NCBI GenBank assembly: GCA_009691855.1
Contig: SIAI01000005.1
Coordinates: 1 to 64,000 of the forward strand
Direction: 5' to 3'
DNA length: 64,000 nucleotides
Source: Planctomycetota bacterium
GTDB taxonomy: Bacteria; Planctomycetota; UBA1135; GCA-002686595
The notes beneath the pieces were generated by a model. It made no database searches and was not told where the DNA came from. It saw only the letters and a program-made list of their open reading frames with translations. Positions 1 to 64,000 of this stretch are shown one piece after another. Made by a program: the position numbers and the translations under genes. The first letter of the stretch is position 1, and each line of letters opens with the position of its first letter.

Positions 1-128
1 TAGCGCCAACAAGGCGCGGTGATGGATCGTCGCTGGCAAGGCGCGCCGACGACGCGTATTCGCTGCAATACTAGGGAGGAGGCGCAACGCCGCCAGCGGC
101 GATTCAGTGCGGCGGATTGTTGGCGCTA
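1..128. repeat. Inverted-repeat (MITE-like) element, possibly cut by the window edge
   Basis: TAGCGCCAACAA (1-12) is the exact reverse complement of TTGTTGGCGCTA (117-128); weaker internal pairing (GATGGATCGTCGCTGGC vs rc CACTGAATCGCCGCTGGC). Confidence 0.6.
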
Positions 129-211
129 CTTCGGGGAAGGGACACTAGCCCGTCGAAAACGAAAGCGGACCCTCGCGGGCCCGCCGAGTAGCGTCGTGAA
201 CACCAGCGCGA

Positions 212-1882
212 CTACGGCGCGCCGATCTCGATTTGCAGCGCGTTGGTCAGGCGGATGTCCTCGCCCGCGGCGTGGGTCGCGTCGCGGAAGTAGCCCTGGA
301 CGAAGAGCTTCAGGTCCACCAAGCTGGACGAGTTAGGGATGTTGAGCGGGAGGATGGAGGCATTCGTCCCGTCCCAGGGAGCCAGTGGCAGGCTTGCGAG
401 CAGGTTCGACGTCGAGATCATCAGCTCGCCGTAGGGCGTCGTGGCGCCGCAGGCGGAACCGGGTGAGGCGAAGCGTTGCTGGGTCGAGAACAGCAGCCTG
501 GGCAGCGCGCCGGCGATCTGGGCATCGTCCATGGCCAGAGTCATCTGCTTGCCGATCGTGGCTTGGCCGGAAACGAGGCTCAGGGTGCCCGGGTTCGGGT
601 TGCAGCTCAGCAGCTCGAGCACGAGTCCGAAGTCGACCATCAGCACGGCCGAACCGACCACCTGCAGATCGACGCGGGCGGCCAGGAAGCGACCGTTAGG
701 GCTGATGGCGAGGGCGTTCTCGCCCTGCTCGATTCGGGTGACCAGGTTGCCCAGGACGATCGTCCTGTTGAGCTGGATGACCGGCTCGAAGTTGCGCATG
801 AACGCGTCTTCGGACGTGCTCGCGGTCTGGGCGCGCCAGAAGATGTCGCCGTTGTTCCCGAGGAGGATGGGGGCAGCGGATCCGTTGCCCAGCGGAACCG
901 CGGAGAACGCGGGCAGGATGTCGCCTGCCTGGGCGAACTTCTGCTGCCCCGCGACGTCGTCCATGTTGCCCTTGGCGATCAGGTACGTCGGATCGTTCGT
1001 GAACCTCGGCAAGAGCGCCCCGGAGTAGACGAAGCTTCCGCGGTCGTTGAGGGCGACCTTGGGTAGGCTCAGGGTGTTCCAGTCGCGGCCGGGCACAGGA
1101 GCCGGGTCGCCTTCCTGGGCCACCTTCAGGTCCGAGTTGATCATCAGCCCCGTGACGCCCTGCCCGAAGACGACCGTGAAGTAGTCCCCGCGGTCGTTGA
1201 GCGCGAGCACGTGGTCGCTGCTGCCCAACCCATTGACCGTCGTCCCGAAGGAGGGCACGTCCATGCCTTTCGTCCACAGCACCGTCGTCTCCAGGATGTT
1301 GCCCAAGTTGTCGAGGCGGTAGCGCATGAGCACGTCCTCCTTCGTGCCCGTGACCGCCGTGTTCTGGATCTCGCCCAGCACGAGCATGTCGTTCCTGGCG
1401 TTCATCTTGATCACATCCATCTTCACCCAGGTGGAGTTCGGGCCGAGGGGCGGCGCGACGACGACCTGGTCCTTCAGCGCCACGGGCAGCAGGTTCCAGA
1501 AGGCGCCGTCGAAGGTGCTGGACCCGACCTTGACCTTGAGGATCATGCCCAGGTCGCCGCGATTGGTGAGCGCGATCGAGCCCCAGTCATCCAGCGAGGA
1601 GTTCGGCGGGGAGAACAAGAGCGCGCCCTCGCGCAGGGTCACGAAGCCGTTGCGCAGGATGCAGCCGTCGGTGTTGCTGTCCGCCAGGTTGGTGTCGGTC
1701 AGCGTGATCCACATCTTGCCGTCTGTCATCGCCACGTTCGTTAGCCCTGTCACGGCCCCGATCCCGATGATGGTGTCGCCTTCTTGAACCAGCGTTGTCG
1801 GCGTCTGGGCCGAGGCGAACGAGGGGAGGAGGCCGGTGACGGCGAGGCCGAGAATCGCTTTCGCGCGAGGCATGGGGCGCAT
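212..1882 (-). CDS. Secreted hypothetical protein
   Basis: 556-aa ORF with signal peptide MRPMPRAKAILGLAVTGLLPSFASAQ; repeated 'ALNDRGD/LGNNGDI'-type segments suggest a beta-propeller-like fold. Confidence 0.75.
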   Translation of the reverse strand: MRPMPRAKAILGLAVTGLLPSFASAQTPTTLVQEGDTIIGIGAVTGLTNVAMTDGKMWITLTDTNLADSNTDGCILRNGFVTLREGALLFSPPNSSLDDWGSIALTNRGDLGMILKVKVGSSTFDGAFWNLLPVALKDQVVVAPPLGPNSTWVKMDVIKMNARNDMLVLGEIQNTAVTGTKEDVLMRYRLDNLGNILETTVLWTKGMDVPSFGTTVNGLGSSDHVLALNDRGDYFTVVFGQGVTGLMINSDLKVAQEGDPAPVPGRDWNTLSLPKVALNDRGSFVYSGALLPRFTNDPTYLIAKGNMDDVAGQQKFAQAGDILPAFSAVPLGNGSAAPILLGNNGDIFWRAQTASTSEDAFMRNFEPVIQLNRTIVLGNLVTRIEQGENALAISPNGRFLAARVDLQVVGSAVLMVDFGLVLELLSCNPNPGTLSLVSGQATIGKQMTLAMDDAQIAGALPRLLFSTQQRFASPGSACGATTPYGELMISTSNLLASLPLAPWDGTNASILPLNIPNSSSLVDLKLFVQGYFRDATHAAGEDIRLTNALQIEIGAP

Positions 1883-2078
1883 ACTCCTGATCCGAGTGGA
1901 GGGGCTTTCCCCTACGAATACCCTATCGGGTCGGGCCGGATGCGGCCATCGATGGATGGTTTCCGGCTCGGCAGCGGGGTGAGGCTATGGTCCGCGGTGA
2001 TCACTAGTCCTCGCGCGCGGAAGGGGAACACCTCCCAGGGGACGAAGACACTCCTAGGGCGAACGATACCCCGCCTGG

Positions 2079-3521
2079 CTACCCCCGTGCGGAGGGACGA
2101 GCGCTGAGAACGCGCTCGGCGACGGCCAGGAGGAGGGCGAAGGCGAGGCCCATCGGCCAACTCAGGAAGCGGTTGGCCAGCACGGCGAGCAGCGTCAGCG
2201 CCACCGCCAGGGTAGAGAGCAGGCCGGCCCAGTCGATCTCGACCCGCAGCTCGTCCGGCGCCTTGGAGAGCGGCAGGCCGCGCACGCAGCGTGGGTAGAG
2301 CGCGCGCAGCAGCAGCAGCCCGAGCAGGGTGGCCGGAAGCCACAGGCGCGCGATCAACCCTCCCTGGCCAAGCGCCAGGCCGAGGATCAGCAGCCCGAGG
2401 TAGAGCGGCAGGAGCCAGCGCACGAACAGGGCCTTGATCGTCCCGCGAACCAGCGCCTCGCTCGTGCGCGGGGCAAGCCGCAGGATCCACGCCGCCTCGG
2501 GCGTCTCGCTCAGGGGAACATGGGTCAGGAGCAGCGGCAGGTAGATGCCGACCGTGAACAGGAGCAGCGCCAGCACGTCGCCGCGCCAGGCGTCGCCGGG
2601 GGCCTGCGCTCCGCTCGCGCCGAGCAGCAGGAAGGCGAGCGGGATGCCCAGCATCGGCAGCGTGCGCAGGGCGACCTCGCGCTCGCGGGGCAGGGCGGCG
2701 AAGACGAGCTCGAAGGCACCGCGCTCCTCTTCACGTACCCACAGGCGCCGCGCCAGACGCCGCAGGGGCTCGAGCGCGCGCTCGAACGCGCCGCGGCGGA
2801 CCCCGGGGCGCTGCTCGGAGGCGGGCACGGCGAGCAGGGCCCCCACGCTCGCCAGGCAGACGATAGCGGGTACGACGAGCGCTCCGCCGCCGCGCACCAC
2901 GGCGGTCGCGAACCAGGCCGGCGGCAGCCAGGCGATCGCGGCCGCATCCGGCGTGAGGCGCGCGAGCTCGGGCAGTCGGCCCAGCAAGGCCAGCAGCGCG
3001 ATCACGAGCCCCGCGAAGAGCGCCGTTTCGAACAACACGAACAGCGCCTGAGCGCGCGCCAGGAACAGCTGCTGGGCCCAGATCAGGAGCGCGGCGAGCC
3101 CGAGCCCCTGGGCCAGCGCGAGCGCGGGCAGCCCCAGGCGCGCGGCGAGGCCGAAGGCCTCCGGCGCCAGCAGCGCGAAGGGCGCACACCAGGCGCCGAC
3201 CAGGGCGGCGAGGAGCAGTCCGAGGTGCAGGACGCGCGCGAGGGTGCGCTCCGTCGCTCGCGCCGGCAGCGCGGCGAGCCATTCGAGGCCCGGATCCTGG
3301 CGCAGGATTGCGCCCAGGTCCGAGAGCAGCGGTGGGCCGAGCACCAGGGCTCCGGTCGCGAGCGCGAAGAACGCGTAGGGGAACGCGGGCAAGAGGTCGC
3401 GCACCAGGAGCGCCAGCCCCGCCGCCAGCGCGCTCAGGAACAAGAGCGCCGGGATCGGCCCGCCGCCGCGGCGCGCCATCGCCAGGCGCGCGCCGAATAG
3501 GATCCAGGTGCGGCGCAGCAC
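2079..3521 (-). CDS. Multi-span membrane protein, ABC-2-like permease
   Basis: 480 aa, many hydrophobic segments; motif-level similarity to the permease at 32116-33813 (e.g. TPEAAWILRLAPRTSEALVRGTIKAL vs TPEARWIFVASPLESEAELVRGATKGL). Confidence 0.65.
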   Translation of the reverse strand: MLRRTWILFGARLAMARRGGGPIPALLFLSALAAGLALLVRDLLPAFPYAFFALATGALVLGPPLLSDLGAILRQDPGLEWLAALPARATERTLARVLHLGLLLAALVGAWCAPFALLAPEAFGLAARLGLPALALAQGLGLAALLIWAQQLFLARAQALFVLFETALFAGLVIALLALLGRLPELARLTPDAAAIAWLPPAWFATAVVRGGGALVVPAIVCLASVGALLAVPASEQRPGVRRGAFERALEPLRRLARRLWVREEERGAFELVFAALPREREVALRTLPMLGIPLAFLLLGASGAQAPGDAWRGDVLALLLFTVGIYLPLLLTHVPLSETPEAAWILRLAPRTSEALVRGTIKALFVRWLLPLYLGLLILGLALGQGGLIARLWLPATLLGLLLLRALYPRCVRGLPLSKAPDELRVEIDWAGLLSTLAVALTLLAVLANRFLSWPMGLAFALLLAVAERVLSARPSARG

Positions 3522-3527
3522 GGACGG

Positions 3528-4445
3528 CTAGGAGAAGAGCTCCAGCGACAGCTTGAAGCGGTACTCGTTGGCGAGCTTGTCCTCGAGCCCGAGCATGTCG
3601 AAGACCTCGAGCATGGTCTTCTTGGCCTCGACGCGCAGCTCGCCGAAGTCGGCGCGCACGACCTCAAGAAGTTGCTCCAGTCCGCGCGCGTGGTCCATGG
3701 CGGCGATGTAGGCCTTGGCGAGTTCGATGCGCGCGCCGAGGTCGCCGGGGTTCGTGCGCACGGTCTCTTCGAGGCTGGTCAGGTCGCCCGCGCCCTCGGC
3801 GAAGTCGAGCTGCGCGCGCAGGGCCTTCACGCGCTCGGCGCTGGCCGCGTCGCCCACGAGCTTTTCGAGCACTAGCCGTGCTTCGGGCCCCTTCTTGGCC
3901 TGGATCAGGAGCCCGGCCAGGGCCAGGCGCGCGCCGCTGTGCTCCGGCGCGCCGCGCAGGACCTCGCGCAGCTGTCCGATGGCCGGCTCGAGCTCGCCGT
4001 CCTCGGCCAGGGCGAGCGCGCGCTCGACGTGCTGGTCTTCGCGCGAGGGCCCCGCGCTGCCCGGCGCGACGCGCGCCAGGAAGGCATCGAGCTCTTCCGG
4101 CGCCACCGCGCCCTGGAAGCCGTCGGCCAGCCGTCCCTCGACGATCGCCAGCACCGTCGGCACCGCCTGGACGCGGAAGGCCTGGGCCAGCTCGGGGTTC
4201 TTGTCGATGTCGATCTTGGCCAGCAGGAAGCGGCCGGCACCCTCGCGCGCACGCTTCTCGAGCTCCGGCACGAGCGTCTTGCAGGGCCCGCACCAGGTCG
4301 CCCAGAAGTCGAGCAGCACGGGCAGCTTCAGAGATCGCGCGAGGACGTCGCGCTCGAAGGTGCGCGCATCGGCCTCGACGATCCACTCGTCGCCTTTCGA
4401 AGCAGGGCCTTTCGAGACGAGGTCGGGTTCGTGGGCGGGGCTCAT
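3528..4445 (-). CDS. Thioredoxin-domain protein with C-terminal TPR-like region (YbbN/CnoX-like)
   Basis: PVLLDFWATWCGPCKTLVPELEK thioredoxin motif, VQAVPTVLAI cis-Pro loop, then a helical tandem region. Confidence 0.88.
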   Translation of the reverse strand: MSPAHEPDLVSKGPASKGDEWIVEADARTFERDVLARSLKLPVLLDFWATWCGPCKTLVPELEKRAREGAGRFLLAKIDIDKNPELAQAFRVQAVPTVLAIVEGRLADGFQGAVAPEELDAFLARVAPGSAGPSREDQHVERALALAEDGELEPAIGQLREVLRGAPEHSGARLALAGLLIQAKKGPEARLVLEKLVGDAASAERVKALRAQLDFAEGAGDLTSLEETVRTNPGDLGARIELAKAYIAAMDHARGLEQLLEVVRADFGELRVEAKKTMLEVFDMLGLEDKLANEYRFKLSLELFS

Positions 4446-4582
4446 GGGATTTTTCAGGCTGGTGACGAGCGCAGCATAGGTCCCGCAGGGCCGGAACGGG
4501 ACTCTGCGCGGAGGGTGATAGTCTGGGGGCGCCGAAGAGCTTTCCCCTCACCCAGCCTCCAACCCCCGCGTACTCTCGGCCC

Positions 4583-5866
4583 ATGCTGCAGCCTTCTCTT
4601 CTCTTTCTCGTGGGTCTTGTTTGGGCAGGGACGGGTCAGGAACCTGGGCCGGCACGGAACCCGCAGGGCAAGAGAGGGAAGCTCGAGCCACTCATCCAGC
4701 TCCCCGACGACTTCGTCCAGTACGCCCGTGTCCCGGACGGCGGCATCCGGCCGCAGCTGGCGCGTGAGAAGGAGCTGCTCGACGTCCTCTACTTCAAGGC
4801 GAAGCCGGCGGACAAGGAGGGCGAGGAGAAGGGCGAACCGCAGCAACCGAGCGAGGGTGCACCGGGAGACCTCTTCCTCACGCGCTCGACGGACGAGGCC
4901 AAGAACTTCTCGAAGGGCGTGCGCGTGAACCCGACGCCGGGCTCGATCACGCTGAAGGACGGGCCGCCCACGAGCGCGATCGACGTCGGGCCGGATGGCC
5001 GCGCGCACATCGCCTGGACCTCCGCCGGGGAGACGCCATCGCTGTTCTATGCCTGCGAGCCTACGCCGGGGGCGAGCGAGCTCCAGGTCGTGGAGCTGGG
5101 CTCGATGCCCGGCCAGAGCGCCGTCACCGCACTCACTGTCGAGGCTTCCGGCCAGATCCTCCTGTTCTCCATCGCCACCGGGCCGGCCGCAGACGACGGT
5201 GGCGAGTCCTGGAAGGCCGTATATGTGCGCCGGTCCGTCGACGGGAAGACCTTCTCGGCGCCCGTCGTGATCGACCGTGACAAGTTCGACGTCTCGGACC
5301 AGAGCGGCCTGTCCGCGCACGTGGATGAGATCAGCGGCGCGATCTATGTGCTCTACCGCAACCGCTTCAAGGCCCAGCCCGACAAGGCGAGCACGAACCG
5401 CGAGGTCTGCTTGCTGTGCTCCGAGGACCAAGGCCAGAGTTTCAAGAGCTCGCGCGTGGAAAACTCCAAGCTACAGGGCGATCCGCGCTCGAGCGGGGAC
5501 CTCTTCCAGGACCCCGACACGACCCTCTTGACCTGGGACACCCGCGGACGCGTCTCCTGGTGCAAGATCCGCCGGAACCTGAACAAGGTCGACTCGCTCC
5601 TGGACATCAAGGACGAGGAGCACGCCTTCTGGCGCTCCCACCCGGCGGGCGCGACCAGCGCGATCGAGGTCATCGTGGCGTGGCTCGAACAACCCGCGAA
5701 GGAGGGCAAGCTCACCGACAAGGACGCCCCGGCCACGATCGGCTGGCAGGTCTCGTACCGCGACGGACGCGCTCCCGCCGGCCGAGGGCAGGCCCCCGAG
5801 GCCGCTGGGAAGAGCCGGCCCGCGGTGTTCGCGCGCCAGGAGCGGGGCTTCACGATCCTCTACTGA
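4583..5866 (+). CDS. Secreted hypothetical protein, sialidase/BNR-like
   Basis: 427 aa; N-terminal signal MLQPSLLFLVGLVWAGTGQ; SxDxGxxF-like segments (SEDQGQSF, SVDGKTF). Confidence 0.65.
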   Translation: MLQPSLLFLVGLVWAGTGQEPGPARNPQGKRGKLEPLIQLPDDFVQYARVPDGGIRPQLAREKELLDVLYFKAKPADKEGEEKGEPQQPSEGAPGDLFLTRSTDEAKNFSKGVRVNPTPGSITLKDGPPTSAIDVGPDGRAHIAWTSAGETPSLFYACEPTPGASELQVVELGSMPGQSAVTALTVEASGQILLFSIATGPAADDGGESWKAVYVRRSVDGKTFSAPVVIDRDKFDVSDQSGLSAHVDEISGAIYVLYRNRFKAQPDKASTNREVCLLCSEDQGQSFKSSRVENSKLQGDPRSSGDLFQDPDTTLLTWDTRGRVSWCKIRRNLNKVDSLLDIKDEEHAFWRSHPAGATSAIEVIVAWLEQPAKEGKLTDKDAPATIGWQVSYRDGRAPAGRGQAPEAAGKSRPAVFARQERGFTILY

Positions 5867-6189
5867 GCCGCTTACCCGCCGCAGGCGTGCCTGGTCAGGA
5901 AAGAACAGGCTGCCCAGGTCCGCTGAGCTTCTATTCGTCGGCCGCCTGCACGACGAGCAAGACTCCTGGAGTGGCGGAAAGCGCAGCGCGGAGACGCAGA
6001 GAGCGCGGAGACTCGCGGAGCAGGATTGAGCATGGGCCTCCGCGGTGCAGCCTGCTGGAATCCGACGCTCCGCAGGTCCTCCGCCCCGCTCCCCGTTCTT
6101 CCTCCGTGGCGCTCCGCGCTGTGCGCGTCTCCGCGCTGCGTTTGGGCTGCTGGCGTCGCACGCGCTGAACGACTTGTTCTTTGGAAGGC
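5863..6189. repeat. Dispersed repeat, copy 1 (with a nested palindromic insert)
   Basis: 5863-5910 matches rc of 56773-56820 at 46/48; 6165-6189 matches rc of 56712-56736 at 24/25; interior has an inverted pair CGCAGCGCGGAGACGC (5982-5997) / GCGTCTCCGCGCTGCG (6125-6140). Confidence 0.8.
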
Positions 6190-6211
6190 CTTCTGCCGAG
6201 GCCGAAGTAGA

Positions 6212-6844
6212 GTGCGCCCCGTGCAGGTCGAGATCGCCGGCCCGGTCGGGAAGCTGATCGGGGAGCTCGAGGAACCCCAGGACGCGCCGCGAGGCACCGC
6301 GATCGTCTGCCACCCGCACCCGTTGCACGGCGGCACGCTGCGCAACACGATCGTCGTGCGGGTGGCGCGGGCCCTGCGCGAACTCGGCTTCGTGACCTTG
6401 CGCTTCAACTTCCGCGGGGTCGAGGGCTCCGAGGGCGAGCACGACGGAGTGCAGGAGGTCGAAGACGCGGCGGCCGCGACGGCGCTGCTGACTCGGCGTC
6501 ATCCGGAGCTGCCGCTGTGGGTGGCGGGCTATTCCTTCGGCTCGCGCGTCGTGTCCGAGCTCGCCCTGCGCGACCAGACGATCGAGCGCGTGCTCCTGAT
6601 CGCCTTCCCCTGCGCCCTGTACGACCCCGGGTTCCTGGCGCGATTGCGGCAGCCCGGGCTGATCCTCTTGGCGGGCGCGGACGGCTTCGGAACCGCGGCC
6701 GACCTAGGTCGGGGGTTGCCCGTCCTGCCGGCACGCCTCGAGCTGGTGGAGATCCCCGCGGCCGATCACTTCTTCCGCGGCAAGACGCCCCTCGTGGAGC
6801 AGGCGGTGCACCGCTACGCTGCCCAGGCCCTCGAGGCCCGATGA
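6212..6844 (+). CDS. Alpha/beta hydrolase (dienelactone-hydrolase-like)
   Basis: CHPHPLHGGTLRN..., FNFRGVEGSEGEHDG, GYSFGS nucleophile elbow, AADHFF; likely GTG start at 6212 or 6221, downstream of the repeat. Confidence 0.85.
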   Translation: MRPVQVEIAGPVGKLIGELEEPQDAPRGTAIVCHPHPLHGGTLRNTIVVRVARALRELGFVTLRFNFRGVEGSEGEHDGVQEVEDAAAATALLTRRHPELPLWVAGYSFGSRVVSELALRDQTIERVLLIAFPCALYDPGFLARLRQPGLILLAGADGFGTAADLGRGLPVLPARLELVEIPAADHFFRGKTPLVEQAVHRYAAQALEAR

Positions 6845-7272
6845 AGAAGAAGCCCAAGACCCCGCTGCATCCCGCCGAGCCGGAACACGCCTTTCCTCGC
6901 CGCCAGATCCCCTCGATCCGGCGCGTGATGATGCCGCGCGACACGAACGCCTTCGGGACGATCTTCGGCGGGGTGATCCTGTCCGAGATCGACTTGGCCG
7001 CGGCGGTGGAAGCCCATCGCCATCACCCCGGACGGCTGGTCACCGTGGCGCTCGACGGCGTGATCTTCCGTGCGCCCGTGCAGGTCGGCGACTGCGTCTC
7101 GTTCTTCACGGAGACCGTGCGCATCGGGCACACCTCGATCCGGGTGAAGATCCGCGTCTGGGCCGAGCGCCGCTTCTCCTCCGGCGCCGAGGTCTTCGTG
7201 ACTGAGGCCGAAGCCACCATGGTCGCCGTGGACGAGCGCGGCGAGAAGGTACCCATCGGGACGAAGCCCTGA
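6841..7272 (+). CDS. Acyl-CoA thioesterase (hotdog fold)
   Basis: MMPRDTNAFGTIFGGVILSEIDLAAA...VGDCVSFFTETVRIGHTSIRVKIRVWAER; overlaps the upstream gene by 4 nt. Confidence 0.88.
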   Translation: MKKKPKTPLHPAEPEHAFPRRQIPSIRRVMMPRDTNAFGTIFGGVILSEIDLAAAVEAHRHHPGRLVTVALDGVIFRAPVQVGDCVSFFTETVRIGHTSIRVKIRVWAERRFSSGAEVFVTEAEATMVAVDERGEKVPIGTKP

Positions 7273-7284
7273 CGGGCCTGGCGG

Positions 7285-8058
7285 TCAAGAGCCCAGGATC
7301 CGGGCGGCAACTTGACGCGGATCCTCGGAATGAGTCAACACCCGGAAGACCTCTTCGAGGGAGCTTCCTCCGCCGGCCTGAGAGCGCAGCTCCTGCATGC
7401 TTCCCAGCGCGAGCAGCCGCCCCTGGTGCAGGATCGCCATGCGATCGCAGACGCGCTCCACCACCTCCAGGAGGTGCGAGGTCACGATCACCCCGCCACC
7501 TCGATCGGCCCAGCCGCGCATCAGCGCCTGGATGACCATCGCGGTTGATGTATCGAGCCCGGTCAGCGGCTCGTCGAGCACCAGCAGCGGGGGCCGGGGC
7601 AGCAAGGCGCAGGCGATGGCGACCTTCTGGCGCATGCCGCGCGAGAAGCCGCTCACGGGATCGTCCAGGCGCCCTGCGAGCTCGAGCGCGCCCATCAGCC
7701 GCTCGCCCTCCAAAGTGATCCGCCGGTCATCGAGGCCGTGCAGGCGGCCGACGAGGTCGAGGTGCTCTCTTGGGGTCAAATTGGAGTACAAAGGAGCCCC
7801 ATCTGGTACGTAACCAAGATTCCTGCGCGCCTCGATGGGGGCCCGATGGACGTCCGCTCCGGCGATCTCCACACGGCCCGCGTCGGGTTCGAGGAGCCCG
7901 CACAGGATCCTCAGCGCGGTGGTCTTCCCGGCGCCGTTCGTGCCCAGGAGCCCGACGACTTCTCCCGCGGAGACCTGCAGCGTGAATTCGGCGAGCGCCA
8001 AACGCTCGCCGTACCGCTTGCCGACTCCAGAGAACGAGGCGAGGACCGCGCTCGTCAC
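7285..8058 (-). CDS. ABC transporter ATP-binding protein
   Basis: Walker A GTNGAGKTT, signature SGFSRGMRQKV, Walker B LLVLDEPLTGLD, H-loop VTSHLLE. Confidence 0.95.
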   Translation of the reverse strand: MTSAVLASFSGVGKRYGERLALAEFTLQVSAGEVVGLLGTNGAGKTTALRILCGLLEPDAGRVEIAGADVHRAPIEARRNLGYVPDGAPLYSNLTPREHLDLVGRLHGLDDRRITLEGERLMGALELAGRLDDPVSGFSRGMRQKVAIACALLPRPPLLVLDEPLTGLDTSTAMVIQALMRGWADRGGGVIVTSHLLEVVERVCDRMAILHQGRLLALGSMQELRSQAGGGSSLEEVFRVLTHSEDPRQVAARILGS

Positions 8059-8063
8059 TCGCG

Positions 8064-8777
8064 CTAGCCCGCCGCCAGGACCTCGACCGGGATGCCCGTC
8101 TTGGTCGTCACGAGCTCGGCGATCTGGCTCATGCGGCTCTTGGAGATCGGCATCTCCTTCTTGCCCTTGGCTTTGGCCGGGGTGCTGATGTGCACTCCGG
8201 CGGGGCGGATCTCGGTCAGCTTGGTGATCCAGGCCTTCACCTCGGTCTCGTTGCTGTTGTCCACTTCACCGCGCACGAAGCGCGTCTGGACGATCAGTCG
8301 CTCGGCGCCGAGGCGCCCGAGGCTCTCCACCACGCCCTTGAACTGCTTGGGGTTGGAGCCGGTGAGGGCTGCCCAGGTCTTCTGCGTACCGGCGTCAAGG
8401 CGCAGGATAGTCTGATCGAAGAAGGTCAGCGCGTGGCGCAGGTTGGGAGAGTCCAGCGGGGTCGCATCCGCCACCAGACACATCAGCGCCTTCGGGAAGT
8501 GCTTGTCCAGGAGCTGGCGCACGTTCTCGCAGATCTGGTGGAACTCCGGGTGCTTTGTGGGGCCTTCGTTGCCCGCTTCTACCACCAGGGCCTGGATCTT
8601 GTCGGCGGCACGAACGAGCTCGATGAGCTTGCGCGCCACGGCCGTCACCACGATCGCCTGACTCGGGAAGCGATTCGCCCGCAGGGTCCCGATCGTCGGG
8701 CGGACGATCACAGCGCGTCCGAGGCGGACGTAATCAATAGGGCCGAGGACGATCTCCTCTTGGAGACGTGAGATCAT
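8064..8777 (-). CDS. Radical-SAM-like protein lacking the CxxxCxxC motif (putative pseudoenzyme)
   Basis: Layout of the small radical-SAM family (GPIDYVRLGRAV..., NEGPTKHPEF, LRLDAGTQKTW, VQTRFVRGEVDNSNETEVKAWI, IRPAGVHI, TKTGIPVEVL), but only two Cys, neither in a cluster motif. Start at MISRLQ (8777) preferred. Confidence 0.65.
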   Translation of the reverse strand: MISRLQEEIVLGPIDYVRLGRAVIVRPTIGTLRANRFPSQAIVVTAVARKLIELVRAADKIQALVVEAGNEGPTKHPEFHQICENVRQLLDKHFPKALMCLVADATPLDSPNLRHALTFFDQTILRLDAGTQKTWAALTGSNPKQFKGVVESLGRLGAERLIVQTRFVRGEVDNSNETEVKAWITKLTEIRPAGVHISTPAKAKGKKEMPISKSRMSQIAELVTTKTGIPVEVLAAG

Positions 8778-8905
8778 TGGGAGGCGAAGGGAGCCAAAGT
8801 GAAAAGGGCGGGGAACCGCCCCAGGGGGCCTGGTCAATTGCAGCCCACAATGCCAGGCCTCCTATCCTAGCTTCAAACCCCTCCAACAACGAGCCGTTCT
8901 ACCCT

Positions 8906-9130
8906 CTACTGGCTGTTCGAGTCCGGTGGGTAGTTCCGTGCTGGGCGTAGGGCCCAGGCGAGGAGCGCGAGGGCGAGTCCCGTGCGCAGGGGGTGCTGGG
9001 CGGCGGTCCGCGCCCAGCGCAGGGGCAAGGGCTCGGCCGAGGCCGCGGGGTGGGAGTCGTTCCAGGCGAGGAGCGCTCCGACCAGCAGGGCGCAGGCGAT
9101 TCCGATGCAGGTGGTGGCGGACGGTTTCAT
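8906..9130 (-). CDS. Small hypothetical membrane protein
   Basis: 74 aa with two hydrophobic segments; sits between annotated genes. Confidence 0.4.
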   Translation of the reverse strand: MKPSATTCIGIACALLVGALLAWNDSHPAASAEPLPLRWARTAAQHPLRTGLALALLAWALRPARNYPPDSNSQ

Positions 9131-9321
9131 GCGCCTAGGACCGCCCGCCTCGACCCGCGGTCACACGTGAGGGTGGGATTCGCTTGCTTGGCCGCTATCC
9201 TATCGCCCCCTGAACTCGAAGGCCGCGCGCGCCGAACACGGCGAGTCTTCGCTCCCCAACGCCACGCTTCACTCACGCCCCTCCTGGCGCTGAAATCCTC
9301 CCGCCTACCCCTGCGGACCGG

Positions 9322-9855
9322 ATGTACTTCGACTACCTGAACGCCCTCGTCTTCGCCGCGGTCGGGTTCGTTTTCGTCTTCGCGAACCTCATCCTGGCCT
9401 CGGTCCTGCGCCCCAAGCGCAAGACCGACGTGGGGCTCGAGACCTACGAGTGCGGCGAGGAGACGATCGGCGACGCCTGGATCCAGTTCGACATCCGCTA
9501 CTACACGGTGGCGCTGGTCTACGTCATCTTCGCCGTCGAGATCGCGTTCCTGTTCCCGTGGGCGCTGGTTCTGGGCGACGCGGTGGCGAACCAGGGCGCG
9601 GCCAAGGGTGCCGGGATCGGGGCCTTCGTGCTGCTCGAGGGCGTGCTGTTCATCGTGATCCTGTTCCTCGGCCTCGCCTACGTCTGGGCCAAGGGCGATC
9701 TCGACTGGGTGCTCTCCTACCGCCACTCGACCTACCAGCCCCCGGAGCTGCGCGCGAAGATCAACCTGCCGCAGGTCAAGGAGATCGAGGCCGCGCAGGA
9801 GGCCCAGAAGGCCGCCGAGCCCAAACCCGCCCCGGACACCGAAGAGGCCGCCTGA
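9322..9855 (+). CDS. nuoA: NADH-quinone oxidoreductase subunit A
   Basis: [48 protein letters not shown]; first gene of the nuo operon. Confidence 0.96.
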
Positions 9856-10355
9856 TGGGACTGCTCGAGCGTCAGTTCGAAGAGAACGTGCTGACCACGA
9901 AGGTGGACTGGCTCCTGAACTGGTGCCGCATGTCCAGCATCTGGCCGATGACGTTCGGTCTGGCCTGCTGCGCGATCGAGATGATGGCGGTCGGCTGCGC
10001 GCACCACGACATCGACCGCTTCGGTGCCGGCGCCTTCCGCGCCTCGCCGCGCCAGTCGGATCTGATGATCGTGGCGGGTACGGTCAACTTCAAGATGGCC
10101 GAGCGCATCAAGCGCCTCTACGACCAGATGCCCGGGCCGAAGTACGTGATCGCGATGGGCGCGTGCGCCACCGGCGGCGGGCCCTATTACAAGTACGGCT
10201 ACACGGTCGTGAAGGGCGTCGACCGCGTCGTGCCGGTGGACGTGTACGTGGCCGGCTGTCCGCCGCGCCCCGAGGCCCTGCTCGAGGGCCTGATGAAGCT
10301 GCAGCAGAAGATCCAGCAGTCCTCCGTCGTCCGCCGCCCGGCGCGCACGGCATAG
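9855..10355 (+). CDS. nuoB: NADH-quinone oxidoreductase subunit B
   Basis: [52 protein letters not shown]. Confidence 0.98.
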
Positions 10356-10359
10356 CAGC

Positions 10360-10878
10360 ATGGAGTTCCGGGGGATCCTCGACCGCTTGCGCGCCATCGG
10401 TGCGCCGGGCTTGCTCGGCCACGACGAGCCGCGCGGAGCCGATCCGGCGGACAAGAAGGACAAGGGCCGCGCGGGCGATCCGTTCGTGCTCGTGGACCCG
10501 CAGCGCTTGCCGGCGTTCCTCGAGGTCTGTCGCGACGACGAGCGCCTGGCGTTCGACATCCTGATCGACCTCACCGCCGCCGACCCGTCCAAGGACGATC
10601 CGAACCTGTGGGTGCTGGTGCACCTGCTCTCGCTGGCCTACCGCCAGCGCCTGACGGTGAAGTGCGCCCTGTCCAAAGCTGCGGCGACGATGCCCACCAG
10701 CGTCACCGTCCACCGCGGCGCGCAGTGGCACGAGCGCGAGTGTGGCGAGATGTTCGGCATCACCTTCGCCGGACACCCCGATCCGCGCCACATCCTGCTG
10801 CCCGAGGACTGGCTCGGCTTCCCGCTGCGCAAGGACTACGTCTTCCCCGACGAGTACCACGGGATCTCCTGCAAGTAG
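10360..10878 (+). CDS. nuoC: NADH-quinone oxidoreductase subunit C
   Basis: WHERECGEMFGITFAGHPDPRHILLPEDWLGFPLRKDY. Confidence 0.96.
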   Translation: MEFRGILDRLRAIGAPGLLGHDEPRGADPADKKDKGRAGDPFVLVDPQRLPAFLEVCRDDERLAFDILIDLTAADPSKDDPNLWVLVHLLSLAYRQRLTVKCALSKAAATMPTSVTVHRGAQWHERECGEMFGITFAGHPDPRHILLPEDWLGFPLRKDYVFPDEYHGISCK

Positions 10879-10880
10879 CC

Positions 10881-12068
10881 ATGTCCCAGAGCACCACCCT
10901 GCCGACGGCCGCCGCGGGAACGGGCGAACGCGAGTTCATGCTCGACGTGCGCACGCAGGACATGGAGGTCAACATGGGCCCGCAGCACCCCGCCACGCAC
11001 GGGGTGATGCGCATCCTGATTCGCGCCGACGGCGAGATCTGCACCGGCGCCCAGCCGCACCTCGGCTACCTGCATCGCTGCGCCGAGAAGATCGGCGAGA
11101 ACGTCGAGTGGCTGCAGTACCTGCCGTACACCGACCGCTATGACTACCTGGCGGCGATGAACAACAACTTGGGCTACTCGATGGCGGTCGAGAAGCTCAT
11201 GGGGATCGAGATCCCGCGGCGCGCGCTGATGATCCGCACGATCTGTGCCGAGCTGAATCGCATCGGCTCGCACCTGGTCGCCTTCGGCACCTACGGGCTC
11301 GACCTCGGCGCCATCACGCCCTTCCTGTACATGTTCCGGGAGCGCGAGTGGATGATGGCGCTCTTCGAGAAGATCTGCGGCGCGCGCCTGACCTACAGCT
11401 ACATCCGCATCGGCGGCGTGTTCAACGACGCGCCCCCGGGCTGGCTGAGCGAGGTCGAGCGCTTCTGCGACACCTTCGAGGAGAAGTGGCAGGAGTACGT
11501 CGACCTCCTGATGGTCAACCACATCTTCGTGCAGCGCACCGCCAACATCGGCGTGATCCCGAAGGCCATGGCGCTCGATTTCGGCCTCACCGGTCCGATG
11601 TTGCGCGGCAGCGGCGTCGACTGGGACCTGCGCCGCGACATGCCCTACGAGCTCTACGCCGAGATCTGGAAGTCCGGTTGCTTCCAGATCCCGCTCGGCA
11701 AGGGCGAGCGCGGCACGCTGGGCGATTGCTGGGACCGCGCCTACGTGCGCGTGATGGAGATGATCGAGTCGATCAAGATCGTGCGCTGGTGCCTGGACTC
11801 GATCGCGCCCGGCCCGGTCATCGCCGAGATCCCCAAGACCCTGCGCGTGCCGGCCGGCGAAGCCTACGTGGGCATCGAGAACCCGCGCGGCGAGCTCGGC
11901 CACTACGTCGTCTCCGACGGTGGCAAGGTCGCCGTGCGCTGCCGCGTGCGCGGGCCCTCGTTCACCAACCTGGCCGTGCTGGAGGAGCTCCTGCCCGGCG
12001 CGCTGATCGCCGACTCGATCGCCATCATCGGCTCGACCGACATCGTGGTGGGGGAGACGGATCGCTGA
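10881..12068 (+). CDS. nuoD: NADH-quinone oxidoreductase subunit D
   Basis: MEVNMGPQHPATHGVMRILIRADGE, GYLHRCAEKIGE, C-terminal GSTDIVVGETDR; ORF trimmed to ATG 10881. Confidence 0.98.
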   Translation: MSQSTTLPTAAAGTGEREFMLDVRTQDMEVNMGPQHPATHGVMRILIRADGEICTGAQPHLGYLHRCAEKIGENVEWLQYLPYTDRYDYLAAMNNNLGYSMAVEKLMGIEIPRRALMIRTICAELNRIGSHLVAFGTYGLDLGAITPFLYMFREREWMMALFEKICGARLTYSYIRIGGVFNDAPPGWLSEVERFCDTFEEKWQEYVDLLMVNHIFVQRTANIGVIPKAMALDFGLTGPMLRGSGVDWDLRRDMPYELYAEIWKSGCFQIPLGKGERGTLGDCWDRAYVRVMEMIESIKIVRWCLDSIAPGPVIAEIPKTLRVPAGEAYVGIENPRGELGHYVVSDGGKVAVRCRVRGPSFTNLAVLEELLPGALIADSIAIIGSTDIVVGETDR

Positions 12069-13252
12069 TGCTCGCCGCCGTGCTGTTCGCGGGCGCGCCC
12101 CAGTCGGGCACGAACCCGATCCAGGGGCTGCTGGAGCAAGTCGCGCCCGCGGCCGTACCGGCCTGGGCCGTGGTCGCGGCGACGATCGGCATCGGCGTGG
12201 GCATCACCGTCGCGATCGTCTCGGTCATCGCCATGTTCGGCACCTGGATGGAGCGCAAGGTCTCGGGCCACATCCAGTGCCGCTACGGTCCGATGCGCGC
12301 GGGCTGGCACGGCTGGCTGCAGCCGCTGGCGGACGGCGTGAAGCTCTTGCTCAAGGAAGATCTGGTGCCCAAGGGCGCCGACCGCGTGCTGTACGTGATC
12401 GCGCCGGCGATCGTGCTGGCCAGCGTGCTGGCGGCGATGGCGGTCTTCCCGCTCGCGCCGAACTTCTACTTCGCCGACATCGACCTGGGGATCTTCTTCA
12501 TCCTGGCGATGACCTCGACCACCACCATCGGCGTGGTCATGGCCGGCTGGAGCTCGAACTCGAAGTGGTCGCTGTACGGCTCGATGCGCGAGGCCGCGCA
12601 GGTGATCGCCTACGAGATCCCGCTCGGCATCTCGCTGCTCGTGCCGATCATGGTCGCCGGCTCGTTCAACCTGATCGAGGTGAGCAACGACCAGGCCGGT
12701 TGGATGGGCATGAACTGGTACATCTGGCCCTGGGTCAACCCGTTCATGCTGCCGGCCTTCGTGCTGTTCTTCATCGCCATCCTGGCCGAGACCAAGCGCG
12801 CGCCCTTCGACCTGCCCGAAGCCGAGTCCGAGCTCGTGGCCGGCTTCATGACCGAATACTCGGGCATCCGCTGGAGCTTCTTCTTCATGGAGGAGTACGC
12901 GGCGATGTTCCTGTACTCCGCCGTGGGCGCGTTCTTCTTCTTCGGCGGCTTCGAGAGCCCGCTGACCTGGCTGGTGCGCCACCAGTTCGGTCTGACCGTC
13001 GGCGTGCAGGCCGAGGCCTGGTCGCTCGGCGCGATCCTGCTCACGCTGACCTCGGCCTTGACCATCGTCGTCAAGGGCTTCGCCGGCGTGTTCCTGATGA
13101 TGTGGTTGCGCTGGACGCTGCCGCGCGTGCGCATCGACCAGGTCATGACGCTCGGCTACAAGTACCTGACCCCGTTGGCCCTGGTGTGCGTGCTCGGCGC
13201 CGGCCTGTGGGAAGTATTCGTCAAGGGCTTCTTGCCCTGGAGGAACGGATGA
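12068..13252 (+). CDS. nuoH: NADH-quinone oxidoreductase subunit H
   Basis: TWMERKVSGHIQCRYGPMRAGWHGWLQPLADGVKLLLKED, AETKRAPFDLPEAESELVAGFMTEYSG. Confidence 0.98.
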   Translation: MLAAVLFAGAPQSGTNPIQGLLEQVAPAAVPAWAVVAATIGIGVGITVAIVSVIAMFGTWMERKVSGHIQCRYGPMRAGWHGWLQPLADGVKLLLKEDLVPKGADRVLYVIAPAIVLASVLAAMAVFPLAPNFYFADIDLGIFFILAMTSTTTIGVVMAGWSSNSKWSLYGSMREAAQVIAYEIPLGISLLVPIMVAGSFNLIEVSNDQAGWMGMNWYIWPWVNPFMLPAFVLFFIAILAETKRAPFDLPEAESELVAGFMTEYSGIRWSFFFMEEYAAMFLYSAVGAFFFFGGFESPLTWLVRHQFGLTVGVQAEAWSLGAILLTLTSALTIVVKGFAGVFLMMWLRWTLPRVRIDQVMTLGYKYLTPLALVCVLGAGLWEVFVKGFLPWRNG

Positions 13253-13803
13253 CCGCCACGACGAAGTACTTCAGGAACGTCTACGACACGCTCAAGACCA
13301 CTCTGGTGGGCATGCGCATCACCGGGAAGTACCTGCTGCAGAAGCCGATCACGGTGCAGTACCCGGACGAGCGCCTGCCGATCCCCAACCGCTATCGCGG
13401 GATCCACTACCTCGAGCAGGAGAAGTGCATCGAGTGCCTGGCCTGCGCGCGCGCCTGCCCGATCGACTGCATCGAGATGGACGCGGTGCGGCACGGCAAG
13501 GAGCTCGAGTGGATCACGTTCACGCTCGACTACCAGAAGTGCATGTTCTGCGAGCTGTGCGTGTACCCGTGCCCCAAGGACTGCATCCACATGGGCACCG
13601 AGTTCGCGTTCGTCAGCTACGACCGCAGCGAGTTCGTGCACGACCTGCTCTCCTACCGCGGCATGTCGCGCGACGCCAAGACGCGCATGCTCGAGGCCGA
13701 GCAGAAGAAGAAGGCCAAGGAAGAGGCCAAGAAGGCCAAGGAAGCCGCCAAGGCCGCGCTGAAGGCCGAGGCCGAGGGCAAGGAAGCCGCGGGCCAGAAC
13801 TGA
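13249..13803 (+). CDS. nuoI: NADH-quinone oxidoreductase subunit I, with Lys/Ala/Glu-rich tail
   Basis: Two 4Fe-4S motifs CIECLACARACPIDC and CMFCELCVYPCPKDC; tail EQKKKAKEEAKKAKEAAKAALKAEAEGKEAAGQN. Confidence 0.97.
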   Translation: MTATTKYFRNVYDTLKTTLVGMRITGKYLLQKPITVQYPDERLPIPNRYRGIHYLEQEKCIECLACARACPIDCIEMDAVRHGKELEWITFTLDYQKCMFCELCVYPCPKDCIHMGTEFAFVSYDRSEFVHDLLSYRGMSRDAKTRMLEAEQKKKAKEEAKKAKEAAKAALKAEAEGKEAAGQN

Positions 13804-13806
13804 GTC

Positions 13807-13968
13807 CATGGGCCCGTCCAAGAATCAGTTCGCAGTTGCGCCGGCCCTCGTCGTCGCTGGCTGCGTTGCGGCTCCTCGGAAACCATGCAGGTTGCCTGCG
13901 TCGCCGCGCCTTGCCATCGGCGATGATGGCTCGCCGAAACTGCGAACTCATTCTTGGACGAGCCCATG
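13807..13968. repeat. Palindromic MITE-like element between nuoI and nuoJ
   Basis: Arms 13807-13837 and 13938-13968 are inverted repeats matching 29/31; the right arm ends in the nuoJ ATG (13966-13968). Confidence 0.85.
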
Positions 13969-14619
13969 AAAGAGCCGGCCCTGCAGCGGATCTTCTACGG
14001 CGCGCTGGCCCTGCTGGGGCTGTGCGCGCTGGGTGTCGGTCTGGCCAAGGCCGGCTGGAGCGGCGTGGCCTTCGCGCTGTTCGCGTTCATGACTCTCGGC
14101 GGAGCGGTGATGTGCATCTGGGAGCGCTCGGTCGTGCGCAGCGCCTTCGCGCTGATGGCGACCTTCACCGGCGTCGCCGGGCTGTTCGTGCTGCTCGAGG
14201 CCGACTTCCTGGCCATGGCGCAGATCCTGATCTACGTCGGCGGGATCCTGGCGCTGCTGCTGTTCGCGGTCATGCTCACGCCGCCCGACCTGAACGAGCG
14301 CAAGCTCTCGCGCCTGGCGGCGGGCGCGCTGTTCGTCGGCGCGGGCGCGCTGTACCTGGGCCTGAAAATCACCGACACGGCCCACTGGTTCGTGCGCGGT
14401 GCGCCGCTCGACGGCAACGTCGCCGCCAGCGGCTCGGCCGAGCGCATCGGCGTGGGCTTCCTGGCTGCCGGTCCCTACCAGACCAGCGCCGGCACCGAGC
14501 TCGGCTACGTGGTGGCCTTCGAGCTCGCCGCCATCGTCCTGACCGTGGCGCTGGTCGCGGCGGTCTACATCGCGCGTCGCAAGCCCTCCGACCTGCAACC
14601 CGAAGAGAAGGCCGGCTGA
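13966..14619 (+). CDS. nuoJ: NADH-quinone oxidoreductase subunit J
   Basis: AFALMATFTGVAGLFVLLEADFLAMAQILIYVGGILALLLFAVMLT; ATG 13966 preferred to TTG 13954. Confidence 0.94.
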   Translation: MKEPALQRIFYGALALLGLCALGVGLAKAGWSGVAFALFAFMTLGGAVMCIWERSVVRSAFALMATFTGVAGLFVLLEADFLAMAQILIYVGGILALLLFAVMLTPPDLNERKLSRLAAGALFVGAGALYLGLKITDTAHWFVRGAPLDGNVAASGSAERIGVGFLAAGPYQTSAGTELGYVVAFELAAIVLTVALVAAVYIARRKPSDLQPEEKAG

Positions 14620-14921
14620 TGGGACTGGGAGCCTACGTGGCGGTCTCGGGCGCGCTCTTCGCGCTCGGCCTGATCGCGATCCTCGTGCGCCGCAACGTCA
14701 TCTACATCCTGATGGGGATCGAGATGATCCTGAACGCCGCGAACATCAACTTCGTGGCCTTCAACCGCTTCGGCTCGATGAAGCTCGACGGGCAGATGTT
14801 CGCGATCTTCACGATCATCCTGGCCGCGGCCGAGGCCGCCGTGGCGCTGGCCATCGTGCTCAACGTCTTCTACCTCTTCGACTCGATCAAACCGAGCGAA
14901 GCCGACCTCCTGCGCGAGTGA
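14619..14921 (+). CDS. nuoK: NADH-quinone oxidoreductase subunit K
   Basis: RRNVIYILMGIEMILNAANINFVAF...MFAIFTIILAAAEAAVALAIVLNVF. Confidence 0.97.
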   Translation: MGLGAYVAVSGALFALGLIAILVRRNVIYILMGIEMILNAANINFVAFNRFGSMKLDGQMFAIFTIILAAAEAAVALAIVLNVFYLFDSIKPSEADLLRE

Positions 14922-17395
14922 TGATGTCTCTCGCCTTCGATCCCGCCACCGACTTCAAGCTGCTGCTGGCCGTCCCGGCGATCCCGCTGGTCGGCTACGT
15001 GCTGCAGATCTTCCTGCGCAAGCGCCTGCCCCACGGGGACAAGCTGCTGACGCTGGGCATGTTCGTGGTGATGTGCCTGACGGTGTACCTGGGCGCGAAG
15101 GGCCTGCACGCCGCCTATGCGGGCGAGCGCTTCTTCCACCACTCCTCCGAGGCCGGGCTCGAGTTCGGCTGGCTGTACAGCACGGGCACCGTGCCCGCCG
15201 CCCAGAACCTGGTCATGGGCGTGCTCTACGACCCGCTGGGCGCGGCCATGCTGGCTGTGGTCGGGATCGTGTCCTTCTGCGTGCACCTCTTCTCGATCGG
15301 GTACGTGCACGGCGACAAGCGCTACTCGATCTTCTTCGCGAACATCAGCCTGTTCACGTTCGCGATGCTCGGTCTGGTGCTGGCGGACAACCTGCTGGTG
15401 TTGTTCATCTTCTGGGAGCTGATGGGTGCGATGAGCTACCTGCTCATCGGCCACTTCTCCCACGACCCGGGCCAGCCGTTCTTCCACCGCTGGGCGACGT
15501 GGGCCTGCAAGAAGGCCTTCCTGACCACGCGCGTCGGCGACGTGCTGCTGTTCGTGGGCATCTTCATCCTGTGGGACAAGTTCCACACCCTGCGCTTCAC
15601 CGAGCTGTGGGCGGCCGCCAAGGAGACGGTCGCGGCCAACGGCGGCGAGTTCCCGACCTGGCTCACCTGGGCCGGCCTGTGCGTCTTCGGCGGGACGGTC
15701 GGCAAGTCGGCGCAGTTCCCGCTGCACATCTGGCTGCCGGACGCGATGGCCGGCCCGACGCCCGTGTCGGCCATGATCCACGCGGCGACGATGGTCGCGG
15801 CCGGCGTGTTCCTGCTCGGGCGTATGTATCCGCTGCTCTCGCCGACGGTGCTGAGCGTGGTCACGGTGGTCGGGGCGACGACGGCGCTGTTCGCGGCGAC
15901 GATCGGCACGACCTGCTACGACCTCAAGGCGGTGCTGGCCTACTCGACCATCTCGCAGCTCGGCTTCATGGTCGCCGCCGTCGGCCTGGGCGGCGTCGTG
16001 GCGGGCATGTTCCACATGACCACGCACGCCTTCTTCAAGGCCTGCCTGTTCCTCTCGGCCGGCTCGGTGATCCACGGCTGCCACCACGTGCAGGACATGC
16101 GCCTGATGGGCGGGCTGCGCAAGAAGATGCCGATCACCTTCGCGTGCATGCTGATCTGCACGCTGGCGATCGCGGGCGTGCCGTACTTCGCCGGGTTCTT
16201 CTCGAAGGACGAGGTCATCAAGGCCGGCTTCCTGAAGATCCTCGACCGCCGGACCTTCGATGGCTGGTCGCTGTACGCGCTGCTCGCGCTCTCGCTTGCG
16301 GCGGCGCTGACGGCCTTCTACATGTTCCGCCTGATCTTCCTGACCTTCTACGGGGAGTATCGCGGCAACCAGAAGCAGCACCGCTTCTCGGCCATGCTCG
16401 CCGCGGAGGGCGTCGAGGGCCCGGATCCGAACGAGCACGCGGCCCACGACGACCACGGCGCGGCTCACGGCGCTCACGACGATCACGGCCACGCTCACGC
16501 GCAGGACCACGGGCACGCCCACGGCGACGAGCACGGCCACGCGGCGCACGGCCACGCGGCGCACGGACACGCGGCGCACGGACACGCGGCGCACGGACAC
16601 GCGGCGCACGGACACGCCAAGCACGCTCCGGCGCCCAAGGTGGCGCATGTCGTGCACGCGGAGAAGCACGACGAGCACGGCGGCCACGCTGAGCACCACG
16701 CGCACGAGCCCCACGAGTCCCCGCTGGTCATGACCGTCGCGCTGATGATCCTCGGCCTGCTGGGGATCTTCGGCGGTCACTTCTGGCTGACCGAGCCGCA
16801 GAACGTCTTCAACGCGCACCCGTGGTTCGAGAAGCTCGTCACGCCGACCACCCTCTATGGCGAGGAGATCGCCAGCTGGTGCGCGCCCGAGCCCGTGGGC
16901 GAGGCGGCGGTGGAGCACTTCGAGCACCTCGAGCACGCCGCGCACCTGGACGCGCTGATCGTGTCCAGCATCGTCGCGGGCACGGGCATCCTCCTGGCGA
17001 TCCTCTTCTACCTCGTGTGGCCCGGGATTCCCGGCCGCATCGTCGCCTTCCTCGGCCAGGCCTACACCGCCGTGCGCCGCAAGTACTACATCGACGAGCT
17101 CGTCGATGCGACCGTGCTGAAGCTCACCTGGAAGCTGACCTACTTCCAGAAGTGGATCGACGAGAACGTCATCGACGGCCTGGTCAAGACCGTCGGCGCG
17201 CTGAACAAGTTCCTCGGCGTCTTCGCGGCTCTGTTCGACAAGATCGTGATCGACGGCGCGGTCAACGCCGTGGCCCTGGCCTCGCAGGTCTTCGGCGCCG
17301 CCTTCCGCCTCGTGCAGACCGGCCGCATCCAGCAGTACGCCGCCTTCGCCGTGGGTGGCGCGGTCCTGACCGCCGCCTGGCTCATCCTCGCCTGA
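14921..17395 (+). CDS. nuoL: NADH-quinone oxidoreductase subunit L with His-rich insertion
   Basis: Antiporter-like core (FHRWATWACKKAFLTTRVGDVLL, KSAQFPLHIWLPDAMAGPTPVSAMIHAATMVAAGVFLL); insertion HAAHDDHG...HEPHESP near aa 505-605. Confidence 0.96.
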   Translation: MMSLAFDPATDFKLLLAVPAIPLVGYVLQIFLRKRLPHGDKLLTLGMFVVMCLTVYLGAKGLHAAYAGERFFHHSSEAGLEFGWLYSTGTVPAAQNLVMGVLYDPLGAAMLAVVGIVSFCVHLFSIGYVHGDKRYSIFFANISLFTFAMLGLVLADNLLVLFIFWELMGAMSYLLIGHFSHDPGQPFFHRWATWACKKAFLTTRVGDVLLFVGIFILWDKFHTLRFTELWAAAKETVAANGGEFPTWLTWAGLCVFGGTVGKSAQFPLHIWLPDAMAGPTPVSAMIHAATMVAAGVFLLGRMYPLLSPTVLSVVTVVGATTALFAATIGTTCYDLKAVLAYSTISQLGFMVAAVGLGGVVAGMFHMTTHAFFKACLFLSAGSVIHGCHHVQDMRLMGGLRKKMPITFACMLICTLAIAGVPYFAGFFSKDEVIKAGFLKILDRRTFDGWSLYALLALSLAAALTAFYMFRLIFLTFYGEYRGNQKQHRFSAMLAAEGVEGPDPNEHAAHDDHGAAHGAHDDHGHAHAQDHGHAHGDEHGHAAHGHAAHGHAAHGHAAHGHAAHGHAKHAPAPKVAHVVHAEKHDEHGGHAEHHAHEPHESPLVMTVALMILGLLGIFGGHFWLTEPQNVFNAHPWFEKLVTPTTLYGEEIASWCAPEPVGEAAVEHFEHLEHAAHLDALIVSSIVAGTGILLAILFYLVWPGIPGRIVAFLGQAYTAVRRKYYIDELVDATVLKLTWKLTYFQKWIDENVIDGLVKTVGALNKFLGVFAALFDKIVIDGAVNAVALASQVFGAAFRLVQTGRIQQYAAFAVGGAVLTAAWLILA
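16529..16623 (+). repeat. 15-bp tandem repeat inside nuoL (HGHAA units)
   Basis: Successive CACGG(A/C)CACGCGGCG units encoding GHAAHGHAAHGHAAHGHAAHGHAAHGHAKH. Confidence 0.9.
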
Positions 17396-17414
17396 AGCAA
17401 CGCTCACCCCTGCC

Positions 17415-18956
17415 ATGACCGAGCACCTCCTCTCGTGGATCACCTTCCTCCCGCTCATCGGGATGGGGCTGATCTTCTTCGTGCCCAGCACGAACACCGC
17501 CCTGGTGAAGACGATCGCGCTGATCGCCACGGGCATCCCGTTCCTGCTGGCCACATGGCTCTACTTCGGGCTGTTCAGCAAGACCACCGGCGAGCTGCAG
17601 TTCGTCGAGCGCGTGGACTGGATCTCGGGCATCCAAGCGCAGTACTACATCGGCATCGACGGGCTCTCGCTGCCGCTGGTGTGGCTGTCCACGCTGCTGC
17701 TCTTCATCGGTGTGCCGGCCAGCTTCGGCATCGAGAAGTCGCAGAAGGCCTACTACGCGCTGCTCATGCTGCTCGAGGTCGGCATCAACGGGGTGTTCGT
17801 CTCGCAGGACTACTTCCTCTTCTACGTGTTCTGGGAAGTGATGCTGCTGCCGATGTACTTCCTCATCGGCATCTGGGGCGGCCCGCGGCGCGAGTACGCG
17901 GCGATCAAGTTCTTCCTCTACACCCTGGCCGGCTCGGTGCTGATGCTGGTCGCGGTCGTCGCCCTGCGCATCGACATGGGCGGCATCGAGGGCATGCAGG
18001 CGCCGTTCTCGATCCCCGAGATGATGGCCAAGGCCAAGGCCGGGCTGCTCACCGGCGCGCACCTGCCCTTCGGCGGCACGCTGCTGGGGATGCAGTTCAC
18101 GACCTGGGTCTTCTGGTTCCTGTTCATCGGCTTCGCGATCAAGGTCCCGATCGTGCCCTTCCACACCTGGCTGCCCGACGCCCACGTCGAGGCGCCCACG
18201 CCGATCTCGGTGATCCTGGCCGGCATCCTCTTGAAGCTCGGCGGCTACGGAATGATCCGGGCCTGCTTCCCGATCGTGCCGAGCGCGTTCCACGAGTTCG
18301 CCTACGTCCTGGGCGTGATCGGGGTCGTCTCGATCGTCTACGGTGCCTTCGTCGCGCTCGGTCAGACCGACTTCAAGCGCATGGTCGCCTACAGCTCGGT
18401 GAGCCACATGGGCTACGTGCTGCTCGGCCTCGCGGCCATGACCACCTGGGGCACGACCGGCGCCGCGCTGCAGATGTTCAACCACGGCACCTCCGCCGCC
18501 GTGCTGTTCCTCGTGGTCGGCGTGATCTACGACCGCGCGCACCACCGCGACCTGAACGGCTTCGGCGGCCTCTCCCAGATCATGCCCAAGTACTGGGCGC
18601 TGACCACGCTGGGCTTCTTCGCCGCGCTCGGGCTCCCGGGGCTCGCGGGGTTCGTGGCCGAGGCCATGACCCTGCTCGGCGCCTACGAGTCGGCGCTGCC
18701 GGGCATGAAGACGCTGGTGCTGATCTCGGTGATCGGCATCGTCATCACGGCCGCCTTCCTGCTCTACGCGATGCAGCGCGTGTTCCTGGGCAAGCTGAAT
18801 CCGAAGTACGCCGGCTACAAGGACATGACCCCGCGCGAGCTCCTGTGTCAGGCACCGTTCCTGTTCCTGTGCGTGGCGCTGGGCATCTTCCCGTTCTTCC
18901 TGACGGACGTCATGCGCGCCTCGATCGACCAGTGGATGGCCACGATGGGCGGCTGA
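17415..18956 (+). CDS. nuoM: NADH-quinone oxidoreductase subunit M
   Basis: VPIVPFHTWLPDAHVEAPTPISVILAGILLKLGGYGMIR; FKRMVAYSSVSHMGYVLLG. Confidence 0.97.
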   Translation: MTEHLLSWITFLPLIGMGLIFFVPSTNTALVKTIALIATGIPFLLATWLYFGLFSKTTGELQFVERVDWISGIQAQYYIGIDGLSLPLVWLSTLLLFIGVPASFGIEKSQKAYYALLMLLEVGINGVFVSQDYFLFYVFWEVMLLPMYFLIGIWGGPRREYAAIKFFLYTLAGSVLMLVAVVALRIDMGGIEGMQAPFSIPEMMAKAKAGLLTGAHLPFGGTLLGMQFTTWVFWFLFIGFAIKVPIVPFHTWLPDAHVEAPTPISVILAGILLKLGGYGMIRACFPIVPSAFHEFAYVLGVIGVVSIVYGAFVALGQTDFKRMVAYSSVSHMGYVLLGLAAMTTWGTTGAALQMFNHGTSAAVLFLVVGVIYDRAHHRDLNGFGGLSQIMPKYWALTTLGFFAALGLPGLAGFVAEAMTLLGAYESALPGMKTLVLISVIGIVITAAFLLYAMQRVFLGKLNPKYAGYKDMTPRELLCQAPFLFLCVALGIFPFFLTDVMRASIDQWMATMGG

Positions 18957-18957
18957 C

Positions 18958-20475
18958 GTGAGCGAACTCAGCCCCTATCTCGCCGACCTGCCGCGCCTCG
19001 CGCCCGAGCTCCTGCTCACCGCGCTGGCGCTGATCGTGCTCGTGTGGGACCTGGTCCTGCGCGGCCGCGACTCGCGCAAGCTCGGCTATCTCACCTTGTT
19101 CGGCCTGGTGGGCACGGGCTGGCTGCTGGTGCAGCAGTGGCACGCGCCGACCTCGACCGCCTTCGGCATGGTCGTGATCGACCGCTTCGGCACGTTCTTC
19201 AAGCTCTTCACCGTGGGCGCGCTGGCGGTCGTGACGCTGTTCGTGCTCTCCGACCGGCGCGAGAAGAAGCACGGCGTGGGCGAGTACTTCTTCCTCCTGA
19301 TCGGCGCGGCGATCGGCATCTTCTTCATGGTCAGCACGAACAACCTCGTGCTGCTCATGCTCGGGCTCGAGCTCCTCTCGCTGGCCAGCTACGCGCTGGC
19401 CGGCTTCCACAAGGGTTCGAAGCGCTCGGCCGAGGCCGCGCTGAAGTACATCGTCTTCGGCGGCTTGTCCGCGGGCGTGATGCTGTACGGCATCTCGCTG
19501 CTCTACGGCCTGACCGGCACGATCGACCTCGCGGCGATGGGCCGGAACGCCGCCGATGGCTCGAGCATCAGCCTCGCCGCGCAGTTCACCGCCAGCCCGG
19601 TGCCGGTCGCGATCGCGGTGGTGCTCGTCCTGGCGGGCTTCGCCTACAAGATCTCGGTCGTCCCGTTCCACTTCTGGACGCCGGACGTGTACGAGGGCGC
19701 GCCCACGCCGGTCACGACCTTCCTGGCGGTCGCCTCCAAGGCCGCCGGCTTCGCCGCTCTGCTGCGCTTCATCGGCGCGCTGTTCATGGCCGAGGGCGTC
19801 GAGGTGGCGGTCTCGGCCTACGCGCAGCGCATCGGGCTGCTCCTGGCGCTGCTCGCCGCGATCACGATGACGCTGGGCAACCTCAGCGCGCTGCGCCAGA
19901 CGAACCTGAAGCGCCTGCTGGCCTACTCCTCGATCGCGCACGCCGGCTACGCGCTGATGGGCGTGGCGGTGATGACGAGCGCCGGCTTCTCGGCCTCGAT
20001 CTTCTACCTCGCCGCCTACTACCTCATGAACCTCGGGGCCTTCGGGTTCCTGCTGTTCTTCGAGGGCGTGACCGGCTCGGAGGACGTGGACAGCTTGAAG
20101 GGCCTCGGCTGGCGCTACCCGCTGGTCTCGTGCGCGATGGTGGTGATGCTGGTGAGCCTCACCGGTCTGCCGCCCACGGTCGGCTTCTACGGCAAGTACC
20201 TGCTCTTCTACGAGAGCGTGGACGCCGGCTACGCCTGGCTCGCGGTGGTCGCGGCGCTCAACAGCGTCGTCTCGCTCTTCTACTACTTCCGCGTGGCCAA
20301 GGCGTTGTTCCTTACGACAGTCGAGGACAAGCCTCGCGTGCTGCAGCCCGTGCTGACGGGCATCATCGCCGTCCTGGCCGTGTTCACGATCGTCACCGGG
20401 CTCTTCAACCGCCCGCTGCAGGAATGGGCGAACGCCGGGCCGGCGAGCCTGCACATCCCCGCTGCGCAGAAGTAG
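18958..20475 (+). CDS. nuoN: NADH-quinone oxidoreductase subunit N (GTG start)
   Basis: YKISVVPFHFWTPDVYEGAPTPVTTFLAVASKAAGFAALLR; LKRLLAYSSIAHAGYALMG. Confidence 0.96.
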   Translation: MSELSPYLADLPRLAPELLLTALALIVLVWDLVLRGRDSRKLGYLTLFGLVGTGWLLVQQWHAPTSTAFGMVVIDRFGTFFKLFTVGALAVVTLFVLSDRREKKHGVGEYFFLLIGAAIGIFFMVSTNNLVLLMLGLELLSLASYALAGFHKGSKRSAEAALKYIVFGGLSAGVMLYGISLLYGLTGTIDLAAMGRNAADGSSISLAAQFTASPVPVAIAVVLVLAGFAYKISVVPFHFWTPDVYEGAPTPVTTFLAVASKAAGFAALLRFIGALFMAEGVEVAVSAYAQRIGLLLALLAAITMTLGNLSALRQTNLKRLLAYSSIAHAGYALMGVAVMTSAGFSASIFYLAAYYLMNLGAFGFLLFFEGVTGSEDVDSLKGLGWRYPLVSCAMVVMLVSLTGLPPTVGFYGKYLLFYESVDAGYAWLAVVAALNSVVSLFYYFRVAKALFLTTVEDKPRVLQPVLTGIIAVLAVFTIVTGLFNRPLQEWANAGPASLHIPAAQK

Positions 20476-20560
20476 CTACCTGCGGACTTCGGCGTAGCCC
20501 AGGGCGCGCGAGTGCGCAGCAGGCTCGCGAACGCGCGCGAACTCCGGGTATCGTTCGCGC

Positions 20561-21886
20561 ATGGACCTCGGCTTCGAAACGATAGGCAACGCGTGTCTGA
20601 TCTGCCACGACGGCGGCCCGGTGCTGGCCACCGACCCGTGGATCAAGGGCTCGGCCTACTTCGGGAGCTGGACGACCTCGCACGAGATCCCGCCCGAGCA
20701 GCTCGCGCACGTGAAGGCCTGCAAGTTCCTGTGGATCTCGCACGGCCATCCCGATCACCTAAGCCAGGAGTCGCTGGCCGAGCTCAAGGACAAGGAGATC
20801 CTGCTGCCGGACCACTTCGGCGTGCACGGTGGGGGGCGCATCGCGCGCGAGCTGCGCGAGATGGGCTACAAGGTGCGCGTGCTGAAGGACGGCGTGTGGA
20901 CCGCGCTCTCGCCGCGCATCAGGGTCCTCTCGCTGGGCGACTACAACCAGGACGCCACGCTGCTGGTCGACCTCGGCGGACGCCTGCTGGTCGACTCGAA
21001 CGATGCCAGCGACAACGGCGGCGGCGAGTTCGTGCGCTCGATCGTGCGCCAGTACAAGGACAGCTACCTGTTGGCGCTGACCGGCTACGGCGACGCCGAC
21101 ATGGTCCACTTCTACGACGAGCAGGGCCGGCGCCTGCCGCCGCCGGCGATGAAGCACGAGCCGTTCCTGGACGGGCTCGAGCTCGTGCTGCAGACCTTCG
21201 GCATCCGCGGTTACGTGCCGTTCTCGTCGCAGCACCGCTACCAGCGCACCGACAGCGCCTGGGCCAACGAGTGCGCCACGCCGCCCGAGGTCTACAAGAC
21301 GCGCTTCCAGACCCCGGGCCTCGAGCTCCTGCCGATCTTCTGTCGCTACGACTTCAAGCGCGACGAGGTGCGCTCGATCGACCCGCCCGCGCGGCCGAAC
21401 CTGCTGGTGCCGCCCGAGCAATTCGGCGACAACTGGGCGGACGAGCTCCAGCCCGCCGATGTCGAGAAGATCCAGAAGTACTTCGCGCGCTTCGAGCACC
21501 TGAAGAGCTTCCTGGGCTGGATCACCTTCCGCGTGGGCGGCAAGGACCACCGCATCGAGATCGAGCGCGCTCATCCGCTCGGCCTGACCTTTGCCACGCC
21601 GCGCGCCTCGCTGATGACCTGCGTCGAGTACGAGATTTTCGACGACCTGATGATCGGCAACTTCACCAAGACCACCGTGCACGGACCGTGGGGCCGCGAG
21701 GGCACGCAGGCGCTGTATCCCGACTTCATCCCCTTCGTGACCAAGTTCGGCGACAACGGCGGCGCGCACACGCGGGACGAGCTCGTCGTCTACTTCAACG
21801 AGTACAAGCGCCGCGGCTTCTTCGGCTTCCCCGAGCACGTCATGGGGCAGCTGACCAAGCGCACGATCACGCCGTACCTGGTCTGA
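20561..21886 (+). CDS. MBL-fold metallo-hydrolase (UlaG / CMP-Neu5Ac-hydroxylase-like layout)
   Basis: LWISHGHPDHLS metal motif, LLVDSNDASDNG, GYVPFSSQHRYQRTDSAWANE. Confidence 0.82.
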   Translation: MDLGFETIGNACLICHDGGPVLATDPWIKGSAYFGSWTTSHEIPPEQLAHVKACKFLWISHGHPDHLSQESLAELKDKEILLPDHFGVHGGGRIARELREMGYKVRVLKDGVWTALSPRIRVLSLGDYNQDATLLVDLGGRLLVDSNDASDNGGGEFVRSIVRQYKDSYLLALTGYGDADMVHFYDEQGRRLPPPAMKHEPFLDGLELVLQTFGIRGYVPFSSQHRYQRTDSAWANECATPPEVYKTRFQTPGLELLPIFCRYDFKRDEVRSIDPPARPNLLVPPEQFGDNWADELQPADVEKIQKYFARFEHLKSFLGWITFRVGGKDHRIEIERAHPLGLTFATPRASLMTCVEYEIFDDLMIGNFTKTTVHGPWGREGTQALYPDFIPFVTKFGDNGGAHTRDELVVYFNEYKRRGFFGFPEHVMGQLTKRTITPYLV

Positions 21887-21887
21887 G

Positions 21888-23096
21888 TCACTCGCCGCGC
21901 ACGGGCTGCGTCCAGGCGCGCTCGGCGTCGCCGACGGCGGCCGGGTTGGGCTGCGCGCGCGAAGACGTGACCGTGGCGCGCACGTAGCCCTCGCGGCCGC
22001 TGAGCGGGTAGCGCGCCGGGTCGGCGTCCGTCTCGAGGAACAGCACGCCGCTCTGCACCGCGCCGTCGAGCAGCTCGCAGCCGATGAAGCGCGTCTGGTA
22101 GCTCACGCCGGGCTCCTGCGCGATGTCCACCGTCAGCGTCTTGCCGTCGAAGTGCACGTCGGCGAGCTCGACCCCGCTCGAGGCGTAGAACTCGCCCGCG
22201 CGCATGGCCTCGATCAGCGCTCCGGCGGACAGCTCGCCCGCGCGCACCTGGATCCAGCCGCGGCCGCGGTTGCTCTTGGTCGGACCGTCCACGTGGTGAT
22301 CGTGGGCGTCGTCGGTGGCGAGCGCGTACAAGAGCGGCAGGTCGAGCTCGTACACCCGGCGCGCGTTGGCGCGGTCCCACAGCTCCTCGTTGCCCGGGTG
22401 CGTCGCGTCGCCGTGGCCGTTCGTGCCCGGGTGGCCGTTGTAGACCTCGAAGAAGCGCTCGCTGCGCAGCTCGGCCACGTCGTCGGGGGTGAGCGCCCAG
22501 CGGAAGTTCGGGTGGTTCAGGTGGCCGAGCACGGGGCGCTGCAGGCGTTCACCCTGGGCCACGATCGCCGCCAGATCGCGCTCGGCCATCTCGCGCGCGC
22601 TGGCACCGCCCTGCGGCGGGATCGATTCGGCGAGGTTGAGGCCGTTGACGTGCACCGGACGCGTGGGCGGACCGTCGCTGATCTCCTCGCCGGGGATCAG
22701 CAGGAACTCCTGCGGCTTCTCGAAGCGCGCGCGCAGCTGGTCCAGCGTCCACAGGCGCATCTCCTGCTGGCCCTCGCGCTCGCGCACGCTCACGGCGTCG
22801 TCCCCGAAGCGCGCGCGCAGCTCGGCCACGTGCGCGCTCGTCAGGCGCGGGTCGTCCGCCGCGTCGATCGCGAACCAGGTCTCGCCCGTCTGCATCACGT
22901 TGTGGTCGGAGAGCACCAGGAACTGGTAGCCGTGCTGGCGATACCAGTCGGTGACGAGCTCCGGCGCGCCGTCGGCGTCGCTCCACAGCGTGTGCACGTG
23001 CGTGCAGCCCCGGTACCAGCGCGGCTCCGCGCTGCGCAGCGAAGCGGCGCCGGCCACGAGAGCGAGGGCGAACGCGACGAGCAGGCTGGAGCGCAT
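21888..23096 (-). CDS. PHP-domain metallohydrolase (CehA/McbA-like), secreted
   Basis: RWYRGCTHVHTLWSDADG...FLVLSDHNVM; LYALATDDAHDHH; signal-peptide start at 23096. Confidence 0.85.
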   Translation of the reverse strand: MRSSLLVAFALALVAGAASLRSAEPRWYRGCTHVHTLWSDADGAPELVTDWYRQHGYQFLVLSDHNVMQTGETWFAIDAADDPRLTSAHVAELRARFGDDAVSVREREGQQEMRLWTLDQLRARFEKPQEFLLIPGEEISDGPPTRPVHVNGLNLAESIPPQGGASAREMAERDLAAIVAQGERLQRPVLGHLNHPNFRWALTPDDVAELRSERFFEVYNGHPGTNGHGDATHPGNEELWDRANARRVYELDLPLLYALATDDAHDHHVDGPTKSNRGRGWIQVRAGELSAGALIEAMRAGEFYASSGVELADVHFDGKTLTVDIAQEPGVSYQTRFIGCELLDGAVQSGVLFLETDADPARYPLSGREGYVRATVTSSRAQPNPAAVGDAERAWTQPVRGE

Positions 23097-23101
23097 CGCG
23101 C

Positions 23102-23458
23102 TCAAGTGTAGCGCTGCACGAACTCGAGCAACGAACGCGCGAACACCGCCACCGTCAGCAGCGCGAGGCCCAGGCGGATCCACGGCTTCACCTTGCGGTT
23201 CTGGTTCAGCGCCGCGATGAACAGCACCGCCGAACCGAGTCCGAGGCCCAGCGCCCAGCCGTGCAGGAAGCGATTCTCGCTCCAGATCCAGGTGTGGTGC
23301 GACCACAGCGCCAGCGCCCCGAACACGAGCCACGCCACCAGCGTCCAGGCCAGCACCGGGATCGCGCGCTTGTTCAACAGGCCGACCACGCCCAGCGTCG
23401 GCAGCAAGAGCAGCGACACGAAGCCGCTGGCGAGTTCGGGCAACGCTCCGAGGTCCAT
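23102..23458 (-). CDS. Small membrane protein
   Basis: 118 aa with about four hydrophobic segments. Confidence 0.6.
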   Translation of the reverse strand: MDLGALPELASGFVSLLLLPTLGVVGLLNKRAIPVLAWTLVAWLVFGALALWSHHTWIWSENRFLHGWALGLGLGSAVLFIAALNQNRKVKPWIRLGLALLTVAVFARSLLEFVQRYT

Positions 23459-23521
23459 CGAGCGCAGGAGGATAACGAGCGCGGCGCGCGGAAGAAGAGC
23501 CGCGTCGCTCGCGCGCTCAGC

Positions 23522-25450
23522 TCACGGCTTGCGCACGAGTTCGACCACGTGCTCCGTCACCACGCCCTTCGTGAGCGTCACCTCGACCGCGGGCACGGGT
23601 TCGTAGCCGGGGACCACAGGGACCTCGAGCCGGTAGCGGCCGGCCTCCTTCTTGTGCAGCGTGATCGTGCCACCGCCGCTGCTCGAAGAGCGGAAGTCTG
23701 GCTGACCCTCGAGAGGCTCGAGCTCGGGAAAGGCGCCGTCGGCCCAGGGGATCTCGGTCGTGCCGTCGCGCAGGACGACGCGCAGCCCGGTCGGACGCGC
23801 GAGGCGCAGCTCGACCTCGTTCGTGCCCGCTCGCGCCTGGACGGTCTCGGAAGCGTGCGCATAGGTGCTCCCGTACACGCCGACGACGACCTCGCCCTGC
23901 GGCGCGCGGATGCGCCAGCGCCGCAGGGCCTCGTCCCACTCCGCCCTCTCGTGCGACCAGCCGTACAGACCCTCGGGCATGGCGCAGTACCAGCTCACGC
24001 TCTCGCTCGTCACCTCGACACCGGTGTCGTCCTCGATGCAACGCACGAGCACCTCGCACGGCGGCGGCACGACCACGCGCGCGTCGCGCAAGCCCGCGTC
24101 GCCGACGGTGAGCACGGCGTGAAAGGCGAGCTCGTCGAGCTCCACCTCGTAGCGACCCGGCTGCACCGCCGGCGCCGACCAGCGATAGGCCGCGGGCGGA
24201 TCGCCCTCCGGCTCCATCGCCGAGCTGGCGAGCGAGAAGCGTCCGTCGCCGCCGTCGAGTGGCGTGTCCAGGAGCTCGAAAGCCAGCTCGAACTCGCCGA
24301 GCTCCCAGGCGGCGGGCAACACGAGCGTGCCCTCGAACGGCACCTTGCGGCGCGGCTCCAGCTCCTTCAGGGTCAGGCTCACGCGCGCGCGTCCACCGGC
24401 CACGACCTCCGCCTCGGCTTCGGCCAGCACCAGCGGATCGCGCCAGTAGTCGCCGATCTCGGCCTTGACGCGGTACGGGCCGACGGGGAGCGCCTCGACG
24501 AGGACCCGGCCGGCGGCGTGCACCTCCGCCTCGAACGCCGGCGCGTGCTCGCTGCCGAAGAGGCGCAGCCTCGTGCCCGCAGCGCCGACGGTACCGAGCA
24601 GCTCGACCTCGAGCTCGCCCGCGCGCTCCAGCAGCAGGATGCGCTCGCCGCCGCGCTGCTCGTCGATCTCGATGCGGCCCCAGGCGTAGCCCGGGCTGCG
24701 CGCGTAACAGGTGCGCGTGCCGAGCGACGAATCGCCGGGCGGCAGCGTCACCGGCGACGGCCCGAGGTCGCGCTCGCTCGCGGCCGCCGGCCCCGGATGT
24801 CCGCACTGCGATTCCGGCCAGCCGCTGACCTCGGTGAGGAACACCGGGGCGAGCTCGCGCCCGCTCTCGCGATCGCGGACGGAGAGCAGTGATGCGCTCG
24901 GCCAGCGCGCCGAGAGCGCGAGCCAGCCGTCCTCCGGCAGCGCGATGCGCTCCGAGGTGTCCTCGCCGCACACGGCCCGTCGTCCGCCGAGCTCCACGTC
25001 CGTCACGCCGAGAGCCTGGACCGTGGGCTCGCGCGGGAGTGCAGTGCTCCAGGCGCCACCGTGAACCTCGACCTCGTGCCACGAGCCCGAGTCCCCGGTC
25101 CACAGCACGAAGGAAAAGCTGCCGTCCTCGGCGCGATGCTCCGCGCCTTGCTCGTCGAGCACGACGATCGTGCCCGCGAGCGGCAGCGTCTCGGCCCCGC
25201 CACTCGCGGCCGTCGGCTCGGACTCCGGCAGCACCCGCGGCGTCACCACGGCGGGCTCGGTCGCGAGCACGCGCGTCTCGATCTGCTGCGCTGCTGCCGG
25301 CGCGAGCTCGGCCGGCGGGTCTTCGCGCACGCTCGGCGCGCTCTCGGGAGCGGCCGCGTTGGCGCCGCGCCGCCCGCCGTCGAGCCGCAGCAAGAACGCC
25401 GCCAGGACGACGAGCGCGAGCAGACCGAAGGCGAGCGCGACCCTCCTCAT
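23522..25450 (-). CDS. Membrane-anchored secreted protein, tandem family member A
   Basis: N-terminal TM MRRVALAFGLLALVVLAAFLL; shares YARSPGYAWGRIEID, VPFEGTLVLPA.W, VVPPPCEVLVRC, GYEPVPAVEV...LVRKP with neighbours. Confidence 0.8.
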   Translation of the reverse strand: MRRVALAFGLLALVVLAAFLLRLDGGRRGANAAAPESAPSVREDPPAELAPAAAQQIETRVLATEPAVVTPRVLPESEPTAASGGAETLPLAGTIVVLDEQGAEHRAEDGSFSFVLWTGDSGSWHEVEVHGGAWSTALPREPTVQALGVTDVELGGRRAVCGEDTSERIALPEDGWLALSARWPSASLLSVRDRESGRELAPVFLTEVSGWPESQCGHPGPAAASERDLGPSPVTLPPGDSSLGTRTCYARSPGYAWGRIEIDEQRGGERILLLERAGELEVELLGTVGAAGTRLRLFGSEHAPAFEAEVHAAGRVLVEALPVGPYRVKAEIGDYWRDPLVLAEAEAEVVAGGRARVSLTLKELEPRRKVPFEGTLVLPAAWELGEFELAFELLDTPLDGGDGRFSLASSAMEPEGDPPAAYRWSAPAVQPGRYEVELDELAFHAVLTVGDAGLRDARVVVPPPCEVLVRCIEDDTGVEVTSESVSWYCAMPEGLYGWSHERAEWDEALRRWRIRAPQGEVVVGVYGSTYAHASETVQARAGTNEVELRLARPTGLRVVLRDGTTEIPWADGAFPELEPLEGQPDFRSSSSGGGTITLHKKEAGRYRLEVPVVPGYEPVPAVEVTLTKGVVTEHVVELVRKP

Positions 25451-25512
25451 CAGCGCCGATTCTACCCGGGTCCCGTCCGCGCGCCGCCGCGCAGCGGGCG
25501 AGACGAGCTCGT

Positions 25513-27411
25513 TCAGGGCTTGCGCACGAGCGCCACGTCGATGGCCCCGTCGCGCTCGATGCGCAGGGTGCGCGGCGGCACCGGCTCGTAGCCGGGCTGA
25601 TTGGGGACGACGAGCACGTAATCCCCCGGCGCGGTGACGCAGAGCTCGAGCTCGCCGTAGCCCGCCTCCTGGCCATCGAGCGTCTCGAGCCTCGCGAGGC
25701 GCGACGGCCGCCACGCGACGAGCTCCGCGCCGTCGCGCAGGGTGAGGACGAGGCGCAGGTAGCGGTTCATCCGCAGCGTGAACTCGTTCGTGCCCGGGCG
25801 GAGCTCGACGCGTTGCGTGGCGAACTCGTGGTCTCGGTCGTGGGCCTGGAGCTGGGTCCAGCCGCGCGGCGCACGGAGCAGCCAGGCGTCCTGCGCCTCG
25901 TCGAACGAGCCCTCTGTTCCGTAGCTCAGGGGCTTCCAGGACCAGCGCACCTTCGCGGCGCGCACGACGGAGCCATCGTGCGCGTCCACGCAGCGCACGC
26001 GCACCTCGCACGGCGGCGGCACGACGACGAGCGCTTCGCGCGTGCCGGTCGGACCGGTGTCGACCAACGCTACGAAGCCGAGCTCGAACAGGCTCACGCG
26101 ATAGCGACCGGGCGGCACGTCCGGGAATCGCCAGCGGAAGCGGTCGGGCGCGCCGAGCTCGGGCGTGAGCTCGGAATCCCCCAGCCGGCGCGCCTTACCC
26201 GTGCCTTCGCGCTCGAAGGACAGGGTGAAGCGCGCGAGGTCCCAGTCCGCCGGCAGGACGAGCGTGCCCTCGAGCGGCACGCGAGCTGCACTCGGCGGCG
26301 GCGCGAGCTCGAGCACGGCCTCGGCGCGCCGTCCCGCGACGATCTCGACGCGCGTCGCGCCGAGGAGGACCGACGATTCGCGCCCGAGGCGCGCCTCGGC
26401 GACGTACGCGCCGGGCGGCAGGTCCTGCACGCGGAACGAGCTCGCCTCGTCGAGCCGCTCGTCGAGGTAGTCGTCTGGCCGGTCGGAGTCGGGATGCTCG
26501 CCTGCCTGGAACAGGCGCACGCGCGTCGCGGGATCGCGCGCGGCGGCCACGATGGTGAGCGTGAGCTCGCTCGCGCGCTCGAGCACGAGCTCGACCTCGC
26601 CGCCCGCGAGCGGCAGGAGCTCGACGCGCCCCCAGGCGTAGCCCGGACTGCGCGCGTAGAAGACGCGCGCGAACCGCCAGGCGCGCTCCGCGGCGGCGAT
26701 GTGCACGGGCGACGGGCCGACTTCGCTGCCTTCCTCCTCGCCGATCGCACCCGGGTGGAAGCGGCCGGATGCGTAGCGCGCCTGCGATTCGTAGAGGAAG
26801 ACGGCCTCGAGCTCGCGCCCCGTGTCGCGCGCGCGCACGTGCAGCAGGAGCTCGGGCAGCCAGCGCACCTCGAGCGCGAGCGAGCCGCTCGCGGGGAACG
26901 GGAGCTCGTCCGCGAACTCGGCCAGCGGCTCCGCGGCGCGCCCGCCGAGCGTGCAGCTCAAGATCTCCAGCGTCCCGTCCAGCCGCCCGAAGCGCGAGCC
27001 GGACAACTCGAGCGCCCAGCGCCCTTCGCGCACCTCGAGCGGATACGTGCCGCCGCCGCCGCCGAGGACCTCCACGCGCAGCTCGAGCTCGCCGCTCTCG
27101 AACCCGCGCGCGACGCCGGCCGGATCGTGCGCCACCACGGTGCCCTGGATCACGAAGGGCGGCGGCGCGGGTTCGGGAACGAAATCGGCCGCCACCGAGG
27201 AGGTGCTGGCCGATTCGCGCGCGCCGACACCCACCATGGGCGGCGCGGCGAGCGCGGCCTCGCCGGCGCCCTCGTCCGGCGCGCGCTCTCCGCCGCGCGC
27301 GCGCGCCCCGGAGCGCGGCCGCTCGACGAGCAGCAGCGCCAGGCCGCCGAGCAGCAGCACCCCGAGCGCGAGCACGAGCGCCGGCCGGCTCCGTGCAGGC
27401 TCCGCGCTCAC
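25513..27411 (-). CDS. Membrane-anchored secreted protein, tandem family member B
   Basis: YARSPGYAWGRVELL, VPLEGTLVLPADW, VVVPPPCEVRVRC, GYEPVPPRTLRI...LVRKP. Start uncertain: GTG 27411 or ATG 27480. Confidence 0.75.
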   Translation of the reverse strand: MSAEPARSRPALVLALGVLLLGGLALLLVERPRSGARARGGERAPDEGAGEAALAAPPMVGVGARESASTSSVAADFVPEPAPPPFVIQGTVVAHDPAGVARGFESGELELRVEVLGGGGGTYPLEVREGRWALELSGSRFGRLDGTLEILSCTLGGRAAEPLAEFADELPFPASGSLALEVRWLPELLLHVRARDTGRELEAVFLYESQARYASGRFHPGAIGEEEGSEVGPSPVHIAAAERAWRFARVFYARSPGYAWGRVELLPLAGGEVELVLERASELTLTIVAAARDPATRVRLFQAGEHPDSDRPDDYLDERLDEASSFRVQDLPPGAYVAEARLGRESSVLLGATRVEIVAGRRAEAVLELAPPPSAARVPLEGTLVLPADWDLARFTLSFEREGTGKARRLGDSELTPELGAPDRFRWRFPDVPPGRYRVSLFELGFVALVDTGPTGTREALVVVPPPCEVRVRCVDAHDGSVVRAAKVRWSWKPLSYGTEGSFDEAQDAWLLRAPRGWTQLQAHDRDHEFATQRVELRPGTNEFTLRMNRYLRLVLTLRDGAELVAWRPSRLARLETLDGQEAGYGELELCVTAPGDYVLVVPNQPGYEPVPPRTLRIERDGAIDVALVRKP

Positions 27412-27585
27412 GCGCTCGCTCCCTCCGCCGTCACCAGCGACCCGAGGCACGCAGCGTCCCGGCGCACGGACGCCAACCACGCGAGTGAAGCCTCCCTCAT
27501 GCGGCGCCGATTCTAGTCGCTCCCTCGCCCGCCGGCGTCGTCACCGGTCCACCGCCGCTCAGCGCGCCTCCAGGGGCGCGGGTTC

Positions 27586-29241
27586 CTAGCGAGCGCGCAG
27601 GTAGAACACGACTTCGTTGGTGCCCGGGCCCACGTCGAGCACACGGACCGCTTGCTCGTACAGATTCGCTCGGGTGAAGAGCAGCGTCGGGCCCTGGTGG
27701 ACCTCGAAGCGCTGGGGATTGGAGTACCGACCTTGGTATCCGGCGCAGTACCACGACCCGAAGTTGCGCGGAGTGAGGGACGCGAACCCGATGCCTTCGC
27801 TCGTGACCTCGCTCCCCTGCTCGTCCACGCACCGCACAGCGACCTGGTCAAGCCCTGGTACGGAGATGAGGGCGGTTCGCGTGCCATCGGGGCCAGTGTC
27901 GAGGTCAGTGGTGAATTGGAACCGGAGCAGATCGACGCGGTATCGACCGGGGCGCACTGCCGGAGCCGCCCAGTGAAGCCGGCGAGCTCCTTCCTCCGAC
28001 ACCATCTCCGAGCGCAGGATCCGGAACGAGCTCGATATTGAGAAACTTGCTCCGTTGTTTCTGCGGTCCGTCAGCCCGAAGGCGAGCCCGGCCGTGTCCC
28101 TGTCTCCCACCTCGTTCCACTCCTCAGGCAGCTCCAGGATTCCTTCGAGGGGCACGAGTCGAGTCGACGGAAGCCCCACCTCCAGGATCGCAGTGACGCG
28201 CTCACCCGCGAGGACCTCGACATCGATGGATCCGAGAGGCCAACCCTGGCTACGCGCCTGCGCCGTATAGCGTCCGGCGGGTAGGTCCTGGAGCACGAGG
28301 GTCTCCCTCTCGCCGAGCGTCACGTAGCGGTAGCTCCGCCCGTCTCGTTGCGCGGCCGACACGAGCTCGATCTGCGCCCAGCGCTTCTCCGGTTCCCCCT
28401 GGACCACGAGCTCCAGCTCGCCCGCCGGATCCAGCAGCAACGTGGGCTCCGCCTCCTCCTCATCGATCAATATTCGTCCCCACGCATGGCCCTCGCCACG
28501 CGCGAACAGGACGCGTGGCGCGAGCGGATCGCGTGATTCCTCGAGCTGCACCGGCGACGGCCCCACGGCGTGCGCCGTGAGCAGCAGCTCCGCACCCGGG
28601 CGCTCCCCGTCCTCCGCCGAGCCCAGCGCGACCGCTGGCAGCTCGCACAAGAACACCTCCTCGAGCTCGCGGCCCGTGTCGCGCGCGCGCACGTGCAGCC
28701 GCGGCGCCGGGAGCCAGCGCAGGCGCAAATCGACGCGGCCGTCGGCGGGAACGGCGAGCGCGGCGCGCGGCTCGGGCACAGCCCTCCGTCCGCCGAGCAC
28801 GCAAACGCCGGCGCGCAGCATCTCGACCTCCGCGTCGGGCGCCGCGCGTGCGCCCGCGGCGCTCCACTGCCCGTCTTGGACCACGATCTCGTGGTGGCTG
28901 CGCGACTCTCCGCTCTGGAGCGTGAAGGCGAGGAAGCCGCTCTCGTGCGCGTGCTCCACCTCGGACGCGTCGATGACCACGATCCGGCCACCGAGCTCGA
29001 GTGCGCGCGCCGGTGGCTCGACGCTCGGCGCCTCGCTCGCACGCGGCTGCCTCGCCGCGACCTTCGCGAGCTCACCCGCCGACCCCGGCACGTCGAGCGC
29101 GCGCCGCCCGGGCGGTGCGACCGGCTCGACCACCTGCGGCGCGCCAGGCACTGCCTCCTTCCGCGAGTTGCGCGCAAGCCAGAGCACGAGAGCTCCCAGA
29201 GCGCATCCCAGGAGCACGATCAGCAGCACGACCTTCCTCAT
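27586..29241 (-). CDS. Membrane-anchored secreted protein, tandem family member C
   Basis: N-terminal TM MRKVVLLIVLLGCALGALVLWLA; FARGEGHAWGRILID, VPLEGILELPEEW, LHWAAPAVRPGRYRVDL, VAVRCVDEQGSEVTSEG. Confidence 0.78.
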   Translation of the reverse strand: MRKVVLLIVLLGCALGALVLWLARNSRKEAVPGAPQVVEPVAPPGRRALDVPGSAGELAKVAARQPRASEAPSVEPPARALELGGRIVVIDASEVEHAHESGFLAFTLQSGESRSHHEIVVQDGQWSAAGARAAPDAEVEMLRAGVCVLGGRRAVPEPRAALAVPADGRVDLRLRWLPAPRLHVRARDTGRELEEVFLCELPAVALGSAEDGERPGAELLLTAHAVGPSPVQLEESRDPLAPRVLFARGEGHAWGRILIDEEEAEPTLLLDPAGELELVVQGEPEKRWAQIELVSAAQRDGRSYRYVTLGERETLVLQDLPAGRYTAQARSQGWPLGSIDVEVLAGERVTAILEVGLPSTRLVPLEGILELPEEWNEVGDRDTAGLAFGLTDRRNNGASFSISSSFRILRSEMVSEEGARRLHWAAPAVRPGRYRVDLLRFQFTTDLDTGPDGTRTALISVPGLDQVAVRCVDEQGSEVTSEGIGFASLTPRNFGSWYCAGYQGRYSNPQRFEVHQGPTLLFTRANLYEQAVRVLDVGPGTNEVVFYLRAR

Positions 29242-29264
29242 GGGCCGTACGCGATCCTACCGCC

Positions 29265-30194
29265 TCACCCCGCGAAGCAGCGGTCCATCCGCGCGCTCAC
29301 GTCCTTCAGGCGCACCGCATCACCGCCGTCGACCTCGGCGATGCCCCAGCCGTCGTAACCGACCTCGTCGAGCGCGCGCATGATCGCGGGCCAGTCGTTG
29401 TCGCCCTCGCCGAGCTCGACGTCGAAGCCCTTCCAGCGGCCGAGGTCGTCCATCTTCTTGCGGCTGAACTCCTTGATGTGGAGCTTCTGGATGCGCGGGC
29501 CGAGGATGCGCACCCACTGTTCGGGCCAGCCGTAGATGAGCAGGTTGCCGAGGTCGAGGTGCCAGCCGACGACGTCGCTGGCGATCCCGTCGCTGGTGAT
29601 CTCGTCGAGGTAGCGGTTCGCCTCGGTCGGGGTGAGGATGAAGTTGTTCCACACGTTCTCGATGGCGATCTTCACGCCCAGCTCGCGCGCCAGCGGCGCG
29701 GTGGCGCGGATCTCGGCGATCGAGTGCGTCCAGGCGACGTCGTAGCTGCGATTCTTGTCCACCACGGCGGGCACGAGCAGCACGCTCGACGCACCGTAAG
29801 CATGCGCGTCGCGCAGCGCGGCCTCGAGGCCGGCGCGGCCCTTGGCGCGCTCGGCGGGATCCGGATCGCCGAGGCTGTGGGACCAGTGCTCGGAGTCCAC
29901 CACGCTGGGGATCGCGAGGCCGCTGGCGTCGCGCGCGGCGAGCACGTCCTCGAGCTTGTTCCCCGACGGTCCGTCCATCTCGACGCCGGCGAAGCCGCAG
30001 TCGCGCGCCAGCAGGAACTTGTCGCGCAGCGTCTCGCCCGCCCCGATCATGCCGATGCCCAGCGCCTTGCGCAGCTTGCGCTTCTTCGCGGGACGCGCGG
30101 CGGCGGAGCCGGGCGCGCTCTGGCAGGCGAGCGCGGCGCCAGCGAGGGCCGCGGTGGAGAGCGTGAGGAGCGCGCGGCGGTCGAGGGCGGGCAT
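29265..30194 (-). CDS. Sugar phosphate isomerase/epimerase family protein (TIM barrel)
   Basis: Tat-like/lipoprotein leader DRRALLTLSTAALAGAALAC; GVKIAIENVWNNF, DVVGWHLDLGNLLIYG, IQKLHIKEF, GWGIAEVDGG. Confidence 0.88.
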   Translation of the reverse strand: MPALDRRALLTLSTAALAGAALACQSAPGSAAARPAKKRKLRKALGIGMIGAGETLRDKFLLARDCGFAGVEMDGPSGNKLEDVLAARDASGLAIPSVVDSEHWSHSLGDPDPAERAKGRAGLEAALRDAHAYGASSVLLVPAVVDKNRSYDVAWTHSIAEIRATAPLARELGVKIAIENVWNNFILTPTEANRYLDEITSDGIASDVVGWHLDLGNLLIYGWPEQWVRILGPRIQKLHIKEFSRKKMDDLGRWKGFDVELGEGDNDWPAIMRALDEVGYDGWGIAEVDGGDAVRLKDVSARMDRCFAG

Positions 30195-30262
30195 GCGGGG
30201 TCTCCGGGCAGGGAGTGGACGAGGCGAGTCGGGAGTCTACCGACGAGCGCTCGCGACCGCGC

Positions 30263-31255
30263 TCACTTCGAAGCGGGTAGGACGTTGGCGACGATCTGCT
30301 CGAGTGCCTCGGTGCTCTTCGTCCTTCCGTCCAGCCGCTCGCGCCAGAAGCCGCGCACGAGCTCGGCGTTGGGACCCATGCGCGCATAGAGCTTGGCGAC
30401 CTCGCCGTAGTCCTGGTGCGCGGGATCGATCACGCGGCGGATGGACTCGGCTGACTGCACGAACATGAGCGTGTGCGGCAGATCGCGCAGCAGCTTGTCG
30501 TTCTGGCCGACGCCGTTCGCCAGCAACAGGAAGCGCAGCTCGCCCAGCGCAGAGTCGTTGCCCGAGGCGACGTCGAGCGCGTGCGTGGCCTCGTGCAGGA
30601 TCGTCTCGAAGAGCTGCGAGCCCGGCGCGTTGCCCACGGCCACGAAGCACACGCCCTTGCCGTCCGCCCCGAGGTGCGTGACCGCGCCGGGGAAGGGTGC
30701 CTCGAGCACCAGCGTCACCGGGATCGAGAGGTGCGGATCGGGCATGGCCAGCGCGTGCAGGTGGAACTCGAGCAGCTCGCGCTCCTTCGGCGCGACGCTT
30801 GTGTCCCAGCGCGCGCGCGCCTCCTGGATGCGCGGCTCGCGGCGCTTCCACGGCTCCTGGAAGGCCGGTTCGGCCGCGACCAACGCCGCGGCGAGCTTCA
30901 GCGCGCCCTCGCGCAGCGGCACGCTGGTGCCGGGACGGAGCTCGAGCGTGAGCGGCGCGCTGGCGAACGCCTCCTGGATGTCGCTCGCGCTCTGGCAGCC
31001 GGGCAGGAGGCTCTCGAGCGGACCCCACGCCAGGAACGAGCCGCCCAGAATCTTGTCGAGCTCGCGCGCCGCGTCCACCGCCGCGGAGAACGTCGCGACC
31101 GTCGTCTTGCCGCCCGAGGCGGCCACGCTGCGGATGTGGAAGTAGAGGTCGATCGCCGGGCTGGCGGCGAGCGCGAGGTGTGTCGGAGCGGAGGATGCGG
31201 CCTGCGGCGCGGGGGCCTGGAGCGCGAGCATGAACGCAGCGAGGAGCGCGAGCAT
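30263..31255 (-). CDS. Secreted hypothetical protein with HExxH motif (putative metallopeptidase)
   Basis: Signal peptide MLALLAAFMLALQAPAPQAAS; ETILHEATHALDVA (codons 30581-30595 rc). Confidence 0.65.
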   Translation of the reverse strand: MLALLAAFMLALQAPAPQAASSAPTHLALAASPAIDLYFHIRSVAASGGKTTVATFSAAVDAARELDKILGGSFLAWGPLESLLPGCQSASDIQEAFASAPLTLELRPGTSVPLREGALKLAAALVAAEPAFQEPWKRREPRIQEARARWDTSVAPKERELLEFHLHALAMPDPHLSIPVTLVLEAPFPGAVTHLGADGKGVCFVAVGNAPGSQLFETILHEATHALDVASGNDSALGELRFLLLANGVGQNDKLLRDLPHTLMFVQSAESIRRVIDPAHQDYGEVAKLYARMGPNAELVRGFWRERLDGRTKSTEALEQIVANVLPASK

Positions 31256-31336
31256 GGCAGGATTGCAGCCGGAAGCGCGCTTCCTGGCAAGGCCCGTGGC
31301 CGCGCTTCACGCCGATTCCCGCTATCCTGACGCGCG

Positions 31337-32116
31337 ATGGGGGAACTCGCGCTCGAACTGAAGGGGCTGCGCAAGAGCTACGGCTCGCGCGTGGTGCTGG
31401 ACGGCATCGACCTCGCCGTCGAGCGCGGCACGATCCTCGGCTACATCGGCCCGAACGGCGCCGGCAAGTCGACCACGGTCAAGATCCTGTGCGGTCTGTT
31501 GCCGGACTTCGAGGGCGACGTGCGCGTGCTCGGCCTCGACCCGCGCGCCGACGCCTTGGCGGTCAAGCGCAAGATCGGCTACGTGCCCGAGAACGCGATC
31601 CTGTTCGAGCAGCTCACCGTGGCCGAGTTCCTGCTCCTGGTTGGGCGCCTGCACGCGCTCGACGACGGGTTGACGAAGCGCCGCTCCGAGCGCTTCCTCG
31701 AGCTGTTCGAGCTCAGCGAGCGCCTGGGCGCGCGCATCGCCACGCTCTCGAAGGGCATGCGCCAGAAGGTGCTGCTGACCTCGGCCCTGCTGCACGATCC
31801 CGAGCTGGTGGTGCTCGACGAGCCGCTCTCCGGCCTCGACGTCAACGCCACGATCCTGGTCAAGGAACTGATCCACGCCCTGGCGCAGAGCGGCAAGACG
31901 GTCTTTTACTGCTCGCACGTGATGGACGTGGTCGAGCGCGTGTGCGATCGCATCGCGATCCTCGACGGCGGCAAGCTGGTGGCGCTGGGCACCTTCGAGG
32001 AGCTGCAGCAGGCCCAGGGCGGCGGCTCGCTCGAACGCATCTTCGCGCAGCTCACCAGCGAGGGCGGCCAGGCCGAGAAGGCGCAGGCGCTGCTCGAGGC
32101 GCTGCGCACGAGCTGA
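31337..32116 (+). CDS. ABC transporter ATP-binding protein
   Basis: GPNGAGKSTTVKIL, LSKGMRQKVLL, LVVLDEPLSGLD, YCSHVMD. Confidence 0.95.
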   Translation: MGELALELKGLRKSYGSRVVLDGIDLAVERGTILGYIGPNGAGKSTTVKILCGLLPDFEGDVRVLGLDPRADALAVKRKIGYVPENAILFEQLTVAEFLLLVGRLHALDDGLTKRRSERFLELFELSERLGARIATLSKGMRQKVLLTSALLHDPELVVLDEPLSGLDVNATILVKELIHALAQSGKTVFYCSHVMDVVERVCDRIAILDGGKLVALGTFEELQQAQGGGSLERIFAQLTSEGGQAEKAQALLEALRTS

Positions 32117-33813
32117 TGGCGAAGTTGCCTGCCGATCCGTGGCGCACGAAGGAGGAGGGCGGGCTCTTCCTGGGGCTCATCCTGCGCCTCGTCGATCAGC
32201 TGCAGCGACCGCTGCGCGCCTTCGGCGTGGACTACCCGATCTTCCGCGAGCTCCTGCGCGCGCGCGTGGTGATGGACCTGCGCCCGAGCGGCGAGAGCAC
32301 CAGCGGCTGGGGCGTGGCCGGGATCGTGGTCGTGCTGCTCGTCACCTGGCTGATCGGGATGGGCACCGGCGTGATGGCGCTGGCGCAGGACGATCGAGCG
32401 CTGTGGCTGGTCGGCTCGCAGTCGGCGCTGTTCTTCCTGCTGCTCTTCTATCTGGTGCAGGCGCTGGCGGGGATGCTCGTCGATCCGACCGACGTGCGCG
32501 TGCTCGCCCCGCACCCGGTGCCGGACCGCACGCTGTTCGCCGTGCGCCTGGTGCAGGTGTTCGCGTACCTGTTCGTGCTGGCGGCGAGCTTCACGCTCGG
32601 CAACGTGATGCTGGCCGTGTTCCGTCAGCCGGTGCTGGCGACGCTGTTCGTCTTTCCGCTGCTGTCGCTGGCCTGCACGCTCACGGCGCTGGGCGGGGTC
32701 ACGCTTTTCCTGGCCGTGCTGCTGCGCGTCGTCGGGCCGGCGCACTTCCAGCGCGTCTCGTTGTGGGCCCAGATCGGCAGCGCGGTCGTGCTCATGGGCG
32801 GCCTCCAGGTGGCGCCGCGGCTCGTGCCCGAGCACCTGTGGCAGCGCCTGGGCGAGAACGAGTTCCTGCGCGCCTGCTGGCCGCCGCTGCAGTTCGCGCG
32901 CGTCTACGAGCTCACGACCGGCGTCGTCGATCGAGTGCACTGGATCGCGCTCGCCTTCACCGTGGCGCTGCCCGCGCTGGCGCTGCTCGCCACGCTGCGG
33001 CTCGCCTCGCGCTCCTACATCGCCGGCCTGGACGGCAGCCTGGAGTTCACGCGCAAGCACCCGCGCACCTGGCCGCAAGGGCTCGTCACGCGGCTCGCCG
33101 CGCGCCTGACGCGCTCGCGCGAGCAACGCGCCGGCTTCGAGTTCGCCGTGGCGCTCTCGTTCCGCGAGGCCCACGTCTTGCGCGCGACACTGCCGCAGTT
33201 CGTCAGCTTCCAGGCCATGTGGATCGGCCTGGGTGTCAGTCTCCAGCGCGGGCTCGACAGTCCGAGCCTGTACCTGTGCATGTCGAGCGGCATGGTCGCG
33301 CTGGTGCTCCCCAACCTGCTGGAGATGTGCCAGGGCTCGCCCACGCCCGAGGCGCGCTGGATCTTCGTGGCCAGCCCGCTGGAGAGCGAGGCCGAGCTCG
33401 TGCGCGGCGCCACGAAGGGCCTGCTCGCCGTGTGGTACGGCGCGAGCCTCTTGTCCGTCCTCGCCGTGCAGCTCTGCTTCGTGGGCCCGGGCGCGATCCT
33501 GAGCGTGCTGCTGGCGGCCGAGCTCTCGGCGCTGATCGCGCTCGGCTACGCGCGCGTCTGGTCGCTGGGCGTGCCCTTCACGCACCCGGCGAAGAAGAAC
33601 TCGATGGACAACGTCGGACTGGTGCTGACGATGTTCCTGGCTTTGGGCGCGCTCGGGCTGCTGCACTGGGCGCTGTCGCAGCACGTGCTGCTGCTGGCCG
33701 GCGGCGTGCTCGCCGGAGCCTTCGGGGTGCGCTTCCTGTGGCGCGCGCTCGAGCGCATGCCCGTGTCGAAGTCGCGCCGCCTGGACGCGGCGCAGGCGCA
33801 GTCGGCAACGTGA
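32116..33813 (+). CDS. ABC-2-like permease, partner of 31337-32116
   Basis: ATG overlaps the ATPase stop codon; multi-TM; distantly similar to 2079-3521. Confidence 0.8.
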   Translation: MAKLPADPWRTKEEGGLFLGLILRLVDQLQRPLRAFGVDYPIFRELLRARVVMDLRPSGESTSGWGVAGIVVVLLVTWLIGMGTGVMALAQDDRALWLVGSQSALFFLLLFYLVQALAGMLVDPTDVRVLAPHPVPDRTLFAVRLVQVFAYLFVLAASFTLGNVMLAVFRQPVLATLFVFPLLSLACTLTALGGVTLFLAVLLRVVGPAHFQRVSLWAQIGSAVVLMGGLQVAPRLVPEHLWQRLGENEFLRACWPPLQFARVYELTTGVVDRVHWIALAFTVALPALALLATLRLASRSYIAGLDGSLEFTRKHPRTWPQGLVTRLAARLTRSREQRAGFEFAVALSFREAHVLRATLPQFVSFQAMWIGLGVSLQRGLDSPSLYLCMSSGMVALVLPNLLEMCQGSPTPEARWIFVASPLESEAELVRGATKGLLAVWYGASLLSVLAVQLCFVGPGAILSVLLAAELSALIALGYARVWSLGVPFTHPAKKNSMDNVGLVLTMFLALGALGLLHWALSQHVLLLAGGVLAGAFGVRFLWRALERMPVSKSRRLDAAQAQSAT

Positions 33814-33930
33814 GCGCGTCCGTCACCGCCGCGGCGTCAGCACGAGCTCGAGCTCACCAGAGTTCGGACGCACGTCCGCGTGCTGGAGTTGCCGCACCGC
33901 AGACGAGCCGCGCCACGGCCCTCTACGCGC

Positions 33931-34368
33931 TCAGCCCTTCTTGTCCGCCGCCATCGCCGCGATGCGCTTGCGCCACAGCTTCATGCGCTCCTGCGCCACC
34001 GGGCTCTTCTTGACCAGCCACTCGGAGTTTTTGAAGGCCGTCGGCGAGAACTGCTTGCGGAAGGCCCTCAGGTGCGGCTCGATCTTGGCGTACAGGAACA
34101 GGCCCTCGCCCGCATTCTCGACCAGGAAGTCGGCCGGCACGATGCCGTGGCGCGCGAAGCCGTAGGCCATCTCGAAGTAGCTCGACACCTGGCGCCAGGC
34201 CGCGTTCTTCGGGTCGTCGCCCTTGGTGATCGCGACCACGTCGGCGAAGTCCTTCGGGAACCAGGCGCCGATGGTCTTGCGCGACTCACGCATGACCGCC
34301 TCGCGGCGCAGGTCGTAGAGCTCGAGGATCAGGTGGGCGTCGGCGTGGGAGGGATTCTTCTTGGCCAT
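33931..34368 (-). CDS. Conserved hypothetical protein (about 145 aa)
   Basis: MAKKNPSHADAHLILELYDLRREAVMRESRKTIGAWFPK; compact soluble ORF. Confidence 0.7.
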   Translation of the reverse strand: MAKKNPSHADAHLILELYDLRREAVMRESRKTIGAWFPKDFADVVAITKGDDPKNAAWRQVSSYFEMAYGFARHGIVPADFLVENAGEGLFLYAKIEPHLRAFRKQFSPTAFKNSEWLVKKSPVAQERMKLWRKRIAAMAADKKG

Positions 34369-34446
34369 GGCTCGGTGGATTCGGTGGGAGGAGAGGGCGC
34401 GGAGTCTAGCAAGGAAGTGTGCAGGCCCGCGCGCTACGCTCCGCGC

Positions 34447-34701
34447 GTGTCCTGGACTGTCTATGTGCTGCATTCGAGGCGCGCCGCGCGCACCTACGTT
34501 GGCATCGCGCTCGACCTCGCCCTTCGCCTGAAGCAGCACAACGGGAAGCTTCCCCGCGGCGCGCGCTCGACGCGCGCGGGCCGTCCGTGGCGCGTGAGGA
34601 AGACCTACGGCCCGTACAAGACGCGCTCCGAGGCGCAGCGGGTCGAGCACGCGGTCAAGAAGCTGCGCGGGAAGCTGCGCTATGCCTGGCGCGCGGAGTG
34701 A
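34447..34701 (+). CDS. GIY-YIG nuclease-family protein
   Basis: TVYVLHSRRAARTYVGIALDLALRLKQHNG...; GTG start. Confidence 0.82.
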   Translation: MSWTVYVLHSRRAARTYVGIALDLALRLKQHNGKLPRGARSTRAGRPWRVRKTYGPYKTRSEAQRVEHAVKKLRGKLRYAWRAE

Positions 34702-34707
34702 GCGCGC

Positions 34708-35952
34708 TCACGGCCGCCGCCCGAGGATCACGCGCGCTCCGCGCTGGCGCGTCAGGTACAGCCAGGCCCACTCGAACAGCACCACGAAGCGGTTGCGGAA
34801 ACCGATCAGATAGAAGATGTGCACGAAGACCCACAGCACCCAGGCCACGAAGCCGGTGCAGCGCAGCTTGCCCAGCACGGCCACGGCCGAGGAGCGGCCG
34901 ATGGTCGAGAGCTGGCCCTTGTCGCGGTAGACGAAGGGCAGCGCGTTCGCGCCGCCCAAGGCGCGCAAGAGGTTGAGCGCCGCGTGGCGCCCCATCTGCA
35001 TCGCGCCGGGGCACATGCCGGGAACCATGCCATCACGCCAAGGCACGGCGGCCGCGTCGCCGATGACCTGGATCTCGGGATGGCCCGGGACGGTGAGGTC
35101 GGCAGCGACCAGCACGCGTCCCGCGTGGTCGAGCGGCGCGCCGAGCGATGGCGTGAGCGGCGAGGCGCGCACGCCCGCGGCCCACAACACGGTCGCCGAG
35201 GGGATGCGCTCGCTCCCCAGCTCGACGCCGCGTTCGTCGATGCGCGTGACCACGCTGCCGACGCGCGTCACGACGCCCATGCGCGCGAGCGTGGCCGTGG
35301 CACTCTCGGAGAGCTTCTCCGGCAGCGCCGCCAGCACGCGCGGCCCCGCCTCGACGAGCACGATGCGCGCCGAGCCCGGGGCGAAGCGGCGGAAGTCCTT
35401 GGCCAGCGTCACGCGCGCGATCTCGGCCAGCGCCCCGGCGAGCTCGACGCCCGTCGGTCCACCGCCGATGACCACGAAGGTCAAGAGGCGCGCGCGCTCG
35501 GCCTCGTCCGTCGTGCGTTCGGCCGCCTCGAAGGCGAGCAGGATGCGGCTGCGGATCTCGAGCGCGTCGCGGCTGTCCTTCAGCGCCAGCGCGTGCTGCG
35601 CCCACTCGTCGTGCCCGAACCACGTCGCGACCGCGCCGGTCGCCAGCACCAGCCGATCGTAGGCGAGCTCGCCGTCCGCCAGCACGACCACGCGTCGCGC
35701 CACGTCGATCGACTGCACCTGCGCCATCAGCACGGTGGTGTTCGCCTGCTTGCGCACGATGTGCCGCAGCGGCACGGCGATGTCCGTGATGGCGAGCCCG
35801 GCGGTCGCCACTTGATAGAGCAGCGGTTGGAACAGGTGGTGGTTGTTCTGATCCACCAGCGTCACGCGTACCCGTGCATGCGCCAGGCCGAGCGCGACCT
35901 GCAGCCCGCCGAAGCCGCCGCCGAGGATGACGACGTGGGGGAGCGCGCTCAT
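34708..35952 (-). CDS. ndh: NAD(P)/FAD-dependent oxidoreductase, type II NADH dehydrogenase-like
   Basis: VVILGGGFGGLQVALGL dinucleotide fold; NNHHLFQPLLYQVATAGL; VVIGGGPTGVELAGALAE; VIGDAA; C-terminal membrane segment. Confidence 0.88.
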   Translation of the reverse strand: MSALPHVVILGGGFGGLQVALGLAHARVRVTLVDQNNHHLFQPLLYQVATAGLAITDIAVPLRHIVRKQANTTVLMAQVQSIDVARRVVVLADGELAYDRLVLATGAVATWFGHDEWAQHALALKDSRDALEIRSRILLAFEAAERTTDEAERARLLTFVVIGGGPTGVELAGALAEIARVTLAKDFRRFAPGSARIVLVEAGPRVLAALPEKLSESATATLARMGVVTRVGSVVTRIDERGVELGSERIPSATVLWAAGVRASPLTPSLGAPLDHAGRVLVAADLTVPGHPEIQVIGDAAAVPWRDGMVPGMCPGAMQMGRHAALNLLRALGGANALPFVYRDKGQLSTIGRSSAVAVLGKLRCTGFVAWVLWVFVHIFYLIGFRNRFVVLFEWAWLYLTRQRGARVILGRRP

Positions 35953-36023
35953 CTCGCGTCACATCATCGCTCACAGACTCGACGAGATGCCAGGCGCTTC
36001 GCACGGCCTCCGCGGAGGAACGG

Positions 36024-36202
36024 CTAGCAGCCCGTTGAAAAAGTCCCGTCGCGAGGCACAGCGCCTTTCGTCAGGGCTAGGAACGCGACAGAGAGGCGGC
36101 GGAAGCGGCCTTCCTGGCCGCTGAGCACGACTCGACGAGCGTGACGACGCCATGGCGAAAGGCGCGAAGCCGCAGCAGGGACCTTTTTCAACGGGCTGCT
36201 AG
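36024..36202. repeat. CTAG-terminated palindromic MITE-like element
   Basis: CTAGCAGCCCGTTGAAAAAGTCCC (36024-36047) / GGGACCTTTTTCAACGGGCTGCTAG (36178-36202); internal pairing GCGCCTTTCG/CGAAAGGCGC and a central AGCGGCC/GGCCGCT hairpin. Confidence 0.9.
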
Positions 36203-36403
36203 CCGCTGGCCGTCCGAAAGAGCTGCTGCGGCTTCGCGCTTCGCAGTCGTGGTGCTCGCCGGGACTCCTTCGACGGCCTGCGAGCTGGCGGGGAGACGGG
36301 GCGGTCGAGCGCAGCACGAGGCGCGTACCAGGCGAGGGATTTCGTGCGCGCTGCGGCGGGAGGGTTGGCGCTCGGCGAGTGCAGGCGCTAGCGTACGAGG
36401 CGT

Positions 36404-36587
36404 CTGGCCCGGATCATTCATGAGCCCTCGGCTGCAACGTCGCGACTGGCTGCATCTGCAGCGCTTCGCTCGCTGCGGGTCCTCAACGACCTGCAAAGAG
36501 GTCGTCTCCGGGCCCTCGCTCGCTCATCGCTGCACCTGCAGCCATTCGCGACGTTTCGCTCGAGGCCTCATGAATGACCCGGGCTAG
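36404..36587. repeat. Second palindromic element with about 60-bp arms
   Basis: 36404-36463 and rc of 36528-36587 match at about 50/60, including TCATTCATGA 10/10; termini CTGG...CTAG. Confidence 0.85.
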
Positions 36588-36597
36588 GGAGGGACCC

Positions 36598-38490
36598 ATG
36601 TGCATCGCTTCTCCAGCCGAGACCAGCCAGCTCGCCAGCGCCCTGTACGCGGTTCACGCCGTCGCCGCCGTCGTGATGGCGTTGGTCCTCCTGGGGCTGC
36701 AGCGCGTGTATCGCCGCGAGTTCCTGGCCCACTGGGCGCTGTCGTGGCTCGCGATGGCGCTGCAGACCGGCGCAGTCCTGCTCGCCTCGCAGAGCGGCGC
36801 GGGTCCGCTGCGCGAGCTGGCTTCCGCCACGGCCCTGTTCGCCCTGTGCGTCCAGCCGATCCTCTTGCTCAGCGGCTCCTGGATCCTCGCCTCTGGCCGC
36901 AGCTGGGCGCGCCGCCAGCGACTCGCCTTCGGCGCGTTCGTGCTCGCCTGCGGCGGCCTGGCGGTGCTCGCGCTGCTCCCGCTTCCCGCGGCGACGGCCT
37001 TCCACGCGCGCGAGTGGCTGCGCGGGCCGCTGCTCGGCCTGGTGTTCCTCGGCGCCGCCGTGGTCGTGGGGCGCGCGGCTCGCCAGGAGCTGGCGCTCGC
37101 GCGCTGGTCGGTGGCGGCGTTGCTGGCGCTGGTGGGAGCCGTGCGCGTCGGCGCCTACCTCGCGGTCGGTCCCGCGGAGCAGCTCGCGGGCGTCGCCCAC
37201 CTGAGCGCCGTGGCGGTGCCGCGCGCGGCCGACCTGTTCCTGCAGCTCCTGCTCGCGCTCGGGCTCCTGTTCTGGTTCTTCGAGGACGAGCGGCGCATGC
37301 TCAAGCGCATGGCCGCGGCTCTGACGGAGAGCGAGCGCCAGCGTCAGCAAGGCCTGCACATGGAAGCCGTGGGGCGCCTGGCGGGCGGCGTGGCCCACGA
37401 CTTCAACAATCTGCTGACGGCGATCAGCGGCCACACCGAGATGCTGCTGCAGAGCAAGGACGAGGGGCATCCCGAGCGCGAGGACCTGGTGCCGATCGCG
37501 CGCGCCGCGGCGCGGGCGGCCGAGCTGGTGCGCGACCTGTTGACCTTCTCGGGTCGCCAGGCGCAGCGTCCGCGGCACTTCGTGCTCGACGAGCACCTGG
37601 CCGACCTGTACCGCCTGCTGGCACGCCTGGCGGGCGAGAACGTGCGCCTGGAGCTCTTGCCCGGCGCACCCGCGGCCGTGCTGCACGCCGATCCGGCGCA
37701 GGTCGAGCTGGCCGTGCTCAACCTGGTCGCGAACGCGCGCGACGCGATCGCGGGCAGCGGCGTGCTCACCCTACGCACGCGCGTGGCGCGCCTCGCGGCG
37801 GGGGAATCGAGCTGGCTGCCGGCGGGGGGCTTCGTCCTGCTGGAGGTCGCCGACACCGGCTGCGGCATCGCGCCCGAGGCCCTCGGGCGGATCTTCGAGC
37901 CGTACTACACCACCAAGCCGCAGGGCAACGGCCTGGGGCTCTCCTCCGTCTACGGCATCGTCAAGCAGAACGGCGGCGAGATCCGCGTGGAGAGCGAGCT
38001 CGGTCGCGGCACGACCTTCCATCTCGCCCTACCGCTGGCCGAGGGCGTGCCCGAGCGCGTCGAGGAGCTGTCGCCCCAGCGCGCGCCGCGCGGCGGCGAC
38101 GAGACGATCCTGCTGCTCGAGGACGAGCCGCAGGTGCGCGTGCTCGCCCAGCGCCTGCTCACGCGCGCCGGCTATCGCGTGGTCGCCGCCGGTTCCGCGA
38201 ACGAGGCCGCCGAGTGCCTGCGCGCGGCGCCGCAGGGCTTCCAGCTGGTGCTGAGCGACGTGGTCATGCCCGGGCGCTCGGTGCGCGACTTCCTCGACGA
38301 CCTCGCGCTCCAGCATCCGCAGCTCCCCGTGCTGCTCATGTCCGGCTACGCCGAGGCGGTGATGGGCCACCACGGCGTCGAGGTCGGCCGCTACCGCCTG
38401 CTGGCCAAGCCCTTCACGCTGCGCGCCTTGCTCGAGGCCGTGCGCACGACCCTGGACGAGCCGGTGCGGCGCCGCGTGGGCAGCTCGTAG
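36598..38490 (+). CDS. Hybrid sensor histidine kinase with response-regulator receiver domain
   Basis: Multi-TM N-terminus; H-box VGRLAGGVAHDFNNLLTAISGH; N-box LNLVANARDAI; GCGIAPEALGRIFEPYYTTKPQGNGLGLSSVYGIV; receiver ILLLEDEPQVR...LVLSDVVMPG...LAKPF. Confidence 0.95.
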   Translation: MCIASPAETSQLASALYAVHAVAAVVMALVLLGLQRVYRREFLAHWALSWLAMALQTGAVLLASQSGAGPLRELASATALFALCVQPILLLSGSWILASGRSWARRQRLAFGAFVLACGGLAVLALLPLPAATAFHAREWLRGPLLGLVFLGAAVVVGRAARQELALARWSVAALLALVGAVRVGAYLAVGPAEQLAGVAHLSAVAVPRAADLFLQLLLALGLLFWFFEDERRMLKRMAAALTESERQRQQGLHMEAVGRLAGGVAHDFNNLLTAISGHTEMLLQSKDEGHPEREDLVPIARAAARAAELVRDLLTFSGRQAQRPRHFVLDEHLADLYRLLARLAGENVRLELLPGAPAAVLHADPAQVELAVLNLVANARDAIAGSGVLTLRTRVARLAAGESSWLPAGGFVLLEVADTGCGIAPEALGRIFEPYYTTKPQGNGLGLSSVYGIVKQNGGEIRVESELGRGTTFHLALPLAEGVPERVEELSPQRAPRGGDETILLLEDEPQVRVLAQRLLTRAGYRVVAAGSANEAAECLRAAPQGFQLVLSDVVMPGRSVRDFLDDLALQHPQLPVLLMSGYAEAVMGHHGVEVGRYRLLAKPFTLRALLEAVRTTLDEPVRRRVGSS

Positions 38491-38507
38491 CGCTGCCCAG
38501 GCTGGCG

Positions 38508-39209
38508 CTACAGCGCCGCCGCCAGCGCGCGGGCGATGCCGCGCTGAAGCTCGCGCCAGCGCGCCGGTTCGCCGCGCGCGTAGCGCTGGTTGACCTCGAA
38601 CTCGACGCCCAGGTAGCGGTTCTTCGGGAACTCCGCGCGCAGCGTGGTGGTCAAGCCGTCGGACACGCCCGAGTAGGGCTCGTTCATGTCGATGCGCAGC
38701 TCGGGGAACTCGCCCTGCAGCGCCGCGCGCAGGGCCCGACAGAAGCGCGCCTCCGCCGGGCGTGCCGGATCGAAGAGGAGTCCGATGTCGGTGCGGCGCG
38801 TCTCGCTGCGCAGCTTGGGCGTGAAGCTGTGCACGCTGAAGTGCAGCACGCGTCCGCCGCCGGCGAGCTCTTCCTCCAGGCAATGACGCACGGCGTGGCG
38901 ATAGGGCTGCCAGTAGCGCGCCAGCAACACCAGACGCTCCTTCTCCTCCAGCCGCAGCGCGTACTCCGAGAACAGCGTCGGCGATTGCAGCGAGCGGTTC
39001 AGGTCCACCAGGAGCCGCGTGACCACGCCGCGGAACAGCGGGCGGCCGAGCTGCCGCGCCAGCGCGCGCGCGAGCTCCAGCGCGCCCGGATCCCAGCCGC
39101 GGTGCGAGTCCAGCAGGGCCGTGCGGCGCGCGAACAGCCGGCGATAGCGCAGCGGCACGCGCTTGGACGCGTGCTCGCACGCGAAGACGACTGCGTCGAT
39201 CTTGGGCAT
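38508..39209 (-). CDS. N-formylglutamate amidohydrolase-family protein
   Basis: VVFACEHASKRVP...LDSHRGWDPGALELARALA...LVDLNRS...HFSVHSFTP...RRTDIGLLFDP...NEPYSGVSDGLTTTLR. Confidence 0.85.
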   Translation of the reverse strand: MPKIDAVVFACEHASKRVPLRYRRLFARRTALLDSHRGWDPGALELARALARQLGRPLFRGVVTRLLVDLNRSLQSPTLFSEYALRLEEKERLVLLARYWQPYRHAVRHCLEEELAGGGRVLHFSVHSFTPKLRSETRRTDIGLLFDPARPAEARFCRALRAALQGEFPELRIDMNEPYSGVSDGLTTTLRAEFPKNRYLGVEFEVNQRYARGEPARWRELQRGIARALAAAL

Positions 39210-39423
39210 GCCCAGGAGCCTGGAAAAGAAACCCGAGGTCGTCGAGGGCCCGCCGCGCCGGGCGCGCCTCCGGGGGGGAGCCGGGCGAGTCGAAAGCGCG
39301 AAACCACGCCCCGGAAGGCCGACGCGCGCGCGCGTCGCGCCGCCGGCGAGAAGGTGCGGCGCAGGCTGGGTCCGTCCCCGCGTCAGCCGCGTCGGGCGGG
39401 GCCACGTGGCCCGTGCGCGCCGC

Positions 39424-40666
<1,243 letters not shown>

Positions 40667-40674
<8 letters not shown>

Positions 40675-42136
40675 GCCCGCCGCCGTTCTTGAGCGCGAGC
40701 ACGCGCTGCCACAGGCCCTGCATGATGCGTCGGTACAGCTCGTCGCCCAGCACCGCGTCCTCGTAGCTGCGGTCGATGTTGGGGTTGTCGTTGACCTCCA
40801 TGACGAAGGTCTGGCGCCCGATGCGCTTCAGGTCCACGCCGTACAGGCCGTGGCCCACGCAGCGCGCCGCGCGCAACGCCGTACGCACCACGCCGCTGGG
40901 CACGAGGTCCAGCGGCACGGGCTCGATCTTGCCGTACTCGGCGTTCTGCCCGTGGTGGCGCACGATCTGCCAGTGCTTGTCCACCATGTGGTAGCGGCAG
41001 GCGTACAGCGGCTCGTCCTCGAATACGCCCACGCGCCAGTCGAACTCGGTGGGCATGAACTCCTGGGCCACGAACAGGTCCGAGGCCTCCAGGATGCCGC
41101 TGGCCTTCTCCGTCATTTCCTCCTCGCTGGCGCACTTGTGCACGCCCTGCGAGAAGGCGCTGTCAGGGTACTTGAGCACGCACGGCAGGCCGACCTCCTT
41201 CACGATCTCGGCCAGGTTGAAGCGGTTGCCCACGACCGTGCGCGGGGTCGGGATCTCGGCCTGCACCATGGCCTCGGCCAGGTACACCTTGTTGCCGCAG
41301 CGGATGATCGACTGCGGATCGTCGATCACCGCCAGGCCCTCGGCCTGCGCGCGCTGCGCGAAGCGGAAGGTGTAGTGGTTGACGTTGGTGGTGGTGCGGA
41401 TGAACAGCGCGTCGAACTCGGGCAGGCGGCTGAAGTCGTCGCGCCCGATGGTCTCGACGCCGAAGCCGACCTTCTCGGCCGCGCGCGTGAAACGCCCCAG
41501 CGCGCCCGGGTTGGAGGGCGGGAAGGGCTCCTTGGGGTCGGTCAGCATGGCCAGGTGGAAGCGCGCCGGCCGCCGCCGGCGCACCTGGTAGCGCGGGCGC
41601 GCGAAGTAACGCTCGGCCGCGGCGCGCACGAAGGCGAGGTGCGCGTCGGGAATGGCGCGCGCGGGGATGGGCTCGATGCGCTGCAGGCGCCAGCGCCCCT
41701 GCGTGCGCGCGAAGGTCGCGCGCAGGAGCGGGGCCGGGAACATGTTGAACAGCCGCTGCGCCAGCGGCGCGTAGCGCTTGGCCAGGTTCTCGCCGAAGTA
41801 GATCGAGAGCACGAACTCGTCCGACTGGATCTTCTTCAGCGTGCGCTGGATCGACTCCTCGAGCTCGTCGTCCACCGCGCGCACCATCGTGCGCGAGCGC
41901 ATCTCCAGCAGCGTGGTCAGGTTGGGGATGGCCGTGTGACGCCGCGCCATGGCCAGCAGCGACACGTAGTAGCCCTCGCTCTGGTAGCGGTAGCGCCGGC
42001 ACAGGTTGAACACGCGCACGCCCTCGAGCTCGCTCCAGCGCGGCAGCGAGAGGTAGTCCTTGGCCAGCACGACCTCCACCCCGGGCACGTCGAGCGCCCA
42101 GTCGGAGAGACCGCTGACCGCCACGACCGTCGTCAT
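40667..42136 (-). CDS. RimK-like ATP-grasp ligase with N-terminal extension (RLAN-type)
   Basis: FDALFIRTTTNVNHYTFRFAQRAQAEGLAVIDDPQSIIRCGNKVYLAEAM...PCVLKYPDSAFSQGVHKC...VMEVNDNPNIDRSYEDAVLG; about 200-aa N-terminal domain. Confidence 0.9.
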
Positions 42137-42852
42137 CGCGAACTCTCCCGCCGCGCGCGCGGCTCGATCACCAGGAACGAAGCGTCGTAGGTCAGGACGC
42201 CGAGCAGGATCGAGCCCACCACGCGCACGATGGGCACGGAGTAGCGCGTCGAGCCGGTGTGCGGGTGCTCCAGCGGATCGGCCACCGTCACCGCGCGCTG
42301 GGCCCCGTCGTAGCCGCACAGCACCACGAAGTGTCCGACCGGGTCGCCGCGCAGGTCGTCTTCCACGTTGGTCTCGGGCAGCTCGCGCATCGAGCGGTAC
42401 AGGTACGTGGCCGAGAGCCCGGTCAGGACCGGCAGCTGGCGTTTGAGCGGCGCGCGCAGCGTGGAGGCCGTCAGGTCGCCGAAGCGGATGCGTCCGCCGA
42501 GGTGCAGGAAGTCCAGGTAGCCGCGCGAGGCCAGGCGGATCTTGGGGTGCTTGCGCAGCCGCAGCTGCGACTCGAGGCGCTCGGCCAGCGAGTGGCGATC
42601 GTTGAACCAGGTCGGATCGAAGACGCGCAGGTTGAAGGTGTGCAGCGTGGCGCGGTAGCCGCGGCGCAGGGCGTGGATGCCCAGCATGACCTCCAGCGTG
42701 CCGCCGCCCTCGTCGAGCATCGGGATCTCGGCCACCAGGCGCTCCAGCGGCAGCTCCTCGCCGAAGTAGCGATACACCGCGTGCAGACAGGTCGGGCCGC
42801 AGGTCTCGTCGTCCGGCTGGCGCTGGATCTCGAAGTGCTTCAGGTCTCGCAT
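42133..42852 (-). CDS. C39-like cysteine peptidase-family protein
   Basis: IQRQPDDETCGPTCLHAVYRYFG (Cys motif), GHFVVLCGYD (His), VADPLEHP (Asp); ATGA overlap with the ATP-grasp gene. Confidence 0.85.
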   Translation of the reverse strand: MRDLKHFEIQRQPDDETCGPTCLHAVYRYFGEELPLERLVAEIPMLDEGGGTLEVMLGIHALRRGYRATLHTFNLRVFDPTWFNDRHSLAERLESQLRLRKHPKIRLASRGYLDFLHLGGRIRFGDLTASTLRAPLKRQLPVLTGLSATYLYRSMRELPETNVEDDLRGDPVGHFVVLCGYDGAQRAVTVADPLEHPHTGSTRYSVPIVRVVGSILLGVLTYDASFLVIEPRARRESSR

Positions 42853-43089
42853 GGCGCCCCGGCCGCGCGGGGGGGCCGAGAAGATCAGGCAAGCGAGCGC
42901 GTCTAGGCAAGCAGTTGCCGCCCAAACTTGCCGGTTCCTCGGAATGGCGCCGAAGGACGGGCCCGGCGGCGGATTTTTTTGGCTTTCACCCAGGGCGTTT
43001 CCGACCGACCCGTTCTTCTCGGCGTGAGTAGGAAGCCCATGTCGAGCGAGGTCGCCCCGCGCCAAGGCAGCACGCACCGAGGCCGCGCC

Positions 43090-43842
43090 ATGCCGAGGTA
43101 TCTTGCCTCCGTGTCCACCGCGCGCAGGTCCACGCCTCGGAGTCGAACGATCCGAACCGTGAGCGTGCTCGCGCTGTGCCTCGTCGCCATCCTCGGCTGC
43201 GCGCGGGTCGGCGCACACTCCGATTTCGGCTTCCAGGCGAGCTGCGCGTCGCCCCAGACTCCCCCCGACGACTACCCAGACCTCGACATCGACCACTCGC
43301 GCGACTGGAGCGCCGGCCCCCACGCGCGCTTCGGCGAGCTCGACCTGTCGCGCCTCGCGCTCGAATCGCTGGCCTGGTTCCAGCAGTCGCCCGACGCTGG
43401 CGAGTGGCGCGACAACCCGACTGCGAGCCTCGAGCTGCATTTCGCGAGCGACCACATGCTCGTCGACGCGTGCTGGGCCGCGAAGGGCGGATCCTCGTGG
43501 GAGCAGCAGCTACGAGCCTGGTTCGAGTGCTTTCCTCCGCAGGACGCGGAGGACGCCGAGCCGGGCACGGAGTTCTACTCCTGGAGTCTCCATTTCGGAG
43601 AGAACGGTCACGTCCATGGCGTCGCGGAGTCCGACACCGCCGCGCTCGAGCGCCTGCGCGCACGGCTCGCGTGCGTGGAACGCGTGCCGATCTTCCCGCG
43701 CCCGTCGTGCTCGCTGTCTTGCGCGGTGCGGCGCTGCGCGCACGTCTCGCACTCCTACGGGTCGGATCCCGTCGACCCGGACGAGCTCGACGAGCTGCCG
43801 CGCCTCGTGCGCGAGAAGCGCACGGAGTACGAGCAGCGCTGA
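43090..43842 (+). CDS. Secreted or lipoprotein-like hypothetical protein
   Basis: TVSVLALCLVAILGCARV lipobox-like leader; several Cys; start uncertain. Confidence 0.6.
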   Translation: MPRYLASVSTARRSTPRSRTIRTVSVLALCLVAILGCARVGAHSDFGFQASCASPQTPPDDYPDLDIDHSRDWSAGPHARFGELDLSRLALESLAWFQQSPDAGEWRDNPTASLELHFASDHMLVDACWAAKGGSSWEQQLRAWFECFPPQDAEDAEPGTEFYSWSLHFGENGHVHGVAESDTAALERLRARLACVERVPIFPRPSCSLSCAVRRCAHVSHSYGSDPVDPDELDELPRLVREKRTEYEQR

Positions 43843-44019
43843 ATCCGAGCGCGGAGCTCACCGCGCTGCATGAATGACGCCGGGCCGCGACATGCACCTG
43901 GATGGTGTGCGGAGTTGAGCAAGAAGGGCGGCGGGAGTGCGCACGCCGCTCTAACTCGCTCGAGCGCGGATGTCCTGCGCTCCGCGTTGCTGCCCGCGGT
44001 GGGTAGAGTGCACCGAGTC

Positions 44020-45933
44020 ATGCGGCGCTGGCTGGTCCTGATCGGGGGGTGCGGCGCGCTGCTCGCCCTCCTGTGGCTGGTGGGCGGGCGGCGGGGGGAC
44101 CCGCGCGGCAGCGGCGCCGTCGAGCCGGCGGCTCGCGGGAGCTCGGCCCCGAGCGCGCTCGCCGCGGCCGGAGCGCTGGACGCACCGGCGGACGACGGAC
44201 GGCTCCCCGCCGAGGCCGCGCGCGCGCGACTCCCGGCGGCGGCGCCCGCGACCCTCGGCGTCGCGGCGCGCGAGCTCCAGTACGACTTCGAGCTCGAGGT
44301 GGCGGTCCGCGACGAGGGCCAGCGGCCGAGCCCGGGCGCGCGCGTCCTCCTGGCTCCGCGCGGCGGCGAGCTGCGGCGCGCGGGCACGACCGACACGCAG
44401 GGTCGAGTGCACGTCGCGCTGCGCGGGCGGACTGCGCAGCTCGCGCTGGAGTTCGCGGCCGAGGCGGAGGGCGAGTGGAGCGGGCTGTGGTCGCTGGCGC
44501 TCACGGCGGGCGTGCCGCTGGAGGTCGCACTCACGCTGGGCCCGCGCTGGCGCCGCTCCGGAGAGGCGCCGACGGCTGGCGACCGCGCTCCGTCGTGGCT
44601 GGGGAACGCACACGGCCTGGCCGAGGACGCGCGCGACCAGGGCTTCTTCGAGGAGCGCGCCGCGGTGCTCCGTTGCCCGCGCGCGAACGGCCTGGTCAGC
44701 TACGAGGACGACGGTCGTGCCTTCTCCGTCGCGGCGTCGGGCGTGCGCATCGAGTCGGGTTCGTTCTTCGGCTCCAGCTCGGGCATCGGCTTCGTTTCGC
44801 GACGTTCATTCGCCGTGCAGAGCGCGCCGCCTCCCTGCTTCGTCAGCGGCCGCGTGCTCGACGCGCGCGGACGGCCCGTGAGCGCAGCGCTCGTGAGCGC
44901 GCGCTCCGCCGACCACGCGCAGACGCAGGAGCTCTCCGCCGAGGACGGACGCTTTCGGCTCGGGCCGCTGGCGGCAGGGACGTTCGAACTCCGCGCCGAG
45001 GACGCGGACGGGGCGCGCGACACGACCACGCTCGAGTTGGTCGCTGGCGATGCGCTCGAGTGGCACGCGCACCTCGCGCTGATGCCGCGCTTCGGCGGAC
45101 GCCTGGTCGACGTCGGCGGGGCGGCGCTCTTCCACTGGACGGTCGAGCTGTTCGAGGCGGATGCGAGCCAGGCTCTCAGCGACGTGGTGACGACCGATGC
45201 GAATGGCGCGTTCGCGTTCGAGCGCTGGCCCGCGGGACCCTTCGCGCTGCTCTTGCACCGCGGCGGCGCCGCCGACCTCCCGCTGCGCGTCGTGCCCCAG
45301 CGCTGGGCGGGGGAGCTGGGCGAGCTCGTGCTCGGCGCGCGCGAGCTCGCGACCGCCTCGCTCGCGCTGGCGGTGCTCGATCCCGAGGGCACGCCGCTCG
45401 CCGACGCCGAGCCGCGCCTGTGGCAGCTCACCTCGGGCCGCGGCGCGGGGCTCGACTTCACGGCGGGCGACGGGCGCTATCACGCCGGCGGCCTCGCGCC
45501 GGGGAGCTATCGCCTCGAGCTCGCGACGCGCTACGGCGTGCAGGCGCTCGGGCCCTTGGAGCTCGAGCCGGGCACCGCTACGGAGCTCGGCGAGGTGCGC
45601 TTCGCGCCGCCCGCCCTGCTCGCCCTGCGCGGCGCGCAGCGCGTCGAGATGACACTGTGGCACGTGTTGCCCGAGGCCGTCACGCGCGTGTGGGTCGGCG
45701 CCGACGACGTCGTCTTTGCGCTGGCGCCCGGCGCCTACCGCCTCAGCGCGCGCGCCGGCGAGGGCGTTCGCGAACTCGCGCTGGCGAGCGGCGAGCGTGC
45801 CGCGCTGTCGCTCGGGCGGAGCGGCGACGAGCTCGCGTTCCACGACGGGGCCGCGAGAGTCCGCGCGCCGAGCTTCGACCGCGCGGGCGCCATCGACACC
45901 TACGGCAACGTCTGCCTGCAGTGCCACGAGTGA
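44020..45933 (+). CDS. Membrane-anchored protein with carboxypeptidase-regulatory-like domains and C-terminal CXXCH
   Basis: TM MRRWLVLIGGCGALLALLWLVGG; SGRVLDARGRPVSAALVSARS...; terminus DTYGNVCLQCHE. Confidence 0.75.
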   Translation: MRRWLVLIGGCGALLALLWLVGGRRGDPRGSGAVEPAARGSSAPSALAAAGALDAPADDGRLPAEAARARLPAAAPATLGVAARELQYDFELEVAVRDEGQRPSPGARVLLAPRGGELRRAGTTDTQGRVHVALRGRTAQLALEFAAEAEGEWSGLWSLALTAGVPLEVALTLGPRWRRSGEAPTAGDRAPSWLGNAHGLAEDARDQGFFEERAAVLRCPRANGLVSYEDDGRAFSVAASGVRIESGSFFGSSSGIGFVSRRSFAVQSAPPPCFVSGRVLDARGRPVSAALVSARSADHAQTQELSAEDGRFRLGPLAAGTFELRAEDADGARDTTTLELVAGDALEWHAHLALMPRFGGRLVDVGGAALFHWTVELFEADASQALSDVVTTDANGAFAFERWPAGPFALLLHRGGAADLPLRVVPQRWAGELGELVLGARELATASLALAVLDPEGTPLADAEPRLWQLTSGRGAGLDFTAGDGRYHAGGLAPGSYRLELATRYGVQALGPLELEPGTATELGEVRFAPPALLALRGAQRVEMTLWHVLPEAVTRVWVGADDVVFALAPGAYRLSARAGEGVRELALASGERAALSLGRSGDELAFHDGAARVRAPSFDRAGAIDTYGNVCLQCHE

Positions 45934-45946
45934 GCGCGCGGCGCGC

Positions 45947-47038
45947 TCACGGCGCGCGCTCGAAGAAGAGCAGGAAGATGTCGAGGATGAACAGCAGGAT
46001 GATGATCCACTCCAGGAACTCCGCACGCCGCCGCGCCGACTGGTCCGAGAGCTTGGCGTAGATGCTCTCCAGCGTGCCCAGCTTGCGCTCGATGGCCGCG
46101 TCCCAGGCGCCGAAGTGGAAGCGTTCGGAGGCGATCTCGTAGAGCCGCGCGAGGTAGTCGTCGCCGAGGAGCTTCAGCGCGTTGTCGAAGTTCTCGTGCA
46201 GGATCGCGCTGTCGGCCTGGAAGCGCGCCAGGCGCTCGATCTCCTGCTTGCGCAGCGCGAAGGCGAAGCGCGCGCGGCGCGCGTCGCGCAACAGGCCGTA
46301 GGCTTCCTCCAGGCGCCGCTCGAGGCGCCCGTCGAGGAAGCGCAGCTCGACCAGCTCGACCGTGGTCAGCTCCAGCACGCGGCGCTCGTCCTCCATGTCC
46401 GCGCCGATCAAGAGCGCCGCGAACCAGTCCACCAGCACCAGCTCGTCGGGCCCGTAGGCCGTGCGCCCGTCGAGCGCGTTCTCGACCTCGTGCAGCGACA
46501 GCGCCCCGCGTTCGGCGCGCAGCACGCGCGCCAGCAGCTCGCGCTGCTCGTTCTCCAGCTCGGCCGCCGCGCCGTCCGGCGCCTGCAGGCCGTAGACGAC
46601 GTAGTCCTCGACCTCTTCGGCCAGCAACGGCTCGCGCACCGCGTCGCCCAGGTGCTCGAGCAGCGCGCGCGCCTGGCCGCGGCCGTGCTCGAGCAGCGCG
46701 GCGTTGTCGTACAAGAGCTCGCTGGTCGCGACCAGGGTCTCGAGCTCCTGCTCCAGCGCCAGGGAGTACGTCAGGCACACCGCGCCGAAGGTGTACAGCG
46801 AGATCTCCAGCTCCTCGGCCGGCCTGCGCCCGTCGAGCGCCGGCGGTTGCACGCGCGTCGTCAGGCGCAGCGGCCTACCGAAGGTCGCCGCCTCCGGGCG
46901 CGGCGCGCCCTTGTGCTTGAACGAGCCCGCGCGCGCGCCGGCACCCAGGCGCTGCTCGGCCTTGGCCAGGTCGATCTCGAAGCCGAGGTCGAAGGCCAGC
47001 AGGACGTGGGCGGTTCCGCGGACGAGCATTGCGCGCAA
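45947..47038 (-). CDS. RMD1/DUF155 (RMND1-like) family protein
   Basis: FGAVCLTY region, then AIERKLGTLESIYAKLSDQSARRRAEFLEWIIILLFILDIFLLFF, typical of the family. Confidence 0.85.
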   Translation of the reverse strand: MRAMLVRGTAHVLLAFDLGFEIDLAKAEQRLGAGARAGSFKHKGAPRPEAATFGRPLRLTTRVQPPALDGRRPAEELEISLYTFGAVCLTYSLALEQELETLVATSELLYDNAALLEHGRGQARALLEHLGDAVREPLLAEEVEDYVVYGLQAPDGAAAELENEQRELLARVLRAERGALSLHEVENALDGRTAYGPDELVLVDWFAALLIGADMEDERRVLELTTVELVELRFLDGRLERRLEEAYGLLRDARRARFAFALRKQEIERLARFQADSAILHENFDNALKLLGDDYLARLYEIASERFHFGAWDAAIERKLGTLESIYAKLSDQSARRRAEFLEWIIILLFILDIFLLFFERAP

Positions 47039-47112
47039 TTGTCCGGCCCGCGCGCCGCGCGAACAAGCGCGGCGGCATCGTTCCGCGCGCCGCGCTCGAC
47101 TACGCTCTCTGG

Positions 47113-48474
47113 ATGAGCGCCGAACCGCACCCGCTGCGCCCCGAGCTCCGCGCCCAGCTGCGCCTCGCCGGGCCGATGGTGCTTGTGCAGCTCGGCCTGT
47201 ACGCGATGGGCGCGGTGGATGCGGCCTTCATGGGGCGCGTGTCCGCGCTCGAGTTCGGCGCCGTGGCGCTCGGGCACTCGCTGTCGTTCGCCGTGCTGGG
47301 CATCGCCATGGGCACCCTGACCGCGCTCGACCCGATCGTCTCGCAGGCCCACGGCGCGGGCGAGGACGAGGCCGTGGCGCGCGCGCTGCAGCGCGGGGTG
47401 GTGCTCGCGCTCGTGCTCTCGGCCGTGGTCGGGGCGCTGCTGCTGTTCATCGAGCCGCTGCTGCGCGCGCTGCACCAGCCCGAGGCCGTGATCCCGCTGG
47501 CCGCGCGCTTCGTGCACATCTCGATCCTGGGCGTGCCGGGGTTTCTGCTGTTCGTGGCGCAGCGCCAGACGCTGCAGGCCACGCACCGCCTGCGCGCGCT
47601 GGTGTTCGTGATCCTGTTCGCGAACGGGCTCAACGCGTTCCTCGACTGGATGCTGATCCGCGGCCACCTGGGCGCGCCGGCCCTGGGCTCGGCCGGCTGC
47701 GCGTGGGCCACGGTGATCGCGCGCTGGACGCTGGCGCTCGCGCTGCCGCTGCTGGCGGGTGAGGTGCACTTCGCGCGCCTGTGGCCGCTGCGGCGCGGCT
47801 TGTGGAGCGCGAGCGCCTTCGCACGCATGCTGCACGTGGGCGTCCCGATCGGACTCTCGTTCGGCCTGGAGATCGGCGCCTTCAGCTGCGTGGCGGTCTT
47901 CATGGGGCAGCTCGGCGCGCGCGAGCTGGCCGCAAATCAAGTCGTGATGTCCCTGGTTTCGGCCTCGTTCATGATCCCGCTCGCGCTCTCGATGGCGGCC
48001 TCGGTGCGCGTGGGCAACGCCATCGGCCGCGGCGAGCCTGCGGCGGCGAAACGCGCGGCGCAGGCGGCGCTCACGCTGGGCGCCTCCGTGATGCTGCTCA
48101 GCGCCGCGGCCTTCACGCTCGCGCCGATGACGCTGGCGCGCATCTTCACGGACATCCAGGGCGTGCTCGTGGTCGCCGTGACGCTGCTGCCGATCGCCGC
48201 GCTGTTCCAGGTCTTCGACGGCGTGCAGGGCGTGGCCATGGGCTGTCTGCGCGGCATGGCCGACACGCGCGTGCCGCTGCTCGTGCACGTCGTCGGCTTC
48301 TGGGGCGTGGCGATCCCGGTGAGCGCCTGGCTCGGCCTGCGCCTCGGCTGGGGCGCGCGCGGCCTGTGGTGGGGGCTCGCGCTCGGTCTCGCCGTGGTCG
48401 CGCTCGTGCAGGTCGCCCGCGTGCGCGCGCGCTTCCGCGCCGGCGTGACGCGCTTCGCGGCCGAAGGACACTAG
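47113..48474 (+). CDS. MATE-family multidrug efflux transporter
   Basis: 12-TM pattern; LRLAGPMVLVQLGLYAMGAVDAAFMG, LDPIVSQAHGAGE, LSMAASVRVGNAIGRG. Confidence 0.93.
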   Translation: MSAEPHPLRPELRAQLRLAGPMVLVQLGLYAMGAVDAAFMGRVSALEFGAVALGHSLSFAVLGIAMGTLTALDPIVSQAHGAGEDEAVARALQRGVVLALVLSAVVGALLLFIEPLLRALHQPEAVIPLAARFVHISILGVPGFLLFVAQRQTLQATHRLRALVFVILFANGLNAFLDWMLIRGHLGAPALGSAGCAWATVIARWTLALALPLLAGEVHFARLWPLRRGLWSASAFARMLHVGVPIGLSFGLEIGAFSCVAVFMGQLGARELAANQVVMSLVSASFMIPLALSMAASVRVGNAIGRGEPAAAKRAAQAALTLGASVMLLSAAAFTLAPMTLARIFTDIQGVLVVAVTLLPIAALFQVFDGVQGVAMGCLRGMADTRVPLLVHVVGFWGVAIPVSAWLGLRLGWGARGLWWGLALGLAVVALVQVARVRARFRAGVTRFAAEGH

Positions 48475-48636
48475 TGCTGTGATTCACGCACAGAGGCCTC
48501 TATCCCGGGCCGCCTGCGCCCGCCGCGGCGTTGCGCCTTCTCCGAGACTTGCACCGAAGTCGCGTCGGCGGCGCGCCTTGCGGCGAACACAGGCGACCTC
48601 GGGATAAAGGCCTCTGTGCGTGAATCACACCACTAG
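48471..48636. repeat. CTAG-terminated palindromic MITE-like element between convergent genes
   Basis: Arms 48471-48507 and rc of 48600-48636 match at 35/37; its terminal CTAGs contain the stop codons of both flanking genes. Confidence 0.92.
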
Positions 48637-50573
48637 CGCGGGCCCGCCGTGCGCTCCGCCAGCAGCGCCGGCACCTTCTCGCCGCGCGCGAAGGTCGTCT
48701 GCGGAGGCGCGGTGAAGTCCACCGTGCCGATCTTGAAGAGCTCCTCGATGCCGCCATCGGGGCGGAAGACGCGCTGGTAGGTCGGCAGCAGGAGCCCGTC
48801 GAACGAGCGGTAGTTGCGGTAGATCGCCAGCGCCTCGTTCTCGGCCTCGCGCCCGGCGAGCAGGCCTGTGGCGACGTCGAAGTACAGCGTGCGCGCGCCG
48901 CCGGAGCGCAGCGTGGCCGTCACGCGCCAGCACGGACGCTCGTCGAACTCGACGCGTGCGTCGGTCGTGAGCTCGGCGTAGAGCGCGTTCCAGTCCGCGA
49001 GCGCCGTCAGGCGCGCGGCCGCGCCCTCTTCGCGCTCCTCACCGGGCGTGTAGAGCTTGTCGCCGCGGTAGGCGTTCAGCTCGAAGGTCGCCGAACCGTC
49101 GTGGACGCGCGAGATGTGCCCCGGCACGCCGTCCTTGGCGAACATCTCGTCGAGCGGCGGCGGGAGCTGGATGTCCACGCGGCGCTTGTCGGGCGCGGCG
49201 TACCAGAGCTCGTAGGGCGCGGGCACGAAGCCGACCGAGCGTTGCTCGTAGGTGCCCTGCACGTGGAGCGTCGGGTGCTTCGCGAGCGCTTCGGCGCCGC
49301 CGAGCGCGGCGAGGTGCGCGGCGACGAGCGTGGAGGCCTCGGGGAGCTCCGCGACGGTCGCCTGGGCGCTCGCCGGCGCGCTCGCCTTGCCGCCGCCGCG
49401 GTGATCACGGCACACCAGCGTCCCGCGGTTGTTGCGCGCCAGGATCCGTCCGCCAGCGATAGTGGGCGGCGTCCAGCACACGCCCTCCTCGAACAGCGCG
49501 CTGCGCGACAGCTCCTGGAACGCGTCCACGCTCGCCTTCGCCACGACGAGCTCGCCGCCCGAGCTGAGGATCGCGAGCTTGCCGTCGCCGCCCGAAATCG
49601 CGCCGCTGCCGAGGCCGCGCAGGCGCCAGCGCTCCTGGCCCTCGAGGTCCAGGCACTTCAGCACCGACTCGTCGAAGCCGAAGAGGCCGCCCTCGAGCTG
49701 CACGCAGCCGGCCATCTTGTTGCGCATGAGCTTGTTCTCCCACAGCGCGTGCGCCGGCCCGCTGGTGAAGTCGACCAGCGCGCAGCCGTGCTCGTAGGCG
49801 CTGGAGAGGAACAAGTGCTTGCCGACCACGACCGGCGTGGCCGCGTTCACCAGACGCTCGTCCTTGTGGAACGGGAACGAGCCGCGCGGCGCGCCGTCGG
49901 CGCGCGCGAACAGATCGAGCCCGCGCTGGCCGAACACCGCCACGGCCGGCTCGCCGGCGAGCTCGAAGCGCGCGGGCGTCGAGTACAGCGCCTCGCCAGG
50001 CTCGCTCTTCCACGCGAGCGCGCCGCTCTCTGCGTCGAACGCCAGCGTGCGATCGCAGCTCACGAACACGCGCCCGTCCACGAGCAGCGGTGAGCCCGCG
50101 AAGCCGTAGTAGCCGGGATCAAGCTCGTGCTCGGCGGCGAGGTCGTGCTTCCAGACGAGCGTGCCGTCGCTCAGTCGATGACACAGCAGGGTGCCCGAGC
50201 TCGTGCTCGTGTAGACGTTCTCGCCCGCGATCGCCGGCGTCGAGAGCGTCCCGCCCTCGTGCTGGTTCGCGCGCAGCTCGCCGGGCCACTCCTGCTTCCA
50301 CAGCTCCTTGCCCGTCTCGAGCTCGAACGCGCGTAGAACGTCGAGCGAGCGCTGCGCGTCGAAGCCGAACGCCACCACGCGCCCGCCACTCACCGAGGCT
50401 GCCGAGTACCCCAGACCGATCTCCGCCGTCCAGCGCGTCGTGCCCTCGGGCGCCCAGGCGACACCGTGCGAGAGTCCGTCGCCATCGGCGCCACGCCACT
50501 GCGGCCAATCGCCGGGTCCGGAGGAGGGAGCGGCGAGCGGCACGAGCACGGACGCGAGGGCGACGGAGAACAT
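48633..50573 (-). CDS. PQQ-like beta-propeller protein with C-terminal LolA-like domain
   Basis: Signal peptide; DWPQWRGADGDGLS, FELETGKELWKQEWPGE; C-terminus AHLAALGGAEALAKHPTLHVQGTYEQRSVGFVPAPYELWYAAPDKRRVDI. Confidence 0.85.
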   Translation of the reverse strand: MFSVALASVLVPLAAPSSGPGDWPQWRGADGDGLSHGVAWAPEGTTRWTAEIGLGYSAASVSGGRVVAFGFDAQRSLDVLRAFELETGKELWKQEWPGELRANQHEGGTLSTPAIAGENVYTSTSSGTLLCHRLSDGTLVWKHDLAAEHELDPGYYGFAGSPLLVDGRVFVSCDRTLAFDAESGALAWKSEPGEALYSTPARFELAGEPAVAVFGQRGLDLFARADGAPRGSFPFHKDERLVNAATPVVVGKHLFLSSAYEHGCALVDFTSGPAHALWENKLMRNKMAGCVQLEGGLFGFDESVLKCLDLEGQERWRLRGLGSGAISGGDGKLAILSSGGELVVAKASVDAFQELSRSALFEEGVCWTPPTIAGGRILARNNRGTLVCRDHRGGGKASAPASAQATVAELPEASTLVAAHLAALGGAEALAKHPTLHVQGTYEQRSVGFVPAPYELWYAAPDKRRVDIQLPPPLDEMFAKDGVPGHISRVHDGSATFELNAYRGDKLYTPGEEREEGAAARLTALADWNALYAELTTDARVEFDERPCWRVTATLRSGGARTLYFDVATGLLAGREAENEALAIYRNYRSFDGLLLPTYQRVFRPDGGIEELFKIGTVDFTAPPQTTFARGEKVPALLAERTAGPR

Positions 50574-50676
50574 TGCGAGATGTTAGCGGCGTTCGTGCGG
50601 AGCCGTCCTAGCGCGCGGTCGGGGTTGGGTAAGGGAAGTTGCGGCGCGCGGTGGTATCGTCGTCGAGGAGAGCGAG

Positions 50677-52590
50677 ATGCGAGCGAGGGTCTGGATCGTG
50701 TGCGGTGTCGTGCTGCTAGCGCTTGCTGCTTGGTGGCGGCTCGATCGGACTCGACCGGGCGAGCGTGGTGAGCCCAGCTCGCAGCCGCAAACGAGTGCAC
50801 CGGAGGTGGAGCCCGAGCTCTGGCTGCAAGACGGAGGCGCGATGCAGGCTCGCTCGCCCGTCGCGACGGCTGCAAACCCCGAGCTGGCCTCGCCCAAGGT
50901 CGAGGCGTCTGCTCGGCCGGGGGCGACGATCTCTGGCATCGTCTTCGGTCCAGACCAGCTGCCGCGCCGCGGCGCGTACTTGAAGTTCGTCTGGAACGAT
51001 CGCGGGCGCATGCGCGATGCACACGGAACGACCGGGCGCGACGGGCGCTTCGAGCTCGCCATCGGCGATCCGCGCGTGCGCGGCGACCTGCTCGCGTACG
51101 TGTATCGACACGACGTGTCACCGAGCGCGCTGGTCGGAGTCGAGGCGGGGGCGCACGGGCTCGAACTCGAGCTCGGCCCGCCGAGCGACCTCGCGCTGGA
51201 GGTCCGCGACCAGAACGAACAGCCGGTCGTGTTGGGTCAGGCAACCTTCTACTGGCAGCTCGCAGGCTTCCAGGTGCAGGACTACCCGGGCGGCGTCGCG
51301 GGTGGAGACCACACTCGCTGGGTGCGCTCGCCCGTGCCCTTCTTCGTCGCGCTCAGTCCGTACGGATACGAGGCCGCGACCTTCGGCCCCTTCGATCCTG
51401 CGCAGGTAGGCGATGACCTGGTGTTGCCTGTGCACGCGTTCGCGCGCGTCGCCGGCATGGTCGTGCACGACGGCGTGCCGATCGCCGGGGCGTCGGTCGT
51501 GCTGGACGCGGAGGGCGACAAACGGAACGGCTACGGCTTCGGCGCTTCGAGTGATGCCGACGGCAAGTTCGAGCTGCGCTATCGCCAGGCCGGCCGCTAC
51601 GTGTTGCGCGCCTTCGTGGTGCCGCAGGGCGAAGGACGAATCGGAGGGCTGCAGCTGGACGGCGAGCAGGACGTGGAGAACTTGCGCATCGAACTCACCA
51701 CGCCGCCGGGCAGGATCGAAGGGCGCGTCCAGCTCCCGAACGGACACGTACCGGAGGAGATCTGGCTGTCAGCCAGCGGAGCTCCGGGAGAACGCACGCT
51801 GAGAAGCGATGGCTCCTTCAGCCTGCCCGATCTCCCCCCGGGGGCGTGTCGCATCACCGTCGCCCAGAGCGTCAGCTTCGGTTCGGGTCCGCACGACTCG
51901 AGCGAGCGCTGGGTTTCAATCGCCGACGGTCCGAGCGGCGGTCCGGAGTGGCTCGGATACGAGCACGTGTGGCATGTCGACGTGCTCCCCGGGCAGACAC
52001 AGCGCCTGGAGATCGATCTCACGCAGGCTCCCGCATGTCTCCTGGAAGGCTGGATCCGGCTGGACGGAATCGCGCCCGCACTGCGCCCGCCGCCCTTCGG
52101 CTACCACGGGGGTCGAGACCTGCGGGTATTCCTCGACCACGGCAACGAATCGGAGTTCGACTCCGCCGCGGAGATCGATTCCGCGGGCACCTTTCGCCTC
52201 GGTGTTTCCGAGGCGGGGGAGTTCCGCCTGCGGCTCGAGCTTCCGCTGAGTAGCTCCAAGGACGAGGAGTGGCTGGTCGTCGATCGCGTCGCGCTCCTAC
52301 GGGAGCATCAAGCCTGGAAGCTCGACGCGCCGACCGGCTCGCTGTTGCTGCTGCCGCGGGATGAGGAACAGCCGCTGTGGTTCGAGGGCCCGTCGCTGCG
52401 CTGGGAGGGCGCGGGCGACCTCCGCATCGAGGTGAACTATCCGGAGCTCGACGAAGCGCGCGGCTCGCGCTTGTATCGCCATGTACCCGCGGGCAAGGTG
52501 CGCTTCGAGGTCGGCAGAGGAGCCGACGCGCGCGAACTCGAATGCGAGATCCGCGCCGGCGAGACGACCGAGGTGCGCTGGCCTCAGTGA
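50677..52590 (+). CDS. Membrane-anchored protein with carboxypeptidase-regulatory-like domains
   Basis: N-terminal TM RVWIVCGVVLLALAAWWRL; ISGIVFGPDQLPRRGAYLKF...TTGRDGRFELAI, VAGMVVHDGVPIAGASVVLDAEG...SDADGKFELRY. Confidence 0.75.
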   Translation: MRARVWIVCGVVLLALAAWWRLDRTRPGERGEPSSQPQTSAPEVEPELWLQDGGAMQARSPVATAANPELASPKVEASARPGATISGIVFGPDQLPRRGAYLKFVWNDRGRMRDAHGTTGRDGRFELAIGDPRVRGDLLAYVYRHDVSPSALVGVEAGAHGLELELGPPSDLALEVRDQNEQPVVLGQATFYWQLAGFQVQDYPGGVAGGDHTRWVRSPVPFFVALSPYGYEAATFGPFDPAQVGDDLVLPVHAFARVAGMVVHDGVPIAGASVVLDAEGDKRNGYGFGASSDADGKFELRYRQAGRYVLRAFVVPQGEGRIGGLQLDGEQDVENLRIELTTPPGRIEGRVQLPNGHVPEEIWLSASGAPGERTLRSDGSFSLPDLPPGACRITVAQSVSFGSGPHDSSERWVSIADGPSGGPEWLGYEHVWHVDVLPGQTQRLEIDLTQAPACLLEGWIRLDGIAPALRPPPFGYHGGRDLRVFLDHGNESEFDSAAEIDSAGTFRLGVSEAGEFRLRLELPLSSSKDEEWLVVDRVALLREHQAWKLDAPTGSLLLLPRDEEQPLWFEGPSLRWEGAGDLRIEVNYPELDEARGSRLYRHVPAGKVRFEVGRGADARELECEIRAGETTEVRWPQ

Positions 52591-53408
52591 GCGACGACCG
52601 GCGCGCTCGCGCCGAGCTCGAACGACAGCGAGGCCCACAGGCCTTCCCAGTCGCCCTCGAGCTTCTGTTCCGGGGTGGCGCGGCGCTGGTGCACGGTCGA
52701 GGCGACCCAGCCGCCGCCGAGTTCGGGCGTGAAGCGCGCGCGGCCCCGCTCGTCGGTGCGTGCGAGCAGGATCGTGAACGGGGCGGCGAGGCGCATGAGC
52801 TTGACCTGCTGGCCGGCGCGCGGCTTTCCGTCGAGCTCGAGGCGCAGCACGAGTTCTTGCTGGCGCTCCCAGGTGAACGGGTTGGTCTCGGCCACGAGCT
52901 CGATCGGCAGGCCGAGCGCGCGCTCGAAGCCGTCGGTGGCGACGTCGCCGATGCACAGCAGCGCCTTGTCGAAGCGCGCGTAGCTGTCGCGGCCGGGGAG
53001 CGCGTTCTCGCCGCGCTGCTCGCGCTCATGAAGGACCTCCTCGAGGCCCTCGTCCTTCAGGTACTGCGCGTACTTCTCGGGCGCGATCTCCACGAAGGCG
53101 TGGTCGGACTGGTAGGTGATCCAGTACAGGCCCGCGTCGGCGGGGCGGAAGATCCCGGCCGGCGACTTGCCGTCCACGCCGGGCACGGGCTTGGCGCCCT
53201 TCGGTCCGACGCTCTCGAAGCGCACGCTGCGGCGCGGGTCGCGGATCTGCAGCTCGTACTGGCTCGGATGGCCGACGCACAGGGTGAGGTCGAGGCGCTC
53301 GCCGGGCGCGCCGCGGAAGTGCGTGGGCGCGAGCCAGTGGTCGTGGGCGGAGAGCGGGAGCGCGCTCGCGAACAGCGCGAGCAGCACGGCGGCGGGGGAG
53401 ATCTTCAT
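52584..53408 (-). CDS. DUF4198 domain-containing secreted protein
   Basis: AHDHWLAPTHFRGAPGERLDLTLCVGHP...; GLYWITYQSDHAFVEI; TDERGRARFTPELGGGWVAS. Confidence 0.85.
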   Translation of the reverse strand: MKISPAAVLLALFASALPLSAHDHWLAPTHFRGAPGERLDLTLCVGHPSQYELQIRDPRRSVRFESVGPKGAKPVPGVDGKSPAGIFRPADAGLYWITYQSDHAFVEIAPEKYAQYLKDEGLEEVLHEREQRGENALPGRDSYARFDKALLCIGDVATDGFERALGLPIELVAETNPFTWERQQELVLRLELDGKPRAGQQVKLMRLAAPFTILLARTDERGRARFTPELGGGWVASTVHQRRATPEQKLEGDWEGLWASLSFELGASAPVVAH

Positions 53409-53428
53409 GGGAGCTCTGAGAGGGGAGT

Positions 53429-53464
53429 CGTCTCCGCGGCCGAGCGTGCTCGACCGCGGAGACG
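53429..53464. terminator. Terminator-like hairpin between the DUF4331/lipoprotein unit and the DUF4198 gene
   Basis: CGTCTCCGCGGCCGAGC-GT-GCTCGACCGCGGAGACG: 17-bp stem with one mismatch, 2-nt gap; no clear T-tract. Confidence 0.55.
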
Positions 53465-53472
53465 GGGGGGGC

Positions 53473-53715
53473 TCAATCGACCACGGCGCCGGTGTCGGGC
53501 GGCAGGACGTCGTCGAAGGCCGTGTCGGCGGTCGGGAACACGAAGGTCTTGCCCTCGGTCTCGACCGGCGCGCCGGTCTCGGTCGTTTGGTCCTGGATCA
53601 GGTTCGTGACCAGCGGGTCGAAGCCGGTGTTGCCGCTGCTGTCGCCGTTGTTGCACGCGGCGAGGCAGAGCGGCGCCAGGAGCAGCGCGCCGCGCAGGAG
53701 TCGGGAAGCTCGCAT
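53473..53715 (-). CDS. Small predicted lipoprotein
   Basis: MRASRLLRGALLLAPLCLAACNNGDSSGNTG: lipobox LAAC; about 80 aa. Confidence 0.7.
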   Translation of the reverse strand: MRASRLLRGALLLAPLCLAACNNGDSSGNTGFDPLVTNLIQDQTTETGAPVETEGKTFVFPTADTAFDDVLPPDTGAVVD

Positions 53716-53726
53716 GGAAGACTCCT

Positions 53727-55199
53727 TCACTTGGCGGCGGCCACGGGTTCGAGGTTGGGCGAGCCCGCCAGCGGCGTCCTGAGGTAGGGGAACGTGTCGT
53801 CGAAGAACGAGTCGTCGAGGAACGCGCCGTCGGTGTAGGGCAGCTGGCCGCTCGGCGCATCCGCCGGCGAGAGCAGCACGCCCATGGCCACGCGCAAGAC
53901 CGCGTCGACCACGTCGTCGCCCGGGCGCCGCCCGTTGGGGAAGCCCGCCAAGTCATTGGCCAGCACCCCCAGGCGATCCTGGGCGCCCTTGGCGCGCGGC
54001 AGGATGGTGGTGTTCAGACGCAGCATCTCGCCCGTGCCACCATCGACGTTCAGCCCGTCCACGCCGGTCAGGAAGGCTTGCACCAGGTCGGTGCGCGGGA
54101 AGAGCGTCGGCGCGGTGACGCCGAACAGCGCTTCCAGCAGCGCCGGCACGGTCGGGTTCGTGACGTAGGTCAGGAACTGCGTGTCGTCCTTGGGCTCGCT
54201 GGCGTTGAAGCGGTCCTTGTCGGGCAGACCGATGACGAGCTCGTTCACGAGCGGCGAGCCGAGGCGCGAGACCTGGCTCCAGGCGCCGCCCTCGACCGAG
54301 GCCGAGTCGTGGCCGGAAGGATGGGGATTCAGCACGCGCGCCTGGCGCAGGCTGGCCGAGGTCCAGCCACCGATCACGGAGCTATCCACGACCACGCCGG
54401 CGATCGGCAGCTCGAGGATCAGCGAGGTCACGTTGGCATCGCTGAGCACGTCCGCCTTCGCGTCGGGGGCGCCGACCGGGTCCAGGTTCACGAGGTCGAA
54501 CACCTCGCCCAGGTTGACCACGAACGGATCCTTGCGCTGGCCGACGAACACGCGCCCCTGGCCGACGCCGGGGATGTCGATGTCGTACACGAACTGACCC
54601 GCGTAGGCGGCGTAGTCGGCGATGGTCTTGTTGCCGGCGTTGTCGAGCGGCTTGGTGAAGCTCGTCGCGCCGTCGGCGTGGTTCGTCACCGGCAGCGCGG
54701 TGCCCGTGCGACGATCGCCGGAGACGACCGTGAGCGAGTAGCTCTCGCGCAGGTTCAGCTCGGCGTCCGTGGCCGAGCTCACCGGACCGACGGCGAGCAG
54801 CGGCACGGGCACGGTCTTGGTGTTGCCCTTGGGCCCGATCTCGAGCGTGGCCTGCTGGAACTGGTTCTGGAAGCGGAACTGGAAGGTCAGGTCCTCGAGC
54901 GCGTCGCCGTTCGTGTCCAGGTGGATCTCGTACAGCGCCTCGGGATCCATGAAGAAGTAGTTCGGGCCGCCATAGGGCGACTGCAGCGGCTGGTAGTTCG
55001 CGATCGCGGTGACGAAGCCCTGGCGGCCGGACTCGTAGCTGCGGAAGAGATAGAAGTCGGTCGCGTCCACCTTGGGGTGTTCGGTGACGAAGGGCGCCTC
55101 GCGGTGGCTCGAGACAGGCGGGAGCGCCGGGCCGCTGGGCAACAGCGCGAGCCCGAGGGCCGCGAGGCAGGAGAGCTGGAGGGTGAGTTGTGCGTTCAT
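53727..55199 (-). CDS. DUF4331 domain-containing secreted protein
   Basis: SSHREAPFVTEHPKVDATDFYLFRSYE...YFFMDPEALYEIHLDTNGDALEDLTFQFRF. Confidence 0.92.
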   Translation of the reverse strand: MNAQLTLQLSCLAALGLALLPSGPALPPVSSHREAPFVTEHPKVDATDFYLFRSYESGRQGFVTAIANYQPLQSPYGGPNYFFMDPEALYEIHLDTNGDALEDLTFQFRFQNQFQQATLEIGPKGNTKTVPVPLLAVGPVSSATDAELNLRESYSLTVVSGDRRTGTALPVTNHADGATSFTKPLDNAGNKTIADYAAYAGQFVYDIDIPGVGQGRVFVGQRKDPFVVNLGEVFDLVNLDPVGAPDAKADVLSDANVTSLILELPIAGVVVDSSVIGGWTSASLRQARVLNPHPSGHDSASVEGGAWSQVSRLGSPLVNELVIGLPDKDRFNASEPKDDTQFLTYVTNPTVPALLEALFGVTAPTLFPRTDLVQAFLTGVDGLNVDGGTGEMLRLNTTILPRAKGAQDRLGVLANDLAGFPNGRRPGDDVVDAVLRVAMGVLLSPADAPSGQLPYTDGAFLDDSFFDDTFPYLRTPLAGSPNLEPVAAAK

Positions 55200-55359
55200 G
55201 GATGGATGCGGTGGGAAGCGGAGGAGAGTGCGTTCCGTGTGCGAGCTACGGCCCGCCGCCCGCAGCGGATTCGCCGGAGTGGACGATTCCCGCGCGGATT
55301 GTTTTTCTGCACTCCGCGCAATCCGCTCGGCGCCTTCGTGTCATAGTCACAGCGCAGTC

Positions 55360-55950
55360 ATGCTCTCTCCGTCCACCCGGCTGGCCCCCTCGGAGGGCCA
55401 CCTGATCGGCCTCGTGCGGCGCGCCGCAGGCGGCAGCGAGGCGGCGCTCGAGGAGCTCTACCGCGCCTTCGAGGAGCCGGTCTACGGCCTCGCGCAGCGC
55501 ATCCTGCGCGACGAGAAGGCGGCCGAGGAGGCCACGGTGGAGCTTTTCCAGCGCCTGTGGACGCGCGCCGCGACCTTCGACCCCGAGCGCGGAAAAGTCC
55601 TGGCCTGGGTCCTGACCATGACGCGCAGCACGGCGCTCGAACACCTGCGCACGCGCCGGCGCGAGGAGGTGCGCCGCGTGCCGCTCGACGACGCCGTCGA
55701 GTTCGCGCTCGACGCGCCGGGTCCGCTGACGAGCGCCGCCAGCGGCGAGACCGCGGCCAAGGTCGATGCCGCCTTGCGCGCCTTGCCGCGCGAGCAGGAG
55801 CGCCTCTTGCGCGCCGCCTTCTTCGGCGGTCAGTCCTACAGCGAGGTGGCCGAGGTCTTCGGCCAGCCCCTCGGCACGGTCAAGACGCGCATCCGCGCCG
55901 GGCTCGCCGCCCTGCGTCACGCGCTGGCTCCGGAAGGAGAATTCGCATGA
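55360..55950 (+). CDS. ECF-type RNA polymerase sigma factor
   Basis: Region 2 EEATVELFQRLWTRAATFDPERGKVLAWVLTMTRSTALEHLR; region 4 LPREQERLLRAAFFGGQSYSEVAEVFGQPLGTVKTRIRAGLAALR. Confidence 0.93.
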   Translation: MLSPSTRLAPSEGHLIGLVRRAAGGSEAALEELYRAFEEPVYGLAQRILRDEKAAEEATVELFQRLWTRAATFDPERGKVLAWVLTMTRSTALEHLRTRRREEVRRVPLDDAVEFALDAPGPLTSAASGETAAKVDAALRALPREQERLLRAAFFGGQSYSEVAEVFGQPLGTVKTRIRAGLAALRHALAPEGEFA

Positions 55951-56603
55951 GCACCGCTCCGCGGCCGCTTGCGGGCCGAGAACGACTCGATCAGGACGCG
56001 CTCGAGCTGGCCGCGCTGTATGCGCTCTCGGCCCTCGGCGCGCCCGAGATGGAAGCGCTCGAGCGCGAGCACCGCGGCGACCTCGCCTTCTGGGCCGAGG
56101 TGCGCTCGCTGCGCGAGGCCGCCGCCGGCCTGGCCGAGACCGGCCCGCGCGCCAAGCCCAAGCGCGACCTGTGGCCCGCGATCCGCGCGCGCGTGAGCAC
56201 GCCCTCCAGCGCTCCACCGCCGAGCGCAAGCAGCGCGCAACCCTGGAAGCGCTGGCAGGCCGATCCCGCCGTCACCGCCTGCGTGGTCAACGGCGACGAC
56301 TCCGCCTTCGAGCCCACCGACATCCCCGGCATCCGTGTGCGGCGCCTGTTCGTGGACGAACCCGCCGATCGCGTGACGATGCTGGTGCGCATGGACGCCG
56401 GCGCGAGCTACCCCGCGCACCGCCACGGCGGCGTCGAGGAGTGCTTCGTGATCCAGGGCGACCTGAGCGTCGGCGACGCGACCCAACTGCACGCCGGTGA
56501 CTACCAACGCATGGACAAGGACTCCGACCACGCCGTGCAGTCCACGCGTGGCGGGTGCGTGCTGTTGATCACAAGTTCGCAGCACGACGAGCTGCTCGGG
56601 TAA
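55947..56603 (+). CDS. Anti-sigma factor with ChrR-like cupin domain
   Basis: Zinc-finger-like N-terminus (LAALYALSALGAPEMEALE), cupin YPAHRHGGVEECFVIQGDLSVGD...; ATGA overlap with the sigma gene. Confidence 0.88.
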   Translation: MSTAPRPLAGRERLDQDALELAALYALSALGAPEMEALEREHRGDLAFWAEVRSLREAAAGLAETGPRAKPKRDLWPAIRARVSTPSSAPPPSASSAQPWKRWQADPAVTACVVNGDDSAFEPTDIPGIRVRRLFVDEPADRVTMLVRMDAGASYPAHRHGGVEECFVIQGDLSVGDATQLHAGDYQRMDKDSDHAVQSTRGGCVLLITSSQHDELLG

Positions 56604-56711
56604 CTGCGGGCGCGAGCGCGCGGCTCGCTCCGGTTGCGCAGGGCCGACACTTGCACAGCGTCGAACCAGAGTGCTGGAGGGAAGCGCCTGGAGCGAGCAG
56701 GGCGGAGCGAT

Positions 56712-56820
56712 GCCTTCCAAAGAACAAGCCGTTCAGAAAGCCTCGTCCGACTCGTGCCGTTGACGAGCCGGTGCCTGTTCTTTCCTGACCAGGCCCGCCT
56801 GCGGCGGGTAAGCGCCTCAG
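56712..56820. repeat. Dispersed repeat, copy 2 (inverse orientation to copy 1)
   Basis: Both ends match copy 1 (46/48 and 24/25); terminal CCAAAGAACAAGC / GCCTGTTCTTTCC imperfect inverted repeat. Confidence 0.85.
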
Positions 56821-57504
56821 CTCCAGCCGCTCGTCCTGCGCTATTCGGTCCCTGTGCTGCAGGCCAGCGGGTACATCCTGGACATCGACAACCAGGAGGA
56901 GTTCACGATCCACGCCCGCGACGAGAACGAAGTAGACGTCGCCGCGCCGCTCGTGCTCACCCCGAGCAGCGGCTCGGGCGGCAACGGGGATGCTTCGTTC
57001 TGGGCCTTCGACGTCGGTCAGCCGATCCACTCCATCCGCATCGACTTCACCGGCGGCGGCTCATCCAAAGGCATCGCCTTCGACCAGTTTTCGCCCGCCT
57101 CGGCCTGTCCAGGGCAGGTCCTCCATCACGGCAACGGGATTCCCGGCTCGGGTGGGCGCGTGCCCGCGATCTCGATCTCCTGCCCCGCCGTCGGCAGCGC
57201 TGGGACGGTCGAGCTCTTCAACGGAGCCTCGGGCGTCCACGGTTACTTGCTGCTGAGCCTCACGGGCGCTGTCCAGCCCTATCGCTGCGCCAGCACCGTG
57301 CTCTCCAATCCGAGCGTGGTCCTCGCGCACCGACTCTCCGGTTCCGGCGGCGTTCCGGGACAAGGCCAGAAGTCGATCCCCTTCGGGCCCGTGCCCGCGA
57401 GCATGGCGGGGGTGAAGGTCCACCTCCAGGCCGGCTACTGCGATCCCGGCGCGCCGTGCGGAGAGCTGGCGACGACGGAGGTCCTCGAGGTCACGGTGCG
57501 CTGA
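56821..57504 (+). pseudogene. 5'-truncated secreted-protein remnant
   Basis: Frame opens directly after the repeat and reads QLQPLVLRYSVPVLQASGYILDIDNQEEFTIHARDENEV... with no signal peptide or convincing start. Confidence 0.5.
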
Positions 57505-57516
57505 GGCGCACGACGA

Positions 57517-57546
57517 GCTCCCGGCGAGTACGACCTCACCGGGAGC
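57517..57546. terminator. Terminator-like hairpin between convergent genes
   Basis: GCTCCCGGCGAG-TACGAC-CTCACCGGGAGC: 12-bp stem with one mismatch and a 6-nt loop. Confidence 0.5.
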
Positions 57547-57574
57547 CTATCCCGGGGGGCACGAGCCGGCTCCG

Positions 57575-59329
57575 TCAAGCGCGCGCGTGCGGGCGGAAGT
57601 CGAGCAGCTCGACCTCCAGCGCCGTCTTGCCGCGGAAGGTGTTCCACTTGGGCGTGAACACGGCGTCGAGCGGTGCCCCGAGGACGAGCTCGTCCATCCG
57701 TGAGGCCGCGCCGAAGGCCAGCGCCTTCAGCACGTGGTTCCCCTTGCGCAGCTGCAGCAAGAGGTGCGTCTTCTCGCTGCCGATCGCGCGCGCCGGCTCG
57801 GCCAGGTACACCTCGCGCGCCAGGAACACGGGCGCCTCGTTGTGCGCGCCGAAGGGCGCCAGGCGGTCGAGCTCCTTCATCTGCCAGCTCGTCATGTGCT
57901 CGAAGGCGAGCTCGCAGTCGATCTCCAGCACGCTGTCGGGGTGCGCCGCGCCGGCCAGCATCTCTCGCGCGCGCGCGCAGATGGCGGCGCGCGCGGCGCC
58001 CACGTTCTCGGCACGGATCTCGAGGCCCGCGGCCTGCTCGTGGCCGCCGAAGCGCTCGAGGTGCGCGGCCGCGCCGGCGATCGCGTCGAGCACGTTGAAG
58101 TTCCCGACCGTGCGCGCGCTGCCGCGTCCGCTGGCGCCGTCGAGGCCGATCACCACCGCGGGCCTGGCGAACTCCTCGGTCAGGCGCGCGGCCACGATCC
58201 CGACCACGCCCTGGTGCCAGCCCTGGCCGGCCAGCACGAGCACGGGATGCTCGTCGGGATCGGCGAGCTCGCGCGCCGCGGCGCGTGCCTCGAGCAGCAC
58301 GCGTCCCTCGATCTCCTTGCGCTGCTGATTCAAGCCGTCGAGCTCGAGCGCGTAGCGCTTCGCGCTGACGGCGTCGGTCGCCAGCAGCAGCTCGACCGCG
58401 CGCTCGGCGCTGCCCAGACGCCCGCTGGCGTTCAGGCGCGGTCCGATCTGGAAGCCGACGTCCTCGGCCGTGAGCGTGCGCCCGGACAGACCCGCGATCT
58501 CGAGCAGCGCGGCGAGGCCCGGGTTCTTGGTGCTCTCCAGCGCCTTGAGTCCGAAGCGCGCGAAGACGCGGTTCTCGTCCACCAGCGGCACCACGTCGCA
58601 CACCGTGGCGATGGCCACGTAGGTCGTGGCCTCCTCGAGGAAGAGCTTGAGCTCGGCCGAGACCTTGCGCGTGCCGAAGAGGTGCTGGCACAAGCCCCAG
58701 GCGAGCTTGAAGGCGACCGCGCCGCCGCACAGCTCGCGCATCGGGTACAGCGAGCCGGGGAGCTTCGGGTTGACGATCGCGGTGGCGTCGGGCAGCGGCC
58801 CCTCCGGCGCTTCGTGGTGGTCGGTGACGATCGTGTCCACGCCGCGCTCCTTGAGCGCCGCGATCACTGCGTGGGCCGAGGTGCCGTTGTCCACGCTGAT
58901 CACGACCTTGGCGTTCTCGGCCGCGGCGCGCTCCAGTGAGTGCGCGCCGAAGGAGTAGCCGTGGACCAGGCGGTTGGGGATGTGCCACACCGCGCGCGCG
59001 TCGAGCAACCGGAACAGGCGCATCAACAGCGCCGTGCCGGTGACGCCGTCCACGTCGTAGTCGCCGTGCACCAGGATCGTCTCACGCCGCTCGAGCGCCA
59101 GCGCGATGCGCTCGGTCGCCGCGGCCATGCCGGGCAGCAGCAGCGGATCGTGCAGGCCCATCGGGCTGGCGCGCAGATGCGCCTCGGCGCGCGCCGGGTC
59201 GGTGTGGCCGCGCGCGACCAGCAGCGTCGCGATCAGGCGCGAGAAGCCGCGGCCCTCGAGCGCGCGCACGGCCTCGGCCGGCGGGGTCTTCAGGCGCCAG
59301 TTCGGCGCGAGTCGGGTTGCGAGGGCCAC
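57575..59329 (-). CDS. recJ: Single-stranded-DNA-specific exonuclease RecJ
   Basis: ILVHGDYDVDGVTGTALLMRLF, VDTIVTDHHEAPEG, GRLGSAERAVELLL, GWHQGVVGIVAARLTEEF. Confidence 0.96.
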   Translation of the reverse strand: MALATRLAPNWRLKTPPAEAVRALEGRGFSRLIATLLVARGHTDPARAEAHLRASPMGLHDPLLLPGMAAATERIALALERRETILVHGDYDVDGVTGTALLMRLFRLLDARAVWHIPNRLVHGYSFGAHSLERAAAENAKVVISVDNGTSAHAVIAALKERGVDTIVTDHHEAPEGPLPDATAIVNPKLPGSLYPMRELCGGAVAFKLAWGLCQHLFGTRKVSAELKLFLEEATTYVAIATVCDVVPLVDENRVFARFGLKALESTKNPGLAALLEIAGLSGRTLTAEDVGFQIGPRLNASGRLGSAERAVELLLATDAVSAKRYALELDGLNQQRKEIEGRVLLEARAAARELADPDEHPVLVLAGQGWHQGVVGIVAARLTEEFARPAVVIGLDGASGRGSARTVGNFNVLDAIAGAAAHLERFGGHEQAAGLEIRAENVGAARAAICARAREMLAGAAHPDSVLEIDCELAFEHMTSWQMKELDRLAPFGAHNEAPVFLAREVYLAEPARAIGSEKTHLLLQLRKGNHVLKALAFGAASRMDELVLGAPLDAVFTPKWNTFRGKTALEVELLDFRPHARA

Positions 59330-59397
59330 GGGTGCGCGCAGAGGATACGCGCGCGAGCTCCGTCGCGCATCGACCCGCTGGCTCGGCCCAGCTGGGC

Positions 59398-60978
59398 TCA
59401 GCGCGCCGGCGCCACGCCGCGGCGCAGCTCGAGGGCGTCGATCGTGAGCGCGCTGGCTAGCGCGCGTGGCCGCAGCAGGGTTTCGAAGGGCGAGCCCACG
59501 AAGGGCAGGCGCACCACCGCGCTGGACTCACCCGTTGCGAGCGCCAGGCTGACGCTGTCGCGCGTCAGGAACTGCGCGCTCCCCGCGCTGCGGACGAACA
59601 CATCTACATCGGTGGGGACCGCGCACGTTGCGGCCAGGCGCAGCAGCACGGGCGCGTCCACCGTCGCTTCCAGTGCCGGCAGGAGCAGCCCGTCGCGCGG
59701 GCCGTGGCGCGCGAGCTGGAGCCGCCCGTCGCGGCGCTCGAGCGTCGTCCCGCCCAGGCCCTGCGCGGGCGGGAACGAGCCGTCCGCGGCCTCGCGCCAC
59801 AGGACGTCCTTCGAGCCCTCGAATTGCGTCACCCAGACGGACACGCCGGACTGGATGGGCATGTAGGGCTCCTGGAAGGCCAAAGTGCGCTCGACGTAGG
59901 TCTCGAGCACCAGGTCGGGCTTGGCCGCGTCCACGTCATCGAGCAAGAGCAGCTGGCTCCAATGGGAATGAACGAAGGCGAAGCTCTCGCACACGAGTGG
60001 CTGGAGATAGGGGCCGAAGGAGTCGTGCACCCACAAGAGGCGTGGCGCGTTGCCCTCCTTCTGCGTGACCACGCGCGCACCGTCGGTGCGCGAAGAGCGC
60101 GCGAGCTCCCGGTATTGCTTGCCCGCGGCCGGGTGGAGCGAATAGACGTGCTCGTGCACGAGGTCGTCGATGTACAGCTGGCTCGCGATCCCGTCCCCTC
60201 GGCCCTTGGACTCGATGCGCTCGCAGTCCTCACGCCGCACCGGCGTCAGCGCGGGAAAGGCCGGCTGCAGGCGCGCGATGAGCGCGGCATAGGCGGCATA
60301 GGTGCCACGCCCGTTCCAGTGCGTGCCGAGCGGGGGGTAGAGCCAGTCACCCGGCCGATCCTCCTCCTTCGCCTCCAGCAGCGCCGGGCGCAAGTCGAGG
60401 AACGGCAGGTCGCCCTCGCGTTCGAGGCGCTGCACGAGTTGCTCCATGCGCGTCGGCCCGAGCGGCGCCCAGCTGGGCGACACGAATTCAGGATAGATCG
60501 TCTCCTTGTTCGGACAGATCACGAACAGGTAGCGCACTCCGCGCCGAGCGAGGAGGTCACGGCGTTCGCGCAGGCGCTTGACCCAGCCATCCAGCTCGGC
60601 CGTGCTGAACGGCTTCAAGCCGCGGTGCACAGCGCGTGAGTCGCCGCCCCCGTAGAAGCACCAGCCCTCGCGACCCGCCTCCCAGTTGCTCGCGGTCAAG
60701 ACCTCGCAGCCGAGCCATTTCTCGATGCCATTCCAGCGCAGCAGCACGTCGCGCAGGCCGAAGGTATCCAGGTAGTGGCTCTCGTAGCGGCGCGGGAAGC
60801 TCGCGACCTCCGCGAGGCGCGCGGGGAAGGACGGACGCGGCTCGGGGGTGCGCAGCTCGTGCTCCTCGCAGTCGCGCTCCTTGTCCGGCCGCAGGCACTG
60901 GTCCGCCGCCGGCGCCAGCAGCGCCAGCGCGAACAGCACGATCGTGGCCGAGTCGAGGAAGGAGCGCGGCGCGGGCAT
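59398..60978 (-). CDS. AlgX/AlgJ-like SGNH-type protein
   Basis: SHYLDTFGLRDVLLRWNGIEKW, YLFVICPNKETIYPEFV, PLGTHWNGRGTYAAYAALI, LLWVHDSFGPYLQPLV. Confidence 0.82.
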   Translation of the reverse strand: MPAPRSFLDSATIVLFALALLAPAADQCLRPDKERDCEEHELRTPEPRPSFPARLAEVASFPRRYESHYLDTFGLRDVLLRWNGIEKWLGCEVLTASNWEAGREGWCFYGGGDSRAVHRGLKPFSTAELDGWVKRLRERRDLLARRGVRYLFVICPNKETIYPEFVSPSWAPLGPTRMEQLVQRLEREGDLPFLDLRPALLEAKEEDRPGDWLYPPLGTHWNGRGTYAAYAALIARLQPAFPALTPVRREDCERIESKGRGDGIASQLYIDDLVHEHVYSLHPAAGKQYRELARSSRTDGARVVTQKEGNAPRLLWVHDSFGPYLQPLVCESFAFVHSHWSQLLLLDDVDAAKPDLVLETYVERTLAFQEPYMPIQSGVSVWVTQFEGSKDVLWREAADGSFPPAQGLGGTTLERRDGRLQLARHGPRDGLLLPALEATVDAPVLLRLAATCAVPTDVDVFVRSAGSAQFLTRDSVSLALATGESSAVVRLPFVGSPFETLLRPRALASALTIDALELRRGVAPAR

Positions 60979-61232
60979 GCTCTCAGCCCACCGGATGCAT
61001 GGAGGTCTCGAGCGAGACCGCGCGAATGGCCTCGGATGAAGGCCCCTTCTCGTCCAGGCCCACGCAGTCCGCGTGCGGCCGGAAGCAGAAGACGAAGAGC
61101 GCCGAGCGGAACAGCATGCGGGAGCGCGAGGAGTGTACTGCGCGGCGCCGTGGCGGTGGGGTAGGAACGACGTGGGTAGGAACAGACGACGAGGCCGTGG
61201 CGTCCGGGGCGCGCGCTGGCGAGACTGTGCGC

Positions 61233-62648
61233 ATGAAGAAGGAAGCCGCGAATCCCTACCGGCTGCTGCCCGCGGTGGAGGAGGTGCTGAGCTCGCCGGC
61301 GGTGCGCGAGCTCGCGCAGCGCACGCCGCGCGGCCTGTTGGTGGGCTTCGTGGGCGAGCTCTTGGCGCGCTGGCGCGCCGAGATCGCGGCCGGCGCGCTG
61401 GACGCCGCCGGGCTCGAGCAGCGTTTGGCGCGCGGCGAGCTCGCGCTCGCCCTGGCCGCGCGCGTGATGGAAGAGCAGCGCGCCGGCCTGGTGCGCGTGA
61501 TCAACGCCACCGGCGTCGTGCTGCACACGGGACTCGGGCGCGCCAGCGTGCACCCGGAGGCGGCCGCGGCGATGCAGCGCGCGGCCCAGGGCTACTGCAA
61601 CCTCGAGGTCGACCGTCTGAGCGGCGAGCGCAACCAGCGCGACGAGCGTCTGGGGCTGCAGCTCGCGCGCCTCACCGGAAGCGAAGCGGGCATCGCGGTC
61701 AACAACAACGCCGCGGCCACGCTCCTGATCCTGAACACCTTCGGCGCGCGCCGGGAGACGATCCTCTCGCGCGGCGAGCTGGTCGAGATCGGCGGCTCGT
61801 TCCGCATGCCCGACGTGATGGAGCGCGCCAACACCCAGCTGGTCGAGGTGGGTACGACCAACCGCACGCGCCTCGCCGACTACGAGCAGGCCTGCGGCGC
61901 GGCGACTGGCCTCTTGATCAAGGTGCACACCTCGAACTACCGCCTGGTGGGCTTCACCGAGGAGGTCGGCGCCGCCGCGCTGGCCGCGCTCGGTGCGCGG
62001 CGCGGCATCCCCAGCGCCTACGACCTCGGCTCGGGACGCATCGAGCGCGAGGGCACGCCGCCGCTCGACATGCTGGGCGACGAACCCGAGGTGCGCGCGG
62101 CGGTGGCGAGCGGCATGGACGTGGTGTGCTTCTCGGGCGACAAGCTGCTGGGCGGCCCGCAGGCCGGGCTGATCGTGGGCCAGCAGGCGCGCATCGCCGC
62201 GCTGCGCAAGAACCCGCTGTACCGTGCGCTGCGCCTCGACAAGGTCACCATCGCGGGGCTCGAGGCCACGCTGGCGCTGTACCTCGCCGGGCGCGCGCAC
62301 GAGCTTCCCGCGCGGCGCATGCTGTGCCTGCAGGCGAGCGCGCTGCGGCCCGTGGCCGAGCAACTCGCGCGCGAGCTCGGGGCGCTGGCCGGCTTGACGG
62401 CCGAGGTCGTGCCCGAGCACTCGCAGCCCGGCAGCGGCAGCGCTCCGGGGATCTTCCTCGACAGCTTTGCCGTCCGGGTGCGTTCGCGCACGCACTCGGC
62501 CGGCGAGCTGGCGGCCGCGCTACGCGCCGGCGAGCCGTGCGTCTTCGCGCGCGTGCACGACGACGCGCTGCTGCTCGATCCGCGCACGTTGCACCCGGGC
62601 GAGGAGCGCGAGCTGGTGGCGGCCTTCGCCGCCCTGGCGCGACGATGA
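61233..62648 (+). CDS. selA: L-seryl-tRNA(Sec) selenium transferase
   Basis: RVINATGVVLHTGLGRA, YCNLEVDRLSGERNQRD, GIAVNNNAAATLLIL, VCFSGDKLLGGPQAGLIVG. Confidence 0.96.
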   Translation: MKKEAANPYRLLPAVEEVLSSPAVRELAQRTPRGLLVGFVGELLARWRAEIAAGALDAAGLEQRLARGELALALAARVMEEQRAGLVRVINATGVVLHTGLGRASVHPEAAAAMQRAAQGYCNLEVDRLSGERNQRDERLGLQLARLTGSEAGIAVNNNAAATLLILNTFGARRETILSRGELVEIGGSFRMPDVMERANTQLVEVGTTNRTRLADYEQACGAATGLLIKVHTSNYRLVGFTEEVGAAALAALGARRGIPSAYDLGSGRIEREGTPPLDMLGDEPEVRAAVASGMDVVCFSGDKLLGGPQAGLIVGQQARIAALRKNPLYRALRLDKVTIAGLEATLALYLAGRAHELPARRMLCLQASALRPVAEQLARELGALAGLTAEVVPEHSQPGSGSAPGIFLDSFAVRVRSRTHSAGELAAALRAGEPCVFARVHDDALLLDPRTLHPGEERELVAAFAALARR

Positions 62649-63829
62649 GCGTGCGCAGGCGGGTGCTCGTGCCGCTGGCCTGCGTGCTGGGCGTCCTGCT
62701 GGCGGCCGAGCTGGGGCTGCGCGTCTTCGCCGCGCGCTTCTTGTGGCGCCCGCTGCCGCCCTTCGGCGAAGCGAGCGAGCAGCGCGAATGGCTGGAGCGC
62801 AGCGAACGCGAACTCGCGGCGGGCACGCCGCCGCTGGGCTACAGTCGCTTCGACTCGGTGCTGGGCTGGAGCACCGCGCCCGGCTACGTCTCGCCCGACG
62901 GGCGCGTGCACATCAACGCGCAGGGCCTGCGCGGGACGCGCGAGTACGAGGCCGTGCCGCCGCCCGGTGTGGAGCGCGTGATCGTCTGCGGCGAGTCCTT
63001 CACCTTCGCCGAGGAGGTGGCCGATGGCGAGGCCTGGCCGGCGCAGCTCGAAGCGCTGGTGCCGTCGCTGGAGGTGCTCAACTACGGCGTGGGCGGCTAC
63101 GGCACGGATCAGGCGCTGCTGCGCGTGTCGCGCGAGGCCCACGGGCCGGCGGACGCGTTGATCGTGGGCCTGATGCTCGAGAACATCGGGCGCAACGTGA
63201 ACCGCTATCGGCCGCTGTGGTATCCGCGCTCGCAGCCGGCGGCCAAGCCGCGCTACGTGCTGGGCGCCGATGGCCTCGAGTTCGTGGCCCAACCCTTCGC
63301 CACGCGCGAGGAGTTCGTGGGCGCGGTGCGCGCGGGCACGGTGCGGGCGCGGCTCGCCGAGCACGAGCGCTGGGCCGATGCGTACGTGCCGGCCCGGCTG
63401 CGCTGGTCGCTGCTGGCGCGCCTGGCAGGCGCGCAGCGCGCCTACGCCGAGCGCGATCCGGAGCGGCTGTGGCGCGACATCGAGGGCGAGCCCTTCCGCA
63501 CCACGCTGGCGTTGCTGGAAGCGTTTCGCGGCGTGGCTCAGGGGCTGCGCGCGGAGCAGCTCGTGGTGCTCGTGTTCCCCTCGGGTGGCGACCTCGCCGG
63601 TTTCGTGGAGCGCGACGAGCGCTACTGGTCGTCGCTGCTCGACGCGCTCGCGGCGCGCCACCTCGCCGTGCTCGACCTGACGCCGCCGCTGGCCGTGGCC
63701 GCGCGCGAGGCCGGTGGCGTGGACGCGCTCTACCTCGACAGCCACCTCAGCCCGCGCGGCAACCAGATCGTGGCCCAGGCCTTGGCCGCCTGGCTGGCGC
63801 AGGGCAGGAAGCCGCCCGGGTCGAAGTAG
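62645..63829 (+). CDS. SGNH/GDSL hydrolase-family membrane-anchored protein
   Basis: VIVCGESFTFAEEVADGEAWPAQLEAL...LNYGVGGYGTDQALL; DSHLSPRGNQIVAQAL; ATGA overlap with selA. Confidence 0.82.
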   Translation: MSVRRRVLVPLACVLGVLLAAELGLRVFAARFLWRPLPPFGEASEQREWLERSERELAAGTPPLGYSRFDSVLGWSTAPGYVSPDGRVHINAQGLRGTREYEAVPPPGVERVIVCGESFTFAEEVADGEAWPAQLEALVPSLEVLNYGVGGYGTDQALLRVSREAHGPADALIVGLMLENIGRNVNRYRPLWYPRSQPAAKPRYVLGADGLEFVAQPFATREEFVGAVRAGTVRARLAEHERWADAYVPARLRWSLLARLAGAQRAYAERDPERLWRDIEGEPFRTTLALLEAFRGVAQGLRAEQLVVLVFPSGGDLAGFVERDERYWSSLLDALAARHLAVLDLTPPLAVAAREAGGVDALYLDSHLSPRGNQIVAQALAAWLAQGRKPPGSK

Positions 63830-63868
63830 GCCACGGGCAGCGAGCGCGGTGCGCCGGCCCGCGCGGGC

Positions 63869-64000
63869 TCACTGCACCAGCACGCGCGCGGGCAGCGAGA
63901 ACAGCGTCGCCAGGTTGCTGCCCGGCGCGCGGATCCGGGCGCGGAACTCGTACACGCCCGGGCTAGTGGCCGTGAAGCTCGCGCTCGGGGGCGCGCCGCT
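63869..64000 (-). CDS. C-terminal end of a truncated CDS at the window edge
   Basis: Reverse translation SGAPPSASFTATSPGVYEFRARIRAPGSNLATLFSLPARVLVQ*; too short for the ORF track. Confidence 0.55.
   Translation of the reverse strand, partial: SGAPPSASFTATSPGVYEFRARIRAPGSNLATLFSLPARVLVQ

Follow-up and report, generated by a model that had tools for sequence, protein, structure and literature searches.

Radical-SAM proteins form a very large superfamily, recognised by its cluster motif; the [4Fe-4S] cluster binds and cleaves SAM, and holds its amino and carboxylate groups. A close example is the canonical radical-SAM protein of a sister family in the same order of Planctomycetota (f5; loci L031–L038), which is probably of the COG0731 type. 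It has the CX3CX2C cluster loop and the motifs GNGEPTLHP, KLEWGT, DN and LDRPP, and the representative from genome G100 (L031) passes the threshold of Pfam PF04055 (37.2 bits; cut-off 29.5). The window analysed here, a 64,000-nucleotide stretch of Planctomycetota contig SIAI01000005.1, encodes a protein (P0001, referred to as pseudo-rSAM; Table 1) with the same barrel, which aligns end to end with the sister-family protein and shares its GP, P-xx-H, G130, N174, E179 and W183 positions; the cluster loop, however, is missing. A literature search, which was not exhaustive, found no described radical-SAM family in which the motif was dropped but the gene kept.

Table 1. Features of the pseudo-rSAM locus (window coordinates)
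Feature	Position	Strand	Basis and remarks
Cluster-less radical-SAM-fold protein (pseudo-rSAM, P0001)	8064..8777	-	237 aa plus stop; ORF, AlphaFold, Foldseek, orthologues, dN/dS
Scar of deleted cluster loop	8682..8714	-	Junction near V25, exact site within the stretch uncertain; gap of ~22 columns relative to the CX3CX2C of relatives
ABC transporter ATPase, next gene downstream	7285..8058	-	PF00005, E=2e-29; 5 bp past the pseudo-rSAM stop codon
Small membrane-type protein (74 aa), next gene upstream	8906..9130	-	RWxRxAxxHPLR between two hydrophobic stretches; HMM
Divergently oriented nuoA, which opens the complex I operon	9322..9855	+	PF00507, E=3.9e-30; context, not claimed as a working part

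The P0001 reading frame is uninterrupted from its ATG at position 8777. The conserved blocks listed by the first-pass annotation were all found in its translation (LGPIDYVRLGRAVIV, NEGPTKHPEF, LRLDAGT, VQTRFVRGEVDNSNETEVKAWI, IRPAGVHI and TGIPVEVL), as were the only two Cys residues it had counted, C83 and C100, neither of which lies in a cluster motif. The same annotation had read VIVRPTIGTLRANRFPSQ as the segment standing where CxxxCxxC should be. The motif is indeed absent from this site, but alignment with motif-bearing relatives left about 22 columns empty behind V25; since the entire cluster loop is missing, VIVRPTIGTLRANRFPSQ is not a degenerate, mutated motif. Neither CX3CX2C nor any other conserved set of Cys residues able to hold a [4Fe-4S] cluster was found.

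Library searches gave no match of P0001 to Radical_SAM PF04055, whose gathering threshold it fails to reach, and neither Pfam nor NCBIfam recognised it. Whether the query was the single sequence or the family profile, Pfam, NCBIfam and the PDB returned chance-level matches only (YfbR-like, YjjW, HisF, TadA), so that the libraries alone would label the protein as unknown. An AlphaFold model built with 55 family sequences as input (pLDDT 92.2, pTM 0.86) nevertheless adopted the partial TIM-barrel of radical-SAM enzymes. In a Foldseek search of the PDB its best matches were NifB, PFL-activase, SuiB, lysine 2,3-aminomutase and viperin, and nearly all top matches were radical-SAM enzymes with a probability of 1.00. 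NifB, PFL-activating enzyme and viperin (7bi7, 3cb8, 6b4c) resemble P0001 in fold (TM-score 0.58–0.62 on the query), although they share only 11–16% identity with it and are cluster-bearing, known catalysts.

Evidence for common descent with cluster-bearing proteins came from sequence searches and from trees. When the proteins of 101 related genomes were searched with P0001, 66 genomes gave matches, which included the intact L031 (E=8e-20 over residues 36–234), and the profile of the window's clade aligned end to end with that of the sister family (hhalign probability 99.9%, E=4.6e-35). The similarity of P0001 to radical-SAM proteins is therefore well above chance, and the radical-SAM assignment of the first-pass annotation has gained both a structural and a profile match. 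Scanning contigs with P0001 alone as query yielded no matches, and a profile made from all 55 family proteins was too loose to serve as a query. A specific link to TYW1 was also considered and found unsupported, the sister-family profile having found no TYW1 in the PDB.

The proteins of the window's own family, which consists of uncultured Planctomycetota, formed a single clade (support 100/100). The tree contained 56 of them: 47 lack the loop, one has a loop free of Cys, and eight carry CX3CX2C (L047, L054, L055, L057, L058, L065, L088 and L090). The loop-less proteins are short by about 17 residues (29 proteins) or about 22 (18, including P0001). Outside the family, the motif was intact in all 29 homologues checked: nine relatives within the same order (L031–L039) and 20 from other Planctomycetota, none of these 20 being Cys-less. 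As sister lineages and eight orthologues carry it, the CX3CX2C loop is ancestral. The Cys-less state is not private to the window, a point the first-pass annotation had left for an orthologue alignment; it is conserved across most of the family. In two trees every loop type represented by at least two proteins formed one clade, the eight CX3CX2C orthologues being grouped together and P0001 falling in a large Cys-less clade. The trees disagreed on whether the clades with loop deletions join, and AU tests rejected neither a single clade of deletions (p 0.41) nor a single clade of all Cys-less proteins (p 0.43). The cluster would thus have been lost between one and three separate times, numbers that these tests do not tell apart.

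The protein with the Cys-free loop (L061, 3286–4062) has a full-length cluster loop in which all three Cys are replaced, and it retains the GEP motif; its contig has a coverage of 1.65x according to the record name. It is a possible intermediate in cluster loss. Because this Cys-less protein keeps the E of GEP, the order of the single losses may differ among lineages.

The distribution of Cys residues also bears on whether pseudo-rSAM might be a subunit of an active radical-SAM enzyme whose cluster is supplied in trans by a partner. Two-subunit, non-canonical cluster sites do occur in the superfamily, the case described in PMC11048331 being Dph1-Dph2. The Cys-less clades, however, showed no conserved Cys position in the alignment, the called proteins of five members (L027, L048, L072, L074 and L089) contain no Cys at all, and no conserved Cys-rich partner was seen adjoining pseudo-rSAM, all of which makes such a subunit extremely improbable.

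Exactly one pseudo-rSAM copy was present in 75 of the 81 genomes of the family; the six genomes without a match are 72–88% complete. The order-level set comprised 154 genomes, and a class-level search returned the same set. The dN/dS test proposed in the first-pass annotation indicated purifying selection: a counting method gave 0.12 for P0001 against the nearest species, 0.09–0.24 over all Cys-less pairs tried and 0.18–0.32 for Cys-bearing pairs, although single values are rough because synonymous divergence is near saturation in some pairs. Genes without the cluster motif are therefore no more relaxed than those with it. Gene decay often starts with the loss of a catalytic motif, but a gene that is unbroken in dozens of genomes assembled independently of one another, in single copy and with dN/dS well below 1, has next to no chance of being a decaying one or an artefact of annotation or assembly. 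Orthologues with an intact motif had been expected to point to private decay or a sequencing error. Such orthologues do exist, as the clade of eight shows, but the conclusion drawn from them does not hold: the matches across genomes, the single copy in 75 of 81 and the dN/dS values rule it out.

Comparison with the sister family showed where conservation has moved. The sister family has an invariant GNGE, which in the window's family is mostly GxxD; the E of this SAM-binding motif is replaced by D in most members and by G in the window's genus. LDRPP is absent throughout. On the catalytic face, ranked conservation dropped in the β2-α2 and β6 loops; it increased on α1 (0.36 to 0.73), on α2 (0.50 to 0.75) and on the loops at the opposite end of the barrel. 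The top face gained less than the helices and bottom loops together (p=0.0013, counting each site as independent; residues were assigned to faces from the order of DSSP elements). Cys-bearing and Cys-less members share T45, A48, K60, D72 (which replaces E), N85, R87, L89, K92, W93, R114, K133 and P192, all absent from the sister family; the window's genus deviates from this signature at two sites, carrying a G at position 72 and an H at position 93. The sister family has no such α1/α2 signature and lies in a different gene neighbourhood. The eight loop-keeping orthologues, in contrast, match the Cys-less members in neighbourhood, in the new surface and in the loss of GNGE and LDRPP, and differ in having CX3CX2C; six of them match PF04055 (best E 9e-6). 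Since Cys-bearing members show the same conservation pattern, the new surface most likely predates deletion of the cluster, and the shift of conservation towards α1, α2 and the opposite loops apparently preceded cluster loss. As these eight members carry the same new surface, some of the family can accommodate a cluster and may make use of it.

Loss of catalytic residues in a fold kept under purifying selection is what characterises a pseudoenzyme, and pseudo-rSAM shows this pattern. The barrel mouth nevertheless remains highly conserved at P73, H76, G130, T131, K133, N174 and E179, and near-invariance of P73, H76, G130, K133 and N174 leaves room for a ligand-binding or a new catalytic role. 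Pseudo-rSAM could have given up radical chemistry for some other, cluster-independent catalysis that uses D72 (in most members), H76, K133 and N174. In Cys-less members H76, G130, K133 and N174 vary little or not at all and sit at, or close to, the C-terminal ends of strands, and the β4-α4 top loop is conserved as in canonical members. Since the newly fixed residues lie mostly on α1, α2 and the bottom loops, the top face has lost conservation overall and position 72 is a glycine in the window's own genus, we regard a new enzymatic activity as unlikely. A retained non-catalytic role, as the first-pass annotation had proposed, is favoured over decay by purifying selection together with the shift of conservation off the catalytic face; the role may be binding, regulation or scaffolding.

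In 43 of the 54 family loci with enough flanking sequence, the ABC ATPase gene is the next one downstream, in the same orientation. A home-made HMM built from 20 of the small HPLR membrane proteins, which had no Pfam match, located this protein upstream of pseudo-rSAM, or overlapping it, in about 40 of the 54 (half of the matches were seed sequences) and in none of the nine loci from other families of the order. Of 48 family loci, 31 had a divergent nuoA no more than 1.6 kb away. Loci L051, L084 and L086 have neither nuoA nor the ABC ATPase next to pseudo-rSAM, and their genomes contained no match to the ATPase at E<1e-50. In these three, a single open frame of 378–397 codons covers both the small membrane protein and pseudo-rSAM, which looks like a candidate fusion of the two in two genera, and the three frames may count as a single event. 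The linker is partly and weakly conserved (pN 0.43–0.50 against pS 0.73–0.83, the latter near saturation). The shared frame and the neighbourhood suggest a physical partnership and membrane tethering, although gene neighbourhood can reflect common ancestry instead of function. Elsewhere in the window, just downstream of a thioredoxin-TPR gene, positions 2079–3521 (reverse strand) encode a hydrophobic protein of 480 aa that matches no Pfam family, possibly the membrane part of a transporter.

The divergent position beside nuoA and the partial retention of the mouth residues would also suit a sensor, which would hold SAM or a product uncleaved in the old pocket and regulate its neighbours, the ABC ATPase and the complex I genes. 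With the cluster needed to coordinate the amino and carboxylate groups of SAM gone, constraint on GNGE and LDRPP lost and no DNA-binding domain seen in pseudo-rSAM, a sensor of this kind appears quite improbable.

The first-pass annotation had suggested looking for a catalytic paralogue, and an intact radical-SAM protein (L118) is encoded in the same genome, at G000:C3 near 23450–24242 (CNWRCVYC ... GNGEPTSS; PF04055 E=7e-9). It is of the same wide radical-SAM type as P0001, but has an intact cluster motif and lies further from the sister-family profile. Similar paralogues occur in many genomes of the family; in L123, two intact CNWxCxYC paralogues stand in tandem, their open frames beginning near 2229 and 2972. 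With L118 present in the genome, loss of catalysis by pseudo-rSAM becomes plausible.

The explanation that we favour, and consider rather likely as a whole, is that pseudo-rSAM is a conserved radical-SAM pseudoenzyme with a non-catalytic binding role, acting as a membrane scaffold or adaptor with its neighbours. The CX3CX2C cluster loop is the ancestral state. Across the family, catalytic-face residues have been lost (GNGE mostly becoming GxxD, and LDRPP disappearing) and a new conserved surface gained on α1, α2 and the opposite loops. Most members, P0001 included, no longer have the [4Fe-4S]-binding loop, yet purifying selection continues to act on their barrel, on the new surface and on the gene, which is kept in single copy. 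Without a cluster there would be no 5′-deoxyadenosyl radical, and, from what is known of the superfamily, the remaining function would be to bind a partner or ligand. With less certainty, the protein may work at the membrane's inner face, partnering the small HPLR protein as a scaffold or adaptor, joined in many genomes by the ABC ATPase encoded downstream. Pseudo-rSAM is best read as a pseudoenzyme shared across the family that probably associates with the membrane and serves there in binding or as a scaffold, with a putative partner and ligand. We put forward more tentatively a pseudoenzyme lineage with extant intermediates, forming a membrane-tethered scaffold with the HPLR protein and the ABC ATPase beside the complex I operon; equally tentative are the living intermediates it would comprise, namely proteins with the cluster and the new surface, with a loop lacking Cys, and with the loop deleted.

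A demanding metal enzyme thus seems to have been converted into a non-catalytic binding protein. Annotation based on the motif or on Pfam overlooks these cluster-less proteins. The extant orthologues would record the stages of the change, first an altered pocket and a new surface with the cluster still present, then deletion of the loop, and offer a natural series in which to test how a metalloenzyme turns into a binding protein.
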